A stretch of DNA of 64,000 nucleotides from Umbribacter vaginalis (lineage in GTDB: Bacteria; Actinomycetota; Coriobacteriia; Coriobacteriales; Eggerthellaceae): the NCBI GenBank assembly GCA_001552935.1, contig KQ959677.1, positions 150,094 through 214,093 of the forward strand. Direction: 5' to 3'. Of this stretch, positions 1 through 64,000 are shown piece by piece; position 1 is the first letter of the stretch; the number at the start of each line of letters is the position of its first letter. The translations under genes and the position numbers were made by a program. The notes beneath the pieces are model-generated. The model saw only the letters and a list, made by a program, of their open reading frames with translations, did not search any database and was not told the origin of the DNA.

Positions 1-72
1 ATCAACTTCATTTTTTGCACAGCCCATTGTTATAAAAGCAACTGATTTATCAAGGACAGATAAAGACGTCAT
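1..72 (-). CDS. rimO: RimO, ribosomal protein S12 methylthiotransferase (partial, N-terminus only)
   Basis: Only the first 24 codons are inside the window; the gene runs off the left edge. The minus strand reads M-T-S-L-S-V-L-D-K-S-V-A-F-I-T and then MGCAKNEVD, the form of the N-terminal motif (usually LGCxKNxVD) whose cysteine helps bind the auxiliary iron-sulfur cluster of radical-SAM methylthiotransferases of the RimO/MiaB group. The ATG at 70-72 follows an AAGGAA site that overlaps the yajQ stop codon, so the two genes are probably co-translated. RimO rather than MiaB/MtaB is chosen because of the MGCAKNEVD form and because MtaB is already encoded at 19493-20764; the radical-SAM and TRAM parts cannot be seen. 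Confidence 0.75.
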   Translation of the reverse strand, partial: MTSLSVLDKSVAFITMGCAKNEVD

Positions 73-83
73 AAACGCATTCC

Positions 84-581
84 TTAACGATAATTGTTGA
101 ATTGCAAAGGAATACCATAACTTTGCTGCTTCACAAACGCAATAATTTCTTGTAAAACATCACGTGAAGGAGAACTAACGCGCAGCTTATCGCCCTCAAT
201 CTGAACTTTTGCCTTAAATTTTTCACCCTTGATGTCTTTGTTAATTTTGCTGGCAATATCTTTGTCGATACCTTCAACAACCTTACCTTCTTTTACGGAG
301 GTGCCCTGAGCGCTATCGCGTGTATCGCTCCAGGAAATCGCTGCTAAATCAAGGCCTCGTTTAACCCATTTCGATGATAAGATATCAATAACTTGGCCAA
401 TTACAAAATCGCTCGGTGCATGAACAGTAATAGTTTTAGCAGCTTTATCAAAATCGATACTCGACTTGGTATCTTTCAGGTCGTAGCGCGATTGCAACTC
501 TTTTTTTGTCTGCTGAAATGCATTATCTGCTTCTTGAATGTCCACTATCGATACAATATCAAAACTTGATTCTTTAGCCAT
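84..581 (-). CDS. yajQ: YajQ family nucleotide-binding protein
   Basis: This 165-residue protein matches the YajQ/UPF0234 family in length and in landmarks: the N-terminal SFDIVSIVDIQE, the central SKWVKRGLDLAAISW, and the C-terminal RDVLQEIIAFVKQQ ending in PLQFNNYR. Family members have two ferredoxin-like halves; some bind cyclic di-GMP, but the role of this one cannot be read from sequence. It lies at the end of the ftsK-rodZ-like series, 20 bp after the RodZ-like gene, and its stop overlaps the ribosome-binding site of rimO. A cytoplasmic protein is expected: no signal peptide or membrane segment is visible. Confidence 0.9.
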   Translation of the reverse strand: MAKESSFDIVSIVDIQEADNAFQQTKKELQSRYDLKDTKSSIDFDKAAKTITVHAPSDFVIGQVIDILSSKWVKRGLDLAAISWSDTRDSAQGTSVKEGKVVEGIDKDIASKINKDIKGEKFKAKVQIEGDKLRVSSPSRDVLQEIIAFVKQQSYGIPLQFNNYR

Positions 582-600
582 AATCCGAAAAGCCTTTCTG

Positions 601-1938
601 TTATTGTGAACGTTCCCGCGAACTTGTACGTGCTGTTGAATTGGATTGTTTCTTTACTGATTGCTCTTTTTTGCTACTTGATTGCGAAGAGTTTTGTGTT
701 GTTGTTTTCTTTGAGCTTTCCTGTTGCTTTGAACTTGATTGCGCATCGTCTTGGTTATCGCTTGCACGCGATGAACTATCAGATGAATCTGTTATACCGT
801 GATCTTTTTTCCATTGCTTAATATAATCATCAAAATCAACGGTATAACTGTATACGCCGCGCTTCGAGGATTTAAGCGACACAGGCTTGCCATCAACAGT
901 AACTTTTAAGTTAATAGGTGACGGCGTTTCAATTGTCCAACTTCCGCTTGTCAGTTCAACATCTTTGGAAATAGGCCCTTTCAGAGTTTCTGTTTTAGAC
1001 TTTTTCTTGCCTTCTGTGATAGTAACTTTACTGGTAGCATCAACGGTAGCAACACCGTACGTAATGGTAATGCTTGACGGAATGCGAGGCGCTGCTTGAG
1101 ACGTATCTTGGGCACTTTGCTCATCTTGTTGGCTCGTAGTATCAGCAATGCCGGTAATAGGAATAGCAGCAAGATCATCGGCGTGCTGGCGCGGTCGTCC
1201 AAAAAAGAGTGAAACAACGATTATAACAACCACGACAAGCGCAATAACTCCCAGCAAAAGTGGCCAGTTTAAACGCTTAATTCCATCGCTTAAACCTGAT
1301 AAATTTGAAAATGAAAACGGTGTTGGCGTTTTAACACTGCGCGCATGGCGCTTATGAGGCCAACGACTTGGAGCATCACTTAGAAAACTTTGGGGCATGT
1401 CGCTTCGCTGATATGCGCCTATATCGTGTCGTTCATCTCCTTCCACAGGAGAAATACGCCGTGAGGATCCATATAGCCCGTAATCACCCCGTGCAAAACG
1501 CGTTCTGTCATCATAAAGATCGCGTCCTAAGGGCGAACGACGTTTAGGAATCGATGTTTGATGCGTGTTTGCACTGGTAAAGCGATGGTCACGCGCAGTT
1601 GCGGCTTGATCGTTTACGCGTGATGGCGATGTGGCTGAGTACAGCGAATCGGCTCGCCTTGAAGGAAAATTACGGCGAGCTCCCCTATCAAGCTGATCAG
1701 CATACGCTTCTTCCAAAAAACGATTCACGATATCGGTAGGATTCAAGCCTAAAAAGCGCGCGTATGCATTCACCATATTACGTGCATAACCTCGTGGTGG
1801 AATATTAGAAAAATCGCCCGACTCAATCGATCGTAAAATATCGCTTCGAATGCGAAGACGACGTCCTACCACATTGATATCAAAGCCTTGGCGTTCTCGT
1901 TCTTCACGCAAGAGCATACCTGAGGTTTTGTGAGTCAT
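601..1938 (-). CDS. RodZ-like protein: N-terminal helix-turn-helix, one membrane segment, C-terminal beta domain
   Basis: Residues of about 10-75 form a Xre-type HTH of the RodZ kind (REERERQGFDINVVGRRL, followed by RIRSDILRSIESGDF and PPRGYARNMVNAYARFLGL). A long basic, Ser/Arg-rich linker follows, then a hydrophobic helix around residues 224-247, then an extracytoplasmic beta-rich region like the RodZ C-terminal domain (SITITYG to SYTVDFDDYIKQW), and a Ser/Lys/Gln-rich tail. RodZ proteins anchor the cell-shape machinery; in mreB-less actinobacteria the role is unclear, and no mreB is seen here. The ATG at 1938 is preferred to the in-frame GTG at 1947, because the AAGGGA site lies only two bases before the GTG but 11 before the ATG. 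It follows ftsK by about 30 bp. Confidence 0.8.
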   Translation of the reverse strand: MTHKTSGMLLREERERQGFDINVVGRRLRIRSDILRSIESGDFSNIPPRGYARNMVNAYARFLGLNPTDIVNRFLEEAYADQLDRGARRNFPSRRADSLYSATSPSRVNDQAATARDHRFTSANTHQTSIPKRRSPLGRDLYDDRTRFARGDYGLYGSSRRISPVEGDERHDIGAYQRSDMPQSFLSDAPSRWPHKRHARSVKTPTPFSFSNLSGLSDGIKRLNWPLLLGVIALVVVVIIVVSLFFGRPRQHADDLAAIPITGIADTTSQQDEQSAQDTSQAAPRIPSSITITYGVATVDATSKVTITEGKKKSKTETLKGPISKDVELTSGSWTIETPSPINLKVTVDGKPVSLKSSKRGVYSYTVDFDDYIKQWKKDHGITDSSDSSSRASDNQDDAQSSSKQQESSKKTTTQNSSQSSSKKEQSVKKQSNSTARTSSRERSQ

Positions 1939-1971
1939 GTGTTTCACTATCCCTTACTTGTACGACAACAG

Positions 1972-4878
1972 TTAATCGTTTTGCTCAAAGGCTTTCAGCG
2001 CTTCAAGCTCCATCATATCTACGAGTACTTCGCGCGGGCGGCTGCCATTTGCAGCGCCAACAATACCCTTTTGTTCTAGCATATCCATTATACGACCAGC
2101 ACGCGCATATCCAACGCTCAGTTTACGTTGAATGTTTGATGTAGATCCAAGACCGCTTGCAACCACAATGTCAGCTGCTTCCCACAACTTCGGATCGTCA
2201 GCTTCAACACTACCACCCGATCCATCAGGCATTGAATCACCAAGCGTTATAAGGTTTGTTTTAAGAATGTCAGTATGATACTCGGGCTCACCCTGAGATT
2301 TAAGCTGTTCAACAACAGAAAAAATCTCTTCTTCGCTTACAAAACAGCCTTGAATACGAACCGGCTTTGCAAATTCAGGCTTGGAGAGAAGCAAATCGCC
2401 ATTTCCAATGAGCGCTTCAGCGCCTGCAGTGTCAAGAATAACGCGACTATCAAGACCTGAGGCAACGTTAAAGGACATGCGGTTCGTAATATTAGCTTTT
2501 ATGAGGCCTGTCACCACGTTTGCAGACGGTCGCTGCGTTGCAACAATCAAGTGGATACCAGCTGCGCGCGCAAGCTGGGCAATACGACTGATAGAAAATT
2601 CCACTTCCTTACCAACATTCATCATTAAATCGGCAAGCTCATCGATGATGATAACGATGTAAGGCAGATGATCGTCAGGCAATGTTGATGCTTGAGTTGT
2701 ATCGTTTGTTTGTTGCGTGCTGAATGGAGCCGCGGTAGACACGTTATCCGTTAGCAGTACTGTTTTTTCAGACGCTAAAGGTTCATCTGCACCGCCGGTT
2801 TCATATGCCGAGTCATCAGATGCGTTTTCGGCTTGCTCTTGCTGGCGTGCTAATTCCGCTAAACGTTGCTTTTCTTGAGCAACTTTTTCGTTGTATTGCG
2901 CAATGTTTTTGGCGCCCACTTTTGAGAACACTTTCAAGCGGCGCTCCATTTCAGCAACACCCCACGAAAGCGCGCTTGCAGCTTCTTTCGCTTCCGTTAC
3001 AACTGGCACATAAAGATGAGGAATGCCATTATACGGACTAAATTCAACTCGTTTTGGATCGATCATGATAAAACGCACCTGACGTGGTGTTGCTCGCATG
3101 AGCATCGACATAATCATCGAGTTAATGCCAACTGATTTTCCTGATCCTGTTGTACCACCAATAAGCAAATGAGGCATTTTGGCAAGATCGGAAATAATCG
3201 CACGACCTTCAACATCCTTACCAATAGCAATTTCAAGCGGCCCACCGTGCGCTTCTTTCAAAATATCGCCCAAAAAAACGTTCTCGCGTGTTGCGTTTGG
3301 AACCTCTATACCAACATAGTGAGTACGTGGAATAGGAGCAAAAATACGTACACCTGGTGCAGCAAGTGCGAGTGCAATATCATCCGACAAGCTCATAATG
3401 CGACTAACACGTACACCAGCGGGTAAATCTATTTCGAAAAGCGTTACCGTTGGGCCCGCAATCCAATCGACAACCGTAGCCATAATGCCAAAATCGGCAA
3501 GCGTTTGTTGTAAACGCGCTGCTGTTTCGGCAAGTTCTTTGTCAAAAGAAGCGCTTTGGCGTGTCTTGGTACTCGTTTTGAGCAGCGTCATCGATGGTAG
3601 CTCGAAGGAGTCATCTTCATCACTGAATGCATCAACTACCGCACCAGTACCTGATTGTACGGGTGCAGACGGTAATGACTGGCTATGTTGCTTGCTTGAT
3701 GGAGTGCGGGTTGCATGGGGGTTTGTTTGTTTACTATCGCCACTTGCACAAGAAACTGTGCGCGCAGATGACGTGGATGATGTTGGCGCGTTTCCACATC
3801 CTTGGGATGCAGTGTGAGCAAGTGAACTGCTTTTGCAGTGTGCTTTATCTTGTAAGAGCGCTTGACCTGTGCGAAGAGGCAATACGCTTGTTGGATCGTC
3901 TCCGTATGCATCACTATAAGCACTCTGATCTGATGCACCGCCCGATAAAGAAGTATATCCATTCCTTCGAGCGCGTTGCTGCCCTTGATGTTTACCGACT
4001 GAATCACCTGATGAAGCAGACGTATTAAGAACTGTTGTACCAGCAAGCGGTATACGTGTAGGATCCCATACTGCTTGTGTAACATCGCAAGCAGCAACAT
4101 CTGCATCGCTTCCAGCACGGTCATACCCTTCATACGTATCATATGCGTTAACAGGAATGTTTTGAAACGATTCTACTGGTTGACAATCGGCAGCTACCTG
4201 TTGTGCCGCGCGGGCTTCTTTGCGCTGTGTAATAAAAGAATGCAGCGCCGCTAAGCTGCGCAGCGGTGAAAACCCTATGAGCGTTGCACCGATAAACATA
4301 ATTCCAAGCGCAATAACAATTGAAACATATACGCCAACGGTAATAAGCCCCATCCATGCAAAAAGCGCTCCGATATAACCTCCATAGGCTACAACGGTAT
4401 CGCTATTAAACATAAGAGCTGCAATATCACCTGATGAACTTGGTACCGGCGTTGCCAATGCACAGAGTATGAGCAATGCAAAAAATATAACGAAAGCACC
4501 CAATGTCAAGCGTAAAGCAAGCATTTCTCGCACACGCATGCTGATACACGCACTTCCCGCAACAAAGAAAATAAATGGGAAAAGATAGGCGCCTTTACCA
4601 AGCAACAGCAATAAAAAGTGCGATACTTGTCGTGCTACTATGCCTGTATTAGGAAGCAAGCACATAACAAAAATTACCAGACCAAGTAAGATAAAGATGA
4701 TACCAATAATGACATTTTTCGTATGACCGTCTAAAAACGTTTCAGCTGGATATTCTAAAGAAAGTTGACGCTCTTGTTTGCGCGCTTGTATCTTTTCTTG
4801 AGGAGCAAGCGCGCGATCCTGGTTGCGCACGGCACGCCGTGGTGATGTCGATGATGGCTTCGTGGATTTGCGCGCCAC
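1972..4878 (-). CDS. ftsK: FtsK/SpoIIIE DNA translocase
   Basis: This 968-residue protein is a septal DNA pump that moves chromosome dimers or trapped DNA during division. Four or five N-terminal membrane helices lie within residues 54-205, followed by a low-complexity linker (about 210-430). The motor has the Walker A GGTTGSGKS at 574-582 and Walker B IVIIIDELAD at 741-750, followed by ATQRPSANVVTGLIKANI; a C-terminal winged gamma domain (DIVVASGLGSTSNIQRK) recognises polar DNA signals. Between Walker A and B about 70 residues rich in Glu/Gln/Ser/Thr are inserted (see findings). The start is GTG after AAGGAG with five bases of spacing. It lies 94 bp downstream of rnj. Confidence 0.95.
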   Translation of the reverse strand: MARKSTKPSSTSPRRAVRNQDRALAPQEKIQARKQERQLSLEYPAETFLDGHTKNVIIGIIFILLGLVIFVMCLLPNTGIVARQVSHFLLLLLGKGAYLFPFIFFVAGSACISMRVREMLALRLTLGAFVIFFALLILCALATPVPSSSGDIAALMFNSDTVVAYGGYIGALFAWMGLITVGVYVSIVIALGIMFIGATLIGFSPLRSLAALHSFITQRKEARAAQQVAADCQPVESFQNIPVNAYDTYEGYDRAGSDADVAACDVTQAVWDPTRIPLAGTTVLNTSASSGDSVGKHQGQQRARRNGYTSLSGGASDQSAYSDAYGDDPTSVLPLRTGQALLQDKAHCKSSSLAHTASQGCGNAPTSSTSSARTVSCASGDSKQTNPHATRTPSSKQHSQSLPSAPVQSGTGAVVDAFSDEDDSFELPSMTLLKTSTKTRQSASFDKELAETAARLQQTLADFGIMATVVDWIAGPTVTLFEIDLPAGVRVSRIMSLSDDIALALAAPGVRIFAPIPRTHYVGIEVPNATRENVFLGDILKEAHGGPLEIAIGKDVEGRAIISDLAKMPHLLIGGTTGSGKSVGINSMIMSMLMRATPRQVRFIMIDPKRVEFSPYNGIPHLYVPVVTEAKEAASALSWGVAEMERRLKVFSKVGAKNIAQYNEKVAQEKQRLAELARQQEQAENASDDSAYETGGADEPLASEKTVLLTDNVSTAAPFSTQQTNDTTQASTLPDDHLPYIVIIIDELADLMMNVGKEVEFSISRIAQLARAAGIHLIVATQRPSANVVTGLIKANITNRMSFNVASGLDSRVILDTAGAEALIGNGDLLLSKPEFAKPVRIQGCFVSEEEIFSVVEQLKSQGEPEYHTDILKTNLITLGDSMPDGSGGSVEADDPKLWEAADIVVASGLGSTSNIQRKLSVGYARAGRIMDMLEQKGIVGAANGSRPREVLVDMMELEALKAFEQND

Positions 4879-4972
4879 ACTTTCTCCTTACTATAAAAAC
4901 CATTGACAGCTGTAATGTTTCGCAGGTGGTATGTACGTATCACTCTTATCGTATTACTACAGTATAACGCCT

Positions 4973-7042
4973 TTAAGCAACAGCGAGAATAGTTACAATT
5001 ATTAAAGGTCGCTGCTTAATACTCTCTTGAAGCAAAAATGATGTTGCATTACGCACTTCACGCTCAAGAGCACCATTGCGCTTACCGTTTGCAAGCTGTT
5101 TTCGAATAATGTCTTGCACATTTGCTTTAATGGTATCAGTAAGCTGTTGGTTTTCTTGTTGTGAAACACCGCGAAATACTACAACGGGGGCTCCTATAAT
5201 CGAAGACGTCGTATAAGAAACTGCACAACTGATGCTTACTACACCTTGCGAACCTAAGCTGGTACGATCGCGCAACACGTAATCGGAAGTGTCAGAAATC
5301 CTCGATCCTTCAACATAAATTACGCCGCTTTTTACTTTCTCACCAATATGTACCGATCCATTATGAAGTTCAAGCGATTCACCATTTTCGAGAATGAAAA
5401 TATTTTCCTCTTTTACGCCCGTTGCTTGTGCAAGACGTGCATGAGCTCGCAAATGCATAGCTTCACCATGAACAGGCATAAAGTGCGTTGGTCGAACAAT
5501 ACTTAGAATGATTTTTAGCTCTTCAGCACCTGCATGACCAGATACATGGACGAGCGCACGCGATTTATCGTACACATCTGCACCAATTTTTGCTAATAGA
5601 TTGATAATGCGTGTCACAGCTTTTTCATTACCGGGAACAGGAGTAGCTGAAATAATAACGGTGTCGCCTGCTTCAATACCAACGGTTTTATGGCTGCCAC
5701 CAGCCATGCGCGCGAGTGCAGAAAGCGGTTCTCCTTGCGAACCAGTACACAACACAACCAACTTTTCAGGCGGAATATTGTTGATAGAAAACGCATCAAG
5801 AAGACAGTCGTCAGGAACGTTTAAATATCCCAATTTACGCGCGATTTCAGTATTTTGAATCATAGAGCGACCCGTAACAACCACTTTACGCCCCGCACGC
5901 AGCGCAGCATCACATACTTGTTGCAAACGATGGATGTGACTTGCAAATGACGCCACAATCACCTTACCTTTAGCATGCGCAATAATAGGCTCAAGTGCTT
6001 TTCCTACTTCTAGTTCAGATGGTGTAAACTGCGCATGAGTTGCATTTGTTGAATCAGATAACATGAGATCAACGCCAATTTTTTGAAAGCGCGCGAGGGC
6101 CGCAAAATCGGTATGAACGCCATCAATAGGTGTTTGATCGAGCTTGAAGTCGCCTGTATGCAGCACGTTTCCTGCGGGTGTTGTAAAGAAAATCCCTACT
6201 GCTCCAGGAATTGAGTGATTAACTGCCCAAAACTCTGCTTGAATGCAGCCCAGTTGTATAGTTTGACCTGCTTTAATTTCAATAAGTGGTACACCTTTAA
6301 TGCCATGTTCCTTAAACTTACCCTCAATAAGCCCAAGCGTCATGCGTGTACCATAAATAGGGACTGGATGTGGCAAATCTTTAAATAAATACGGCAATGA
6401 CCCGGTATGATCTTCATGACCATGGGTAATAACAACACCACGTAGGCGATCAGCATTTTCGATAACATACGAATAATCAGGAAGAATTAAATCAACACCA
6501 GGATGATCATCATCAGGAAACATCAAGCCACAATCATCAACAACGAGGTCGTTTCCACATTCAAGAACCGTCATGTTCTTACCAATAGCATCTAAGCCAC
6601 CTAAAGGGATTACCTTAAGTGTTGCATGAGGATCACGCGTCGTACGCTTAACACGATTGAGATAATGCGCAGAGGTGGGCTTATCAGAGCGCTTACGGGC
6701 ACTATATGGACGCGACACATTTTGATCGTCCTGAGAAACACGAGACTGCTTGTTGGTATGCACAGCGTGAATGGATGTGCTTGCGGCATTTCGTGATGTT
6801 CGCGTATTACGTTTTAGGTTTGGCGCACTCTCTGTACTGCGTGAAGCACGCTTGGTACGTGGCACGCTCGATACATGAGCATCATATGATGCAGCTGATG
6901 TACGCTCATGAACATGAGAGCGTGTATGTGCTCGCGCAGTTCTAGCAGAACCATCGTGTAATTCAGAACGCTGAGACGCGGTGTTTTTGTTTGATCGGTG
7001 TGTGTTTGAGGGGTAAGTATTAGTTTTGCGTGTTTCGTGCAT
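4973..7042 (-). CDS. rnj: Ribonuclease J
   Basis: This is a metallo-beta-lactamase/beta-CASP ribonuclease with 5'-3' exonuclease and endonuclease activity in mRNA decay and RNA maturation. The zinc motif HGHEDH lies near residue 207, the second metal site around AVNHSIPGAVG, and the beta-CASP motif around VHVSGHAGAEEL and FMPVHGEAMHLRAH. At 689 residues it is about 130 longer than the usual 550-560; the excess is an N-terminal tail (1-140) rich in Arg, Ser, Thr and His, probably disordered and able to bind RNA. The ATG follows AAGGAG by five bases. The 123-bp spacer to dapA holds a 7-bp hairpin (7121-7140, TGCATGT/ACATGCA) with no T-run. Confidence 0.95.
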   Translation of the reverse strand: MHETRKTNTYPSNTHRSNKNTASQRSELHDGSARTARAHTRSHVHERTSAASYDAHVSSVPRTKRASRSTESAPNLKRNTRTSRNAASTSIHAVHTNKQSRVSQDDQNVSRPYSARKRSDKPTSAHYLNRVKRTTRDPHATLKVIPLGGLDAIGKNMTVLECGNDLVVDDCGLMFPDDDHPGVDLILPDYSYVIENADRLRGVVITHGHEDHTGSLPYLFKDLPHPVPIYGTRMTLGLIEGKFKEHGIKGVPLIEIKAGQTIQLGCIQAEFWAVNHSIPGAVGIFFTTPAGNVLHTGDFKLDQTPIDGVHTDFAALARFQKIGVDLMLSDSTNATHAQFTPSELEVGKALEPIIAHAKGKVIVASFASHIHRLQQVCDAALRAGRKVVVTGRSMIQNTEIARKLGYLNVPDDCLLDAFSINNIPPEKLVVLCTGSQGEPLSALARMAGGSHKTVGIEAGDTVIISATPVPGNEKAVTRIINLLAKIGADVYDKSRALVHVSGHAGAEELKIILSIVRPTHFMPVHGEAMHLRAHARLAQATGVKEENIFILENGESLELHNGSVHIGEKVKSGVIYVEGSRISDTSDYVLRDRTSLGSQGVVSISCAVSYTTSSIIGAPVVVFRGVSQQENQQLTDTIKANVQDIIRKQLANGKRNGALEREVRNATSFLLQESIKQRPLIIVTILAVA

Positions 7043-7165
7043 TCATACTCCTTGTTAGGTGCATAGCAATATAAAGCCTTATTATCAGGCGCTATACACA
7101 TCCGTTATGTATATCATAAGTGCATGTCAGCATACATGCACATACAGCCAAAAAATTAGTTCTTG

Positions 7166-8065
7166 TTATTGTAGCGCAAAACCGCACTCCTGCAAAAGCG
7201 CAGCAAGGCGCTGTTTTTGCTCAGGCGTAGCTTCAATAAGCGGCAAATGCAAACCGCCCACAGAGCGGCCTAACAGGTGCAATGCAGCTTTCACTAAAAT
7301 GGGATTTGCTGTTTCAAACAAGCCTTTCATAAGGGGTAATAGTGCCGTATGCTCACGATACGCGTCATCGAAGCGCTCTTGTTCGCACAAGACAAGCATA
7401 TGCGCCATACGCGCTGGTGCAATATTAGCAATCGTAGAAATAACGCCTGCTGCTCCCCTTTTTGCAAGTTCAAATGTTAAAGAATCGTCACCAGAATATA
7501 CAGAAAAACCAGCTGGCGCGTTATCAATAATCGTTTGAATTTGCTCGATATTACCACTTGCCTCTTTTATCGCAACAATGGTATCTACATCATGCGCCAA
7601 ACGCAACGTGGTTTCTGCTTGCATGTTAATTCCACATCGACCTGGGATGTTATACAGCACAAGCGGCTTATCGCTAGCGTGGGCAATATGTACAAAATGC
7701 TGATAGATGCCTTCTTGCGGAGGCTTGTTGTAGAACGGCACCACCGCCATAAGCCCATCAACAGGAAATTTGGCAATACGTTTTGCAAATGCGACAGATG
7801 CTGCTGTTGAATTCGAGCCAACATTTGCAAGAACAGGAACACGTGATGCCGCAGCGTTGCATACGCACTGTATTTGTGCTGTGCGCTCATCTTCTGAAAG
7901 GGTGGGTGCTTCACCAGTCGTGCCACACACGAGCAGTCCTTGTGCTCCGCTTGTGATAAGCTCGTCAGTAAACGATTCAAGGCGCTTAAAATCGATAGAA
8001 CCATCAGCTTGAAATGGTGTAACCATCGCGCAAACAACGCGACCAAAGGGAGCATTTTGCATCAT
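7166..8065 (-). CDS. dapA: 4-hydroxy-tetrahydrodipicolinate synthase
   Basis: DapA condenses pyruvate with aspartate semialdehyde in the lysine/diaminopimelate pathway, which supplies the cross-linking amino acid of peptidoglycan. The TIM-barrel landmarks are present: GTTGEAPTLS, the tyrosine in LYNIPGRCG, the Schiff-base lysine in VAIKEASGN, and YSGDDSL. The frame is open 17 codons further up, but the ATG at 8065 has an AAGAGAAAAGAG purine stretch before it and gives 299 residues, the usual family length. It is 86 bp downstream of dapB, so the two pathway genes are adjacent and probably co-transcribed. Confidence 0.94.
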   Translation of the reverse strand: MMQNAPFGRVVCAMVTPFQADGSIDFKRLESFTDELITSGAQGLLVCGTTGEAPTLSEDERTAQIQCVCNAAASRVPVLANVGSNSTAASVAFAKRIAKFPVDGLMAVVPFYNKPPQEGIYQHFVHIAHASDKPLVLYNIPGRCGINMQAETTLRLAHDVDTIVAIKEASGNIEQIQTIIDNAPAGFSVYSGDDSLTFELAKRGAAGVISTIANIAPARMAHMLVLCEQERFDDAYREHTALLPLMKGLFETANPILVKAALHLLGRSVGGLHLPLIEATPEQKQRLAALLQECGFALQ

Positions 8066-8151
8066 AGCGTGCTCTTTTCTCTTAAGGGTGCTTCGTGTGA
8101 TATCCATAGTAACCAAAGTAAGCGATCATTGACCGCAAGCGCGTAAACTGT

Positions 8152-8925
8152 TTACTTCACGTCCATAAAGTTCTCAAGTCCAACAATAAGCCCCGTATGT
8201 AAAGGAGCTTTGCGAATGCCCAGCAACACACCAGGCATGTAGGAATTGCGATCCCATGAATCGTGACGAATAGTAAGCGTTTGACCAAATGAACCAAAAA
8301 TGATTTCTTGTGAAGCAACGTAGCCCATTGAACGCACGCTGTGAACGGGAATTCCTTGGACGCAAGCGCCACGCGCACCCTCGCAACCTGCCGTTTCGCT
8401 TTCTTTCATCGGCGCTTGGCTTGGCTTGCCGTCGCGCGCTGCAGCGATAAGTGCTGCGCTGCGCAGAGCTGTCCCTGAAGGAGCGTCAAGCTTTTTAGCG
8501 TGATGGTACTCGATAATTTCCACTTCAGGAAAATAAGGGGCAGCCACTTGAGCAAACTGCATCATCAGAACAGCGCCTGTGGTAAAGTTGGGAGCGAAAA
8601 AGACGCAAAGCTTATCGCCTGCACATTTTTCCAGTTCATGCAGCTGTTCATCGCTTAAACCCGTTGTGCCAATAACGCAATTCACGCCTGCACGTAAAGC
8701 TGCTTTGCAATTATCAAATACTGATGTTGGTTGCGTAAAATCAACCAACACATCGCACGTATGCGCTTCAAGCGCGCTTGCAACACTGGTATACGTTGGG
8801 AAACTACGCGTTTGTTTATGAGGGTCGATACCGCACACAACCGTCATGTCGTCAGCAGACGTAACGGCATCAACAACAGCGCTTCCCATTCTTCCAGCAT
8901 ATCCTGCAACAGCAACGGAAATCAT
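8152..8925 (-). CDS. dapB: 4-hydroxy-tetrahydrodipicolinate reductase
   Basis: DapB performs the NAD(P)H-dependent step directly after DapA. The N-terminal Rossmann motif AVAGYAGRMG (residues 5-14), the conserved GTTGLS and FAPNFTTGAVLM, and the substrate-binding EYHHAKKLDAPSGTA are all visible. The length of 257 residues is normal. The ATG follows AAGGA by about six bases. It is the first gene after the PH-domain pair and probably has its own promoter in the 106-bp gap upstream. Confidence 0.94.
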   Translation of the reverse strand: MISVAVAGYAGRMGSAVVDAVTSADDMTVVCGIDPHKQTRSFPTYTSVASALEAHTCDVLVDFTQPTSVFDNCKAALRAGVNCVIGTTGLSDEQLHELEKCAGDKLCVFFAPNFTTGAVLMMQFAQVAAPYFPEVEIIEYHHAKKLDAPSGTALRSAALIAAARDGKPSQAPMKESETAGCEGARGACVQGIPVHSVRSMGYVASQEIIFGSFGQTLTIRHDSWDRNSYMPGVLLGIRKAPLHTGLIVGLENFMDVK

Positions 8926-9006
8926 ACTACATCCTTAAATTTATGAGTAAAACTATCTAATTACCTTGGACCTAAGCGCAAAAGCTCTTCGGTTGCACGG
9001 TTCGCT

Positions 9007-9035
9007 TTTATAATACACCCCCGCGCAAAAACTAA
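9007..9035 (-). promoter_or_regulatory. Candidate promoter of dapB-dapA
   Basis: On the minus strand, TTAGTT (-35) and TATAAA (-10) are separated by 17 bp, just past the end of the upstream PH-domain gene. The -35 is weak; the AT-rich -10 is the better half. Confidence 0.35.
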
Positions 9036-11038
9036 GATAGCGCATTTGAACTATCGTAGCTTTTCCGCAAGGTAAACATTTTTTCAATAGCAGAAATATC
9101 GTCGTGCGACAGATCCCAAAACGATACACAGTGATCTTTCATTCCTTCGGCACTTGAGGCATAGCAAGTTGCAATATTGCGGCGTTGCTGGAAAGGGTTA
9201 GCAGTAAAGCGCAAAGATTGTATTTTGGTGCGCGGCATAAATACGCGCGAGCCCCAAAAACCCACGTTATCAACAAAAATATACGAAGGTGTTATGTAGA
9301 CGTATGCGTGAGAGAACCATTTATACGCATGAAAGGCACGACAAGCCATAAAAAGCACTGCTGCGCCAATAAAGATACCATCTACCACAATAAGACTCGG
9401 GAAAATCACACACAGATCGGGGTCAGTGCTTCCAAAGGTTATTATCGCAGCAACAAGGCAACTAAAAGCAATAACCAGATATAAAGGCACGTTTCTCCAC
9501 AGGAGTTTTCGCGTAAAAGCACGAACGAGGCAATGCGCATCGGGAACCGCAATAACGTGCGCTTGCGAGAGAAAAGCCGCATGTGAAGCGGTGTCGGTAT
9601 GCGTAGTGTTTGAGAGCTCATCAGAAGCTGCACGAGGGCTTTCGGTTTCACACACCCACGCACCAAGTGCAGCATCAGCACTAAACTCCGGAAGAAAATC
9701 CCTTAAAAAGCTTGGAATATCTTTTTGTTTAATAAACGGAAAAATAATTTGCGTGCCGTGTTTAACCGTTGAATCGCTTTTAATAGACTCATGCACTGAC
9801 GTAATAAGTCCAATGCTGATATTTTGATAACCAAGCAGCGCATGAAGAAATTCTTTGTCGCAATGCAGCGATTGAATGCGTGCGATATCAATTTCATTTG
9901 TGTGGCGCGTAAAAAGGCCATGCTCAATGCGAATGCGATCATCAAAGCGCTCGACAGTAAACCCAACACGATGTTCAATGGCACGATATATCGCACCCCA
10001 CAAAGCAATCGCATACGGAATGATAGCGAAAAACAGTTGAGGTGTTTGTGTTTGAATTGCTATCACTATAAAACACGCAAACGTAATAAGCAAAATGAGT
10101 ACAGGGCCCATACATTCATTGATGATACTTAAAATAAGCTCGTGTAATGCAAGCTTGCGCTTCGCACGAGCCGTAATACGAAGACGCTCACCTAAGCCTG
10201 CTGTTGAAAAGCTTTCAAACGCATCATCAATCACATTGCTATACTCAGAACGCTCGCTACCAGAAGGAGCGGATAATGGCGCATTGGCCGATGTATTGCT
10301 GGTTTGAAGCGATTCAGGCGATTGTGGTGCGTTGGCACCATCACGTACTGGCGCAACAGGGTGAGCAGAGCTTGACGATAAGGCTTTCCGAAGTTGAAAT
10401 TCATACTCAACTTTTTTTGCTTGTGCAAGTGTAATAAACGGAATTTGAATTTGCTCGTTTGTTTTCCCGCCTGCAGTTACAATATTTAAATCGCAACATC
10501 CACATAGGCGCTGTATCAACCGTGCTTTCGTGTTGGTGGATTGCACTTTAATATACGGAAGATGGATACGCTTTTTAAAGATAATCCCGCGCTTGAGCAC
10601 AAATTCTTTGCCAGTAAACGTATACGACAAAAAATGACGCGTTAAGGCTGCCTGCCCGACGTAGAGCGCAATAAAAATCACCACTAGAAAAAACACGGCA
10701 AACCCAGGCACGCTAAACGTAAAACCACCAACAGAAAACTGGTGCATTTCGCCTGCATATTGTGCAAGGAGCTGAAGAGCTTTCGTAACATCATCTACCT
10801 GTATGCCCTTGCCGCTAAAAATGGAATTTTGCACTGATTGAGCAAAAATAATAAGAAGGAAAAACACGCCATACAAAGGCGAAAGCAACACAAATAACCA
10901 TGAAATTTTTTGTGGATCGTCGGTTGCAATAAGATGTGCGCTTTGTGATGCAGTAGGCACATCAGACGTGCTATCTGCATCGTTTTCGGTTGTAGGTATT
11001 GTGGTAGCGTCAGAAGCATCAGAAAAAGGAGTTTGCAT
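9032..11038 (-). CDS. YdbT-like membrane protein with bacterial PH domains (bPH2)
   Basis: This 668-residue protein resembles Bacillus YdbT: hydrophobic helix pairs (about 46-70, 110-135, 300-350 and 520-575), each followed by a bPH2 module. The module signatures are GKEFVLKRGIIFKKRIHLPYIKVQS (two adjoining pieces), RIRIEHGLFTRHTNEIDIARIQS, and near the C-terminus a degenerate FMPRTKIQSLRF copy. About 55 Ser/Ala/Pro-rich residues are inserted at 220-275. Its start overlaps the stop of the upstream 172-residue gene (TAATG), as expected for translational coupling of a YdbS-YdbT pair. The function is not established; in Bacillus the homologues were linked to bacteriocin resistance. Confidence 0.8.
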   Translation of the reverse strand: MQTPFSDASDATTIPTTENDADSTSDVPTASQSAHLIATDDPQKISWLFVLLSPLYGVFFLLIIFAQSVQNSIFSGKGIQVDDVTKALQLLAQYAGEMHQFSVGGFTFSVPGFAVFFLVVIFIALYVGQAALTRHFLSYTFTGKEFVLKRGIIFKKRIHLPYIKVQSTNTKARLIQRLCGCCDLNIVTAGGKTNEQIQIPFITLAQAKKVEYEFQLRKALSSSSAHPVAPVRDGANAPQSPESLQTSNTSANAPLSAPSGSERSEYSNVIDDAFESFSTAGLGERLRITARAKRKLALHELILSIINECMGPVLILLITFACFIVIAIQTQTPQLFFAIIPYAIALWGAIYRAIEHRVGFTVERFDDRIRIEHGLFTRHTNEIDIARIQSLHCDKEFLHALLGYQNISIGLITSVHESIKSDSTVKHGTQIIFPFIKQKDIPSFLRDFLPEFSADAALGAWVCETESPRAASDELSNTTHTDTASHAAFLSQAHVIAVPDAHCLVRAFTRKLLWRNVPLYLVIAFSCLVAAIITFGSTDPDLCVIFPSLIVVDGIFIGAAVLFMACRAFHAYKWFSHAYVYITPSYIFVDNVGFWGSRVFMPRTKIQSLRFTANPFQQRRNIATCYASSAEGMKDHCVSFWDLSHDDISAIEKMFTLRKSYDSSNALS

Positions 11039-11556
11039 TATACATCCTCCTTAGCAAGACGCGTAAGATGTGCAATTTTGTCGCGCAAAGTATCGATATA
11101 TTCCTGTTCAATGCCAGGAATACGCTGTTGTTCCGCAGCGGTAAACACCGAAAGGTCAAGCATCTTAAACAAGCTCAATAAGGGGCCTTGTTCAGTATCG
11201 ATATTTTGAACGCGCACCAGTGGAATAACAATCGTGTGGCGCCAAATAATGCCGCGACGAATAAAAATATAGTGCTCTTCAATAGCATAGCCCGACACCT
11301 TATATTGCAAGAAAGGCAAGAGCAACGCCGCTGCCAGCAAAATAAGCCACAGCACGCACGAACACACAAGCACAATAAAGCCTGGCGTAAAGGAAGAAGT
11401 TTCGAAAGCTAGCAAAGAGAGCTCCGGTGCTGCATACACAAGAGCTCCCTGTATAACAGCGCATACAATAACCATAAATAAGGTGACGCCAATAGCATTT
11501 CCAAGCATCCATACGTATTTAATACGAGGACATAAGGGCGTGTATGCTCTGTTCAT
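11038..11556 (-). CDS. YdbS-like membrane protein with one PH domain
   Basis: This 172-residue protein has two hydrophobic helices (about 16-40 and 56-82) and then a bPH2 module with IEEHYIFIRRGIIWRH and IPLVRVQNIDTEQGPL, typical of YdbS. It starts 20 bp after the pnp stop with AAGGA seven bases before the ATG, and its stop overlaps the next start. It probably forms a membrane complex with the following YdbT-like protein. The role is unknown. Confidence 0.8.
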   Translation of the reverse strand: MNRAYTPLCPRIKYVWMLGNAIGVTLFMVIVCAVIQGALVYAAPELSLLAFETSSFTPGFIVLVCSCVLWLILLAAALLLPFLQYKVSGYAIEEHYIFIRRGIIWRHTIVIPLVRVQNIDTEQGPLLSLFKMLDLSVFTAAEQQRIPGIEQEYIDTLRDKIAHLTRLAKEDV

Positions 11557-11576
11557 AGATATCCTTACTCGAGATG

Positions 11577-13754
11577 TTATACCTCATGGTGCCTGCGAAC
11601 ATTGCGTTCAGCATGCAGAGAATGACGATGTTGCTGATCTGGCGTAGGTGCTTTATGAGTCGCAGGAGCAGCAGGCTTGTCAATACGATCGAGAGATATC
11701 TTACCAGATTTCGCATCAACCTCCAACACTTTCACGTGTACGATGTCGCCAACGGTAAGAGCATCTTCAACGCTGTTCAAACGTCCCGTTGTGATGCGCG
11801 AAATGTGCAGCAATCCATCTTTTGAAGGCGTAAGGCGCACAAACGCGCCGAAGTCCTTAATGCCCACTACTTCGCCGTTATATTCTTCTCCCACTTCAGG
11901 CTCTTTGACAATCTCAAGAATACGCGCTTTCGCATCGGCACCTGCTTTGCCATCGACAGCAGCAATACGAATGGTGCCATCTTCAAGAATTTCAATGGTG
12001 GCACCGGTTTCATCTTGAATACCGCGCACAACTTTTCCGCCTGTGCCAATAACTTCGCGAATTTTATCTTGTGGAATATGGATAGTTTCAATGCGTGGCG
12101 CATAATCAGAGAGCTGTGCACGCGGCGCATTGATTTCAGCAAGCATTGCGTTAAGGATAAACGCACGTCCCGATTTGGCTTGTTCAAGGGCACGGAAAAG
12201 AATGTCAAGCGACAAACCGCGTGCTTTATTATCCATTTGAAGTGCGGTAATACCCTTAGATGTTCCTGTTACTTTGAAGTCCATATCGCCGAGGAAGTCT
12301 TCAAGGCCTTGGATGTCGGAAAGCACAACCACACCGTCGTCTTCCTTGATAAGACCCATCGCGATACCTGACACAGGAGCGCTAATAGGAACGCCAGCAT
12401 CCATAAGTGCAAGCGTAGATCCGCAGGTGGAAGCCATAGACGACGAACCGTTTGACTCAAGAACTTCAGACACAACGCGAATAGCATACGGGAAGTCTTC
12501 TTCGCTTGGAATAACAGGCAAAAGTGCGCGCTCGGCAAGGGCACCATGGCCTACTTCACGACGCTTCGGCGAACCCATACGGCCCACTTCACCGGTGCAA
12601 TACGGCGGGAAGTTATAGTGGTGCATATAGCGTTTACCTTCGTCAGGTTCGATAGTGTCAAGGCGCTGCCACTCGCTTAACATGCCCAGCGTTGCCACTG
12701 AAAGCACTTGCGTTTGTCCGCGCTGGAACAGGCCTGAACCGTGTACACGTGGCAGGTAACCAGGCTTTATGTACAGCGGACGAATTTCATCGGCGCGGCG
12801 TCCATCAACGCGCTCGCCCGTTTCAATAATCATACGGCGCATCGCATGCTTTTCAAGCTTTTTCAGCTCGGCTGCAATATCGCTTGCCCACGCTTCTTGC
12901 TCTTCTTCAGAGAAATTATCGGCAACAATGCGCTCTTTCAAGGCTTCAACATGAGCAATACGCTGCTGTTTATCGGCATCTTTCAAAGCTGCAGACATCT
13001 CGTCGTAGTACGCACTAATGCGCGTTGCAATTTCAGGCACTGCTTCATGAAGCTTCCACTGAACAGGCGTAATGTCAACACGCGACAAGAAGCGCGCCTG
13101 CGCGTCGCAAAACGCCGCAATAGCTTCCTGGCCAAATTGCATAGCAGCAAGCATGTCTGCCTCATCCACTTCGCTTGCCCCTGCTTCAATCATCGAAATA
13201 TAATCTTTGGTACCAGCGATAACGAGGTCGAGATCTGACGCTTCTTGCTCGGCATATGTTGGATTAATGATAAATTCCTTGGTCTGGGCATTGCGCGCTA
13301 CACGAACGCAAGCACACGGGCCATCGAAAGGAGCTGCGCCAATCATAAGCGCAGCTGAAGCGCCCTGAATGCAAATGGTATCCACCGGATTTTGCTGATC
13401 GGCTACCAAAGGCGTTGCCACAACATGCACTTCTTGCTTAAAGCCATCCACAAAACCAGGGCGAATAGGTCTGTCAATCATGCGCGCGTTCAGCGTAGCT
13501 CTATCGGATGGCTTCGCTTCACGCTTTAAGTACCCACCAGGAATACGACCAACAGCATACATCTTCTCGATGTAATCAACTGTCAGCGGGAAGAAATCGT
13601 AGTCGCGCTCTTCCCTCGAGATAACAGCGGTTATCAGTACCGTTGAGTCGCCTTGCGTCACAAGTACCGCGCCACTTGCTTGTTTTGCAAGCTCACCTGT
13701 TTCAAAGCGATACGTTTTTCCATACAGTTCAAATTCTTCTACTACTTTGTTCAT
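11577..13754 (-). CDS. pnp: Polyribonucleotide nucleotidyltransferase (PNPase)
   Basis: PNPase is the phosphorolytic 3'-5' exoribonuclease of mRNA turnover. Two RNase PH-like halves are present: the first begins with [19 protein letters not shown], the second carries [27 protein letters not shown] (in pieces) and the DGGVPISAP-like [20 protein letters not shown] domain ([16 protein letters not shown]) and an S1 domain ([17 protein letters not shown]) follow. The frame is open for 10 more codons, but the ATG at 13754 has AGAAGGAAG just upstream, giving 725 residues. It follows rpsO after a terminator, the classic rpsO-pnp order. Confidence 0.96.
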
Positions 13755-13920
13755 ATATACTTCCTTCTTCTTTGCGCTGTGCAAAGAACCTCTTTAGGCA
13801 TAAACACAGGCGCCATGAGCTTATGCGTTGCATGCCTGCGAGCAAAGCTATCCTTATAGCTTCAACCGCCCTCCGTTGTGCCCACGTATTTTTTCTGGAC
13901 ACGTGTCTTGGTGCTGCACA

Positions 13921-13945
13921 CAGAAAAGCCCGCGTTGCGCGGGCT
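13921..13945 (-). terminator. Rho-independent terminator after rpsO
   Basis: On the minus strand, AGCCCGCG and CGCGGGCT form a perfect 8-bp stem around a three-base loop, followed by TTTTC. It lies eight bases past the rpsO stop and would reduce read-through into pnp. Confidence 0.85.
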
Positions 13946-13952
13946 CACCGAA

Positions 13953-14240
13953 CTAGATATTGTCGCGAATGCCAATCTTTTTGATAAGCTCACGATACTG
14001 CTCAATATCGCGGTCTTTAATGTATTTCAGCAAACCGCGGCGCTTACCAATGAGCTTCATCAAACCACGACGAGAATGATTATCTTTCTTGTGTGATTTA
14101 AGATGCTCGGTAAGGTTACGAATGCGCTCCGAGAGAATTGCAACCTGAACAGGAGCACTTCCCGAATCGTTCGCGCCCGAGCCAAACTGCTCAATAAGTT
14201 CAGCGCAACGTTGCTTTGAAATACTTAACTTTTCTGCCAT
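13953..14240 (-). CDS. rpsO: 30S ribosomal protein S15
   Basis: This is a 95-residue S15 (family about 89), with the 16S rRNA-binding core GSGANDSGSAPVQVAIL, LTEHLKSHKKDNHSRRGL and GKRRGLLKYIK. The ATG has an ideal AAGGAGG seven bases upstream. It has its own promoter and a strong terminator, so S15 can be made independently of PNPase. S15 binds early to the central domain of 16S rRNA and often represses its own mRNA. Confidence 0.97.
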   Translation of the reverse strand: MAEKLSISKQRCAELIEQFGSGANDSGSAPVQVAILSERIRNLTEHLKSHKKDNHSRRGLMKLIGKRRGLLKYIKDRDIEQYRELIKKIGIRDNI

Positions 14241-14340
14241 AATTCCTCCTTAACGCAGATGCGTTTTCGCTTTGAACTGAGACGATAAGCGGCAGTGCAT
14301 ACCATCTAAGTAAAAAGTAGCTCATGTGAGCAACGCGTTT

Positions 14341-14368
14341 AGTATATCGTATAACGCCCCGCAAACAA
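14341..14368 (-). promoter_or_regulatory. Candidate rpsO promoter
   Basis: On the minus strand, TTGTTT (-35) and TATACT (-10) lie 16 bp apart, placing the transcription start near 14335, about 95 bases before rpsO. A 5-bp hairpin (GCTCA-TG-TGAGC, 14320-14331) would sit at the 5' end of the leader; an S15 autoregulatory site in this leader is possible but not shown. Confidence 0.55.
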
Positions 14369-14548
14369 CGGCACAATTCCACGCTTTCACAAACGAGCTT
14401 CTTTTTAACACAATTTCCAAACAACACTTCAAAAACACCGAAAGGAACTTCTGCGCATAACGCTACATCTCATAGCGTGATTACAAACATAGTGTGTGCT
14501 AGCAGCATTCGTTAAACGCAAACACAATCACGGTATTGCAGACAACGA
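14369..14548. other. Rest of the 308-bp spacer between recO and rpsO: no gene seen
   Basis: I find no convincing reading frame here. An inverted repeat ACGCTA-N7-TAGCGT around 14461-14479 lies downstream of recO, but no T-run follows it on the minus strand, so it is at best a weak terminator or processing site. Confidence 0.5.
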
Positions 14549-15340
14549 TTACGAGCACCGTCCACGCGCTAGAGCAGTAATGTCATGAGAAGCAAGACGT
14601 AGTGATTTTAATGTAATCGATAGGTGAAAGCTTAGCCACGTGCTTTCAAATTCAAAAACCTTTTTAAGGAGTGAAAGCTCAAGCACGGCGTCTGAAAGTT
14701 GTGCAAACGTAGAAGTTTCTAACGTCCAATAGCAATTCAAAAACGCATAAGAAAGCGTATGTTCATACGAGCAACTTTGACATGCAGAACACAAACAACC
14801 GCCTTCGTTACACGAAAAACGCTGATAATTACGGGTAAGCTGCAAAGGTGATCCACAGATGCAACAATGCGTTAAGCAAGGACGAAAACCTGCCATGCTA
14901 TATGCTTTCAACACATACGCAGCAGCAATCCACCAACTTTGTTGTGACGACGTATGTACAATAGCGTGTAACGCAGCATGCGTAAGTGCATAAAATTTTT
15001 CAAATGCAAGATCTTCTTGAGCAAGGTGCTGTGCAAGATCTCCTACGATGCTTGAGGTAAGCAATTTGGTGTAATCATTGCGATTTGTTTCTTTAAAATT
15101 TACGGGCAGCGCTTCGGTAAGCTGTGCTAATTGTGAAGTAGCACGTGCGGAATAGCGGATAGTAGCATACAGCTCAATGGCATGAGCAAACACGCTTTGC
15201 GGCTTGCGTGCACCTTTGGCAACCATACTGATAAGCGATCCGTCTTCACAAAGAATGGTAATGATCATGTCAGTTTCTTTGAGTTTCGTTCGCTTAAGTA
15301 CAATGCCACATCCGCTGATATAACGCTGTTGCTTAGACAT
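14549..15340 (-). CDS. recO: DNA repair protein RecO
   Basis: RecO loads RecA on SSB-coated DNA in recombinational repair. The N-terminal OB-fold has the typical GIVLKRTKLKETDMIITIL and VAKGARKP; the C-terminal half has a zinc-binding pair CCICG and CLCSACQSC, as in many Gram-positive RecO proteins. It is 263 residues long, normal for the family. It follows the PASTA gene by 77 bp in the run era-PASTA-recO. Confidence 0.93.
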   Translation of the reverse strand: MSKQQRYISGCGIVLKRTKLKETDMIITILCEDGSLISMVAKGARKPQSVFAHAIELYATIRYSARATSQLAQLTEALPVNFKETNRNDYTKLLTSSIVGDLAQHLAQEDLAFEKFYALTHAALHAIVHTSSQQSWWIAAAYVLKAYSMAGFRPCLTHCCICGSPLQLTRNYQRFSCNEGGCLCSACQSCSYEHTLSYAFLNCYWTLETSTFAQLSDAVLELSLLKKVFEFESTWLSFHLSITLKSLRLASHDITALARGRCS

Positions 15341-15417
15341 AATTCACCACTTCAAAGTACGTACGTACCCATAAAAATAACGTATGAGCATGGCGCGAAT
15401 TGCAAGCGTTTGAGCCA

Positions 15418-17043
15418 TTACGATACCGAAAGCAGTTTATTATGAGCATCAAAACTTAACGTAAGCGTTACGTCGCGACTTTTCAAAAATACCGATTCGC
15501 CGAGGATAGTTGCATAAGGCTGCGCAGCAACGTTTGCTTTTACTTTATTGGCTCCACTATACGTTACTTGACGAACTTCGTTTATTTTATACGGAATACC
15601 GCCTAATTTTATCGTTGAGCCAGATTTAAGCTGCTGCTTTGCAAGTGCAACCAGTTCAGTACCGCGATATTTAACTGCTTTTAGCGTTACAACGCCACCA
15701 GAATGCAACTTTTCGCCTGCTGCAGGATCGCTTGAAACAACATGCTCTTTTTCGGGAGCATCGGTATATGTGTAGCTAATGTCGTACTTATAACCAGCAG
15801 TTTTGAGAACATCGCTTGCTTCTTCAACCGATTTATTCACTACATCAGGAACAACATACGGCGCAGCAAGTGTTAAGGTAATGGCACCATCAGCTGGTAG
15901 TTGCGTATTCGCATCGGGGTGCTGTTTGATGACACTTCCCTCTTCTTCATCGCTTGGAATACTCTCAACACGAATAGCGGTATAGCCATATGAAGAAAGC
16001 TGCTGCTCGGCGTCGTGTTGAGATAGTCCTTTTACATCAGGAACAATACGCGCACGTGCAACGACGAGCGTTACCACAGAGCCTTTTTCAAGACGCTTTG
16101 ACGCAGCAGGGTCACTTCGCAAAACGACATCATGTGCATCATCTGAAAACTCATCAGCAAACGCAACTTCAAAGCCTGCATCCTTTACAATTTCAGCAGC
16201 TACATCGGGCGTTTTACCTGATACATCGGGAATGGGCTTTCCTCCCCACAACGACATCGCATACGTAATCGTGACAACACACAGCATGACTGGCACCAAC
16301 ACAGCGCTAATAAGTAAGGCACGTTTTGTACCAGCAGAAAGTGGTGCGCGCTTACGTACGGTGTTTTCTGCAATATATTCCTTTGTTTCAGAAACTTCAT
16401 CGGTATGAATGGCAGGCATTTGCATAGTTTCGCCGCCTGTGGCAAAACGTGGCTGCGTAATATCAGCCACACGACGAGTTGAAACGTTATCATCGGTAAA
16501 ATCTTGAAAGCCGTAGCCTGATTCTGTTAATCCTGATAAGTCAATTTTTTGCGTCAGTTGAGCATCGGATGCTACATGTGGTGTTGACGCTTCACGTACT
16601 TTATCGGATGATGGTGTACTTGTTTGTGCTTGATCAGCACTTTGAATATGCTCGTGTGGATGCTCAGGAGAAGTATCAGCACTATCCGCTTCATTGTGTG
16701 GCACGTAAGAAGAACAAGCTGCAGAAGTGCTATTGGCATCATCAACTGTTGTCACAGGTGCAGAAAAAACATCTGGATTGGTACTTTCAATATGAGATGC
16801 ATGTTCGTGTTCTTGAGTATCAGATACCCGTGAGGTGTGCGCATCAAACGTATGAGATGCTTGAGCTGGCTGAGATGTATCGCAAGAACGAGAACGAGCG
16901 TTTTGCTCCAGATCTTCGACTTGTGATTCATCTTGTACATTATCTGAGGCATACGAGTGCTCATAGAGCAATGCGCCGCAACCGTCACAATAACGAGCAT
17001 CGTCTCTATTTTCACGATGGCAAAGAGGACATTTCATGAACAC
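15418..17043 (-). CDS. Zinc-ribbon / single-pass membrane / triple PASTA protein
   Basis: I recognise the domains but no named family. A CPLC-x11-CDGC zinc ribbon opens the protein (residues 5-23). About 200 low-complexity residues rich in Ser, Thr, Asp, Glu and His follow, then one membrane helix (241-266). Three PASTA repeats lie outside the membrane (about 268-330, 332-395, 397-457), each with a IPDV/VPDV start and a GSVVTL-like end, and an unrelated C-terminal domain of about 80 residues. There is no kinase domain, unlike PknB-type PASTA proteins. The GTG at 17043 has AAGGAG five bases upstream; an ATG two codons later is also possible. PASTA units bind muropeptides or beta-lactams in known cases, so a cell-wall sensor is plausible. 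Confidence 0.8.
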   Translation of the reverse strand: MFMKCPLCHRENRDDARYCDGCGALLYEHSYASDNVQDESQVEDLEQNARSRSCDTSQPAQASHTFDAHTSRVSDTQEHEHASHIESTNPDVFSAPVTTVDDANSTSAACSSYVPHNEADSADTSPEHPHEHIQSADQAQTSTPSSDKVREASTPHVASDAQLTQKIDLSGLTESGYGFQDFTDDNVSTRRVADITQPRFATGGETMQMPAIHTDEVSETKEYIAENTVRKRAPLSAGTKRALLISAVLVPVMLCVVTITYAMSLWGGKPIPDVSGKTPDVAAEIVKDAGFEVAFADEFSDDAHDVVLRSDPAASKRLEKGSVVTLVVARARIVPDVKGLSQHDAEQQLSSYGYTAIRVESIPSDEEEGSVIKQHPDANTQLPADGAITLTLAAPYVVPDVVNKSVEEASDVLKTAGYKYDISYTYTDAPEKEHVVSSDPAAGEKLHSGGVVTLKAVKYRGTELVALAKQQLKSGSTIKLGGIPYKINEVRQVTYSGANKVKANVAAQPYATILGESVFLKSRDVTLTLSFDAHNKLLSVS

Positions 17044-17067
17044 TCACGCTCCTTATCTACTAGCGCT

Positions 17068-17097
17068 ATTGTATATGAAAACGAGTAATGCTAACAA
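17068..17097 (-). promoter_or_regulatory. Candidate promoter of the PASTA gene
   Basis: TTGTTA and TACAAT on the minus strand are separated by 18 bp, 25 bp before the start codon. The rest of the 180-bp spacer after era holds nothing I can name. Confidence 0.4.
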
Positions 17098-17223
17098 GTG
17101 ACAAACGAAAGCTTCTGCAGTTTTACAGGCTGCCACTTTCCGCGTTTTTAGGAGCCATCTACGCGCATTCAATGCTGGTTTTTGCTCCTTGACTCCTTGT
17201 TCTAAGCGGTTTCTTTGCGCCTG

Positions 17224-18180
17224 TTATGCGCCTTCGCCATAGCCAAACCGCTCAATACAGCTTGCATCACGCCGCCAATTTTTCTTAATCTTAACGCGCA
17301 AATCCAGAAAAACTCGTGTTCCTAATAAGCGTTCAAGATCTCCTCGTGCTTCAATACCAATGCGCTTAATAGCACTTCCACCAGCACCAACTATCATGCC
17401 TTTTTGTGACGCGCGCTCAACATAAATAATTGCGTACAGTGACGTAAGATTTTTCTTTTTTGAAAACGACATCTCTTCAACCATCACACCAATCGCATGA
17501 GGCACTTCATCACGAAAGCTCCGCAAAATTTTCTCGCGAATAAACTCAGCAACAATAACTTCTATCGCTTGATCGGTTTTCATGTCATCGGGAAACCAGC
17601 GCGGACCTTCAGGCAAGTGATCTTGAACGCAGTGCACAAAGCGATCGACAGAATCCTTGTCAAAAGAGCTTACAACAGCAATATCGTCCCAGGTAGCAAG
17701 GGCGCGTGCAGCTTCAATTTGATGCGAAATTTCTTCTTCTGTTGCACAATCGGCTTTAGAAATCACAAGCACTTTGGGAACAGATATGTTTTTCAACTGG
17801 TCGATTACCCACTTATCGCCGCGCCCACATTCCTGATGAGCATCAAGAAGCAATGCGATGCAATCGACATCCTCAAGCGCCTTCAGCGCTGATGTATTCA
17901 GATGCTCTCCCAAAACATCGTGCGGTTTATGCAAGCCAGGTGTGTCGACCATAATCATCTGGAAACAATCGGTTGTAAGAACAGCACGAAAACGATGGCG
18001 TGTTGTTTGCGCTGTTGGAGATGTAATAGCAAGCTTGGTTCCCATGATCGTGTTAAGCAAGGTCGATTTGCCAACATTCGGACGACCGATAAAACACACA
18101 AATCCCGAGCGAAACGCGGGTGTTTGTTGCGTATAAGATTGAGATGTATTTTCTTCATGACACGATGCATCATGCTGCAT
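17224..18180 (-). CDS. era: GTPase Era
   Basis: Era is a GTPase that binds the 3' end of 16S rRNA during 30S maturation. The G1 motif GRPNVGKS, G3 DTPGLH, G4 SKAD and the C-terminal KH domain (GMIVGAGGSAIKRIGIEAR) are all seen. Two starts are supported: the ATG at 18180, with AGAGGAG six bases upstream (318 residues, close to the family norm of about 300), and the ATG at 18282, with AAGGAAG upstream, which adds 34 His/Ser-rich residues. I chose the shorter form for its length and stronger site. Upstream are dgkA and ybeY. Confidence 0.92.
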   Translation of the reverse strand: MQHDASCHEENTSQSYTQQTPAFRSGFVCFIGRPNVGKSTLLNTIMGTKLAITSPTAQTTRHRFRAVLTTDCFQMIMVDTPGLHKPHDVLGEHLNTSALKALEDVDCIALLLDAHQECGRGDKWVIDQLKNISVPKVLVISKADCATEEEISHQIEAARALATWDDIAVVSSFDKDSVDRFVHCVQDHLPEGPRWFPDDMKTDQAIEVIVAEFIREKILRSFRDEVPHAIGVMVEEMSFSKKKNLTSLYAIIYVERASQKGMIVGAGGSAIKRIGIEARGDLERLLGTRVFLDLRVKIKKNWRRDASCIERFGYGEGA

Positions 18181-18400
18181 ACTTTGCTCCTCTTTTTCCT
18201 GGTGAAAAGTGCACGCATGAGCCTTATGACCCGTATCGGATACGTGAGAAGTGCTCGGTAGAGAATTGGTTGAAGCGTGCATAAAACTTCCTTTGTAACG
18301 TATAAAGCAGTTTACACTACCAAACGTAGCGTAGTATATCGTTTTTGCTCGTCATGGGTATATTGTGCGGCGGTAGTACTCATGGCGTATAGCGTATACC

Positions 18401-18979
18401 TTAATGCAAAATATGAGGAACAAAAATAAGAAGCCCTATTATAAGCGAAAAGAACGCTGCTACCAATACACTCCCAGCAGCAGCATCTTTTGCGATACGT
18501 GCCAGTTTATGGTAGCGCGCTGTTGCTAAATCAACGCAGGCTTCAAGTGCTGTATTCATGCATTCAAGTGCGCAAACAAGTGCTATACACACCAGACATA
18601 CGCACCACTCCCACATTGATAAAGAAACGATAAAACCTGCTATAAGCACGATAAGCGCACACCCAAGATGAATTTTCATATTCCGTTCGTGAATAATGCA
18701 GTAGAGAATACCACGTGCCGCTACATAAAACGCAGTGAGCAACGACTGTGAACGCACGTGCTTGACGGGCGATAGTGTGCTTGAAGGCGCATTCGCTGTG
18801 CTTTCAAACACACGCGCACATTCTGGCGATGCCACATCCGCCGCAGTTTGAAACGCTCGAGTGCGGTCATGCGAAAACACGCTTGCACCATCTTCATGCA
18901 CCGTGTTCCTATCCAAAAGCGTATTTGGCGCTTCACCAGTTTTTTCTTGCTGTGTTGGATGCGTGTTCATAGCACTCAT
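18401..18979 (-). CDS. dgkA: Diacylglycerol/undecaprenol kinase (DgkA family)
   Basis: This small integral-membrane kinase phosphorylates diacylglycerol or undecaprenol. The signature parts are AFYVAARGILYCIIHERNMKIH (a match to the N-terminal amphipathic segment), ALECMNTALEACVDLA and IAKDAAAGSVL, with three membrane helices between about 100 and 190. The family is normally about 120-140 residues; this one has an extra hydrophilic N-terminal stretch of about 75 residues. I see no better internal start with a ribosome-binding site. It lies 12 bp after ybeY and before era, a common actinobacterial and firmicute arrangement. Confidence 0.88.
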   Translation of the reverse strand: MSAMNTHPTQQEKTGEAPNTLLDRNTVHEDGASVFSHDRTRAFQTAADVASPECARVFESTANAPSSTLSPVKHVRSQSLLTAFYVAARGILYCIIHERNMKIHLGCALIVLIAGFIVSLSMWEWCVCLVCIALVCALECMNTALEACVDLATARYHKLARIAKDAAAGSVLVAAFFSLIIGLLIFVPHILH

Positions 18980-18991
18980 TGTCCGTAGACA

Positions 18992-19459
18992 CTACCGAAT
19001 AAACGGACGCTTATAGAATGCAGATAAGATGTCGCGTTCGCGCTGCTCCATAACAAGAGCTTCATCTTCTTTCATATGGTCGTAGCCACATAAATGCAGC
19101 AGTCCATGTACAATAAGCAAACTCAGCTCATCGGTAAATGTGGTGCCGTATTCCTTCGTTTGCTCAAAACACACATCGGGCGCGATAATAACATCACCCA
19201 GCTCAAAAAGCTCGTCAGTGGGCCCAAAATCACCTGTTGTATCTTGAGCATCACATTCAAACGACAACACATCAGTTGGTCTATCAATGCCACGATAGCG
19301 CTTGTTTAAATCGTGAATAGTATCATTATCGACAAAACTAATGGAGACTTCTGTATTTTCAGGTAGGTGCTCTTGCTTCATAGCAAACAGCGCAAGCGCT
19401 TCAACATCAACGAAATCAAACACATCTCCACGATGATTGCACGCAATATGAACTTCCAT
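18992..19459 (-). CDS. ybeY: Endoribonuclease YbeY (rRNA maturation factor)
   Basis: YbeY is a zinc-dependent endoribonuclease used in 16S rRNA 3'-end maturation and ribosome quality control. The metal motif HGLLHLCGYDH matches the family H-G-x-L-H-x-x-G-Y-D-H exactly, and RGIDRPTDVLSF matches the other conserved block. It is 155 residues long, a usual length. It follows mtaB by 33 bp; the phoH gene often found before ybeY is not here. Confidence 0.95.
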   Translation of the reverse strand: MEVHIACNHRGDVFDFVDVEALALFAMKQEHLPENTEVSISFVDNDTIHDLNKRYRGIDRPTDVLSFECDAQDTTGDFGPTDELFELGDVIIAPDVCFEQTKEYGTTFTDELSLLIVHGLLHLCGYDHMKEDEALVMEQRERDILSAFYKRPFIR

Positions 19460-19492
19460 ATATACTCCTCATCTGCATATACATTAGTATCT

Positions 19493-20764
19493 TTACAACG
19501 TATTTCGCGCTTTATTATACTGCTCGCGCAGCACAATAGGAATTAAATCGCCTTTGCTCGAGTAGAGCGGGCGTGGAATTTCATGATAGCTATCGGTAAG
19601 CGCTGTATCATTTTCAACTAATACCAGCTCCTTTGTGCCAATGCGCGCATTAAAATCGGCTTCAAACAATTCCTCAGAGAGAGCACGAAGTATACTTGCC
19701 CGCATACGCTTAAGCGGCTCAGGTACTTGATTAGGCATATGGGCAGCTGGCGTTCCCGAGCGAACAGAATACGGAAACACGTGCAATTTACAAAATTGAG
19801 CAGCGCGAATAGCGTGCACCGTAGCATCAAAATCGGCATCCGTTTCCCCCGGAAAGCCAACAATAACATCCGTTGATAACGCAATTGATGGCATCAACGA
19901 GCGCAAACGTGCCACAAGATCTAAATACGTTTCAATCGAATAATCGCGCTCCATCGCTTCTAAAATACGCGTAGAGCCCGATTGCATAGGCAGATGAAGA
20001 TGCCTGCAAATACGTCCTTTATGCTGCGCCATCAACTCAATAAGTTCATCATCAATATTTTGTGGCTCTACACTCGATAAACGAAAACGAAGCGGTGCTT
20101 GATCGCTGCTATGTATATCGGCGGTAAGCTCAAGCAATTTTTCTAGCAAACGCGCAAGTGTAATGCCTTCATAACAATAGGATCCAGTATTGATACCCGT
20201 AAGAACAATTTCACGCACTCCTGCTTGTGCGTAATCGAGCACTTCATCAATAACGTCGTACGCATTGCGCGATGTTGCTTTCCCACGAGCAACATGAACA
20301 ATACAAAACGTGCACGCGTGATCACACCCATCTTGAATTTTAATACTCACACGCGTACGAAAATGTTCACCAACGCGCTGTGGACGCTGTGGCAGGCTTA
20401 CGCCGGTGTCTGGCGTGCCGTGCTCCAATTCATCAGAAAAATAGTGACCATCCAACTCTTTTACGAGTGAAGCTTTAGGAATTACTTGTACGCGTGAATC
20501 AATGTCTGAAAATTCAGATGGATGAAGTGCACTTGCACACCCTGTTACCACAACGTGCGCGAAGCAATTATGCCTAAGCGCACTACGTGTTGCTTTGCGT
20601 GCTTTTTTATCGGCTTCTCCTGTAACAGTACACGTATTAATAACTACTAAATCGGCTTCATCAAGCGCAGACAACTCAGCACCTCGCGTCAAAAAAAGAG
20701 CTGTTAGTTGGTCTGACTCAACCTTGTTTACCTTACAACCAAGGTTAATAACGTGAAACTTCAC
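19493..20764 (-). CDS. mtaB: tRNA t6A37 methylthiotransferase MtaB
   Basis: MtaB adds a methylthio group to t6A37 of tRNAs that read ANN codons. The N-terminal domain begins INLGCKVNKVESDQ, typical of MtaB rather than MiaB (GCxMN) or RimO. The radical-SAM cluster is CDHACTFC, followed by IVHVARGKATSR; LPMQSGS and STDVIVGFPGETD are further conserved blocks. The C-terminal TRAM region is short. It is eight bases downstream of dnaJ, so it belongs to the heat-shock-led unit hrcA-dnaJ-mtaB-ybeY-dgkA-era. Confidence 0.92.
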   Translation of the reverse strand: MKFHVINLGCKVNKVESDQLTALFLTRGAELSALDEADLVVINTCTVTGEADKKARKATRSALRHNCFAHVVVTGCASALHPSEFSDIDSRVQVIPKASLVKELDGHYFSDELEHGTPDTGVSLPQRPQRVGEHFRTRVSIKIQDGCDHACTFCIVHVARGKATSRNAYDVIDEVLDYAQAGVREIVLTGINTGSYCYEGITLARLLEKLLELTADIHSSDQAPLRFRLSSVEPQNIDDELIELMAQHKGRICRHLHLPMQSGSTRILEAMERDYSIETYLDLVARLRSLMPSIALSTDVIVGFPGETDADFDATVHAIRAAQFCKLHVFPYSVRSGTPAAHMPNQVPEPLKRMRASILRALSEELFEADFNARIGTKELVLVENDTALTDSYHEIPRPLYSSKGDLIPIVLREQYNKARNTL

Positions 20765-20772
20765 ACAAGCTC

Positions 20773-21885
20773 CTAGTTAAACACGTCGCGCAATTTTTCA
20801 AGAGGGCTGCGACAGTCGCTAATAGTTTCTTTTCGAAGTGCAGCAAATTGTTCGAGTAATTCACGTTGCTTCTTATCGAGTTTTTTCGGTATAACGATAC
20901 CAATATGGATAAACAAATCCCCGCGCGCCTCACTTCTAAAACGAGGCATACCATGGCCTTTTGCACGAACGACTTGACCGTATTGACAGCCCTCAGGAAC
21001 GTTGAAGCTTACAATTTCATCGGGCATAATACCCTCAATGGTCATTTTGCTGCCCAAACTTGCTTGAACCATAGATACATTTGTTTTAACGTGAAGATTA
21101 TCGCCATCGCGCTCAAAGAGCGTGTCATCTTCAATGCGACACGTAACAATCAAATCGCCTGAATGAGCACCGCGCAAGCCAGCTTCGCCAAAACCACTTA
21201 AGCGCAGCTGCTGAGAATCACGAATACCAGCAGGAATTTCAACCGTAACTTTTTGACGATCGGGAACGCGACCTTGTCCATCGCATTCACTGCATGGCTT
21301 GTCGATAATACGTCCACAGCCACGACATTCTTTACACGGGCTTGTTGTTTGCATATCACCTAAAAAGGTACGCTGGACACTTACAACACGTCCGCTTCCA
21401 TTACAATGAGGACACGTAACTTCTTTGCCATTTTCACCTAAGCCGCTTGCATGGCATTCAGGACAGGGCGATAAACGATCGTACACAATTTCTTTTTTAA
21501 CGCCACATGCAACTTCTTTTAGCGTTAAGCGCAGGCCAACTCCCATATCACGCCCTTCACGGCGTTGCTGAGCATTCATGCCACCATTAAAAAACGTACT
21601 AAAGATGTCACCCATGCCGCCAAAAATATCATCAAAGCCGCTAAATCCGGCACTCTCTGATGCTGCTGATCCAGGAATAGTGCCAAAACGATCGTACGCT
21701 TGGCGCTTTGAGGAGTCTGATAACACATCATATGCTTCATTAAGTTCTTTGAACTGCTCTTCTGCACCTTCCGAAGAATTAACATCGGGATGCAATTTAC
21801 GTGCTTTTGAGCGAAATGCTTTCTTAATTTCGCTTTCAGATGCATCGCGATTAACTCCCAGGATCTCATACAGATCTTTTGCCAT
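20773..21885 (-). CDS. dnaJ: Molecular chaperone DnaJ
   Basis: This is a type I Hsp40 co-chaperone of DnaK. The J domain has the HPD tripeptide near residue 33, then a Gly/Phe-rich part ([14 protein letters not shown]), then four zinc repeats [24 protein letters not shown] and CSECDGQG, then the substrate-binding C-terminal domains. It is 370 residues long, normal. It follows hrcA by 85 bp; dnaK and grpE are not in the window, so this is the hrcA-linked dnaJ copy common in actinobacteria. Confidence 0.96.
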
Positions 21886-21970
21886 AAACGAGCGGCCTCC
21901 TTAGTATTGGCACGTATTATGAATAATCGTACATACCATAACGATATACACTATCTTTCGTATTAAAATA

Positions 21971-22996
21971 CTATTGTGCATCATTAAGCGCTTGAATAGC
22001 ACTTTGCACCGCTTTGATTACCTTACTGTAATCAAGCCGTGTTGGTCCAATAACTGCAACAACACCTGCGTTATCTCCGCTTCCATAGCGTCCTGTTACT
22101 ACTGAAACACCTGAAAGTGCGTCTTGTTTATTCTCGCTACCTATGCTCACTTGCAAGGTATTTGTGCACTGTGTCTGATTATGGTCGAGCATCTGGAAAA
22201 GCACGGTATCGTTTTCAAGAATTTGCATAAGCGGCACAATGCTTGCAGTGTCGCTAAATTCCGGTTTTTTAGCAAGACTTGACATACCTACACGATGCGA
22301 TCGAGGTGCGGTTTTCTCATCGTGCAAGCATAACAGCACTGCTTCTAACACCTGTTGTTCAATACTCGTACGAATTATTCCCCGTTCATAAAGTATATGA
22401 AGATCGCTTTCCCTAAAATCATTACACGTATGTCCTACCAGAATGTTATTAAGACGCTCTTGCAATTCGCTCAGTTCTTGCGCAGAACACTCACATGAAA
22501 GCTCGATGTGCTTGTTTAAAACCTTACCATTTTTTGTAACAACAACAGCAACAATATGGATATCACTGAGCGCAACAAGCGTAAGTTGCTGTATAGGAGA
22601 CTGATCGGCTTTCGGCTCGTATACAACCGATAAACAATCAGTAAAACTACTTAACGCACTCGAAGCTAATTCCAGCTTTTCGTCAAGTTCAAGCGCTTTG
22701 TTCTTCAAGTGTTGAATAAGAGCTGGAGAAGCGCTCGACTCTTGTAAAACACCTGATGCGATAAGGTCGTTTACAAAAGCACGATATCCTCTATCAGTAG
22801 GAACACGTCCTGCAGACGTATGCGGCTGTGAAATATACCCCTCATCTTCAAGGAATGAAAGTTCATTTCGGACGGTAGCAGGGCTTACGCCTAAACGGTA
22901 GCGTTGTGTGAGCGTGCGAGAACCCACAGGAAGTGCCCATGAAACGTATTCTTCAATAAGAAGTGCTAAAACACGTGCACGTCTATCCGATAACAC
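21971..22996 (-). CDS. hrcA: Heat-inducible transcription repressor HrcA
   Basis: HrcA represses heat-shock genes by binding CIRCE. The N-terminal winged helix matches the family (RARVLALLIEEYVSWALPVGSRTL, in two pieces, and GVSPATVRNELSFLEDEGYISQPHTSAGRVPTDRGYR), and the C-terminal part ends with GPTRLDYSKVI. It is 341 residues long. A CIRCE element with a perfect right half lies 44 bp upstream of the start, so hrcA-dnaJ is very likely autoregulated. Confidence 0.95.
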   Translation of the reverse strand: MLSDRRARVLALLIEEYVSWALPVGSRTLTQRYRLGVSPATVRNELSFLEDEGYISQPHTSAGRVPTDRGYRAFVNDLIASGVLQESSASPALIQHLKNKALELDEKLELASSALSSFTDCLSVVYEPKADQSPIQQLTLVALSDIHIVAVVVTKNGKVLNKHIELSCECSAQELSELQERLNNILVGHTCNDFRESDLHILYERGIIRTSIEQQVLEAVLLCLHDEKTAPRSHRVGMSSLAKKPEFSDTASIVPLMQILENDTVLFQMLDHNQTQCTNTLQVSIGSENKQDALSGVSVVTGRYGSGDNAGVVAVIGPTRLDYSKVIKAVQSAIQALNDAQ

Positions 22997-23035
22997 TTGT
23001 CCTCCTTTCCTTGTAGACTCCTACGATTGCAATGC

Positions 23036-23066
23036 CATTCTAGCAATTGTCCAAGACGAGTGCTAA
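23036..23066 (-). promoter_or_regulatory. CIRCE operator and -10 region of hrcA
   Basis: The plus strand reads CTAGCAATT-N9-GAGTGCTAA at 23040-23066. The right half is identical to the CIRCE consensus half-site, the nine-base spacer is exact, and the left half matches six of nine. A TAGAAT hexamer at 23036-23041 (minus strand) overlaps the operator and could be the -10; the only -35 in place (TTAGCA, 18 bp away) lies within the operator itself. HrcA binding here would block RNA polymerase. Confidence 0.85.
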
Positions 23067-23284
23067 CGAAGCAAGAAATCTCCTAAAAACTTACGTTTAA
23101 GGATACGTGTTACAAGTGCGTACAAGCAGTGGTGGTATCTTCAACAACGTGTTTTGAATGCAGATGAAACCATGGAAAATGCTTATGTGTTGAGATACAT
23201 GGAAAAGAGAGAGTATGAAATCAGGTATAACGGTAATGGTGCGCTTACATACAGACACAACAGATACATACGCTAACAAGCTAT

Positions 23285-24439
23285 TTACAAAGCGTTGTAA
23301 GGAGTACTGCTATCGAGTAAAGCGCTAAAAATTTCATTACCACACAACCAACCGCGCTCAGTGGGGACAAAGCGTCCGTTCACATGCGCACACAAGCCAC
23401 GTTCTGCAAGTTCATCAAGAATTGCGCGCACGCGAGGAACAACGCTGCATGCTTCCTGAACAAATGCATCGCTTAAGCCGCACGACATACGCATACCGAG
23501 CATTGCATCTTCAGCATAGCGCTCAGCAAGCGTAAGCGAATCGATGCACACGCGATCATTCGCTTTCTGCAAAAAGCGCTTGCGGCCCCAGGAGCCTTGC
23601 TGCATGCTCACACTTCCCTCACCTAAGCCTAAGTAGCTGCGCGATGTCCAATACGCGCAGTTGTGTTCACACTCAAAACCGCGCTGCGCATAACTTGCTA
23701 CTTCATAGCGATGAAAACCATTCTCTGTTAACAAGGCTTCTGCAATAAGCATATGACGTGCAGCTACATCATCATCAACATCGGGCATACGGCCTTGCGC
23801 TACACGCATTGCAAATGGCGTATTATCTTCTATGCTTAAAGGATATACGCTTATGTGTGTGATACCCAAATCTATTGCACGCTGAACACTGTGTGAAAAT
23901 GATTCGTCACTTTGACCTGGAATTCCACACATAAGATCGATGCTTACCTTTGATACAGAGCGCTGTGCTATGCAGATAGCATCCTGCGCACGGCGCGCCG
24001 TATGAATGCGTCCAAGCAGCGATAAAATTGTATCGTCAAAGCTTTGAACACCCAAAGAAACGCGCGTAACACCACGGCTGGAGAGTACCTGTAACAGCTG
24101 GTCAGTTAAACTTTCGGGATTTGCTTCAAGCGTACATTCCAACGGATGATGCTTCAAATCACACAGATCAAAGAGCGCATCAAACACGCGCACTAAACGT
24201 TCAAGTCCCAAATAGCTGGGCGTTCCACCACCAACGTAGATTGTCTTAAGAGTGTCAAGTTCACCACGCTTAGCATGCTGATACAGCGCGTCTATAAGCG
24301 TTTGCGTGTACGTATCCATTGCTGGATTATCGGGCGCACTCGCACGCGTTTTGAAATCACAATAAGCGCAGCGCTTCGCACAAAACGGTACGTGAATGTA
24401 CAACGCTTGATACGCATCGCTTACATCAGGCGCGTTCAT
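23285..24439 (-). CDS. hemW: HemW-like radical SAM protein (coproporphyrinogen III oxidase family)
   Basis: HemW is a heme chaperone related to oxygen-independent coproporphyrinogen oxidase. The first residues read YIHVPFCAKRCAYCDF, with the CxxxCxxC cluster; CAYCDF rather than the HemN form fits HemW. Further blocks are YVGGGTPSYL, EANPESLT, SLGVQSFDD and DLMCGIPGQ. The ATG at 24439 (384 residues) overlaps the end of dus by 14 bases; an upstream ATG at 24478 has no ribosome-binding site. Downstream is a 288-bp spacer with the hrcA control region but no clear terminator. Confidence 0.88.
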   Translation of the reverse strand: MNAPDVSDAYQALYIHVPFCAKRCAYCDFKTRASAPDNPAMDTYTQTLIDALYQHAKRGELDTLKTIYVGGGTPSYLGLERLVRVFDALFDLCDLKHHPLECTLEANPESLTDQLLQVLSSRGVTRVSLGVQSFDDTILSLLGRIHTARRAQDAICIAQRSVSKVSIDLMCGIPGQSDESFSHSVQRAIDLGITHISVYPLSIEDNTPFAMRVAQGRMPDVDDDVAARHMLIAEALLTENGFHRYEVASYAQRGFECEHNCAYWTSRSYLGLGEGSVSMQQGSWGRKRFLQKANDRVCIDSLTLAERYAEDAMLGMRMSCGLSDAFVQEACSVVPRVRAILDELAERGLCAHVNGRFVPTERGWLCGNEIFSALLDSSTPYNAL

Positions 24440-25748
24440 CGCATGTCTCGCTTGTAACGTGTTCGTTTTCGTGGGCACGTTCGTGAACAGGCGCAGGTGC
24501 GCTTTCAGGTGTGGGCGCGGGAGTGGATGCAGAGTGTTTTGCTGTCTGTAAACAAACGGTGCTTGTCTGTTCTGAGGTGGAAGCTAGCTGACATTCAAGT
24601 TCGTCAAAAACATCCAGATAGTCTTGAAGCGTTAAGCAAGAACAAATGCGAGCGCGCGCATGCGTTGCACCAGGTAATCCCGATACATACCACATAGCAT
24701 AGCTGCGCATTTTTTTCAGTGAAAAGTCAAACTGAGCAAGCATACGTGCATGAGTACGCGCACATTCAAGGCGTTCAGCAGGTGAAACGTACACATCGTG
24801 CGGAATATCTATTCCGCTGCGGTACGCATCTATTGCATTGCGAACACTGCGAAACACCCATGGATTTCCTTGTGAAGCGCGTGCAATCATAATGCCATCG
24901 CAATTCGTTTCTTTATACAGAGCAATTGCGTCAGCCCCGCCACGAACATCACCATTTCCGATAACAGGAATCGATACCGCCGCTTTAACACGCGCAATCG
25001 CAGCACGTGATGATACTCCCCGATACATCTGTTGCGCATAACGCCCATGAACCGTAAGTAATGAGGCGCCTGATTGCTCCATACGCTGGGCAAATGACAC
25101 GCATGTTTCACGATCAAGGTAATAGCCACGACGAAACTTTACACCAACAGCGCAGCTTACACTATCACTCACAGCGCGCACAATGCTCGCAGCACGCGCA
25201 GGTTCTTCCATAAGCGCACTTCCGTCACCCTTGCTTACAATTTTTCGGGCAGGACAGCCCATATTGATGTCAATATATGCCAAATGAGTTCCAAGATGCT
25301 CCTGTACAAAAGCAGCTTCGTGAGCCATCACAGAAGCGTCATGTCCAAAAATTTGCACCGCAACATACGGCTCATGTGCGCCAAGGGCAATTAAGTCGAG
25401 CGTCTTTTCGCTGTGATATTCAAGGCCTTTCGTAGACACCATTTCCGTATACGCTAAAGACGCACCTGCTTGCAAAGCTAATTGACGATACACAACATCA
25501 CTCACGCCTGCCATCGGTGCACATACAATCGGATAGCAGGCAAAAAAAGCCTCAAAATCAAACGGCTTTGGCTCTGATGCGTACCGAGCATCTGATGCTT
25601 GGTGCGCACTTGCACATGAACAATCAACATGCGTCATGTTAGTTTGCATAGACGGATTTTGTTGTTCTGAATATAAAGGTATGTCACGCGCTGAAACGCA
25701 TGCGCAGGAAGGCGCACTATTCGTATGTGCATTTTCAAATCTTGACAT
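24426..25748 (-). CDS. dus: tRNA-dihydrouridine synthase
   Basis: Dus is an FMN enzyme that reduces uridines in tRNA D-loops. The TIM-barrel core starts near residue 71 (PIVCAPMAGVSDVVYRQL); NMGCPARKI holds the catalytic cysteine, and KFRRGY and GNGDVRGG are further signatures. The core is flanked by a 70-residue N-terminal and a 55-residue Pro/Glu/His-rich C-terminal extension, so the protein is 440 residues instead of about 330. lepA lies 33 bp upstream and hemW overlaps its end, suggesting a lepA-dus-hemW unit. Confidence 0.92.
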   Translation of the reverse strand: MSRFENAHTNSAPSCACVSARDIPLYSEQQNPSMQTNMTHVDCSCASAHQASDARYASEPKPFDFEAFFACYPIVCAPMAGVSDVVYRQLALQAGASLAYTEMVSTKGLEYHSEKTLDLIALGAHEPYVAVQIFGHDASVMAHEAAFVQEHLGTHLAYIDINMGCPARKIVSKGDGSALMEEPARAASIVRAVSDSVSCAVGVKFRRGYYLDRETCVSFAQRMEQSGASLLTVHGRYAQQMYRGVSSRAAIARVKAAVSIPVIGNGDVRGGADAIALYKETNCDGIMIARASQGNPWVFRSVRNAIDAYRSGIDIPHDVYVSPAERLECARTHARMLAQFDFSLKKMRSYAMWYVSGLPGATHARARICSCLTLQDYLDVFDELECQLASTSEQTSTVCLQTAKHSASTPAPTPESAPAPVHERAHENEHVTSETCDERA

Positions 25749-25781
25749 TCAAATTCGCTTTCTGGTAAATCTTCAACGCTG

Positions 25782-27611
25782 TTAGTTATCCACTTTAAGA
25801 ATTGCCATAAACGCTTCTTGAGGTACGTCAACATTGCCGATACTTTTCATGCGTTTTTTGCCTTCTTTTTGCTTCTCAAGCAGTTTTCGTTTGCGCGAAA
25901 TATCGCCACCGTAACATTTTGCAAGAACATCCTTGCGCTTAGCACGAACAGTTTCGCGCGCAAGCACACGCCCGCCAACAGCTGCCTGGATGGGCACTTC
26001 AAACATCTGACGTGGAATAATATCTTTAAGTTTTTCAGTAAGAATGCGTCCTCGCTCGTAGGCTTTGTCTTTATGGATAATAAACGACAGCGCATCGACT
26101 GGTTTTCCAGCAAGCAAAATATCAAGCTTCACTAAGTTGCTGGGCTTATAGCCAAGAAATTCATAATCAAGCGATGCGTAGCCTTTGGTGCTCGATTTCA
26201 ACTTGTCAAAATAGTCCATAATAAGCTCGGAGAGTGGCATTTCCCACACAAGTTCTACTGTTGTTGGCGAAAGGTAATTCATCGTAATAAATGTTGCACG
26301 CCGCGACACGCTTAAATCCATCACAGCGCCCACGTAATCGGGTGGTACTAAAATTTTAACGGTTAAATAGGGTTCTTCAATCTGTGCGATTTCACTTGGA
26401 TCAGGCAGTTCCTGAGGCGAATGCAGGCAGATACACTCCTTATTGCGCAAATAGACTTTATACTCAACAGAAGGTGCTGTTGCTAACAAGTTCAAACCGA
26501 ATTCACGCTCAAGCCTCTCTTCAATGACTTCCATATGCAAAAGACCTAAAAACCCTACACGAAACCCAAAGCCAAGTGCATGTGATTTTTCTTGTTCCCA
26601 CACAAGTGCAGGATCGTTTAACGACAACTTCTCTAAAGCTTCACGCAAGGGTTCAAACTGATCGCCTTCGATAGGAAATAAACCCACAAATACCATCGGC
26701 TTAACATCACGGTATCCAGCAAGTGGCTCGCTTGCTGGTGTATCAAAATGCGTAATGGTATCGCCTACTTTCACAAGCGATACGTCTTTAAGCCCGGTAA
26801 CAACAAATCCAACATCACCCACATTAAGTGATGGAAGCGAAAGTTCAGCAGGAGTTTTGACACCCAAATCTTCAATTAAGGCATCGTTATGAGTTGCCAT
26901 AAATTGAATATGATCGCCTTGCGACAAATATCCATCAACAACACGAACAAAGGCAATAACGCCACGATACGGATCGAAATACGAATCGAAAATAAGCGCA
27001 CGCAATGCAGCGTGCTGATCGCCTTGAGGAGGCGATACATTGTAGACAATAGATTCAAGTAAGTCTTGTACACCCACACCTGTTTTTGCAGAACAAAGCA
27101 CAGCGTCTTGTGCTGGAATTGCAAGGGCTTCCTCAATTTGAGCTTTTACACGTTCAGGTTCGGCAGCAGGTAAATCAATTTTGTTAATGAGCGGCACAAT
27201 ATCGAGATTGGCATTCATAGCCATCATTGCGTTAGCAAGTGTTTGCGCTTCAACACCTTGTGTTGCATCCACAACAAGCACAGCACCTTCACAAGCAGCA
27301 AGCGAGCGTGACACTTCGTAGGTAAAGTCTACATGACCTGGAGTATCAATAAGATTAAGCTCGTATTCCTTGCCATCATGAGCCGTATATAATACCCGAA
27401 CAGCCTGGCTTTTTATGGTAATGCCTCGTTCGCGTTCAATATCCATGCTATCAAGAATTTGCTGTTGCATATCACGCTTTGCAACACTGCCGGTAATTTC
27501 AAGAATGCGATCAGAAAGCGTAGATTTTCCATGATCAATATGCGCAATAATCGAAAAATTACGTATGCGTGAGGGATCATGAGCTGTTGAAGTTTGTTCT
27601 TTACGTGGCAT
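25782..27611 (-). CDS. lepA: Elongation factor 4 (LepA)
   Basis: LepA is a ribosome-associated GTPase active in translation or ribosome assembly under stress. It has G1 [10 protein letters not shown]3 DTPGHVDF, G4 NKIDLP and the LepA-specific C-terminal domain ([19 protein letters not shown] and [20 protein letters not shown]). It is 609 residues long, normal. GGAG lies five bases before the ATG. It is transcribed divergently from rpsT, a frequent neighbour of lepA in bacteria. Confidence 0.96.
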
Positions 27612-27813
27612 GAATACTCCATCTCGTTTCTAGGTCGATTACCTGCGCATAACATGTATAATAAATACTACCATCGATGGAAAACCACCGATTGCTTAGA
27701 GCATATACGCAACCGTATTGCTAACAGCGTTCTATAATGTACCAAAGATTTCTGTGCTAATTATAGATAAACGATAAAGAATTACGGAAATATAAGCTAC
27801 ATTATTGAAAAAA

Positions 27814-27824
27814 TATGTTAAAAT
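27814..27824 (+). promoter_or_regulatory. Candidate extended -10 promoter of rpsT
   Basis: TGTTAAAAT (27816-27824) matches an extended -10 (TGnTAnnnT). No good -35 is seen at the right distance. Transcription would start about 40 bp before the GTG of rpsT. The rest of the lepA-rpsT spacer (27612-27813) is AT-rich, includes a CCATCGATGG palindrome near 27671, and holds no gene. Confidence 0.45.
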
Positions 27825-27868
27825 TTTTGAGTTTTCGGTAAGAAACCCACGTTTTATGGAGGATTAGA

Positions 27869-28351
27869 GTGGCGAACATTAAGAGTCAAAAGAAACGCAT
27901 TATCACCAATGAAAAAGCACGTTTGCGCAATCGTGCCGTGAAATCGGAGCTGAAAACTGCAACACGTCGAGTACGCGAAGCAGTTGCTGCTGGCGCAGGT
28001 CAGGAAGCATACCGTGCAGCTTTAAGCGCATGTCGCTTGTTAGATAAAGCTGTATCTGCTGGAGTTATTCACAAAAATCAGGGTGCTAATCGCAAATCGG
28101 GTGTTATGCTTCTTGCAAATACCATCGTAAGCCAAGCCGATCGCGATGCTTATGTAAAACCCGCAAAAGCTGAAAAGAAAACTGGCACCAGCAAGGCCGA
28201 TAAAAAGGCAGCTCGCGCAAAAGAGCAAGAACAAGCTAATAAGGAAAAAGCCAAGCGTGTTGCAGATCACAAAAAAGCTGTGAGTGCTGCTGCAAAACGC
28301 AAAGCAGCTGAACCTAAACAGGAAGAGGAAGCTGCCGGTGAGGCTGAATAG
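27869..28351 (+). CDS. rpsT: 30S ribosomal protein S20 with long C-terminal extension
   Basis: The first 90 or so residues are a standard S20: [50 protein letters not shown]. The protein then continues for about 70 residues of Lys/Ala/Glu-rich sequence, giving 160 residues instead of about 88. The extension looks like a charged helix or disordered tail. The start is GTG after GGAGG. A strong terminator follows 50 bp after the stop. Confidence 0.93.
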
Positions 28352-28401
28352 CCTGCATTGGTGTATTATTCCCCACTCATTTTGGTCTCTTACGTTTACT
28401 A

Positions 28402-28428
28402 AAAAGCTCCTGGTGCGCAGGAGCTTTT
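28402..28428. terminator. Bidirectional terminator between rpsT and copA
   Basis: AAAAGCTCCTG and CAGGAGCTTTT form an 11-bp stem with a five-base loop. T-runs follow on both strands, so it can end rpsT (plus) and copA (minus). The remaining 28429-28571 shows no gene. Confidence 0.9.
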
Positions 28429-28571
28429 CTCATATAAACTACGAGGCACAAAACACTGCGTAGATCGTGCTTTAGCCTACGTTATATAGAATGTAGCGTG
28501 CGCGCACCGTTATTGCACTACGCACCATGCTTATAAGCACTCTTGATACGCTGTAGCAGTATCTCTTATGC

Positions 28572-28781
28572 CTACGACAACGATGTAACTTCATAGCCTG
28601 CTTCAACGATAGCGCCGCGCAGCGTATCATCACTTACATTAGCACTGCATTCTATCTGAGCATTTTTATGTTCAAGACTTACTTCAACCTTTGTTACGCC
28701 ATCAAGTGCTTCAAGCGCTTTGGTAACATGCGCAACACAGTGACCACACATCATTCCTTCGATTCCAATTGTTTTCTGCAT
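28572..28781 (-). CDS. copZ: Candidate free CopZ copper chaperone made from an internal start in copA
   Basis: The last 69 codons of copA start with ATG at 28781 and encode a complete HMA domain: MQKTIGIEGMMCGHCVAHV to the C-terminal VEAGYEVTSLS, with the beta-alpha-beta-beta-alpha-beta pattern and size of CopZ. The strand just before the ATG carries AAAGGAGC with seven bases of spacing, a strong ribosome-binding site lying inside the copA frame. A free copper chaperone may therefore be made in addition to the fused one. The same reading frame and stop are used; independent translation is inference. Confidence 0.5.
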   Translation of the reverse strand: MQKTIGIEGMMCGHCVAHVTKALEALDGVTKVEVSLEHKNAQIECSANVSDDTLRGAIVEAGYEVTSLS

Positions 28782-31577
28782 AATAGTGCTCCTTTCATTA
28801 TGATTAGCGCGCTTATGGGCGCCTGTGGTAGTACTTACAACACATGATAATGCAATCGGCTCAATATGAACATCGACACGTTGCATAGTGTCGCGTGTAT
28901 TATTTGAAGTGCTTCGCGCAGGCTTAAAGCGACGTAAACGAAGTGCATTACTTACGACGCACACCGACGACATGCTCATCGCAGCAGCTGCAACCATCGG
29001 ATTTAACACGAATCCGATGCCGCTTAAAACGCCTGCCGCTACAGGGATACAAAGCGCGTTATAGAACAATGCCCAAAATAAATTTTGCTTAATAATTCGC
29101 ATTGTTGCGTGCGAAAGTGAAAGCAGTGTTACTACATCAAGGACAGAACTGTTCATTAAAACAGCGTCGGCGCTCTCAATAGCAATATTTTTGCCAGCGC
29201 CAAGAGCTATACCAACATCAGCACGCGCAAGCGCTGCAGCATCATTAATACCATCGCCCACAAACGCACACGGCTGCTGAGCTGATACACGTTTTACATA
29301 CGCATCTTTCTCAACAGGGCTTACCTGTGCTTGAACAGTAGCAATGCCTAGTTCTCGCGCAATGACGCGAGCAGTGGTTTCATTGTCACCCGTAAGCATA
29401 CTACAATGAACATGGTTGCTTGAAAGCAATTGAACAGCTTGAACGCTTGATGGTTTAAGAGTATCAGACAAAGCAATCACACAACGTATCGACACACCAT
29501 CGCTTAAGAACAGCGCTGTTTGCCCTTTATGCGCTAAACTCCAAGCGCATTCAGCAAACACAAGAATTGCTTCTAACTGGCATATATCATAATCCACACA
29601 TGCAGGTTCATGCTGTATTTGTGCGAGAATTTCACTTCTATGATCATCCATGATGCTTTGCTTAGCTACTAACGAAGCCGAAAGCACATCCTGGAAAGCA
29701 TCAACTGCATGTTCGGTGTTAGTCTCCCCATTCCCACACCTGCGTTCAACAGCATCAAACGCACTATCGAACGCGCGCTGCAGCGAATCAGACAGTGTAA
29801 ACTTATTTCCTAAACGAATAACACTTCCTTGGTAGCTCGCTTGAACACCACTTGATTCAAGTACGGCGACATCGTTGAGCTGTTGCAGTTCAATATCATG
29901 CTCTTGCGCATAGCTCACAATAGCGCGTGCAAGCGGATGATTAGAAGCTTGTTCCATGCTTGCAATCAGACTGAACACGTCACGTGGCGTCTCGGATGGC
30001 AGATGATACAACGCACATACGCTTGGATTTCCTGTAGTAAGCGTTCCTGTTTTATCAAAGACAATCTCTCGAATATCGCTAGCACGCTGTAATATTTCTG
30101 CATTTTTAATAAGGATTCCCAGTTTAGCACCGCGTCCTGTAGCTACCATCAGCGCAGTAGGCGTTGCAAGACCTAAGGCACACGGACATGAAATTACCAA
30201 TACCGATACTGCGTGCACAAACGCAGTATCAAGCGATGCGCGCACGATCACAAGCCATACGAGAAAGGTAATAAGACTAACAGCTAATACAAAAGGAACG
30301 AAATATTTACTAACCGTATCTGCAAAATGCTGAATGGGTGCTTTAGTTGAAGTTGCATCGTCAACAAGCTCGATAATACGTGCCAAAAGCGTATCGTTAC
30401 TCGTTTTTTGGATGCGCATATGAGCAAAGCCCGAAACACACATACTGCCTGCAAGCACTTCGTCATCTTGCTTCTTATCGACAGGAAGCGATTCTCCGGT
30501 AAGTGCCGATTCGTCGCACGTTGCAAAACCTTGTACAATAACACCATCAAGTGCAATCGTTTCACCAGGGAAAACGGCAATAGTCTGACCTACCTGAAGC
30601 TGATCGACTGCACATTTTTGCTGCGTTCCATCATCAAGAATACGGGTAGCATACGTAGGCGCAAGCGCGATAAGCGAATTAAGTGCCGATGTTGTTTTTG
30701 CTTTAGCGCGCGCTTCAAAATACTTACCAAGAGAAACAAGCGTTAAAATCATCGCTGCAGATTCAAAATAAATAGCATGTGAACGATGAAGTGCCAAGTC
30801 AATATGCTGTGATCCTAAATACCACAACACGACAAACAGCGTGTAGAGTCCATAGATTAACGCACTACCAGCACCTAAAGCAACAAGTGTGTCCATCGTG
30901 GGCGATTTATGCAAACACGCTTTCCAGCCGCGTTCAAAAAAATGCCAATTGAGGATAACAACTGGCAATGCACATAGGAATTGTGCAAAACAGATAATGC
31001 CCACGAACGCAGGATCGTAAAACGCAGGCGGAAGTGGCAAGAAAAACAAATGACTTAAGCAGATATACAACAAAGGAATACTGAAAAGTGCCGATATAAT
31101 AAGATGCGTGCGTTGCTGATGAAGCTGACGTGCGGCATCTGCGCTCGAAGAGTTAGAAGCACTTGAAGCGTTGCGTGCGTTTTGTGTGCCTGTCTGGGGC
31201 AACGCCGCGCTTTCTTGTACCCCCGTCGAGCACGACAAGCCCGCTGTGTTCACAGCACCGCAACACGCGGCATTACTTGACGCGTCCCCAGCACCTGCTT
31301 GATCGTATGCGCTGGTAGATGGTTTGTAATTAGTAAGTGAAAACGACTGTGCAGAAGATTCGCGAGCGCCTTGAAACTGCGTTGGATACCCAGCATCAGT
31401 CACAACGCGACATACTTCCTGCTGATCAAGGTCTGTATTGCTTCCTGTTATAAGCATAGTACCTTTAAGCAAATTAACTGCTACATCATCAACACCACGA
31501 CAACTACGTGCAGCTTTTTCTACACGTGCTGAACAAGCAGCGCAACTCATTGATGCAACATTAAACTTCATTTGCAT
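28572..31577 (-). CDS. copA: Copper-exporting P1B-type ATPase with C-terminal CopZ-like domain
   Basis: This protein pumps Cu(I) out of the cytoplasm. Domains in order: an N-terminal metal-binding HMA with MSCAAC (10-15); a low-complexity linker with extra cysteines (about 71-150); membrane helices; the actuator TGES (360-363); the CPC metal motif (464-466); DKTGTLT (508-514); the N-domain SNHPLARAIV; GDGINDAAALA; and the last two helices ending in MSMSSVCVVSNALRLRR. After a 50-residue linker comes a second, CopZ-like HMA (933-1001) with MMCGHC. The ATG at 31577 follows AAGGAG by seven bases; the longer open frame begins at a TTG. No copper regulator gene is adjacent. A glycosyltransferase gene lies 66 bp upstream. 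Confidence 0.92.
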   Translation of the reverse strand: MQMKFNVASMSCAACSARVEKAARSCRGVDDVAVNLLKGTMLITGSNTDLDQQEVCRVVTDAGYPTQFQGARESSAQSFSLTNYKPSTSAYDQAGAGDASSNAACCGAVNTAGLSCSTGVQESAALPQTGTQNARNASSASNSSSADAARQLHQQRTHLIISALFSIPLLYICLSHLFFLPLPPAFYDPAFVGIICFAQFLCALPVVILNWHFFERGWKACLHKSPTMDTLVALGAGSALIYGLYTLFVVLWYLGSQHIDLALHRSHAIYFESAAMILTLVSLGKYFEARAKAKTTSALNSLIALAPTYATRILDDGTQQKCAVDQLQVGQTIAVFPGETIALDGVIVQGFATCDESALTGESLPVDKKQDDEVLAGSMCVSGFAHMRIQKTSNDTLLARIIELVDDATSTKAPIQHFADTVSKYFVPFVLAVSLITFLVWLVIVRASLDTAFVHAVSVLVISCPCALGLATPTALMVATGRGAKLGILIKNAEILQRASDIREIVFDKTGTLTTGNPSVCALYHLPSETPRDVFSLIASMEQASNHPLARAIVSYAQEHDIELQQLNDVAVLESSGVQASYQGSVIRLGNKFTLSDSLQRAFDSAFDAVERRCGNGETNTEHAVDAFQDVLSASLVAKQSIMDDHRSEILAQIQHEPACVDYDICQLEAILVFAECAWSLAHKGQTALFLSDGVSIRCVIALSDTLKPSSVQAVQLLSSNHVHCSMLTGDNETTARVIARELGIATVQAQVSPVEKDAYVKRVSAQQPCAFVGDGINDAAALARADVGIALGAGKNIAIESADAVLMNSSVLDVVTLLSLSHATMRIIKQNLFWALFYNALCIPVAAGVLSGIGFVLNPMVAAAAMSMSSVCVVSNALRLRRFKPARSTSNNTRDTMQRVDVHIEPIALSCVVSTTTGAHKRANHNERSTIMQKTIGIEGMMCGHCVAHVTKALEALDGVTKVEVSLEHKNAQIECSANVSDDTLRGAIVEAGYEVTSLS

Positions 31578-31643
31578 ACGCAATCTCCTTAACCGTGTCT
31601 AGAACATATTCGCGAACACACCGTGAAACCACTATGCAAACTG

Positions 31644-32837
31644 CTAGTTAAAATTAAACAGCTTTTGAGCGATACGATACCCTGTCATACCTATTGCTCT
31701 TCCTGTTTTTCCTGGTAAATTCATACCAACGTTAACAATATTTTTGCGAATATGCGGATAAGTTACCGGCTGCTTTTCTTTCAAATACAACCACACGTCT
31801 TCAAGTTTTGCTAATGAATCGGTCGTATTGATCATGCGTAAAAATACCGAACAAATACAAAACATAATCGCAAGATAATTCTCCATATACTTACGCAACT
31901 TGGGATTAAGCGAAATTGTATCAAGATTAATGGTATCAATCATCAGTTTTGTTACACGAATATGCTGGTCAATACGCGATTTCATAATATCTTCGTTCAC
32001 GCTTTGACCTTCACGACCAATAAAATAGCGATACATGTCAACATTAAAATAACGAATTGTTTTTACAGCGACTAAAGGCACATACACAAAAATATTGTCA
32101 ACGTAAAAACAATGCTCAGGCAATTGAAGGTGAACATCATACAACAGTTGTGTACGATAAATTACAGAATGCATCAATAGATACTGGCTTGGGCGAAATG
32201 AATTGATATCACTCCAGGTAAATATCTTGTCTTGAGGAAACACATTCGTATAACCCATAGGCGTTTGGGTGTGCTCGTATACTTTTTCATACACATAGTT
32301 GCCAACAATTAAATCAACAGGATGTTCAGTTTCTGCTTGCTCGTAAATGAATTGCATAATAGTGCGCATCGATGAAGTATCAAGCCAATCATCAGCATCA
32401 ACAACTTTGAAATACAATCCTTTTGCACGCTGTAAGCCCGCATTTACCGCCGAGCCATGCCCTCCGTTTTCTTTATGGACAACGTGAATAAGATGCGGAA
32501 AACGTTGCTGCCACTCATCTAATTTGCGAGCAGTTTCTCCATCAGTCGAACCATCATCAACCGCAATAATTTCAATAGACGCATCAAGAGAAGTATCAAT
32601 AGAATCGTCACGAGAAGCTGAATTATTACCATGTATAGTGCCACTATTCGGTAAACTTTCATCATCTTGCCTATGAGGCGCAATGCATGCAGCCTTGAGC
32701 GCGCTTAACGTGTTTTGATTATGTAAAGAGTTGCTCTCACGTGGAGCGCAATCGGCAAATGATAACAGCGATTTCATACACGTATCAATATACGGAGCAG
32801 CATTATAACATGGGATAACTAAGGACAATACTTTCAC
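31644..32837 (-). CDS. Glycosyltransferase family 2
   Basis: The GT-A fold is clear: VLSLVIPCYNAAPYIDTC at the start, AVDDGSTDG, NGGHGSAVNAGL and the metal-binding VDADDWLD. It would transfer a sugar from a nucleotide donor to a surface glycan or lipid; the acceptor cannot be told. No membrane helix is evident. A block of about 57 Ser/Asn/Asp-rich residues (31-87) is inserted between the first helix and the DDGS strand, where other members have a few residues. It lies just upstream of copA on the same strand, with no obvious functional link. Confidence 0.85.
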   Translation of the reverse strand: MKVLSLVIPCYNAAPYIDTCMKSLLSFADCAPRESNSLHNQNTLSALKAACIAPHRQDDESLPNSGTIHGNNSASRDDSIDTSLDASIEIIAVDDGSTDGETARKLDEWQQRFPHLIHVVHKENGGHGSAVNAGLQRAKGLYFKVVDADDWLDTSSMRTIMQFIYEQAETEHPVDLIVGNYVYEKVYEHTQTPMGYTNVFPQDKIFTWSDINSFRPSQYLLMHSVIYRTQLLYDVHLQLPEHCFYVDNIFVYVPLVAVKTIRYFNVDMYRYFIGREGQSVNEDIMKSRIDQHIRVTKLMIDTINLDTISLNPKLRKYMENYLAIMFCICSVFLRMINTTDSLAKLEDVWLYLKEKQPVTYPHIRKNIVNVGMNLPGKTGRAIGMTGYRIAQKLFNFN

Positions 32838-32867
32838 GTTTTACCACGCAACTTTCTTACTCATCTA

Positions 32868-32896
32868 TTGAAAAAAGCACTCTGTTGTAGCACAAT
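32868..32896 (+). promoter_or_regulatory. Candidate pta promoter
   Basis: TTGAAA and CACAAT lie 17 bp apart, about 60 bp before the pta start codon. The -10 is a moderate match. Confidence 0.35.
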
Positions 32897-32955
32897 ATGG
32901 TAACTTAAATACAGGCGCTTACGCACATAATCCTCATAGAAAAGGCAACTCCACT

Positions 32956-33948
32956 ATGACTTCATTCATCGATTCGGTTATCCAACAAGCCAAACGTCAT
33001 ACTATGAAAATCGTGCTTCCTGAGGGAGGCGATGCACGCATCGAAGCTGCAGCGAAACAAGCAGCTCACGATGGCATAGCAGACATCAGCGTTATAGTAA
33101 CAAACGATGAAGAGAAAAAACGCTATGCTCATGATAATACAATAACACTCATTGACGCTGCTACATATGAACACCGTACGCAACTTGCACAAAAATTGTA
33201 TGAGCTTCGTAAACATAAGGGTGTAAACACAGCACAAGCTTTTGAAATGCTAGAAAATCCACTGATATTAGCTATGATGCTTACCCGTGAAGGGGTGTTT
33301 GATGGCGTTGTAGCAGGTGCTGCTCATGCAACAGCAGACGTATTGCGTGCTGCGTTGCAAATTATTAAAACCGCACCTGGCACGTCACTTGTAAGTTCGT
33401 TTTTTATGATGACTTTGCCTGCAAACAGCCCTTTAGGCGAGCGAACCCTGTTATTTTCCGATTGTGGTTTAAATATTGAACCAACTTCAGACGAACTTGC
33501 CGCTATTGCACTTGCTTCTGCGCAATCATTTCAGCAGCTTACAAACACAAAACCAGTTGTTGCACTCCTTTCACATTCAACGCACGGCTCATCGTTGCAA
33601 GCATGTGCCACGCGTGTTGCAAAAGCGTGCACGCTTGCACACACCATGAATAGCACCGTAACGCTCGATGGAGAACTGCAACTGGATGCAGCGCTTATCC
33701 CAGAAATTGCAGCTTCAAAAGCACCACATTCAAGTGTTGCGGGGCGTGCAAACTGCCTTATCTTCCCCTCTATTGACGCGGGAAATATTGGCTATAAACT
33801 GGTTGAACGTTTAGCGGGCGCCCAAGCATTTGGGCCTATAACGCAAGGATTAGCAAAGCCAGTTAACGATCTTTCACGAGGATGTAGCGCACGTGACGTC
33901 TATGGTGTTATTGCTATAACAGCACTTCAAGCTCAACAAAAACGCTAA
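32956..33948 (+). CDS. pta: Phosphate acetyltransferase
   Basis: Pta interconverts acetyl-CoA and acetyl phosphate; with AckA it yields ATP from acetyl-CoA. The 330-residue length fits the short, catalytic-only Pta class. Landmarks are KIVLPEGGDARIEAAAKQA, VAGAAHATADVLRAALQII, SSFFMMTLP, FSDCGLNIEP and LIFPSIDAGNIGYKLVERL. A weak AAAAGG purine stretch precedes the ATG. The gene converges on ackA, unlike the usual tandem operon. Confidence 0.93.
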   Translation: MTSFIDSVIQQAKRHTMKIVLPEGGDARIEAAAKQAAHDGIADISVIVTNDEEKKRYAHDNTITLIDAATYEHRTQLAQKLYELRKHKGVNTAQAFEMLENPLILAMMLTREGVFDGVVAGAAHATADVLRAALQIIKTAPGTSLVSSFFMMTLPANSPLGERTLLFSDCGLNIEPTSDELAAIALASAQSFQQLTNTKPVVALLSHSTHGSSLQACATRVAKACTLAHTMNSTVTLDGELQLDAALIPEIAASKAPHSSVAGRANCLIFPSIDAGNIGYKLVERLAGAQAFGPITQGLAKPVNDLSRGCSARDVYGVIAITALQAQQKR

Positions 33949-34019
33949 AGCAAACCTTTAAGCACGCAAATACACCTTTTCTGCGCTCTTTACCGCTCCT
34001 TGTACGGCTCCCTTAGCTG

Positions 34020-35216
34020 CTACTTTTGCTGCACAATACGTTTTGTATCAAGCGCAATCATCAGCTCTTCATTGGTTGGAATAACCAAAATACGAACTCG
34101 AGATGTATCGCTTGAAATCTCGCGCTCGCGCGTTTTTTCTTTATTACGCGATTCATCAAGCTGGATTCCTAAGCTTTGTAAATCGGCAAAGACCAGTCGC
34201 CGCATAATAGGACAGTTCTCGCCTACGCCGCCTGATAATACGATAGCGTCAACACCACCTAAAAGCGCAATATATTGTCCCACGTAGCGTTTGATAGAAA
34301 CCGCAAACATCTCATAAGCTAATTTGGCACGATCATTTCCCTGTTCAGCAGCATCATAAACGCTGCGCAGGTCGTTGCTTACGCCCGACACACCTAACAA
34401 ACCCGATTGCTTGTTTAAAATATCGTTCATTTCCTGGGGCGAAAGATTCTCGCGCTCCATAAGATACGTAACAATCGCAGGATCAATCGAGCCACAGCGC
34501 GTTCCCATCATAAGCCCCTCAAGCGGCGTTAAACCCATTGAAGTATCAAGCGCTTTGCCGTGGTTGATGGCTGTAATAGAAGCACCATTTCCTAAATGAC
34601 AGGTAATAAGCTTTAAATCCCACATGTTTTTGTGCAGGAACTGTGCAGCGCGCTGCGCAATATAGCGATGTGACGTTCCATGTGCTCCATAACGGCGAAT
34701 ATCGTATTTTTGAGCAAGCTCATAAGGAAGAGGATACGTATGGTATGTTGGTGCAAGATTATGAAAAAATGCAGTATCAAACACTGCAACTTGTGGCGTC
34801 GATGGGAGAAGCTTTTGACATGCTTCTATACCCATAAGCGCTGCGTTATTATGAAGTGGTGCTAGTTCAGCAAGCTGGCGAATTTTATAAATAACATCAG
34901 GTGTTATGCGCGCCGATTGAGAAAAATATTTTCCACCTTGCACAACGCGATGTCCGATAGCGTCAATTTCGTCAAGACTGTTCAGGATATGCTGTTTGGG
35001 ATCACAAATATGGTCAAGTACTACTTGAAGCGCTTCACTGTGATTACGCATTGGTGTTGAAATTACTACTTCTTCTGCATCGACACAATGAATATGATTA
35101 GCACCTTCATTACCAACGCGTTCGCATAAACCACGAGCGATAACGCGCTGCGTTTCTACATCAATAAGCTGGTATTTTAGCGACGACGATCCAGCATTTA
35201 GTACAAGTATATTCAA
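34020..35216 (-). CDS. ackA: Acetate kinase
   Basis: AckA transfers phosphate from acetyl phosphate to ADP. The start NILVLNAGSSSLKYQLI, the block YHTYPLPYELAQKYDIRRYGAHGTSH (in two pieces), HLGNGASI, DTSMGLTPLEGLMMGTRCGS-like and FTGGIGEN-like (LSGGVGENCP) motifs are diagnostic. The start is TTG at 35216 with AAGGGG six bases upstream (398 residues, family norm); the frame opens further up but without a ribosome-binding site. It is last in the rnd-to-ackA series and faces pta tail to tail with a 71-bp gap and no clear terminator. Confidence 0.95.
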   Translation of the reverse strand: MNILVLNAGSSSLKYQLIDVETQRVIARGLCERVGNEGANHIHCVDAEEVVISTPMRNHSEALQVVLDHICDPKQHILNSLDEIDAIGHRVVQGGKYFSQSARITPDVIYKIRQLAELAPLHNNAALMGIEACQKLLPSTPQVAVFDTAFFHNLAPTYHTYPLPYELAQKYDIRRYGAHGTSHRYIAQRAAQFLHKNMWDLKLITCHLGNGASITAINHGKALDTSMGLTPLEGLMMGTRCGSIDPAIVTYLMERENLSPQEMNDILNKQSGLLGVSGVSNDLRSVYDAAEQGNDRAKLAYEMFAVSIKRYVGQYIALLGGVDAIVLSGGVGENCPIMRRLVFADLQSLGIQLDESRNKEKTREREISSDTSRVRILVIPTNEELMIALDTKRIVQQK

Positions 35217-35330
35217 AAAATACCCCTTAAATATGTATTTATAAACGCAAAGACGCAACTAAGCTTACACAACGAAAAATTCAACGCACCACCACGTAAA
35301 AACTACGCACAATACAAGCTAACAACTGCA

Positions 35331-35681
35331 CTAACGCGATGGATTACCGCTGTTCATCGGCGCACCACCAAGCACATGAACATGTAAATGATGCACGGTT
35401 TGTTGAGCATCGTCATTCGTATTAGCGATAACGCGAAAACCCCGCTTAGTTAAGCCTTTCATTTCAGCAACATGCGCTGCTGCTGAAAATACATCACCCA
35501 AAACAGCAGGCGGTACGCTGTCGGCAAGTGAGTCGTAATGTGTTTTTGGAATAACAAGTACATGAACTGGCATTTGCGGACTAATATCCTCAAATGCAAG
35601 CACAGAATTGCTTTCATATACCTTCTTGCAGGGAATTTCGCCTGCAATAATTTTGCAAAATAAGCAATCGTCATGTGACAT
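35331..35681 (-). CDS. HIT family nucleotide-binding hydrolase
   Basis: This is a histidine-triad protein of 116 residues; members hydrolyse adenosine phosphoramidates and related nucleotides. It has CLFCKIIAGEIP at the start (possible zinc-binding CxxC), FEDISPQMPVHVLVIPK and the triad HHLHVHVLGG. The ATG at 35681 follows GAAGGAG by eight bases and is chosen over an upstream ATG. It lies between xseB and ackA. Confidence 0.92.
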   Translation of the reverse strand: MSHDDCLFCKIIAGEIPCKKVYESNSVLAFEDISPQMPVHVLVIPKTHYDSLADSVPPAVLGDVFSAAAHVAEMKGLTKRGFRVIANTNDDAQQTVHHLHVHVLGGAPMNSGNPSR

Positions 35682-35805
35682 ACACACCACTCCTTCAAGC
35701 AATACTTACAAAATCATACGCCAGCAGTACAAAGGATATACTCCGTCTGCGCAAAACACATCATACCTGCGCATACACGCATAACACAATATGAACGCGT
35801 CTGTC

Positions 35806-36057
35806 TTACGAAAGTGTTGTATCGCGCTGTTTATCGTCTTCATTTACTTCAAGCTCATCCATTAAAGATTCAACTTTAAAAGATGCTTGTGAAAGGCGGT
35901 TTTTAAGACTTTTCAGCAATGCAACACCGCGCTCATACTGAGCAAGACTGTCCTCAAGCTCTAAGGTATTGCTTTCAAGCAGCTTTACAATCGTTTGAAG
36001 CTCATCCATTGCCTGACGAAAACTAAGCTCATCAACAGGAGTTATTTTAGTATCCAT
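35806..36057 (-). CDS. xseB: Exodeoxyribonuclease VII small subunit
   Basis: This is an 83-residue XseB with the signature SFRQAMDELQTIVKLLES and LELEDSLAQYERGVALLK, which form a helical pair that binds XseA. With XseA it degrades single-stranded DNA to oligonucleotides in repair. It is 104 bp downstream of xseA. Confidence 0.93.
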   Translation of the reverse strand: MDTKITPVDELSFRQAMDELQTIVKLLESNTLELEDSLAQYERGVALLKSLKNRLSQASFKVESLMDELEVNEDDKQRDTTLS

Positions 36058-36161
36058 ACCTATATCCTCTCTGGTATACCATTTCTACTATACGTGCTTT
36101 CCCTACTGGTACGCATAAAAGCGAACTGAGCATATGCAATAATCTCATAGAGACACAACTC

Positions 36162-37676
36162 TTACGAAGCAGTATGGGTTTTGCTTGCATCAGCTGGTAA
36201 AATATCGGTAACATTACAGGCAACAACACCATCTGAAAGCGTAATGTTTACTGAGTCGTGAGGCATTACTTGCTTGCAACTTTTAACTAACGCACCTGTT
36301 GACAGGCGCGTAATGCTATAGCCGCGTGCAATAACTTTCAAAGGAGACAAATCGTCTAAACGCGATGCTTGCAAAGCGCAAGCATGTTCTTCATGTTGCA
36401 CAACACTACATGCAGCTTTATGCAAGGCTTGAACACCCAACTCACAGCGCTGCCTAGCTGCTTGCATATAAGAGCGAACACCCGACAACAATAACGCTTG
36501 GCAGCGCGTAAGCTCTTTTGAGTCTAAATCAAGCCCACTAGGAATTGCCGTCTTTAAGCGTTCGCGCAAAAGATCCAATGAGTCACTTTGCTGGCGCAGC
36601 GTATGCGGAAACGCGCTTGTAAGCGAAAATAAAGCAGCATCAAGGTTTTGAAACTCAGTTTTAAAAAGCTCTTCTGGAGCTTGAAATATAGGACGCGATG
36701 CAAATTTATCGAACTGAGTTGCAAAGCGTGCAAGCGAAACCTGTGACAGATGATGCAACCGGTTTAAAGCATCGGCAAATCCAGCGTATAGCTCCTCTTT
36801 TAAAGGAGTAACTGCTTCTGCTGCTGCGGTTGGCGTTGCTGCGCGCTTATCGGCAACCATATCGGCTATTGACGTATCAGGCTCATGGCCAATACCTGTT
36901 ACCACAGGTACAGGGCATGAAGCTATTTCGCGTGCCAGCATTTCATCGTTAAACGGCATAAGATCGTCATATGAACCTCCGCCGCGCACGAGAAGTAACA
37001 CATCAATGTTTGCTGAACACACACAACGCATCGCTTCAATAAGATGTGCTGGAGCATCAGAGCCTTCTACAGGAACACCTGCAAACACCATCGTTGTAAG
37101 TGGAAAACGCTGTGCAAGCGTACGGCGAACATCGTGAACTGCTGCACCACGCGGCGATGTTACAACACCAACGCGTGCAGGAAACAGCGGAATAGGACGT
37201 TTACGCTGTTCACTCATCAGACCTTCTGCTTGCAATTTTTTTGCAAGGTTTGCAACGCGCAAACGCAAATTGCCTTCGCCCGCAAGATTAAGCTGTGAGA
37301 CATCAAATGACATGCGGCCTGTTTGCGCATAGCACGAAAAACGTCCCTGCACTTCCACGAGCGCACCAGCTGTCAGTGAAACACCGCTTGCCACGTAGCG
37401 ATTATTCCACATAAGGCAGTTCAAAACGCCTTTTTCATCCTTGATTGTGAAATAAACAGCCTTGTAGCCGCGTTTTGCATTTACTTCAGATACTTCACCG
37501 ATAATACGCAGCGAAACACCATTAAGCGTACGATTAACCACCTGAAGCGCTTGTGAAACACTGAGCGCACGTGGTGCACTATCCAATGACTGCGCCTCAT
37601 CAGAAAAACCTGAAGCACCAAACGGCTGCGATGCATCGCTCGACGTATGATACGAATATGACGATCCGCGCGGCAT
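36162..37676 (-). CDS. xseA: Exodeoxyribonuclease VII large subunit
   Basis: XseA has an N-terminal OB-fold (VSLRIIGEVSEVNAKRGYKAVYFTIKD, in two parts), the catalytic core with GIGHEPDTSIADMVADKRA and TPTAAAE, then a long helical region. The ATG at 37676 overlaps the stop of the upstream peptidase (TAATG), which decides the start and gives 504 residues, with about 40 Ser-rich residues before the OB-fold. Confidence 0.94.
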   Translation of the reverse strand: MPRGSSYSYHTSSDASQPFGASGFSDEAQSLDSAPRALSVSQALQVVNRTLNGVSLRIIGEVSEVNAKRGYKAVYFTIKDEKGVLNCLMWNNRYVASGVSLTAGALVEVQGRFSCYAQTGRMSFDVSQLNLAGEGNLRLRVANLAKKLQAEGLMSEQRKRPIPLFPARVGVVTSPRGAAVHDVRRTLAQRFPLTTMVFAGVPVEGSDAPAHLIEAMRCVCSANIDVLLLVRGGGSYDDLMPFNDEMLAREIASCPVPVVTGIGHEPDTSIADMVADKRAATPTAAAEAVTPLKEELYAGFADALNRLHHLSQVSLARFATQFDKFASRPIFQAPEELFKTEFQNLDAALFSLTSAFPHTLRQQSDSLDLLRERLKTAIPSGLDLDSKELTRCQALLLSGVRSYMQAARQRCELGVQALHKAACSVVQHEEHACALQASRLDDLSPLKVIARGYSITRLSTGALVKSCKQVMPHDSVNITLSDGVVACNVTDILPADASKTHTAS

Positions 37677-38344
37677 TATTCTGCATCTCGGTTCTGAGTA
37701 AGCAACCACGCTAACTGCAATACTGAACTGAGCGCTGCTGCAACGTAGGTAAGTGCACAGGCGCGGAGCACATCAAACGAGCCTTTACGCTCGTCTTCAG
37801 GCAAAAATGTTGAATTCATATATACCATTGCACGCCTTGATGCATCAAATTCTACAGGCAGGGTAACTAAACTAAACAACACAACAATGGCGTACAGCGC
37901 AATAGCAGCTTGAACAAAACCAGCTATATTAAGCGCTACACCAGCTAAAAATATAAAAATCCAACCATTAGATGCAATATTTACAACAGGAACAATAGCA
38001 CTGCGCAGTTGCATCGGTTTATAGCGCTGCGCATACTGATACGCGTGTCCACACTCATGACAAGCGGTAGCGGTAGCGGTAATACTGCGTGAATCGTATA
38101 CAGAAGGAGACAGCGTAACACTATTTGTTTGGGGATCAAAAAAGTCTTGCCCTTCTTCCCCACGATGAATTTCTACATCGCGGATATCATAATATGAGAG
38201 CATTTTGCGTGCACATTCTGCACCGGTAAGGTTAGTACTAATAGGAATATCTTCATAGTGACGGAGGCGGTTTTTAACATACATCGAGGCAGCAAGCCCC
38301 AACAATACGGTTACTCCAACAAGCATCCAATAATTAAATGGCAT
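37676..38344 (-). CDS. YugP-like membrane zinc metallopeptidase
   Basis: This 222-residue membrane protein has an N-terminal helix (LGVTVLLGLAASMYV-like), the zinc site HECGHAYQYAQ, and further hydrophobic helices (about 118-165 and 196-215). It belongs to the neutral zinc metallopeptidase family (DUF/peptidase family of YugP); the substrate is unknown. It lies 51 bp after rnd and is translationally coupled to xseA by a TAATG overlap. Confidence 0.85.
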   Translation of the reverse strand: MPFNYWMLVGVTVLLGLAASMYVKNRLRHYEDIPISTNLTGAECARKMLSYYDIRDVEIHRGEEGQDFFDPQTNSVTLSPSVYDSRSITATATACHECGHAYQYAQRYKPMQLRSAIVPVVNIASNGWIFIFLAGVALNIAGFVQAAIALYAIVVLFSLVTLPVEFDASRRAMVYMNSTFLPEDERKGSFDVLRACALTYVAAALSSVLQLAWLLTQNRDAE

Positions 38345-38395
38345 AGCGATAACCCTTTCTCAATCGATATGTCGGAAGCTTATTATAGCGAACAT

Positions 38396-39556
38396 TTACG
38401 AGTGTTGCGCACTCAGATGCGTAAGTGAAACCTTATTGTTGTGAATAGAAATACTAATTTTGCCATGGAGCGCATCAAGCAGTTCAAGACCGATAAGCGA
38501 GCGACGCCATCCATGCATACAGCGGCATAAATCGAAGTGTCCACGCGCTAAATTCACCAAATCGCTGTGCGATGCAAGGGTCTGAAATGCAATGTTGTTC
38601 TCCTCAGCACGCAGACGCACAATGCTTGAAAGCACATCAATGATACCATCAACGTTGGGTTCAGAATGACGGGATGAACGCTCAAGCTCAGGCCACGTGG
38701 AAGGATCCATCTTCCACACTTTTTGCACGCGCGCGATAAGTTCACGCGCTTCAGGCACAGTAATTTTGCGCTTGATGCCACGTACCATAAATAACTCATC
38801 GATAGAATATAAATTACGGCGCGCTGCTTCTACAATTTGTTCATCAGTAAGCACCCACTTGCGAGGCAGATTACGCGCACGCGCTTCAGTTTCACGCCAT
38901 GCCGCCAATTCACGCGCTGCGGCAAGTGCTTTGCGATTAAGTGACGATCCATGTGCAAGATGTCGATAGCGTGTAAAAGGATCAATGACGTAATTTTCAA
39001 GATTAGCAAGTTCGTCAAAATCTTCATTTAACCAGTTCAAGCGACCACGATGCTCCAACTTTTGGTGCATTTGCGCATACATATCGGGAAGAAACAGCAC
39101 ATCTTCACGTGCGTAATTAAGTTGAGAGTCGCTCAGCGGTCGCAGCGACCAATCGGTAAATGCGTCTGACTTTTTGAGCTTTTCGCCACATAAAGCGCTC
39201 ACCAAATTTCCATAGCCAATTTGTTGCGAATAACCTAACAATGCAGCGGCGATTTGCGTATCAAAAAGCGGTGCAGGAATAACGCCCAAATGGTCATATA
39301 ATAGCTCGATGTCCTGGCGGCCAGCATGGAAAATTTTCATAATAGAAGGCGACGTAAACAGTGGTGCTAGCGCATCAAGAGAAGCTATGCGCAAAGGATC
39401 AACCAGTACGATTTCATCATCAGTAGCAAGTTGAATAAGGCACAATGTTGCATAATATGTTTTTTCGCGAAGAAATTCGGTATCGATTGCGAGCACTGAT
39501 GAATGTGCTGCGCGTTGTGCAAAAGCAAGCAAATCGTCTTGAGTTTGAATATACAT
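38396..39556 (-). CDS. rnd: Ribonuclease D
   Basis: This is a DEDD-type 3'-5' exoribonuclease of tRNA and stable RNA maturation. Seen are LAIDTEFLREKTYYATLCLI (Exo I), FHAGRQDIELLYDHLG (Exo II), LNYAREDVLFLPDMY (Exo III) and an HRDC-type C-terminal region. It is 386 residues long, normal. It starts the series that runs to ackA. Its start codon lies in the same short interval as the promoter of the divergent lipid kinase. Confidence 0.93.
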   Translation of the reverse strand: MYIQTQDDLLAFAQRAAHSSVLAIDTEFLREKTYYATLCLIQLATDDEIVLVDPLRIASLDALAPLFTSPSIMKIFHAGRQDIELLYDHLGVIPAPLFDTQIAAALLGYSQQIGYGNLVSALCGEKLKKSDAFTDWSLRPLSDSQLNYAREDVLFLPDMYAQMHQKLEHRGRLNWLNEDFDELANLENYVIDPFTRYRHLAHGSSLNRKALAAARELAAWRETEARARNLPRKWVLTDEQIVEAARRNLYSIDELFMVRGIKRKITVPEARELIARVQKVWKMDPSTWPELERSSRHSEPNVDGIIDVLSSIVRLRAEENNIAFQTLASHSDLVNLARGHFDLCRCMHGWRRSLIGLELLDALHGKISISIHNNKVSLTHLSAQHS

Positions 39557-39572
39557 GCGTGTAAAACCTCGC

Positions 39573-39578
39573 TATACT
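39573..39578 (+). promoter_or_regulatory. Possible -10 element of the plus-strand lipid kinase
   Basis: TATACT lies 49 bp before the chosen start of the lipid kinase. I see no clear -35 at 16-19 bp, so this is tentative. It lies inside the head-to-head rnd/kinase junction. Confidence 0.3.
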
Positions 39579-39626
39579 AAGTACTGTCAGATGTATTTTA
39601 GCAAATACGCACGAGGAATGGTTCTA

Positions 39627-40562
39627 TTGAAGCTACTTGTTGTTAATAACTTACAAGCGGGAGTTGAAGACGGCGCGCTCTTTGATTATCTGCGCTTTAT
39701 CTCTAAAGATGCACAAGAAATTTGCTTGCGTAATACAGATGGTAGTTGTGACCTGCGCGAACTCCTACAAGGTGCTGAACGCTTTGATGCAGTTGTTGCA
39801 TCGGGAGGCGATGGTACGATTGCAACTATATCTCACGCGCTTGCTGACACAAAAATCCCTATTCTCCCCTTTCCAGCTGGAACAGCAAACTTATTAGCCG
39901 ATAACTTAAATAGCCCCATTGAACCCTTTGCACTTGCGCAAATAACAAAAAATATGAAAACACTTGATTTCGATTTAGGCGAAATTGTTGTGCAAGGAAA
40001 GCGTTTTGGCTTTGGAATAATGGCAGGTGCAGGCTATGATGCTACTATCATGCATGGGGCAAAACGCTCGAAGCAGCTGTTGGGAGCGCTTGCATACTTT
40101 CAAGCAGCAGTTCAAAACCCACTTCCAAAACGCTCACATATCAGCCTTGATATAGATGGCACGCATATTGAACGTGAAGCGTTGGGTGTTTTATTGGTTA
40201 ATTTCTCAAAAATACAATTCGATATCACGCTTGTTCATGAGAATTTACCGCGCGATGGATCGCTTGATGTGATTATTCTTAAAGCGGAAAATGCATTTGG
40301 TTTGATACCTGCACTTATAGCTGGAATTTTAGACAGAGATGGTGAGTTTCCATCGCGCAGTGACGGGCTGGAGATTTTGCGTGGTCGCAATGTAACCGTG
40401 CATGCTGAACCACCTTTGCAAATTCAATACGATGGAGAAGTGCCTGGTTTAACGACGCCTTTCAGCGCGCATGTGCGAGACAAAGCAGTACGCTATATAT
40501 TATCGCAACGAGGCTGGGAGCAATTTAGCGAAAAGGAAGCAACAAAAAGTAATTGCTCTTAA
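39627..40562 (+). CDS. Diacylglycerol kinase-like lipid kinase (DagK/YegS/LCB5 family)
   Basis: The N-terminal nucleotide-binding domain carries VVASGGDGTIATISHAL and ILPFPAGTANLLADNL, the GGDGT and GTxN motifs of soluble lipid kinases; the C-terminal part has VQYDGEVPG-like IQYDGEVPG. It likely phosphorylates diacylglycerol or another lipid. The best start is TTG at 39627 with GAGGA nine bases upstream, giving 311 residues starting KLLVVNN; an ATG at 39618 is too close to that site. A second family member is at 53071-54036. Confidence 0.85.
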   Translation: MKLLVVNNLQAGVEDGALFDYLRFISKDAQEICLRNTDGSCDLRELLQGAERFDAVVASGGDGTIATISHALADTKIPILPFPAGTANLLADNLNSPIEPFALAQITKNMKTLDFDLGEIVVQGKRFGFGIMAGAGYDATIMHGAKRSKQLLGALAYFQAAVQNPLPKRSHISLDIDGTHIEREALGVLLVNFSKIQFDITLVHENLPRDGSLDVIILKAENAFGLIPALIAGILDRDGEFPSRSDGLEILRGRNVTVHAEPPLQIQYDGEVPGLTTPFSAHVRDKAVRYILSQRGWEQFSEKEATKSNCS

Positions 40563-40722
40563 GCAGCATCGTGCGCGGGTTACATACTCGGAGCACACCT
40601 CACACCACTGGCAGGAAGCGATTACGGCATGAATAGGCTGATGAACTTAGGTGGATGGGTTGAATCTCGTACCGAACCTGAATGCAAAGGCTCCGTATAT
40701 GCTAAGCGCATGAAGTAGATTA

Positions 40723-41604
40723 TTATTCCTGCTTAGAATTAGTTTCTTTCTGTTTGCGCTGAGAGCTTTCTTCTTGTAAGTCATGCGAATGTACGTCATG
40801 CGAATGCTCTTTGAGATAGGCATTTTTTAGCACGTTATAGCGCATTTGTATGCATTCTAAAATTAAAGCAAATGCCATCGAGAAATACACCATCAGCTTC
40901 TCAACATGCATGCCTAACACTTCGATATGCGAGTTAATACCCAGCGAATCTAAGAACAACAATACGCCAATCACAGATATAAACACCAACGCAAGAATTT
41001 TCATCTCAACGTGCGTTTCAATAAAGTCAGAAATGACGTCGATGAATATCATCATGATCATAATAGCAATAAACACAGCTGCGATCATGACAAATAAATG
41101 GTCAGATAAACCTACAGCAGTAATGACAGAGTCGATAGAAAATACAATGTCCATCAGCATAATCGTTACTACAGCGCGCAGAAGTCCAATACGTTTTCGA
41201 ACGTGAGGCTTCTCGTTTGGTGTGTGCTCGAATGCTTCTTTCAGCTCGCGTAACTGAAGCAGCTCAAGTACTTCCTGAATACCCTTAAAAATTAAATAGC
41301 CACCACCGAGAAATAAAATGATGTCTCGCACCGAAAAACCGTGATGGAAGAAAGGCACATCAATTTCAAAGAGGGGTTTTGATAGATGGGTTAAAAATGC
41401 TGCTAAACTTAAAAAAGCTGCGCGCATTAAAAAAGCGCCCGCCAAACCCACGTGGCGACCAATGGAGCGCAACCGCGGATCAAGCCTATCTGATGTAAGT
41501 GTAATAAAAACGATGTTATCGATACCAAGTACTATTTCAAGAAATGTAAGCGTTAAGAGTGTGATCCATCCTTCTGCGGTCGTAAAGATTGATAGATCAA
41601 ACAT
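40723..41604 (-). CDS. TerC family integral membrane protein
   Basis: This 293-residue protein has about seven membrane helices and two family motifs with intramembrane acidic residues: LEIVLGIDNIVFI near the start and LMDIVFSIDSVITAVGL in the middle. TerC/Alx proteins export metal ions, with manganese shown for some. The C-terminus is His/Asp/Ser-rich. It follows the tRNA-Val gene on the same strand. Confidence 0.9.
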   Translation of the reverse strand: MFDLSIFTTAEGWITLLTLTFLEIVLGIDNIVFITLTSDRLDPRLRSIGRHVGLAGAFLMRAAFLSLAAFLTHLSKPLFEIDVPFFHHGFSVRDIILFLGGGYLIFKGIQEVLELLQLRELKEAFEHTPNEKPHVRKRIGLLRAVVTIMLMDIVFSIDSVITAVGLSDHLFVMIAAVFIAIMIMMIFIDVISDFIETHVEMKILALVFISVIGVLLFLDSLGINSHIEVLGMHVEKLMVYFSMAFALILECIQMRYNVLKNAYLKEHSHDVHSHDLQEESSQRKQKETNSKQE

Positions 41605-41640
41605 GCAATTCCTTTTTAGAATACTGGATACAACACAAAC

Positions 41641-41716
<76 letters not shown>

Positions 41717-41845
41717 GAAAAGCAAGGGGTATACTACGCAGCGTCTTTATACGTAGTGCCTTTGCAGTATACCCTAAGATAGCATTCTTTGAAAGGTTGA
41801 TTCCGTGCTCACATGAAATACGTATTTTCAAATGAAGCATACGCA

Positions 41846-42736
41846 TTAATCAGCTATAAAAACGAGCTGCATATCGCCACATGCGTGCGGCTGCTCAATG
41901 GTAATTTCATTTTGCTTGTAAAGCTCAAGCACGGCAAGAAATGATGCAACAATACGCTCAGGAGTTGCCTTGGCGCCTATAAAACTCCAAAATGACACGT
42001 GATTATCTTTTGACAGCCGTGTACGCAAACGAGTAATTGTCTCCGACAAAGGAGCACGAGGTTTACCAATGTGCTCTGAGCTTAGCAAAGCCTGTGTTTG
42101 ACGATCAGCAACGCGCAGAATCGCTCGAGCAAGAACACTCTGATCACTTGCTTTAACGGCAGCATATTTCGCATACGGAAATTCGAGCGTACGCCCTATA
42201 CGGCGCGCATGGATTCGCAAGCGCTGCACGCGTAATTCAAGCAGCGGGTCAATTGTGCTCCGTATATGAGAATATGTTAATAACTTTTCAAGAAGCTGGC
42301 AGCGCGCATCAAGTGGCTCAAGTTCTTCCTGTTCATCGCTTGATACATCAACGTGGCTTTCAGCATGATGCGGCAGTAAGCGAAACGCTTTCATCTCAAG
42401 CAAGCTGGATGCAATCGATAGAAAATCACTTGCAAGCTCGCTACTATACGATTCATCTATACTGTTATCAAGTGCTTCCCTCGCAGATTTATTATGCGCC
42501 GAGTCTTCCCTCTTGTTATGCTCACGTGCGTCATGAGAAGCTTCATCACGAGAAATGTCACTACTAAACATTATTTCATCAGGAATCGAACGTGCAGTAT
42601 TCATAGCACTCAGATACTGAACAACAATATCGTCAAGAGAGAGCGCGCATACATCGATTTTATTTGAAACCACTAAACGCAGCAGTAAATCAAAAGGGCC
42701 GTCAAATGCATCGGTTCTAATACGCGGTGTGCTCAC
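41846..42736 (-). CDS. scpA: Segregation and condensation protein A
   Basis: ScpA is the kleisin subunit of the SMC-ScpAB complex that organises and separates chromosomes. The N-terminal FDGPFDLLLRLVVSNKIDV and DFLSIASSLLEMKAFRLLP are typical; the C-terminal winged helix ends FLAVLELYKQNEITIEQ. About 45 Asp/Glu/Ser/Arg-rich residues are inserted at 52-97. The start is GTG, overlapping the stop of the protease gene (TAGTG). No scpB follows; a tRNA gene and terC do. Confidence 0.92.
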   Translation of the reverse strand: MSTPRIRTDAFDGPFDLLLRLVVSNKIDVCALSLDDIVVQYLSAMNTARSIPDEIMFSSDISRDEASHDAREHNKREDSAHNKSAREALDNSIDESYSSELASDFLSIASSLLEMKAFRLLPHHAESHVDVSSDEQEELEPLDARCQLLEKLLTYSHIRSTIDPLLELRVQRLRIHARRIGRTLEFPYAKYAAVKASDQSVLARAILRVADRQTQALLSSEHIGKPRAPLSETITRLRTRLSKDNHVSFWSFIGAKATPERIVASFLAVLELYKQNEITIEQPHACGDMQLVFIAD

Positions 42737-43425
42737 TATATCCCCTGCATAAATGGAAACAAAACACGACCTAAAGCGCGTGCAGTTACGTCAAAATAAC
42801 CACTAAACAAATCAATATGCGCCACCTGCGGCAATACAATAACAACAATAATAAATACGGGAAAAGCATAGCGCTGAATAGCATAATACTGTGGCAAATA
42901 CTGCTTAGGCATAATAAGTGCAAAAAGCGATGAGCCGTCAAGCGGTGGAACAGGTAACAAGTTAAAAAACATAAGGTATAAGTTTACAAATGCAAATAAA
43001 GGCAGATAGAGCGTAAAAAATATCGAGAAAATAGCATCGTTAAGCCACACGTTCAAAGGCGCATAGCTATACAGTACATACGCAATTGCTGCTGCAAGTA
43101 ACGCGAGTAATAAATTCATGCACGGTCCTGCAATACCAACAAGAAAATCATCGCGGCGTGGGTTTTTAAAATTGTGAGGATTATAGGGTACTGGCTTTGC
43201 ATACCCAAAAACTGGCATGTTAACTGCCATAAGCATTAAAGGCAACAGCACCGTGCCAAAAGGATCAATGTGGTTAAGCGGGTTAATTGAAGTACGTTTA
43301 CGCTGGTAAGCTGTAGTATCACCCAAGCGTTTTGCCATAAGTGCGTGCCCCATTTCGTGAAGCACAATTGCTGGCACAAATGAGAGCAATGAACAGACAA
43401 TATAAGGAACAGAAAACATAGTCAC
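42736..43425 (-). CDS. Site-2 protease family membrane peptidase (M50)
   Basis: This 229-residue integral-membrane metalloprotease has HEMGHALMAKRLGD (HExxH zinc site) in the first third and NLLPVPPLDGSSLF with the third zinc ligand aspartate. About five membrane helices are visible. No PDZ domain is present. Members cleave within membranes; the substrate is unknown. M50-scpA adjacency is common in Gram-positive bacteria. Confidence 0.9.
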   Translation of the reverse strand: MTMFSVPYIVCSLLSFVPAIVLHEMGHALMAKRLGDTTAYQRKRTSINPLNHIDPFGTVLLPLMLMAVNMPVFGYAKPVPYNPHNFKNPRRDDFLVGIAGPCMNLLLALLAAAIAYVLYSYAPLNVWLNDAIFSIFFTLYLPLFAFVNLYLMFFNLLPVPPLDGSSLFALIMPKQYLPQYYAIQRYAFPVFIIVVIVLPQVAHIDLFSGYFDVTARALGRVLFPFMQGI

Positions 43426-43476
43426 CTCATGCGAGAAACCAACAGATATCTCAGACGTATTTCAAAGCAGTATACC

Positions 43477-43514
43477 AAAAAGACGCTCCACGCAGAGTGC
43501 ATACGAGCGTCTTT
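43477..43514 (-). terminator. Rho-independent terminator after secY
   Basis: AAAGACGCTC and GAGCGTCTTT form a 10-bp stem around a 16-base loop, followed by a T-run on the minus strand. It lies 43 bp past the secY stop and ends the rplO-secY unit. Confidence 0.85.
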
Positions 43515-43556
43515 CTGAATTAACATGCTATTGAGTAAGCGCCAAGGCACTACACA

Positions 43557-44843
43557 TTACTTAAAAAAGCCTTCGTAATTGTGCATCTTAAGTTGGCTTT
43601 CCATTTTCGTCATAGTATCAAGTGCAACGCCAATCATGATGAGGATAGACGTACCACCAAATGCTTGTATCAACTGGTTGTTCGTAAAGTAAAACAAAAT
43701 CGAAGGCACAATGGCGATAAGAGCAATAAAAATACCCCCGGGCAGCGTAACACGGCGCAACACATTACGCAAATACGTTTCAGTGGCAAAACCAGGACGA
43801 ATACCTGGGATAAAGCCGCCTTGCTTTTTCAAGTTATCAGACGTGTCAACAGGGTTAAACACCATCGATGTATAGAAATACGCAAAGAACACGATCAAGA
43901 ATAGCGTTAATACCCAGTTTACGATACCCGTAGAAATCATATTCGCAAAGCTTGTAAGCCAGCCAACATTGAACAGAGCGGCAATTTGAGCTGGGAAGTA
44001 AATAAGGCAGCTTGCAAAGATGATAGGGATAACACCTGCTGCGTTCACTTTAAAAGGAATGTAGGTGCTTTGCCCGCCCATCATGCGTCGTCCTTGCATA
44101 CGCTTAGCATAATTTACCGGAATACGGCGCTGAGCACGCTCTACATAAATGATAAGCGGAATGCAAACGCACACGACAGCTACAATCAAGATAGTAATAG
44201 CGATACCTTGTTGCATGGTAGTGCTGTGCGTAATAGACGAGAAAATAGCGCTCGGAACACGTGAAACGATGCTTACAAAGATGATCAACGACATACCATT
44301 ACCTATGCCGCGCTGAGTGATAAGCTCGCCCATCCACATGATAAATGCTGTACCAGCCACAAGCGTAAACACCACGATAATCGACGTTAACGCATAAGGA
44401 ACATCTGATGAAAAACGCACACCATACGCAGGCGATTGGAACAACAGCAAATAACCTACCGCATTGATTAGGCCAAGACCCATTGTCATATAACGCGTAA
44501 CCTGAGTAATTTTACGACGTCCAGTTTCTCCATCTTTAGCCCAGCGACCGACTGTTGGAATAACACCTTGCATAAGCTGCATAATAATTGATGCCGTGAT
44601 GTATGGCATAATTCCAAGTGAAAATACCGAGAAGTGCGAGAGCGCACCACCAGTAAACAAGTCGAGCATCGACATTGAAACGCCCGAACCTGAATTTGCA
44701 AATGCTTCAGCAAATTGGCGAAACGGAATGCCTGGAACAGGCAGATAAGCGCCAAAGCGATATAACGCCAAAATTCCAAGCGTAAACAGTATTTTCTTTC
44801 GAAGTTCTGGAACTTTGAAAGCTCCAATCAGTGCGCTTAGCAA
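43557..44843 (-). CDS. secY: Preprotein translocase subunit SecY
   Basis: SecY is the ten-helix channel of the Sec protein-export machine. It starts LSALIGAFKVPELRKKILFTL and contains PGIPFRQFAEAF, LGIMPYITASIIMQLMQ and PGIRPG; it ends MHNYEGFFK. It is 428 residues long. The start is TTG, overlapping the rplO stop by seven bases, so the two are translationally coupled. The genes usually found next (adk, map) are absent; a terminator follows. Confidence 0.96.
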   Translation of the reverse strand: MLSALIGAFKVPELRKKILFTLGILALYRFGAYLPVPGIPFRQFAEAFANSGSGVSMSMLDLFTGGALSHFSVFSLGIMPYITASIIMQLMQGVIPTVGRWAKDGETGRRKITQVTRYMTMGLGLINAVGYLLLFQSPAYGVRFSSDVPYALTSIIVVFTLVAGTAFIMWMGELITQRGIGNGMSLIIFVSIVSRVPSAIFSSITHSTTMQQGIAITILIVAVVCVCIPLIIYVERAQRRIPVNYAKRMQGRRMMGGQSTYIPFKVNAAGVIPIIFASCLIYFPAQIAALFNVGWLTSFANMISTGIVNWVLTLFLIVFFAYFYTSMVFNPVDTSDNLKKQGGFIPGIRPGFATETYLRNVLRRVTLPGGIFIALIAIVPSILFYFTNNQLIQAFGGTSILIMIGVALDTMTKMESQLKMHNYEGFFK

Positions 44844-45286
44844 GGCTCTTCAACCTTTCCGCCAGCCGCTTCTACTTTGGCTTTGGCACTCTTAGACACT
44901 TTATCAAGCTTAATAGTAAGCTTTTTCGTAAGTTCTCCATCGCCCAAAAGCTTCACCAGTGCATCGCTATGCTTGATGATACCCTTTTCTTTTAACGCTG
45001 CGTGATCTACCACGCTGCCAGCTTCAAATTTAGCTTCCAAACGCGACACATTTACTGGAATATACTCAACGCGGTTGATGTTCGTGAAACCAGGTAATTT
45101 AGGAAGACGACGCGCGAGCGGTGTTTGACCACCCTCAAAACCTGCGCCTTTGGTGCCGCCTGAGCGTGAACCCTGTCCGTTAAGACCACGACCAGCTGTT
45201 TTACCTTTACCAGCAGCATGACCGCGTCCTACGCGTGTACGCTTCTTTTTTGAACCTTGAGCGGGAAAAAGATCAGATAATTCCAT
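44837..45286 (-). CDS. rplO: 50S ribosomal protein L15
   Basis: L15, 149 residues, with SKKKRTRVGRGHAAGKGKTAGRG-type N-terminus (RVGRGHAAGKGKTAGRG), GFEGGQTPLARRLPK and the C-terminal acidic tail. It joins late in 50S assembly. It is separated from rpmD by a 278-bp spacer with a terminator, promoter and leader. AAGGAG precedes the ATG by about eight bases. Confidence 0.96.
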   Translation of the reverse strand: MELSDLFPAQGSKKKRTRVGRGHAAGKGKTAGRGLNGQGSRSGGTKGAGFEGGQTPLARRLPKLPGFTNINRVEYIPVNVSRLEAKFEAGSVVDHAALKEKGIIKHSDALVKLLGDGELTKKLTIKLDKVSKSAKAKVEAAGGKVEEPC

Positions 45287-45392
45287 GTGAAAAACTCCTT
45301 AAATCGCTTCGAACACATGTGTTCGACCTGGCAGCTCGCCGCCAGAAACTTCCATTGCTGCAGCACGACACTCGGTGCGGTGCTGACACATA
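45287..45392 (-). promoter_or_regulatory. Candidate structured leader of rplO-secY
   Basis: The 106-base leader can form three hairpins: AGCAC-containing arms near 45358-45385, CTGGC/GCCAG (45329-45346) and a perfect 18-base palindrome TCGAACACATGTGTTCGA (45309-45326) ending 10 bases before the AAGGAG of rplO. Such a position fits control of translation by a ribosomal protein. Folding by eye only. Confidence 0.45.
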
Positions 45393-45398
45393 CGCGAG

Positions 45399-45427
45399 AT
45401 TATAACACAAGTTGCCTGCGTATTGAA
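45399..45427 (-). promoter_or_regulatory. Promoter of rplO-secY
   Basis: A consensus TATAAT (45399-45404, minus strand) is preceded by TGT, an extended -10. TTCAAT is 17 bp upstream as a weak -35. It lies just after the terminator that ends the rpmD transcript. Confidence 0.65.
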
Positions 45428-45435
45428 AAAACTAC

Positions 45436-45474
45436 AAAAAAAGAGTCGCATGCAAATAAGAATTCACATGCGAC
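45436..45474 (-). terminator. Rho-independent terminator after rpmD
   Basis: GTCGCATG and CATGCGAC form an 8-bp stem; on the minus strand the hairpin is followed by CTCTTTTTTT. A second inverted repeat (ACAACGCAG/CTGCGTTGT, 45539-45562) lies closer to the rpmD stop without a T-run on this strand. Confidence 0.8.
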
Positions 45475-45564
45475 CTTATAAGTTCTTGTCTATGCGCTAC
45501 CAGCACGTTATACTTTCAATGCATGTGGTGGCGCAGCGTACAACGCAGAGCTCACTGCGTTGTT

Positions 45565-45750
45565 TTATGCTTCCTGCACTTCCACAAGATGCTTTACTTT
45601 GAAAATCATGCCACGAACGCTGTCGTTGTCAACAAGCTCGCTGGTTTTACCAATGCGCCCGAGCCCAAGAGCTTTCAGTGTACGTTCTTGATCGTATTTA
45701 CGACCAATAGCACTTTTAATTTGTGTTACTACAAGTTTCTTGCTCGCCAT
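45565..45750 (-). CDS. rpmD: 50S ribosomal protein L30
   Basis: L30, 61 residues: KLVVTQIKSAIGRKYDQERTL and LGLGRIGKTSELVDNDSVRGM-type core, one domain. Its ATG overlaps the rpsE stop (TAATG). It is the last gene before the terminator that splits the spc cluster. Confidence 0.95.
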   Translation of the reverse strand: MASKKLVVTQIKSAIGRKYDQERTLKALGLGRIGKTSELVDNDSVRGMIFKVKHLVEVQEA

Positions 45751-46277
45751 TATTTGACCTCCTTGCGACCAAAGATCTGATCTACTGTCAAATTACGACG
45801 CTCAGCAACTTGCTCGGGGCTTTGCATGTTCTTTAAGCCTTCAGCACATGCTTTCACGATGTTCATCGAGTTCGTTGAACCAAGCGATTTGGTAATAACG
45901 TCGGTAATACCGGCAAGTTCCATGATGGCACGTACAGCGCCACCAGCCATAACACCAGTACCAGGCATAGCAGGGCGAATCAAAACGCGCCCAGCGCCAA
46001 ACTCACCAATAATGTCATGAGGAACTGTTTTTTCTTCAGTCAGAGGTACCGTGAACATGTTCTTCTTAGCGTCTTCAACGCCTTTTGCAATAGCAGCAGG
46101 CACTTCTTTAGATTTGCCAAGACCGATACCAACGCGACCGTTGCCATCTCCTACCACAACGAGGGCAGAAAGGGACATACGACGTCCACCTTTTACTACC
46201 TTTGAAACACGATTTACTAAAACCACGCGCTCCTGAAGTTCGGGAACACTTGATTCTTGTTGCTGTTTACGAGCCAT
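45750..46277 (-). CDS. rpsE: 30S ribosomal protein S5
   Basis: S5, 175 residues: the dsRNA-binding N-domain ([20 protein letters not shown] and [20 protein letters not shown]) and C-domain ([20 protein letters not shown]). S5 lies near the mRNA entry and affects decoding fidelity. It follows rplR by 16 bp. Confidence 0.96.
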
Positions 46278-46293
46278 AAAGCCACATTCCCTT

Positions 46294-46665
46294 CTAGAAC
46301 TTCAGACCAGCACTGCGCGCGCCTTCAGCTACTGCCTTAACGCGTCCGTGATATAAATTACCGCCACGGTCAAAAACAACTTCTTCAAGCTTCAGAGCTA
46401 CTGCTTTTTTAGCGATGATCTCACCTAAAGCATAAGCACCTTCCACTGTTGCAGCTTTTTTGCCTGTTTCTTTGAATTCAGGACCTAAGGTAGATGCACC
46501 GCATAATGTTTTGCGTGCTACATCATCGATTACCTGAACATACATATTGGCATTACTGCGCGTAATGCACAAGCGAGGACGAGCTGCCGTTCCCGACACC
46601 TTAGCGCGAACGCGACGATGACGACGGGAAAGTCCGCTTTGCCTCTTTAAAAAATTGCTATTCAT
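46294..46665 (-). CDS. rplR: 50S ribosomal protein L18
   Basis: L18, 123 residues: [38 protein letters not shown] and [20 protein letters not shown]. It binds 5S rRNA with L5. It lies between rplF and rpsE as usual. Confidence 0.96.
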
Positions 46666-46711
46666 AAAGAATTCCCTTTCAATCTTTACATGCTCTTTTT
46701 ACAAGGCAGCG

Positions 46712-47254
46712 TTATTCGCCCTTACCGGCTTTACCAAGCTTGCGACGTACATATTCACCATCGTAGCGAATACCTTTGCCCTTATAAGGCTCGGGTTTAC
46801 GCCACTTGCGAATGTCAGCCGCGACCTGTCCAACGTGCTCTTTGCTAATGCCGTGAACGATAATTTCAGTTTGAGAAGGAACTTCAAAGCTGATGCCTTC
46901 CGTTGCTTCTACTAATACTGGATGTGAATAACCAAGCTGCAACTCAAGATTTTTGCCCTTAAGTGCTGCACGGTATCCAACACCTACTAACTGGAGCTTC
47001 TTTTGAAAACCAGTTGAAACACCTTCAACCATATTCGCGAGCAGCGAGCGCACCAATCCATGGAAACTACGAGCTTCACGAGAATCGTCTACGCGCTCAA
47101 CAATAATATGATTGTCTTGTTCGCTTATGCGAACGTGTGCTGGAAACTCGCGTACCAGCTCACCTTTTGCACCCTTTACCGTTACCTGGGAACCGTTAAT
47201 TGTAACCGTTACGCCGGCTGGAATGGCTACGGGCTGTTTTCCTATGCGGGACAT
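46712..47254 (-). CDS. rplF: 50S ribosomal protein L6
   Basis: L6, 180 residues: [18 protein letters not shown] at the start, [20 protein letters not shown] in the middle, and [20 protein letters not shown] near the end. It sits near the factor-binding site of 50S. Confidence 0.96.
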
Positions 47255-47275
47255 ACTTAACCTCGCTCCCCTTTC

Positions 47276-47674
47276 CTACCAGACGTATGCGATAACTTCA
47301 CCACCGATGCCCAATTTACGAGCATCGCGATCTGCCATCACACCCTGGCTTGTAGAAATAATTGCCGTTCCAAGTCCGCCTAATACGCGTGGAAGTTCAT
47401 CTTTTCCTGCATAAATGCGCAAACCTGGTTTAGAAATACGCTTAATACCACGAATTGTACGCGATTTCTTATCGCCATACTTCAAAACGATATCAAGACT
47501 GCTGCGGGGATCACCAGCTACTACTTCAAAGCTTGTGATATAACCCTCTTGCTGCATAATGCGAGCAATTTCAACCAACTTTTTGCTCGAAGGCATAGAC
47601 ACAGAGTCTTTGCCTGCAGAATGTGCATTACGTATACGCGTAAGCATATCTGCTATAGGGTCGGTCATTGTCAT
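47276..47674 (-). CDS. rpsH: 30S ribosomal protein S8
   Basis: S8, 132 residues: [20 protein letters not shown] and the C-terminal [20 protein letters not shown] and [10 protein letters not shown]8 is the known autoregulator of the spc operon in E. coli, which makes the rplX-rplE hairpin here worth testing. AAGGAG lies seven bases before the ATG. Confidence 0.96.
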
Positions 47675-47779
47675 TTAGATTCTCCTTTTATTCATGATGA
47701 ACCACATCACTCGGTTCGCTTACACCCTTAATGCATGCGCCTGAGTAAGGGCACATCCCAAACGTCTGCCAAATGTCTC

Positions 47780-47965
47780 TTACCAAGACGACTTGGTTAC
47801 GCCAGGAAGCTCGCCTTTATTGGCAAGTTCACGCAGGCACACACGGCACAAGCCAAACTTGCGATAAAAAGCACGAGGACGACCACAACGTGTGCAGCGA
47901 TTATGTTCGCGCGTTGAAAATTTAGCCTCACGCTTGGCTTTGGCGATCATCGACTTCTTAGCCAT
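47780..47965 (-). CDS. rpsN: 30S ribosomal protein S14, zinc-binding type Z
   Basis: This 61-residue S14 has two CxxC pairs (CTRCGRPR and CRVCLREL), the zinc-dependent form. GAAGGAA precedes the ATG. It lies between rplE and rpsH in the usual order. Confidence 0.96.
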
Positions 47966-48029
47966 TAAATTCCTTCTTTCTCATGTAAGACATGTACGTT
48001 TGTCTCAAAATTCGTTTGATACAGCGGCA

Positions 48030-48584
48030 TTATGCAGTTTCAACATCTTTAAATGGGAAACCAAGTGCCTTTAACAGTGCAAGGGCATTTTCGTTAGAAC
48101 CTGCATTCGTAACAAAGGTAATGTCCATGCCGCGCGTACGATCAATCTTATCATAATCAATTTCAGGGAAGATAAGTTGCTCAGTAATACCCAATGAATA
48201 GTTACCACGGCCATCGAAGCTTTTAGGAGAAATACCACGGAAGTCGCGTACACGAGGAAGCGCCGTTGACAAAAGACGATCAAGGAATTCCCACATGCGA
48301 TCGCCACGAAGCGTTACTTTAGCGCCAATTGCCTGGCCTTCACGAACATGAAAACCAGCGATTGACTTGCGTGCACGCGTAACGCATGGCTGCTGTCCGG
48401 TAATTGCACGTAAATCGGCAATCGCACCGTCAAGCAACTTCGAATCGCTTGCAGCTTTACCTACTCCCATGTTTACAACAATTTTCTGAAGACGTGGAAC
48501 TTGATTTACATTGCTTACACCAAGCTCTTTTTCCAGTTGTGAAACAACTTTTGTTTTGTAAAGTTCCTTCAAACGAGGTGTCAT
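48030..48584 (-). CDS. rplE: 50S ribosomal protein L5
   Basis: L5, 184 residues: [49 protein letters not shown] and [11 protein letters not shown]. It binds 5S rRNA. Its upstream spacer of 90 bp holds a strong hairpin (48632-48653). AAAGGA precedes the ATG. Confidence 0.96.
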
Positions 48585-48631
48585 TTACATTCCTTTCCGA
48601 TGAATTAAACTGAGGATTTCCAACCCTCGGT

Positions 48632-48653
48632 CCCTCCTGAAAGCACAGGAGGG
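48632..48653 (-). promoter_or_regulatory. Hairpin in the rplX-rplE spacer
   Basis: On the minus strand, CCCTCCTG and CAGGAGGG form a perfect 8-bp stem with a six-base loop and no following T-run, so it is not a terminator. It locks up an AGGAGG sequence. A second weaker stem (GAGG/CCTC) follows before rplE. See findings. Confidence 0.6.
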
Positions 48654-48674
48654 TCATAACGTTTTAAGCACGTA

Positions 48675-48995
48675 CTAGTCGAGATCTTTTCCCGATGGGC
48701 GTGCTACACGCACTTTCGTACCATCATCTTTTACACGATAGCCCACGCGCGTAGGCTTTTTAGTTGACGGATCAATCAGTGCTACATTAGACACATGAAG
48801 TGGTGCTTCAACAGAAGAAATACTACCCTGGGGGTTTTGCTGTGTTGGACGAACAGCTTTCTTCGCAATATTGATGCCTTCAACAACAACTTTGTTTTCA
48901 GAAGGAAGAGCACGAAGAACTTTGCCTTGTTTGCCTTTATCTTTACCAGCGATAACTTGAACAAGATCGTCCTTTTTAATTTTCAAACCACTCAT
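48675..48995 (-). CDS. rplX: 50S ribosomal protein L24
   Basis: L24, 106 residues: the KOW motif [20 protein letters not shown] starts the protein, then [20 protein letters not shown]. It starts 50S assembly. AAGGAGG lies before the ATG, 13 bp after rplN. Confidence 0.96.
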
Positions 48996-49007
48996 AAGTG
49001 CACCTCC

Positions 49008-49376
49008 TTACAGTGTTTCTGGTGCCAAAGACACAATTTTCATATACTTCTTGTCGCGCAATTCACGAGCAACAGGCCCGAAAATACGCGTACCGCGAGG
49101 CGATCCATCTTCGTTAATAAGAACAGCAGAGTTCTGATCGAAGCGAATATACGAACCGTCATTGCGGCGAACTTCCTTTTTCACGCGAACAACTACGCAG
49201 CGAACAACATCGCCTTTCTTTACATTCGCGTTAGGAATAGCTTCTTTTACTGCACAAATAATGACATCGCCAAGACCAGCATAGCGACGACCAGTACCAC
49301 CAAGAACCTTAATGCACATAACTTTACGAGCACCAGAGTTATCGGCAACTGTCAGCATGGTTTGCGCCTGAATCAT
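49008..49376 (-). CDS. rplN: 50S ribosomal protein L14
   Basis: L14, 122 residues: [39 protein letters not shown] and [20 protein letters not shown]. It lies 49 bp after rpsQ. Confidence 0.97.
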
Positions 49377-49424
49377 CTGATTACCTAACTTTCTTCACAC
49401 GAGTAAACGAGAAACTTACGCCTA

Positions 49425-49685
49425 CTACTGAGCTTTTTCGACAATTTTAACGAGGCGCCAACGCTTCATTTTAGAAAGCGGACGAGTTTCCATAATAGAA
49501 ACTGTGTCACCGATATGGGCTTCATTATGTTCGTCATGGGCATGAAACTTCTTAGTTGTGGTCATCATCTTACCGTAAATGGGATGCGGCTTGCGCTCCT
49601 TGATTTCCACAACGCATGTTTTGTCATTAGCGTCGCTTACCACAACACCCTGACGCGTCTTACGATAATTGCGTTTTTCAGTCAT
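49425..49685 (-). CDS. rpsQ: 30S ribosomal protein S17
   Basis: S17, 86 residues: [40 protein letters not shown] and [14 protein letters not shown]. One OB-fold, early 16S binder. Confidence 0.96.
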
Positions 49686-49711
49686 GATATTCTACCTTCC
49701 TAAAACCCGCG

Positions 49712-49912
49712 CTAATTAAGAGCTTTAAGCTCGCGGGCGCGCATCTCAGTCTGGATACGAGCAATGTCGGTTTTGACTTGTCCAAGACGCGCTGTGTTAT
49801 CAAGCTGACTTGTTGCCATTTGAAAACGCAAGTTAAATAACTCTGCGCGCGCATCTTTTAGCTTTGCCTGCAAATCTTCGGCGGAAAGCTCGTGAATTTC
49901 TTTCGCTTTCAT
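49712..49912 (-). CDS. rpmC: 50S ribosomal protein L29
   Basis: L29, 66 residues: KAKEIHELSAEDLQAKLKDA and ELFNLRFQMATSQLDNTARL, two helices. The ATG comes directly after the rplP stop (TAAATG). Confidence 0.96.
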   Translation of the reverse strand: MKAKEIHELSAEDLQAKLKDARAELFNLRFQMATSQLDNTARLGQVKTDIARIQTEMRARELKALN

Positions 49913-50335
49913 TTATTCCCGCCCTTCTGTCTCACGAGTTACAATCTTGCACTTGATAGGCAATTTATTAACCGCAAGACGAAGTGCTTCGTGAGCAACC
50001 TCAGGCTCAACGCCGCCAACTTCGAACATAATACGGCCCGGTTTTACAACCGCCACCCATGCCTCAGGGTTACCTTTACCGGAACCCATACGGGTTTCAG
50101 CAGGTTTTTTAGTAATAGGCTTATCAGGGAAGATGGTGATCCAAACTTTACCACCACGCTTCATTTCACGCGTCATAGCAATACGAGCTGCCTCTATCTG
50201 ACGGTTCGTAATCCATGCAGCTTCAAGTGCCTGAATGCCAAATTGACCATGATTCAAACGCGTTCCACCTTTGGCTGCGCCTTTCATGGAACCACGCTGC
50301 ACCTTACGGTGCGCAACACGCTTAGGTACGAGCAT
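49913..50335 (-). CDS. rplP: 50S ribosomal protein L16
   Basis: L16, 140 residues: [60 protein letters not shown]. The ATG directly follows the rpsC stop. Confidence 0.97.
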
Positions 50336-51061
50336 TTACTTAGCACCCCTCTCAGAGCGATCGGCACGTCCAGCGCCACGGCGCGAACGTGAAGGACGAG
50401 CGCTGCCTTCGAGCGCAGGCTGTGGAGCTTTCTGACCAGGGAGAACTTCTCCGTGATAAATCCACACTTGAACACCAATTGAACCCATGGTAGTTGCAGC
50501 AGTTGCAAATCCATAATCGATCTTGGCGCGCAGAGTATGCAAAGGCACGCGACCTTCACGATACCATTCACGACGGCTCATTTCTGCACCGCCTAAACGA
50601 CCTGAACACTGAATACGAATGCCCTTTGCACCGCTTTTCATAGCAGACTGTACTGCCTTGCGCATAGCGCGACGGAAAGCAACGCGGCCTTCAAGCTGTT
50701 CGGCGATCGACTGAGCAACCAAAATTGCATCGAGCTCGGGACGCTTAACTTCCAAAACCTCAACTGACACAGTACCGACAGCAATCGATTGCAGCTTTTT
50801 GCGCAAAGAATCGATTTCTGATCCTTTTTTACCAATTACAACACCAGGGCGGGCAGTAACGATAATAACTTTGGTTTTGTCTCCTGCACGTTCAATTTCG
50901 ATACGAGAAATTGCAGCGCGTACTAATTCTTTCGAAAGAAAATTACGAATAGCCTGGTCATTTTCAAGAGACTTTGCATACTCTTTGTTTGCATACCAAC
51001 GGCTACGCCAATTTTCCGTAATGCCAAGACGAAAACCGGTAGGGCTTACTTTTTGACCCAT
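50336..51061 (-). CDS. rpsC: 30S ribosomal protein S3
   Basis: S3, 241 residues: [22 protein letters not shown] domain with [16 protein letters not shown]-like [15 protein letters not shown], and [20 protein letters not shown]. The tail is a basic Arg/Ser/Gly stretch. Confidence 0.97.
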
Positions 51062-51067
51062 AAGACT

Positions 51068-51409
51068 TTAATCCTCCTCTCGTGTTGCAACGATAATGGT
51101 AATATGACTCGAACGTTTACGAATACGTGCAGCTGAGCCTTTTGCACGGGGACGAATACGCTTCATCGTAGGACCCTCGTTTACAAAAGCTTCTTTCACA
51201 TACAGTAAATCAGCACGAACATTATGTACATTTTCGGCATTCGCAACTGCCGAATTGAGTGTTTTTTCAACACACTCAGCGATAGCACGATTGGTATATG
51301 CCAAAATTTCTTGCGCACGCACAACCGATTTGCCACGTACCAGGTCTACAACGATACGCGCCTTACGGGGCGAAACACGCACATAGCGTGCAACAGCTTT
51401 AGCTTCCAT
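51068..51409 (-). CDS. rplV: 50S ribosomal protein L22
   Basis: L22, 113 residues: [32 protein letters not shown] and [20 protein letters not shown]. Its beta-hairpin lines the exit tunnel. Confidence 0.97.
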
Positions 51410-51421
51410 TTTTCACCCTTC

Positions 51422-51691
51422 CTATTTGCGCTTATCGGCGGCATGACCCTTAAATGTACGGGTCGGAGAAAACTCTCCTAATTTATGCCCAACCATCGAC
51501 TCAGTAACATATACTGGCACATGTTTGCGCCCGTCATGCACGGCAATCGTGTGTCCAACCATCTCAGGGAAGATAGTAGATGCACGCGACCAGGTTTTTA
51601 TAACCTCTTTTTTTCCGGCCTCGTTCATAGCCTCAATACGACCAAGAAGGCGCGGCTCAACAAAAGGCCCTTTCTTTAAACTTCTGCTCAC
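51422..51691 (-). CDS. rpsS: 30S ribosomal protein S19
   Basis: S19, 89 residues: [40 protein letters not shown] and [23 protein letters not shown] start with AAGGAG five bases upstream. Confidence 0.96.
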
Positions 51692-51713
51692 TATTGCTCC
51701 TTAGTTCTTGACG

Positions 51714-52544
51714 CTATTTCTTACGACGACGAATAATCAAGCGGCTGGTAGCCTTCTTAGGATTACGCGTACGATGACCCTTAGTTGGAACGCCCCAGGG
51801 TGACACAGGATGACGACCCGAAGACTTGTTCTTACCTTCACCACCACCATGGGGGTGATCAACAGGGTTCATAACGGTACCACGAACGGTAGGACGAATG
51901 CCTAACCAGCGGCTACGACCAGCTTTACCGATCTTGATATTTGCATGTTCTGCGTTGCCAACTTCGCCGACTGTTGCACGGCATGTTAACAAAACACGAC
52001 GCATTTCACTTGATGGCATACGCAAAATGGCATATTTGCCTTCTTTACCCATAAGCTGAATGCTTGTACCTGCACAACGAGCAAGTGCTGCTCCGCGACC
52101 AGGCTGAAGCTCAACTGCATGAATAAGCGTACCAACAGGGATGTTTGCAAGTGGCAAGGTGTTACCAGGCTTAATGTCAGCCTCAGGGCCACTTAACACA
52201 ACGTCTCCCACATGCAAACCTTTCGGGTGCAAGATGTAGCGCTTTTCACCATCTGCATAGTGAAGAAGAGCGATACGCGCACTGCGGTTTGGATCGTATT
52301 CAATGGTAGCAACTTTTGCTACGACACCATCTTTGCGACGCTTAAAGTCGATGATACGATAACGGCGCTTATGACCGCCACCTTGATGACGTGTAGTAAT
52401 ACGACCATTGTTGTTACGACCCGCTTTCTTAGAAAGCGGTGCCAAGAGCGACTTTTCAGGCGTTGTTCGTGTGACTTCCGCAAAGTCGGAAACCATCTGA
52501 AAACGACGTCCAGGGCTCGTGGGCTTGTACTGCTTGACTCCCAT
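51714..52544 (-). CDS. rplB: 50S ribosomal protein L2
   Basis: L2, 276 residues from the ATG at 52544 ([14 protein letters not shown]); AAGGAA lies about nine bases upstream, and a longer open frame to 52562 lacks a site. [20 protein letters not shown] and the C-terminal [15 protein letters not shown], with the histidine near the peptidyl-transferase centre, are present. Uniquely, it is not preceded by rplW but by a 526-bp spacer and a lipid-kinase gene. Confidence 0.97.
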
Positions 52545-52562
52545 ATCTGAGATTCCTTTCAT

Positions 52563-52740
52563 AGCTTGACGCGTTTGCGCACATCAAGCTGAACCGTGAC
52601 CTTTGCTCGCACGCCTCGTCGTACACCAAAGATCATCTTTACCTTGTGAATTACGATTGCCTGTAAAGCTATGATGAGGGCATATCTTAAGACGCCGCAA
52701 TCCACGCGCCCGGGTGTATCCATAACCACCACAGACACAA
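52563..52740 (-). promoter_or_regulatory. Candidate structured leader of rplB
   Basis: From the predicted start near 52740 to rplB the leader is about 195 bases. It ends in a 7-bp stem AGCTTGA/TCAAGCT (52563-52590) with an inner GCG/CGC pair, directly before the ribosome-binding site. A second, longer arm uses TCGTA/TACGA and AAAGA/TCTTT (around 52617-52655). This resembles autoregulatory leaders of ribosomal operons. Folded by eye. Confidence 0.45.
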
Positions 52741-52746
52741 ATAAGC

Positions 52747-52775
52747 AGTATACGTGCTGCATTACATGCACTCAA
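52747..52775 (-). promoter_or_regulatory. Promoter of the rplB transcription unit
   Basis: TTGAGT and TATACT are separated by exactly 17 bp on the minus strand, about 200 bp before rplB. It is the best promoter match in the spacer. Confidence 0.6.
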
Positions 52776-53070
52776 GCATATCTTGAAGAAGAAATGGAAT
52801 TCCACTGAAACAACATAACTGAAGAATCATCAGCGGTGCGGCGTGCCCCCATGCAGCTGTTTGTGCGATGGCTACACCTTACAGGCTCACTGCCGCATTA
52901 TTGTATTGCTCGTAGAGGCGCATACACGAGGATACCGTATTGATCTTGGTGCAGCTATCATTACTAAAGGCATAACGCCGTTTGCACGCGGGATGCAAAA
53001 AAACTTACTTGCGCGTTATACAATATATAATTACACGCATCAAGAAACATACACGCAGCGCACAAACATG
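52776..53070. other. Upper part of the spacer between the inserted lipid kinase and rplB
   Basis: No recognisable gene is seen. A second candidate minus-strand promoter, TTGATG-17-TATAAC (53015-53043), lies just past the kinase stop. A plus-strand frame (52843-53127) is open but has no known motif and runs into the kinase, so I do not call it. Confidence 0.5.
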
Positions 53071-54036
53071 TTACGTCGTTTGCGACACTTTCAACACACG
53101 CAAAGCACTGGGAGCAACGCTAATTGAAAAGCGACTGCCCTCAAAATACTCGCCGTCAATTTGCACGGGAGGCGTTTGCTCAAACACTAAATCGAAGGTT
53201 CTGCCGCTTAGAAAATGAACGCCTGGTCGGTTGATGTGCTTTCCATGTTTCGCCATAAGGAAGGTACGCAGCGCTGGAACAAAGGCCTGAGGGCCGTCAA
53301 CCCAACACGCATCCAGTATGCCATCTGCAATGTTTGCATCAGGTGCAATACAAAAGCCGCCACCATACGTTTTTCCATTTTGAATAGCCAGCAAGTGAAC
53401 GTGCGCAACAACAGCAGGCGCGCCATCAACGCGTAAGTGAACCTTGTACGTTTCGCGATGATTTTTGAGCTGGTCAAAACCAGCAGCAGCATACAGAGCC
53501 GCTCCAGCTAAGTTAGTTTTCTTACGCAATTCAACACTTTGCTCGGCAATAGCAGCATCAATGCCAAACGAGATGGTTTCAAGATAATAGTGTCCATTAC
53601 AAAGACCAAGGTCAACCCGCGTTTCTTGAGCATGCATCAAAGCGTCAACGCACGCCTGCGCAAGGTGTGGCATGCCTAAGCTGCGCGCAAAGTCGTTCCC
53701 AGATCCGTTAGAAATTACTGCAAAACACGGGCGACTTTCGTTGCTTAGGTGCATTAAGCCGTTCACAACTTCGTGAGCAATTCCGTCGCCACCCAGCACG
53801 CACACGCAATCGATATCTTGCAGTTGACACGCAATTTCAAGAGCATGACCTGGGTAACTAGTTTGTACAACCTCGATAGATTGAGCGCCAAGCAACACGT
53901 CTTTCATGCGCGCGGCAATCTGATCAATAAGATGTTTTGTTCTGCCATTACACGATGCAGGGTTAGCAATAAGCAAAATGTGCTTATAGGGAAACAGCGT
54001 CGGGCGGCTCGATTCGCTTGTATTTATACGAGACAC
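53071..54036 (-). CDS. Diacylglycerol kinase-like lipid kinase inserted in the S10 cluster
   Basis: This 321-residue DagK/YegS-type kinase has ANPASCNGRTKHLIDQI at the start, CVLGGDGIAHEVVNGLM (GGDG motif), SNGSGNDFARSLGMP (the GTGNDFAR-type motif), FGIDAAIAEQS and a C-terminal VQIDGEYFEGS. It likely phosphorylates diacylglycerol from lipid turnover. It starts at GTG with GAAGGAGG six bases upstream. It lies between rplW and rplB on the same strand, after the rplW terminator. Confidence 0.85.
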   Translation of the reverse strand: MSRINTSESSRPTLFPYKHILLIANPASCNGRTKHLIDQIAARMKDVLLGAQSIEVVQTSYPGHALEIACQLQDIDCVCVLGGDGIAHEVVNGLMHLSNESRPCFAVISNGSGNDFARSLGMPHLAQACVDALMHAQETRVDLGLCNGHYYLETISFGIDAAIAEQSVELRKKTNLAGAALYAAAGFDQLKNHRETYKVHLRVDGAPAVVAHVHLLAIQNGKTYGGGFCIAPDANIADGILDACWVDGPQAFVPALRTFLMAKHGKHINRPGVHFLSGRTFDLVFEQTPPVQIDGEYFEGSRFSISVAPSALRVLKVSQTT

Positions 54037-54058
54037 AGGGCCTCCTTCTTACATAATG

Positions 54059-54094
54059 AAAAGGCACTCCCCTGCTTATGCAAAGGAGTGCTTT
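54059..54094 (-). terminator. Rho-independent terminator after rplW
   Basis: GCACTCC and GGAGTGC form a 7-bp stem flanked by A/T pairs; on the minus strand CTTTTC follows. It lies 30 bp past the rplW stop and 23 bp before the lipid-kinase start, so it ends the rpsL-to-rplW transcript. Confidence 0.75.
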
Positions 54095-54124
54095 CTACTA
54101 TAACGAAGTATGGTAGCACGAGTG

Positions 54125-54409
54125 CTATGAAGCAAAGATTTCGATTGAATCGCCATCTTTAAGCGTTACCATAGCTTTTTTCCAGCTACGCGTAAGACCT
54201 TGAGCCATACGAACACGCTTCTTTTTTGGCTTAACACTCAGGGTATTAACCTTTACCACTTTAACGTTAAAGATTTCTTCAACCGCTTTTGCAATTTGAA
54301 TTTTGTTTGCTGTTTTAGCAACCTCAAACGTATACGTGTGATGCTCCATTAAATCGTAAGTATGTTCCGTAATAATAGGACGAATGATGATTTCGCGCGC
54401 GTTAGACAT
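54125..54409 (-). CDS. rplW: 50S ribosomal protein L23
   Basis: L23, 94 residues: EIIIRPIITEHTYDLMEHHT, FEVAKTANKIQIAKAVEEIF and VKVVKVNTL. It sits at the exit tunnel and docks the signal recognition particle. Its ATG overlaps the rplD stop (TAATG). Its usual partner rplB is displaced by about 1.6 kb. Confidence 0.96.
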   Translation of the reverse strand: MSNAREIIIRPIITEHTYDLMEHHTYTFEVAKTANKIQIAKAVEEIFNVKVVKVNTLSVKPKKKRVRMAQGLTRSWKKAMVTLKDGDSIEIFAS

Positions 54410-55032
54410 TAGCTAAGCACCTCCTCGATACGCTTGAGAGCTTCAGCAGTAAAAATAAGCGCCTTGTTATCGAGCAACTCATAGGTATTAGCTTCAGCAA
54501 CAGGTAAAATGTTTACTTTTGGAACGTTTCTAAACGATAAGAAAGCGTTCACGTCTTCATTACCAATAACAACTGTCGCACGACCTTCAACGCCAAGCGC
54601 GCGAAGAGCAGCAATAGCAGCTTTAGTGGATGGTGTGTCGAAGTCAAAATTGCTTACTACAAACAGCTGCTGATCAGCAAGTTTCGCTGAAAGCACCGAA
54701 CGCATGGCAAGTTTCACTTCTTTCTTGTTCACACTAAATGCATAGGAACGAGGATGTGGTCCCCATACAACAGCACCGCCGCACCATTGAGGTGAACGGA
54801 TAGAACCTTGACGAGCACGACCTGTTCCCTTTTGCTTCCACGGCTTTTTACCGCCGCCACTTACTTCACCGCGCGTGCGGGTGTTATGTGTTCCTTGACG
54901 CCAAGAAGCTCGCTGTGAGCGCACAACCTGATGCATTACAGGTACGTTAGGCTCAATAGCGAACACAGCAGGATTAAGCTCTACTGAGCCATCAGCCTTT
55001 CCTGCAGCGTCCTTGATCTCAATCTTAGTCAT
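54409..55032 (-). CDS. rplD: 50S ribosomal protein L4
   Basis: L4, 207 residues: RASWRQGTHNTRTRGEVSGG, KKPWKQKGTGRARQGSIRSP and GGAVVWGPHPRSYAFSVNKK. L4 is the known autoregulator of the E. coli S10 operon. It lies 38 bp after rplC. Confidence 0.97.
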   Translation of the reverse strand: MTKIEIKDAAGKADGSVELNPAVFAIEPNVPVMHQVVRSQRASWRQGTHNTRTRGEVSGGGKKPWKQKGTGRARQGSIRSPQWCGGAVVWGPHPRSYAFSVNKKEVKLAMRSVLSAKLADQQLFVVSNFDFDTPSTKAAIAALRALGVEGRATVVIGNEDVNAFLSFRNVPKVNILPVAEANTYELLDNKALIFTAEALKRIEEVLS

Positions 55033-55070
55033 TATAATTTAACTCCTTTTGGGGATCTCTAAGCTAAACG

Positions 55071-55691
55071 TTACGCCATACGAATGCGGACGATGCCGTT
55101 TTTACCACCAGGAATTGCGCCTTTAACAAGAATTACATTCGATTCTTCGTCGATACGCACAACTTCCAAATTCTTAACCGTTACACGATCGCAACCCATG
55201 TGTCCCGGCAAACGAACACCCTTAAACACGCGGGATGGCGTTGCGCACTGACCTACTGAACCAGGTGCGCGATGGAAATGTGCACCGTGTCCACCCGGAC
55301 CACCAGCAAAGCCATAGCGGCGCATAACACCTGCGAAACCTTTACCCTTGCTAATGCCTGTAACGTCAACTTTTTTCACGTCAGTAAATGCAGAAAGACC
55401 AACTTCTTCCCCTACTTTGTGATCGGATGCGGCATCAACACGTACTTCACGCAAATAACGGCGAGCAGGAGCGCCCTGTTTTTTGAAATGTCCAGCCATA
55501 GGCTTGTTCACTTTATGTTCTTTAATAGCGCCAAAGCCAAGCTGTACTGCTTCATAGCCATCGGTGTCTGTGGTACGCAGCTGAGTAACAACGTTCGGTT
55601 CAACAGCGATAACGCTTACTGCAACAACTTCATCGTTGTCATTAAACAATTGAGTCATGCCAAGTTTTTTTCCAAATACTTCTTTAATCAT
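55071..55691 (-). CDS. rplC: 50S ribosomal protein L3
   Basis: L3, 206 residues: [37 protein letters not shown], and [20 protein letters not shown]. It lies 14 bp after rpsJ. Confidence 0.97.
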
Positions 55692-55705
55692 GTACAGCCA
55701 CCCCC

Positions 55706-56014
55706 TTACAGCTTAATCTCGATATCAACACCAGCAGGAAGATCAAGGCGCATCAGTGAGTCAACGGTATTGGCTGTTGGCTCGAGAATATCGATCAAAC
55801 GCTTGTGCGTACGCATTTCAAATTGTTCACGTGAGTCTTTGTTTACGTGAGGTCCACGCACAACCGTAAAGAGGTTGCGCTCAGTTGGCAAAGGAATAGG
55901 ACCCGATACCTTAGCACCCGTTTTTAAGGCTGTATCAACAATCAACTTTGTTGACTGATCAACGATTTCGTGATCATAGCCTTTAAGACGGATACGTATC
56001 TTTTGATTTAACAC
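55706..56014 (-). CDS. rpsJ: 30S ribosomal protein S10
   Basis: S10, 102 residues: [40 protein letters not shown] and [17 protein letters not shown] start after GGAGG. Only 32 bp separate it from fusA; there is no tuf gene between them and no separate S10 promoter. Confidence 0.97.
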
Positions 56015-56046
56015 TTGTTTTCCTCCAATAGTATAGGAAGTACGCT

Positions 56047-58152
56047 CTAGGAAGCGTTTCCGCCGGCCTTACTAATAATTTCATCTGCAACATTTTTTGG
56101 AACAGGCTCGTATGAGTCGAACTGCATCGTGTAAGAAGCACGTCCTTGTGTTGTTGAACGCAAGTCGGTTGCATAACCAAACATCTCAGACAGAGGCACT
56201 TTAGCGCTGATGATCTTCGCGTTTCCGCGATCACCCATGCCTTGAATTTGGCCGCGACGCGATGAGAGGTTGCCCATTACATCGCCCATGTACTCTTCAG
56301 GCGTTTCTACTTCAACAGCCATCATAGGCTCAAGAATAACAGGCTTCGATTTGCGCAGCGCGTCTTTTATTGCCATAGAACCAGCAATCTTAAAGGCTGC
56401 TTCAGAAGAGTCAACTTCATGATACGAACCATCAACCAGCTCAACGCGAATGTCAACAACAGGGTATCCTGCTAACACGCCTGAATTAAGTGCTTCCTGA
56501 ATTCCCTTATCAACAGGAGTAATGTATTCTTTCGGAACAACACCACCAACGATTTTGTTCTCAAATTCATAGCCTTTGCCCTGCTCTTGTGGGTACATGT
56601 TGATAATGGCATGACCGTATTGACCACGACCACCGCTTTGGCGGACAAATTTTCCTTCAGCACCCATAACCGGTTGCGTTGCCGTTTCACGATATGCAAC
56701 CTGCGGCTTACCAACGTTTGCTTCAACCTTAAATTCACGCAGCAAACGATCAACGATAATTTCAAGATGAAGCTCGCCCATGCCTGCAATAATCGTTTGA
56801 CCTGTTTCCTGGTTTGTTGTTACGCGGAATGTTGGATCTTCTTCAGCCAGTTTCTGAAGCGCAATGCCCATTTTATCCTGTTCAGCTTTGGTTTTTGGCT
56901 CAACAGCAATATCGATAACAGGATCAGGGAACTCCATCGACTCCAAAATGATAGGAGCGTTCTCATCGCACAAGGTGTCCCCAGTGGTGGTATCTTTCAA
57001 ACCAACAGCAGCAACAATGTCGCCTGCATAGCAGGTATCAACATCAAGACGCTGGTTTGAGTTCATCTCAAGAATACGTCCGATGCGCTCGCGCTTGCCT
57101 TTCGTAGCATTTACGACATAGCTACCAGAGTCAAGTTTGCCTGAATACACGCGGAAATAGGTGAGTTTTCCAACAAAGGGGTCGGTCATAATCTTGAACG
57201 CAAGCGCTGCAAACGGTGCTTTCTCATCGGAAGGACGAGAATCTTCAGCGCCTGTATCAGGGTTAACGCCACCAATTGCAGGTACATCAACCGGGCTTGG
57301 CAGATAATCTACCACGCCATCGAGCATTTCCTGAACGCCTTTGTTCTTATAAGAAGAACCTACAAATACAGGATGAATTTCACACGCGATAGTGCCTTTA
57401 CGCAAGGCAGCTTTAAGCTCATCAACGCTTACTTCTTCATCCATCAAAACTTTTTCCATGAGCGCTTCGTCACAATCGGCAGCACACTCAACGAGTTCCT
57501 GATGACGACGAGCCGCTTCATCAGCAAACTCAGCAGGGATGGCATCCATAGCTTCAGGATATGTCATGCCTTTGTCATCGGCTTTGAAGTCCCACGCTGT
57601 CATCGTTACTAGGTCAACAACGCCCCAGAAATTTTCCTCAGAGCCCATTGGCAGCTGAACAGCAATTGCTTTTGCTCCAAGACGATCATGCATAGTGTCG
57701 ATAGCGTGGAAGAAATCGGCTCCAACGCGGTCGTACTTGTTAATGTAGGCAATACGAGGAACGTTGTAGCGCGTTGCTTGACGCCAAACCGTTTCAGACT
57801 GCGGCTGAACACCGGCAACAGCATCAAACACGGCAACTGCGCCGTCCAAAACGCGCAGCGAGCGCTCAACTTCGGCGGTAAAGTCTACGTGACCAGGGGT
57901 GTCAATAATCTGAATGCGGTATTTCTTACCCTCTTTTTCCCAGTAACACGTAGTAGCAGCAGAGGTAATGGTTACACCGCGCTCTTGCTCTTGAACCATC
58001 CAGTCCATCGTAGCTGCGCCATCATGGACCTCACCAATTTTGTGAGTTTTACCAGTGTAATACAAGATACGCTCAGTAGTAGTTGTTTTACCAGCGTCAA
58101 TATGCGCCATAATACCAATATTGCGCGTATCTTTCAGTGAAGTTTTAGCCAT
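56047..58152 (-). CDS. fusA: Elongation factor G
   Basis: EF-G, 701 residues, drives translocation and ribosome recycling. G1 [11 protein letters not shown]3 DTPGHVDF, G4 NKYDRVG, and the domain IV block [15 protein letters not shown] are present. It lies 11 bp after rpsG. Confidence 0.97.
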
Positions 58153-58163
58153 TGCCTAACTCC

Positions 58164-58634
58164 TTAGAAACGATAGTGCGAGAACGCACGGTTAGACTCG
58201 GCCATCTTGTAGAGGTCTTCACGACGCTTTACCGAAGCGCCTTGATTTTCTGCTGCCTCAAGAATTTCGTTAGCAAGACGCTCACGCATCGTGTGTTCAC
58301 GACGTTTGCGAGAAAAGTCAACAATCCAACGAATTGCAAGAGTAGTTGCACGACGCGTTGGCACCTCCATAGGAACCTGATAGGTTGCACCACCAACACG
58401 CTTGGGTTTTACTTCAAGTGTTGGACGAACGTTGTCCATAGCTTTCTTAAATACCGCTAAAGGATCTTCGCCTGTTTTTTCTTGAATAAGATCGAAGGCA
58501 CCATACACAATATTTTCGGCAAGTGATTTTTTACCATCAAGCAATACCTTATTAATAAGCTGGGTAACCAAACGATTGTTAAATTTGACATCCGGCACAA
58601 CATCATGTCGGATAGCTGCTGCACGACGCGGCAT
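58164..58634 (-). CDS. rpsG: 30S ribosomal protein S7
   Basis: S7, 156 residues: [40 protein letters not shown] and [20 protein letters not shown]. It lies in rpsL-rpsG-fusA. Confidence 0.97.
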
Positions 58635-58723
58635 ATGATCTCCATTTCCTTGTGCGCACTTCTGATTTGGGTTTTACTTAACCGCAAACCATTAGGTAAT
58701 ATACCCGTGCGACTTATCGATTA

Positions 58724-59095
58724 CTATTTAGGGCGCTTAGCACCATAACGACTACGAGCCTGTTTACGGCCATCAACTGCTGAGCAGTCGAGAGCTGCAC
58801 GAATAACTTTGTAACGAACACCTGGCAGGTCTTTTACACGGCCACCACGAATAAGCACCATTGAGTGCTCTTGGAGGTTGTGTCCAATGCCAGGAATGTA
58901 AGCGGTTACTTCCATGCCATTTACAAGACGAACACGGCAAACCTTACGCAAAGCTGAGTTAGGCTTTTTCGGCGTTGTAGTGTAAACACGCGTGCATACA
59001 CCACGCTTTTGTGGGTTGCCCTTTAAAGCAGGAGTCTTTTTCTTGTCAACCTGCTGTTGGCGGCCCTTACGAACCAACTGGTTAATTGTAGGCAA
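58724..59095 (-). CDS. rpsL: 30S ribosomal protein S12
   Basis: S12, 123 residues: [37 protein letters not shown] and [20 protein letters not shown]. The start is TTG at 59095 with AAGGAG seven bases upstream. The streptomycin-related lysine in [12 protein letters not shown] is the usual wild-type residue. Confidence 0.97.
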
Positions 59096-59279
59096 CGTTT
59101 CTCTCCTTTGTAACGAAATCCAACACTAATACTGTATGAAACGCAGAGCATATCGGTCTTTAAACAAGCACGTTGTACAGGCATATTGTCGCGGGTACGA
59201 TGTGGTTCATACGAATGAACAACTGCAAACGCGATCAGCCAATACATGCGCACATACAGCAGTACCCATTTATTGGTGC
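59096..59279 (-). promoter_or_regulatory. Candidate structured leader of the rpsL operon
   Basis: The 184-base leader contains GTTCAT-TCGT-ATGAAC, a perfect 6-bp hairpin with a four-base loop (59207-59222), enclosed by the distant pair GGGTAC/GTACCC (about 59262-59267 and 59192-59197), plus CCAATA/TATTGG further up. Such a nested fold suggests a regulatory leader. Confidence 0.4.
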
Positions 59280-59285
59280 TTTGGC

Positions 59286-59314
59286 AAATTAACACCCGCC
59301 ATCAGGCTTGTCAA
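59286..59314 (-). promoter_or_regulatory. Promoter of the rpsL operon
   Basis: A perfect TTGACA (-35) is 17 bp from TGTTAATTT, an extended but poor -10. Transcription would start near 59279. Confidence 0.6.
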
Positions 59315-59632
59315 ACGCCACGCACCCGGGAGTATCTACTCACGTTTACCTTAAATATGCAGGTAAATTGCGCTTTAAGGAGCAACAATCCCGCATAAGA
59401 AAAAACATCTCCAAAAAAATTACATAAACACGTGTACAAGTGCTTGTATGACAGCTTCTAAAAACGCAGTTTAAGCACTGTGGTGCGGGTGCCACTACTG
59501 AGCTACAGAAACGCAACCCAGCACGATACTGATTGGGAGTACGTTCATTGCGCAGCAACGAAGCCTTTATCAGCGCCGCGCAACAAAGGTGTGCAAGCCA
59601 CGGGATGTGTAAGAAATGCGTGTAACGTGCGC
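59315..59632. other. Spacer between the rpsL promoter and ppaC
   Basis: No gene is seen. It contains the weak ppaC terminator at 59413-59445 and a chance tRNA-like D-arm string. Nothing else stands out. Confidence 0.5.
59413..59445 (-). terminator. Weak terminator after ppaC
   Basis: AAGCAC and GTGTTT pair (one G-U) around an eight-base loop, followed after six bases by a seven-T run on the minus strand. It is 190 bp past the ppaC stop. Confidence 0.35.
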
Positions 59633-61024
59633 TTATGAACCTAATACGCGTGCTGCAATTTGCTTCTTGCGAGAAAGCACACCTGGCATCCACGTTCCGC
59701 CTTGCCCGCTACAACTAATATTAAAGATACGATTTACAAGGTCGCGATTGCCTTCGCACATCAGCTGGGTGCCTTCTTGCATAATGTCAGTAAGCATCAA
59801 GAGCACAAATTCATACTGCCCCTGAGCAAGCAAACGCTTCATTTCCTGACGAATTTCATCTTCACGCTCTATACAGGCAGGTAAATTAACAGTTTCATGT
59901 TGCGCAATTAGAACAATTCTATCCCCCATCTGAAACTCTTTTGCGTCTGCGCCTACAAAGCGCTCGATGGGCATCTGCGCATCATCACCACGAAACTGAA
60001 ACACAGCGAGCCCAAATTCAAGTGCATCGCAGCCAATAATATCAGCCAAATAGCGTGCAATTTCATGATCGGTCTGTGTTGTTGTGGGCGACTTTAACAT
60101 AACAGTATCGGTCATTACGGCCGATAGCAGCACTTCTGCAATAGCACGCGGGATGTCTACGCCTTCACGCTGAAACTCCATCGTTACAATAGTTGCCGAC
60201 GAACCAACGGGGATATTCAAGAATTTTATGGGGTTTGAGGTTGTAATATCTGCAATACGGTGATGATCGATAATCTCAACTACCGACGCTTCATCAATAC
60301 CCGCAGCTGCCTGCCTGCGCTCGTTGTGATCTACTAAAATTACTTGACGCGAATGTGGTTTTGCAATATCAGAGCGCGTAACAATACCGCGCACATACCC
60401 CGCTTCATCAAGCACGACAGCTTCACGCAGCGAAGACGCCATAATATCGTCAACCACTTCGCTCAAAATAAGATCTTCTTCCAGAATAAGAACATCAGTT
60501 TCCAGCACGTCAGCAACGCTTTCGTTGAGCGATGCCAATAAATTATGCGCAACGTCATCTTGCGTTTTATTATCGTCAAGCAAATCCGTGGCTGCAATAT
60601 AGCGCTCAGCAATCATGCGTGTTGTAATAAGGCCAGCATACGTGTTGTCGTCGTTAGTAACGATAAGCGCACGAACGTTGTAACGGCGCAGCATACGCCC
60701 TGCATCCATAAGCGTTGCTGAGCGCGAAATACAATAGGGATTACGTGTCATAACATCACAAATACGCGTGTGAACATGTGAAATAAGCCGAGGTGCTTCA
60801 AGATTATTACGCTCAAACACCCCTTGCGTTTCAGGAGGAAGCGGCCCTAAGCGACATGGGATATAGGTTGGTTCAGCTGCATCTGAACATATATCGGCTG
60901 CGTTATCAGACGCATTATTTCGAGTGCGGCGCTCAAGTTCGTTTTTTAAATACGCATACGCATACGCAGCACTTATGGCATCATTATCAGGGTTTTTGTG
61001 TCCGACAACAATAACGGGGGGCAT
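59633..61024 (-). CDS. ppaC: Family II inorganic pyrophosphatase with CBS domains
   Basis: This manganese/cobalt-dependent DHH-family pyrophosphatase removes PPi from biosynthesis. VVGHKNPDNDAISAAYA, VDHNERRQA and EIIDHHRIAD are the metal-binding motifs. Two CBS domains are inserted after residue 85: one around VMTRNPYCISRSATLMDAG, the second around VLETDVLILEEDLILSEVV. CBS-type enzymes are regulated by adenine nucleotides; the DRTGG domain of some relatives is missing. The ATG at 61024 follows AAAGGAG by six bases; 463 residues. Confidence 0.93.
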   Translation of the reverse strand: MPPVIVVGHKNPDNDAISAAYAYAYLKNELERRTRNNASDNAADICSDAAEPTYIPCRLGPLPPETQGVFERNNLEAPRLISHVHTRICDVMTRNPYCISRSATLMDAGRMLRRYNVRALIVTNDDNTYAGLITTRMIAERYIAATDLLDDNKTQDDVAHNLLASLNESVADVLETDVLILEEDLILSEVVDDIMASSLREAVVLDEAGYVRGIVTRSDIAKPHSRQVILVDHNERRQAAAGIDEASVVEIIDHHRIADITTSNPIKFLNIPVGSSATIVTMEFQREGVDIPRAIAEVLLSAVMTDTVMLKSPTTTQTDHEIARYLADIIGCDALEFGLAVFQFRGDDAQMPIERFVGADAKEFQMGDRIVLIAQHETVNLPACIEREDEIRQEMKRLLAQGQYEFVLLMLTDIMQEGTQLMCEGNRDLVNRIFNISCSGQGGTWMPGVLSRKKQIAARVLGS

Positions 61025-61174
61025 ACGAAGCTCCTTTGTTCGAAGTATGACAGCACACGCCACAGCGCAATACCACCTAAGGCTTTTATGCACGTGTTAA
61101 TACACGCAATGCTGCAACACACACTATTACAAAAAATATCTAATCACTATACGCATGAATAAGCCATTTGTGTG

Positions 61175-63628
61175 TTACGAAATTTTAACAACTGGTGCAA
61201 AATCAACGAGCAATTTCTTCAGCTTACCACTTGTAAAACGAACATACATAGAATCGCCAACAACGCGTGTTACTTTTCCTTCACCATAAATTTTGTGACT
61301 TACTCTATCGCCTGGTTCAAAATGTTTCGACTGCGAACGATTTGTTTGAACGCTCATAGCACGACCTGCTTTTTCACGAATACGTTCGGCAGCACCATGA
61401 GCACTCGAAACGTGGAACACGCCTCCTGCTCCTGCTTCACATCCCGAACCTGCAATACCATGTCTACTTCCGCGCTTCTCCCAACCGCTTCCGCTAAATC
61501 CCGCTGAGCCAATACCTGCCATACGGCAAAGCGCATCTGGGATTTCCTCAATAAATTGCGATGTAGGATTACAATGAGTTTCACCGTAGAGCGTACGTTG
61601 CTGCGCGTGCGTCAAAATAAGCTTCTCACGCGCACGCGTAATAGCAACATAAGCTAAGCGGCGCTCTTCTTCAAGAGATTCGTGATCGAAAAGTGCACGT
61701 TGAGTCGGGAAAATGGAATCTTCCATGCCCGAAACAAATACACATTTGTATTCAAGACCTTTAGACGCATGAATAGTCATAAGCGTAACCGCAGCATCAC
61801 CCTGCGCTTCGCTATCAAGATCGGTACGCAAGCGCACCCATTCTACAAAATCGGCGAGTGAATCGCTGCGCAAAAGATGAATTTCAGGCGTATCGGCATC
61901 AGAAGCGGAATCAGGAGCAACTTCAGAAACGGCAACAGGCGCGCTATCAGGTGTCATAGTATCAGCATCTACACCAGCGACGTTTTGCGTAGCTGCAACG
62001 CCATCGTCATTAAACGATTGAACAGATAACTCAACACCTGGTGCTTCAAAAAACACTTCATCGGTTGCATGCGTATCCATAAATTCATCGCATACGCCTA
62101 ACAACTCTTTAATGTTATCAATACGTGAAAGTGCTTCGTCGGTTCCTTCACGCTGATAGGCAGTTATAATGCCAGCTGCATCGATAATAGCTTGAATTTG
62201 CGCACGTAAATTTGGGAATTCTCCCTTTGAAACCTGAAGCACATTAAGAAAGTCGTTAATCGATTGTGTTACTTTTGCGCGCAGCGAAAGTTCAGCTGGA
62301 GCTATACGGAGTGCTTCTACGAAGCTTATATCAAAGGTGCGTGCAAGCGCTTCAATATGTTCAATAGTTGTTTTACCAATACCCCGTCGAGGTGTGTTAA
62401 TAACTCGTTTTGCTGCAATATCATCAGCAGGATTGACACACAAACAAAGATAAGCCATGACATCCATAATCTCTTGACGTTCAAAGAAGCGCGTTCCACC
62501 AACTATGCGATACGGAACACCTGATCGCAAGAACATATCTTCTAACATACGGCTTTGTGCATTAGTGCGATAAAATACCGCAATATCGTTATATGAAATG
62601 CCCGAGTCGTGAAAAAGCTCTATGCGCCCAGCAATCCAGCGCCCTTCATCGCGCTCATCTTGAGCAGCATATATCATAAGAGGATCGCCATCAGGCCCGT
62701 TGGTAAATAGCGTTTTCGCTTTGCGGTTAGTATTGTTCGCAATAACAGCATTTGCTGCAGCTAAAATATTTCCATTACTGCGATAATTTTGCTCTAGGCG
62801 CACGGTATGACATGATGCATAATCGTGTTCAAACTCTAAAATATTGCGAATATCAGCGCCGCGCCATGAATAAATTGATTGGTCGTCATCGCCTACTACC
62901 ATCAGGTTTTTAAATCGCGCAGCCAGCATAGAACACAAGGTGTACTGCGCATGGTTCGTATCTTGGTACTCATCAACCAAAATATACCGAAAGCGGTCTT
63001 GATAGGCATAGCAAATATCGGAATTATTTTTTAGCAATAAGTTGGCGTATAAAAGCAAATCATCAAAATCAAATGCATTTGATTTTTTCAAGCGCTCTTG
63101 CAGCATTTCATACACACGTTTTGTTGCCTGATCGATAGGATCGTGTTCGCTCACAACATAATTACCGGGTACAATTAATTCATTTTTCGCTTTTGATATG
63201 CGAGAACGAAGCGCTTTAATAGGATAGCGAGAAGGATCAAGGTCAAGCTCTTTGCAAATATCTTTCACAAGACGGTTTGAATCAGCATCATCATAAATAG
63301 TAAAATCACGCGAAAAACCCAGGCGCTCAGCGTGCGCTCGTAACATGCGAACGCACATACTATGAAATGTTGATACCCACATGCCACTTGCTTCATTGCC
63401 AACAAGCTTAGCTAAACGCTCACGCATTTCACGCGCTGCTTTATTGGTAAACGTAATCGCTAAAATATTCCACGGAAAAACACCTTTCTCTTGCATAAGA
63501 TACGCAATACGATAGGTTAATACACGAGTTTTTCCAGATCCAGCTCCTGCTAGTACCAAAAGCGGACCCTCAGTACACAGTACGGCTTCGCGTTGTGCTG
63601 AATTGAGTGCGTCAAGATCAAGTGCCAT
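61175..63628 (-). CDS. pcrA: UvrD/PcrA-type DNA helicase
   Basis: This superfamily 1A 3'-5' helicase acts in nucleotide excision repair, replication restart and rolling-circle replication. Seen are LNSAQREAVLCTEGPLLVLA (Q motif), AGAGSGKTRVL (Walker A), VDEYQDTNHAQ (Walker B), GDDDQSIYSWRGA, LEQNYRS and TIHASKGLEYKCVFV. The C-terminal Tudor-like domain (GDRVSHKIYGEGKV) binds RNA polymerase in PcrA. A block of about 55 acidic, Ser/Ala-rich residues is inserted near 61870-62040. The ATG at 63628 follows AAGGAAG; a 49-codon upstream extension lacks a site. 817 residues. Confidence 0.94.
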   Translation of the reverse strand: MALDLDALNSAQREAVLCTEGPLLVLAGAGSGKTRVLTYRIAYLMQEKGVFPWNILAITFTNKAAREMRERLAKLVGNEASGMWVSTFHSMCVRMLRAHAERLGFSRDFTIYDDADSNRLVKDICKELDLDPSRYPIKALRSRISKAKNELIVPGNYVVSEHDPIDQATKRVYEMLQERLKKSNAFDFDDLLLYANLLLKNNSDICYAYQDRFRYILVDEYQDTNHAQYTLCSMLAARFKNLMVVGDDDQSIYSWRGADIRNILEFEHDYASCHTVRLEQNYRSNGNILAAANAVIANNTNRKAKTLFTNGPDGDPLMIYAAQDERDEGRWIAGRIELFHDSGISYNDIAVFYRTNAQSRMLEDMFLRSGVPYRIVGGTRFFERQEIMDVMAYLCLCVNPADDIAAKRVINTPRRGIGKTTIEHIEALARTFDISFVEALRIAPAELSLRAKVTQSINDFLNVLQVSKGEFPNLRAQIQAIIDAAGIITAYQREGTDEALSRIDNIKELLGVCDEFMDTHATDEVFFEAPGVELSVQSFNDDGVAATQNVAGVDADTMTPDSAPVAVSEVAPDSASDADTPEIHLLRSDSLADFVEWVRLRTDLDSEAQGDAAVTLMTIHASKGLEYKCVFVSGMEDSIFPTQRALFDHESLEEERRLAYVAITRAREKLILTHAQQRTLYGETHCNPTSQFIEEIPDALCRMAGIGSAGFSGSGWEKRGSRHGIAGSGCEAGAGGVFHVSSAHGAAERIREKAGRAMSVQTNRSQSKHFEPGDRVSHKIYGEGKVTRVVGDSMYVRFTSGKLKKLLVDFAPVVKIS

Positions 63629-63652
63629 GCTCTTCCTTTCTGTTGAAATTTT

Positions 63653-63658
63653 ATTATA
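63653..63658 (-). promoter_or_regulatory. Candidate -10 of pcrA
   Basis: A consensus TATAAT lies on the minus strand 25 bp before the pcrA start. No good -35 is seen. The remainder of 63629-63891 holds no gene. Confidence 0.4.
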
Positions 63659-63891
63659 TCGACAGCACCGCATGAATAGTGCACACACCCACACGTTTAC
63701 GGAAACTACAAAGCACCAGAAATGTCTAAGAAAAATACCTAAGACAAACGCATAACGCGCTGTAACATCAAACATGAAATATTTCGTATATTTCTGAAAA
63801 GCTCACAAAAAAGCACTGATGTTGTTCATTTCTGCTGTAAAATGTCACTGCTTAACTACGAAGAAACATACTACTACCTCCAAGGAGACTC

Positions 63892-64000
63892 ATGGATCTT
63901 TCATTAGCTGCGTTTCTTGAACAAGTTATTGCCTATCCAACGCTTGCTGTAATAATCTTGCTCGTTCTTGGAGTTACTGTTATATCAGGTGCAACCGATG
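63892..64000 (+). CDS. Membrane protein, probably PiT-family inorganic phosphate transporter (partial)
   Basis: Only 36 codons are in the window. AAGGAG lies seven bases before the ATG at 63892. The sequence has one hydrophobic helix (AVIILLVLGVTVISGATD), and the GATD after it fits the start of the GxxDAxNAIA-type signature of PiT phosphate carriers. The fragment is too short to exclude another transporter. Confidence 0.45.
   Translation, partial: MDLSLAAFLEQVIAYPTLAVIILLVLGVTVISGATD

Follow-up and report, generated by a model that had tools for sequence, protein, structure and literature searches.

A candidate internal translation start for free CopZ within fused copper ATPase genes of Umbribacter vaginalis and other bacteria

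Described routes to a free copper chaperone

In reviews and papers CopZ is described either as the product of a separate gene or, in Escherichia coli, as a product of frameshifting within copA (PMC7558416, PMC10187127, PMC5009743). The E. coli event, which gives rise to CopA(Z), is a programmed -1 frameshift (Meydan 2017; Drees 2017; as cited in PMC7558416 and PMC10187127). The copA gene considered in this work lies in a window of 64,000 nucleotides of Umbribacter vaginalis DNA and resembles that system in that one copA mRNA would give both the pump and a free chaperone equal to one HMA domain. The means are different: E. coli releases the N-terminal domain through a slippery site and a pseudoknot, whereas the window gene would release its C-terminal domain from its own in-frame Shine-Dalgarno (SD) sequence and ATG. 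With a candidate chaperone that is C-terminal, in frame and provided with its own start, the gene falls outside the E. coli type of CopA(Z) frameshifting.

Three other systems are close to this arrangement in part. The csoR/copY-copA-copZ operons encode the same proteins in the same order, but there copZ is a separate gene, while in the window it lies inside the copA frame with no stop before it. In cas8, an in-frame start yields Cas11, a separate subunit that corresponds to the C-terminal portion of the larger protein (for example Cas11b of Haloferax, PMC11899642); its function is unrelated, and the domain of the window gene is a complete CopZ family member. Finally, a copper ATPase whose C-terminus bears an extra metal-binding domain, as in the window CopA, has been described; the passage on it presents the domain as regulatory and mentions no internal start like the candidate one of the window CopA. 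In open-access papers no account was found of a CopZ whose translation begins at a start inside copA, and copper handling by one gene with two products through in-frame internal initiation was not found described in that literature and appears to be new.

Architecture of the copA frame and its nested copZ

The features of the locus, all on the minus strand, are as follows.

28572..31577, minus strand: long copA frame, HMA - P1B copper ATPase - linker - HMA, encoding the long product
31575..31577, minus strand: main start codon of copA, with AAGGAG upstream and a 7-nt spacer
28782..28935, minus strand: variable linker from the ATPase end (NALRLR) to the C-terminal HMA, open, with approximate boundaries
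28789..28795, minus strand: internal SD AAAGGAG, 7 nt before the internal ATG, conserved in relatives
28779..28781, minus strand: internal start codon ATG, kept in 55/57 fused family genes
28572..28781, minus strand: nested copZ of 69 residues with MMCGHC, the predicted short product

The frame comprises 1001 codons with zero stops, and Pfam recognizes in it two HMA domains, an E1-E2 ATPase and a hydrolase. The N-terminal HMA carries the motif MSCAAC, the core contains DKTGT, TGES, CPC and GDGxND, and the copper subfamily profile TIGR01511 scores 546.6 bits against a cut-off of 397; by motifs and profile alike, the protein is a P1B-1 copper ATPase (CopA). Between DKTGT and the ATPase end (28930-30060) it has about 70 more residues than its relatives, with the catalytic motifs intact, and its branch in the tree is very long (2.47).

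The linker, of about 50 residues, contains no stop and leads to the C-terminal HMA (residues 935-997), which exceeds the cut-offs of two NCBIfam CopZ families (99.5 bits against 95 for NF033794; 99.4 against 85 for NF047957) and has CopZ relatives of solved structure. On its length, its MxCxxC motif and these family cut-offs, the nested HMA is classified as a CopZ family member. The first-pass annotation had read the copA frame as open into a complete 69-residue HMA with MMCGHC, preceded by a good start signal; the reading frame and the profiles agree with the former, the spacing of AAAGGAG (7 nt, equal to that of AAGGAG at the main start 31577) bears out the latter, and its coordinates for copA and the nested HMA were right wherever checked.

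In the genome of the window, the assembly of which is about 92% complete, no further HMA protein was found, which leaves the nested frame as the sole CopZ candidate observed there. A promoter consensus scan of the minus strand at 28400-31900 revealed no separate copZ promoter, which is weak evidence. Shortly upstream of the internal SD, a 15-codon frame (28751-28798) begins at an out-of-frame ATG and overlaps both the SD and the internal start, possibly by chance. The whole genome gave no match to a CsoR-type repressor; a gene of this type precedes copA in locus L319, Roseburia and Ruminococcus.

Distribution of the fusion and conservation of the internal start

The occurrence of the fusion was determined in a family sample of 80 CopA loci, the window included, gathered by similarity in the ATPase half with the C-terminus ignored. 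Of these, 57/80 are fused, among them all three congeners, and 23/80 are unfused; the latter have a CopZ of another type (MSLFS..., GMHC) past the copA stop, or none found in the flank. The fusion is also present in 31 further genes of related groups (third set), and in 78/80 loci returned by a genome scan, mainly from Bacillota (Lachnospiraceae, Oscillospiraceae) and one from Treponema, a proportion that reflects the choice of Bacillota loci by similarity to a fused query, which favours fused genes. In the RefSeq plasmids of Roseburia sp. 831b and Ruminococcus albus 7, the fused gene is annotated as the long ATPase alone, and the internal ATG is preceded by GAGGA and AAGGAGG, respectively. 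The fusion and its internal start occur in dozens of genera of at least two phyla, with unrelated linkers.

In the family the linkers measure 27 to 121 codons, compared with 16 to 102 in Bacillota, and they have little sequence in common; the final 15 nt before the HMA retain the SD and the ATG. Other in-frame ATGs within the same fused genes served as the comparison set for the anti-SD matches, all counts including related species, whose relatedness inflates them. In the family, at least 5 nt match before 53/55 internal HMA starts vs 48/1387 (3.5%) other in-frame ATGs, and at least 6 nt before 49/55 vs 1/1387. The corresponding values in Bacillota are 74/77 vs 169/2320 (at least 5 nt) and 61/77 vs 27/2320 (at least 6 nt), and in the third set 20/31 vs 11/754 (at least 5 nt) and 31/31 vs 120/754 (at least 4 nt). 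The 6-nt matches are almost confined to -14 to -12 in the family and -16 to -14 in Bacillota, and information content reaches 1.3-1.9 bits at -12 to -8 vs about 0.1-0.5 over most of the linker. In one gene (L069) GTG replaces the internal ATG, the SD being intact. A conservation of this kind indicates that the internal SD and ATG of the window are not a chance site; the first-pass annotation had named poor conservation in relatives as what would speak against its proposal, and the site proved conserved, with an SD of at least 5 nt in 53/55 family genes.

The first-pass annotation had also considered that the fusion might be a recent loss of the copA stop, a sequencing error or merely a former operon junction. 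Recent stop loss and sequencing error are ruled out, the same fusion being common to the three congeners, 57/80 family loci and the 31 and 78 genes elsewhere, in dozens of genera; a mere former junction is at odds with the same internal start recurring across those genera behind unrelated linkers. In its fullest form, a relic would consist of once-separate copA and copZ genes, joined when the copA stop was recently lost, whose old ribosome-binding site no longer functions. Related groups do have adjacent copA and copZ genes with an SD before copZ, and in locus L067 the stop of copA and the SD of copZ share bases. However, the fusion is common to the genus and most of the family, and the linkers have diverged beyond alignment while the SD and ATG persist, which contradicts this explanation across dozens of genera and makes it barely credible.

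In a second alternative, the SD-like stretch starts nothing and instead aids the folding of the last HMA, either by pausing translation or through a constraint on the amino acids. Lys-Glu is frequent at the site, so part of the SD signal could be peptide, and a null model in which each site was recoded by the gene's own synonymous codon use (1000 trials) yields 6-nt matches in about half of the family genes. The matches observed exceed this null in both groups, with 49/55 in the family (null mean 25.6, maximum 35) and 61/77 in Bacillota (null mean 20.8, maximum 32). Where Lys-Glu pairs occur at the site, the Lys codon is AAG in 44/46 (family) and 40/45 (Bacillota), vs 74/118 and 205/397 elsewhere. 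Moreover, the SD is read in varying codon registers: the window encodes Glu-Arg-Ser at its site, instead of the Lys-Glu of most others, because the motif falls in a different register there. Protein constraint would thus explain the SD conservation only in part, and peptide constraint alone is insufficient after the recoding and register tests. The match also accompanies a start codon, at the distance expected of a translation start, and disappears from genes with a separate copZ (L202, L186). A second HMA placed behind a first at the N-terminus has no need of a start, and in such tandem pairs the second domain showed no ATG with an SD of 5 nt; therefore, a Met with an SD is not a general feature of HMA domains, an explanation which these tandem domains rule out. 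Overall, a pause or constraint without initiation is improbable, and the site is best described, from its comparative pattern, as a putative in-frame internal start with an SD at start-like spacing, conserved beyond peptide constraint.

Low GC content and weak folding are usual at translation starts. Both are seen at the site in the family (GC 0.51 vs 0.65; MFE -5.9 vs -15.6 kcal/mol) and in Bacillota (GC 0.32 vs 0.53; MFE -1.7 vs -11.0 kcal/mol), with shuffled windows indicating that the weak folding mostly follows base composition.

Only two of the 57 fused family genes, L202 and L186, lack both the internal ATG and the SD, and each of their genomes has a separate copZ near copA. In L202 the free copZ begins shortly past the copA stop, with its SD adjoining TAA, and its product is closer than L202's own fused domain to the C-terminal HMA of sister genes (40/67 identical to those of L215 and L231). 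The free copZ of L186 is located some 2 kb upstream, also on the same strand, and its ATG is preceded by AGAAAGGA. Near the 55 family genes with the internal start, no other CopZ was found in flanks of about 0.9 kb upstream and 1-2.6 kb downstream, and a genome-wide search of 13 genomes with the internal start gave no extra CopZ-like HMA beside copA. The extra HMAs near copA that were inspected in relatives are of the LDCANC type. Among these, L308, L309, L311 and L314 have stand-alone HMA proteins of 79-90 residues, situated within about 1-6 kb of copA in several relatives and on another contig in one; they were rejected as free CopZ, since LDCANC-type proteins are more like zinc/cadmium-ATPase domains. 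Fisher's test for a separate copZ where the start is lost (2/2) vs kept (0/55) gives p = 0.0006, which is strong but not formal evidence, given that the searches covered unequal distances and that the species share ancestry. The internal start appears to be lost where a free copZ exists, a pattern to be expected after a duplication and a subsequent division of labour.

Two putative products of one gene

The long product requires separate consideration. It might be that the internal start yields free CopZ while the long fusion has no role, its frame being merely open, as the unconserved linker sequence and the related groups that manage with separate genes would allow. In contrast, a stop or frameshift cutting off this CopZ type was found in none of the 80 family loci, while base-shuffled linkers would stay open about 28% of the time, a figure that derives from linkers defined as open and is to be weighed with the 80-locus census. 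In addition, the fused domain of L202 keeps MMCGHC beside the free copy. A fusion without a role is consequently doubtful, if less so than a pause or a relic, and the long CopA-CopZ product is probably also kept by selection, the evidence for it being weaker than that for the internal start.

In a quick tree of ATPase cores, the family genes and the Bacillota genes group separately, and about five gains or losses of the fusion are required within the family. A gene from another family of the same phylum (L262), with AGGAGG, 6 nt and ATG before its C-terminal HMA, is placed among tandem-HMA pumps, which suggests more than one origin of the fused gene with an internal start; the branches of L262 and of the window gene are long, however, and their positions in the tree are uncertain. 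The copA of Acidaminobacter (L067, 6001-8634) ends in TAGGAGG, its stop overlapping the SD of a separate copZ, and is one step from fusion.

The whole is in all likelihood explained by a single mRNA from which both a pump carrying a tethered HMA and, through internal initiation, a free CopZ are made. Ribosomes starting at 31577 would make the CopA ATPase bearing an HMA domain at both termini, whereas those starting at the conserved internal SD and ATG 28781 would make its last 69 residues as free CopZ, which would carry Cu(I) to the pump; ribosomes on the long frame may interfere with internal initiation. Selection would keep both products, retaining the start signal and the open linker frame and leaving the linker sequence free to change. 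We infer initiation at 28781 from the conservation of the internal start signal, and with it the accumulation of the short protein and its function as CopZ. The first-pass proposal that one frame gives a long CopA-CopZ and a short CopZ has in this way gained strong comparative support, initiation itself being deduced.

More broadly, it is probable, on comparative grounds, that copA genes of Coriobacteriia, Clostridia and at least one other group form a large two-product class with an in-frame CopZ behind a conserved internal ribosome-binding site, in which a single mRNA determines how much chaperone is tethered and how much is free. This would be a second independent route beside E. coli frameshifting, with a chaperone that annotation misses. 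Since only the long frame is annotated, CopZ can appear to be absent from genomes that carry the fused gene, those of common gut genera among them (Faecalibacterium, Roseburia, Ruminococcus and probably Eggerthella). If the internal start works, these genes would provide a clear example from nature of a nested translation start under selection, as well as a testable system for the separate roles of tethered and free chaperone. The production of pump and chaperone from one gene would then have evolved via at least two translational routes.
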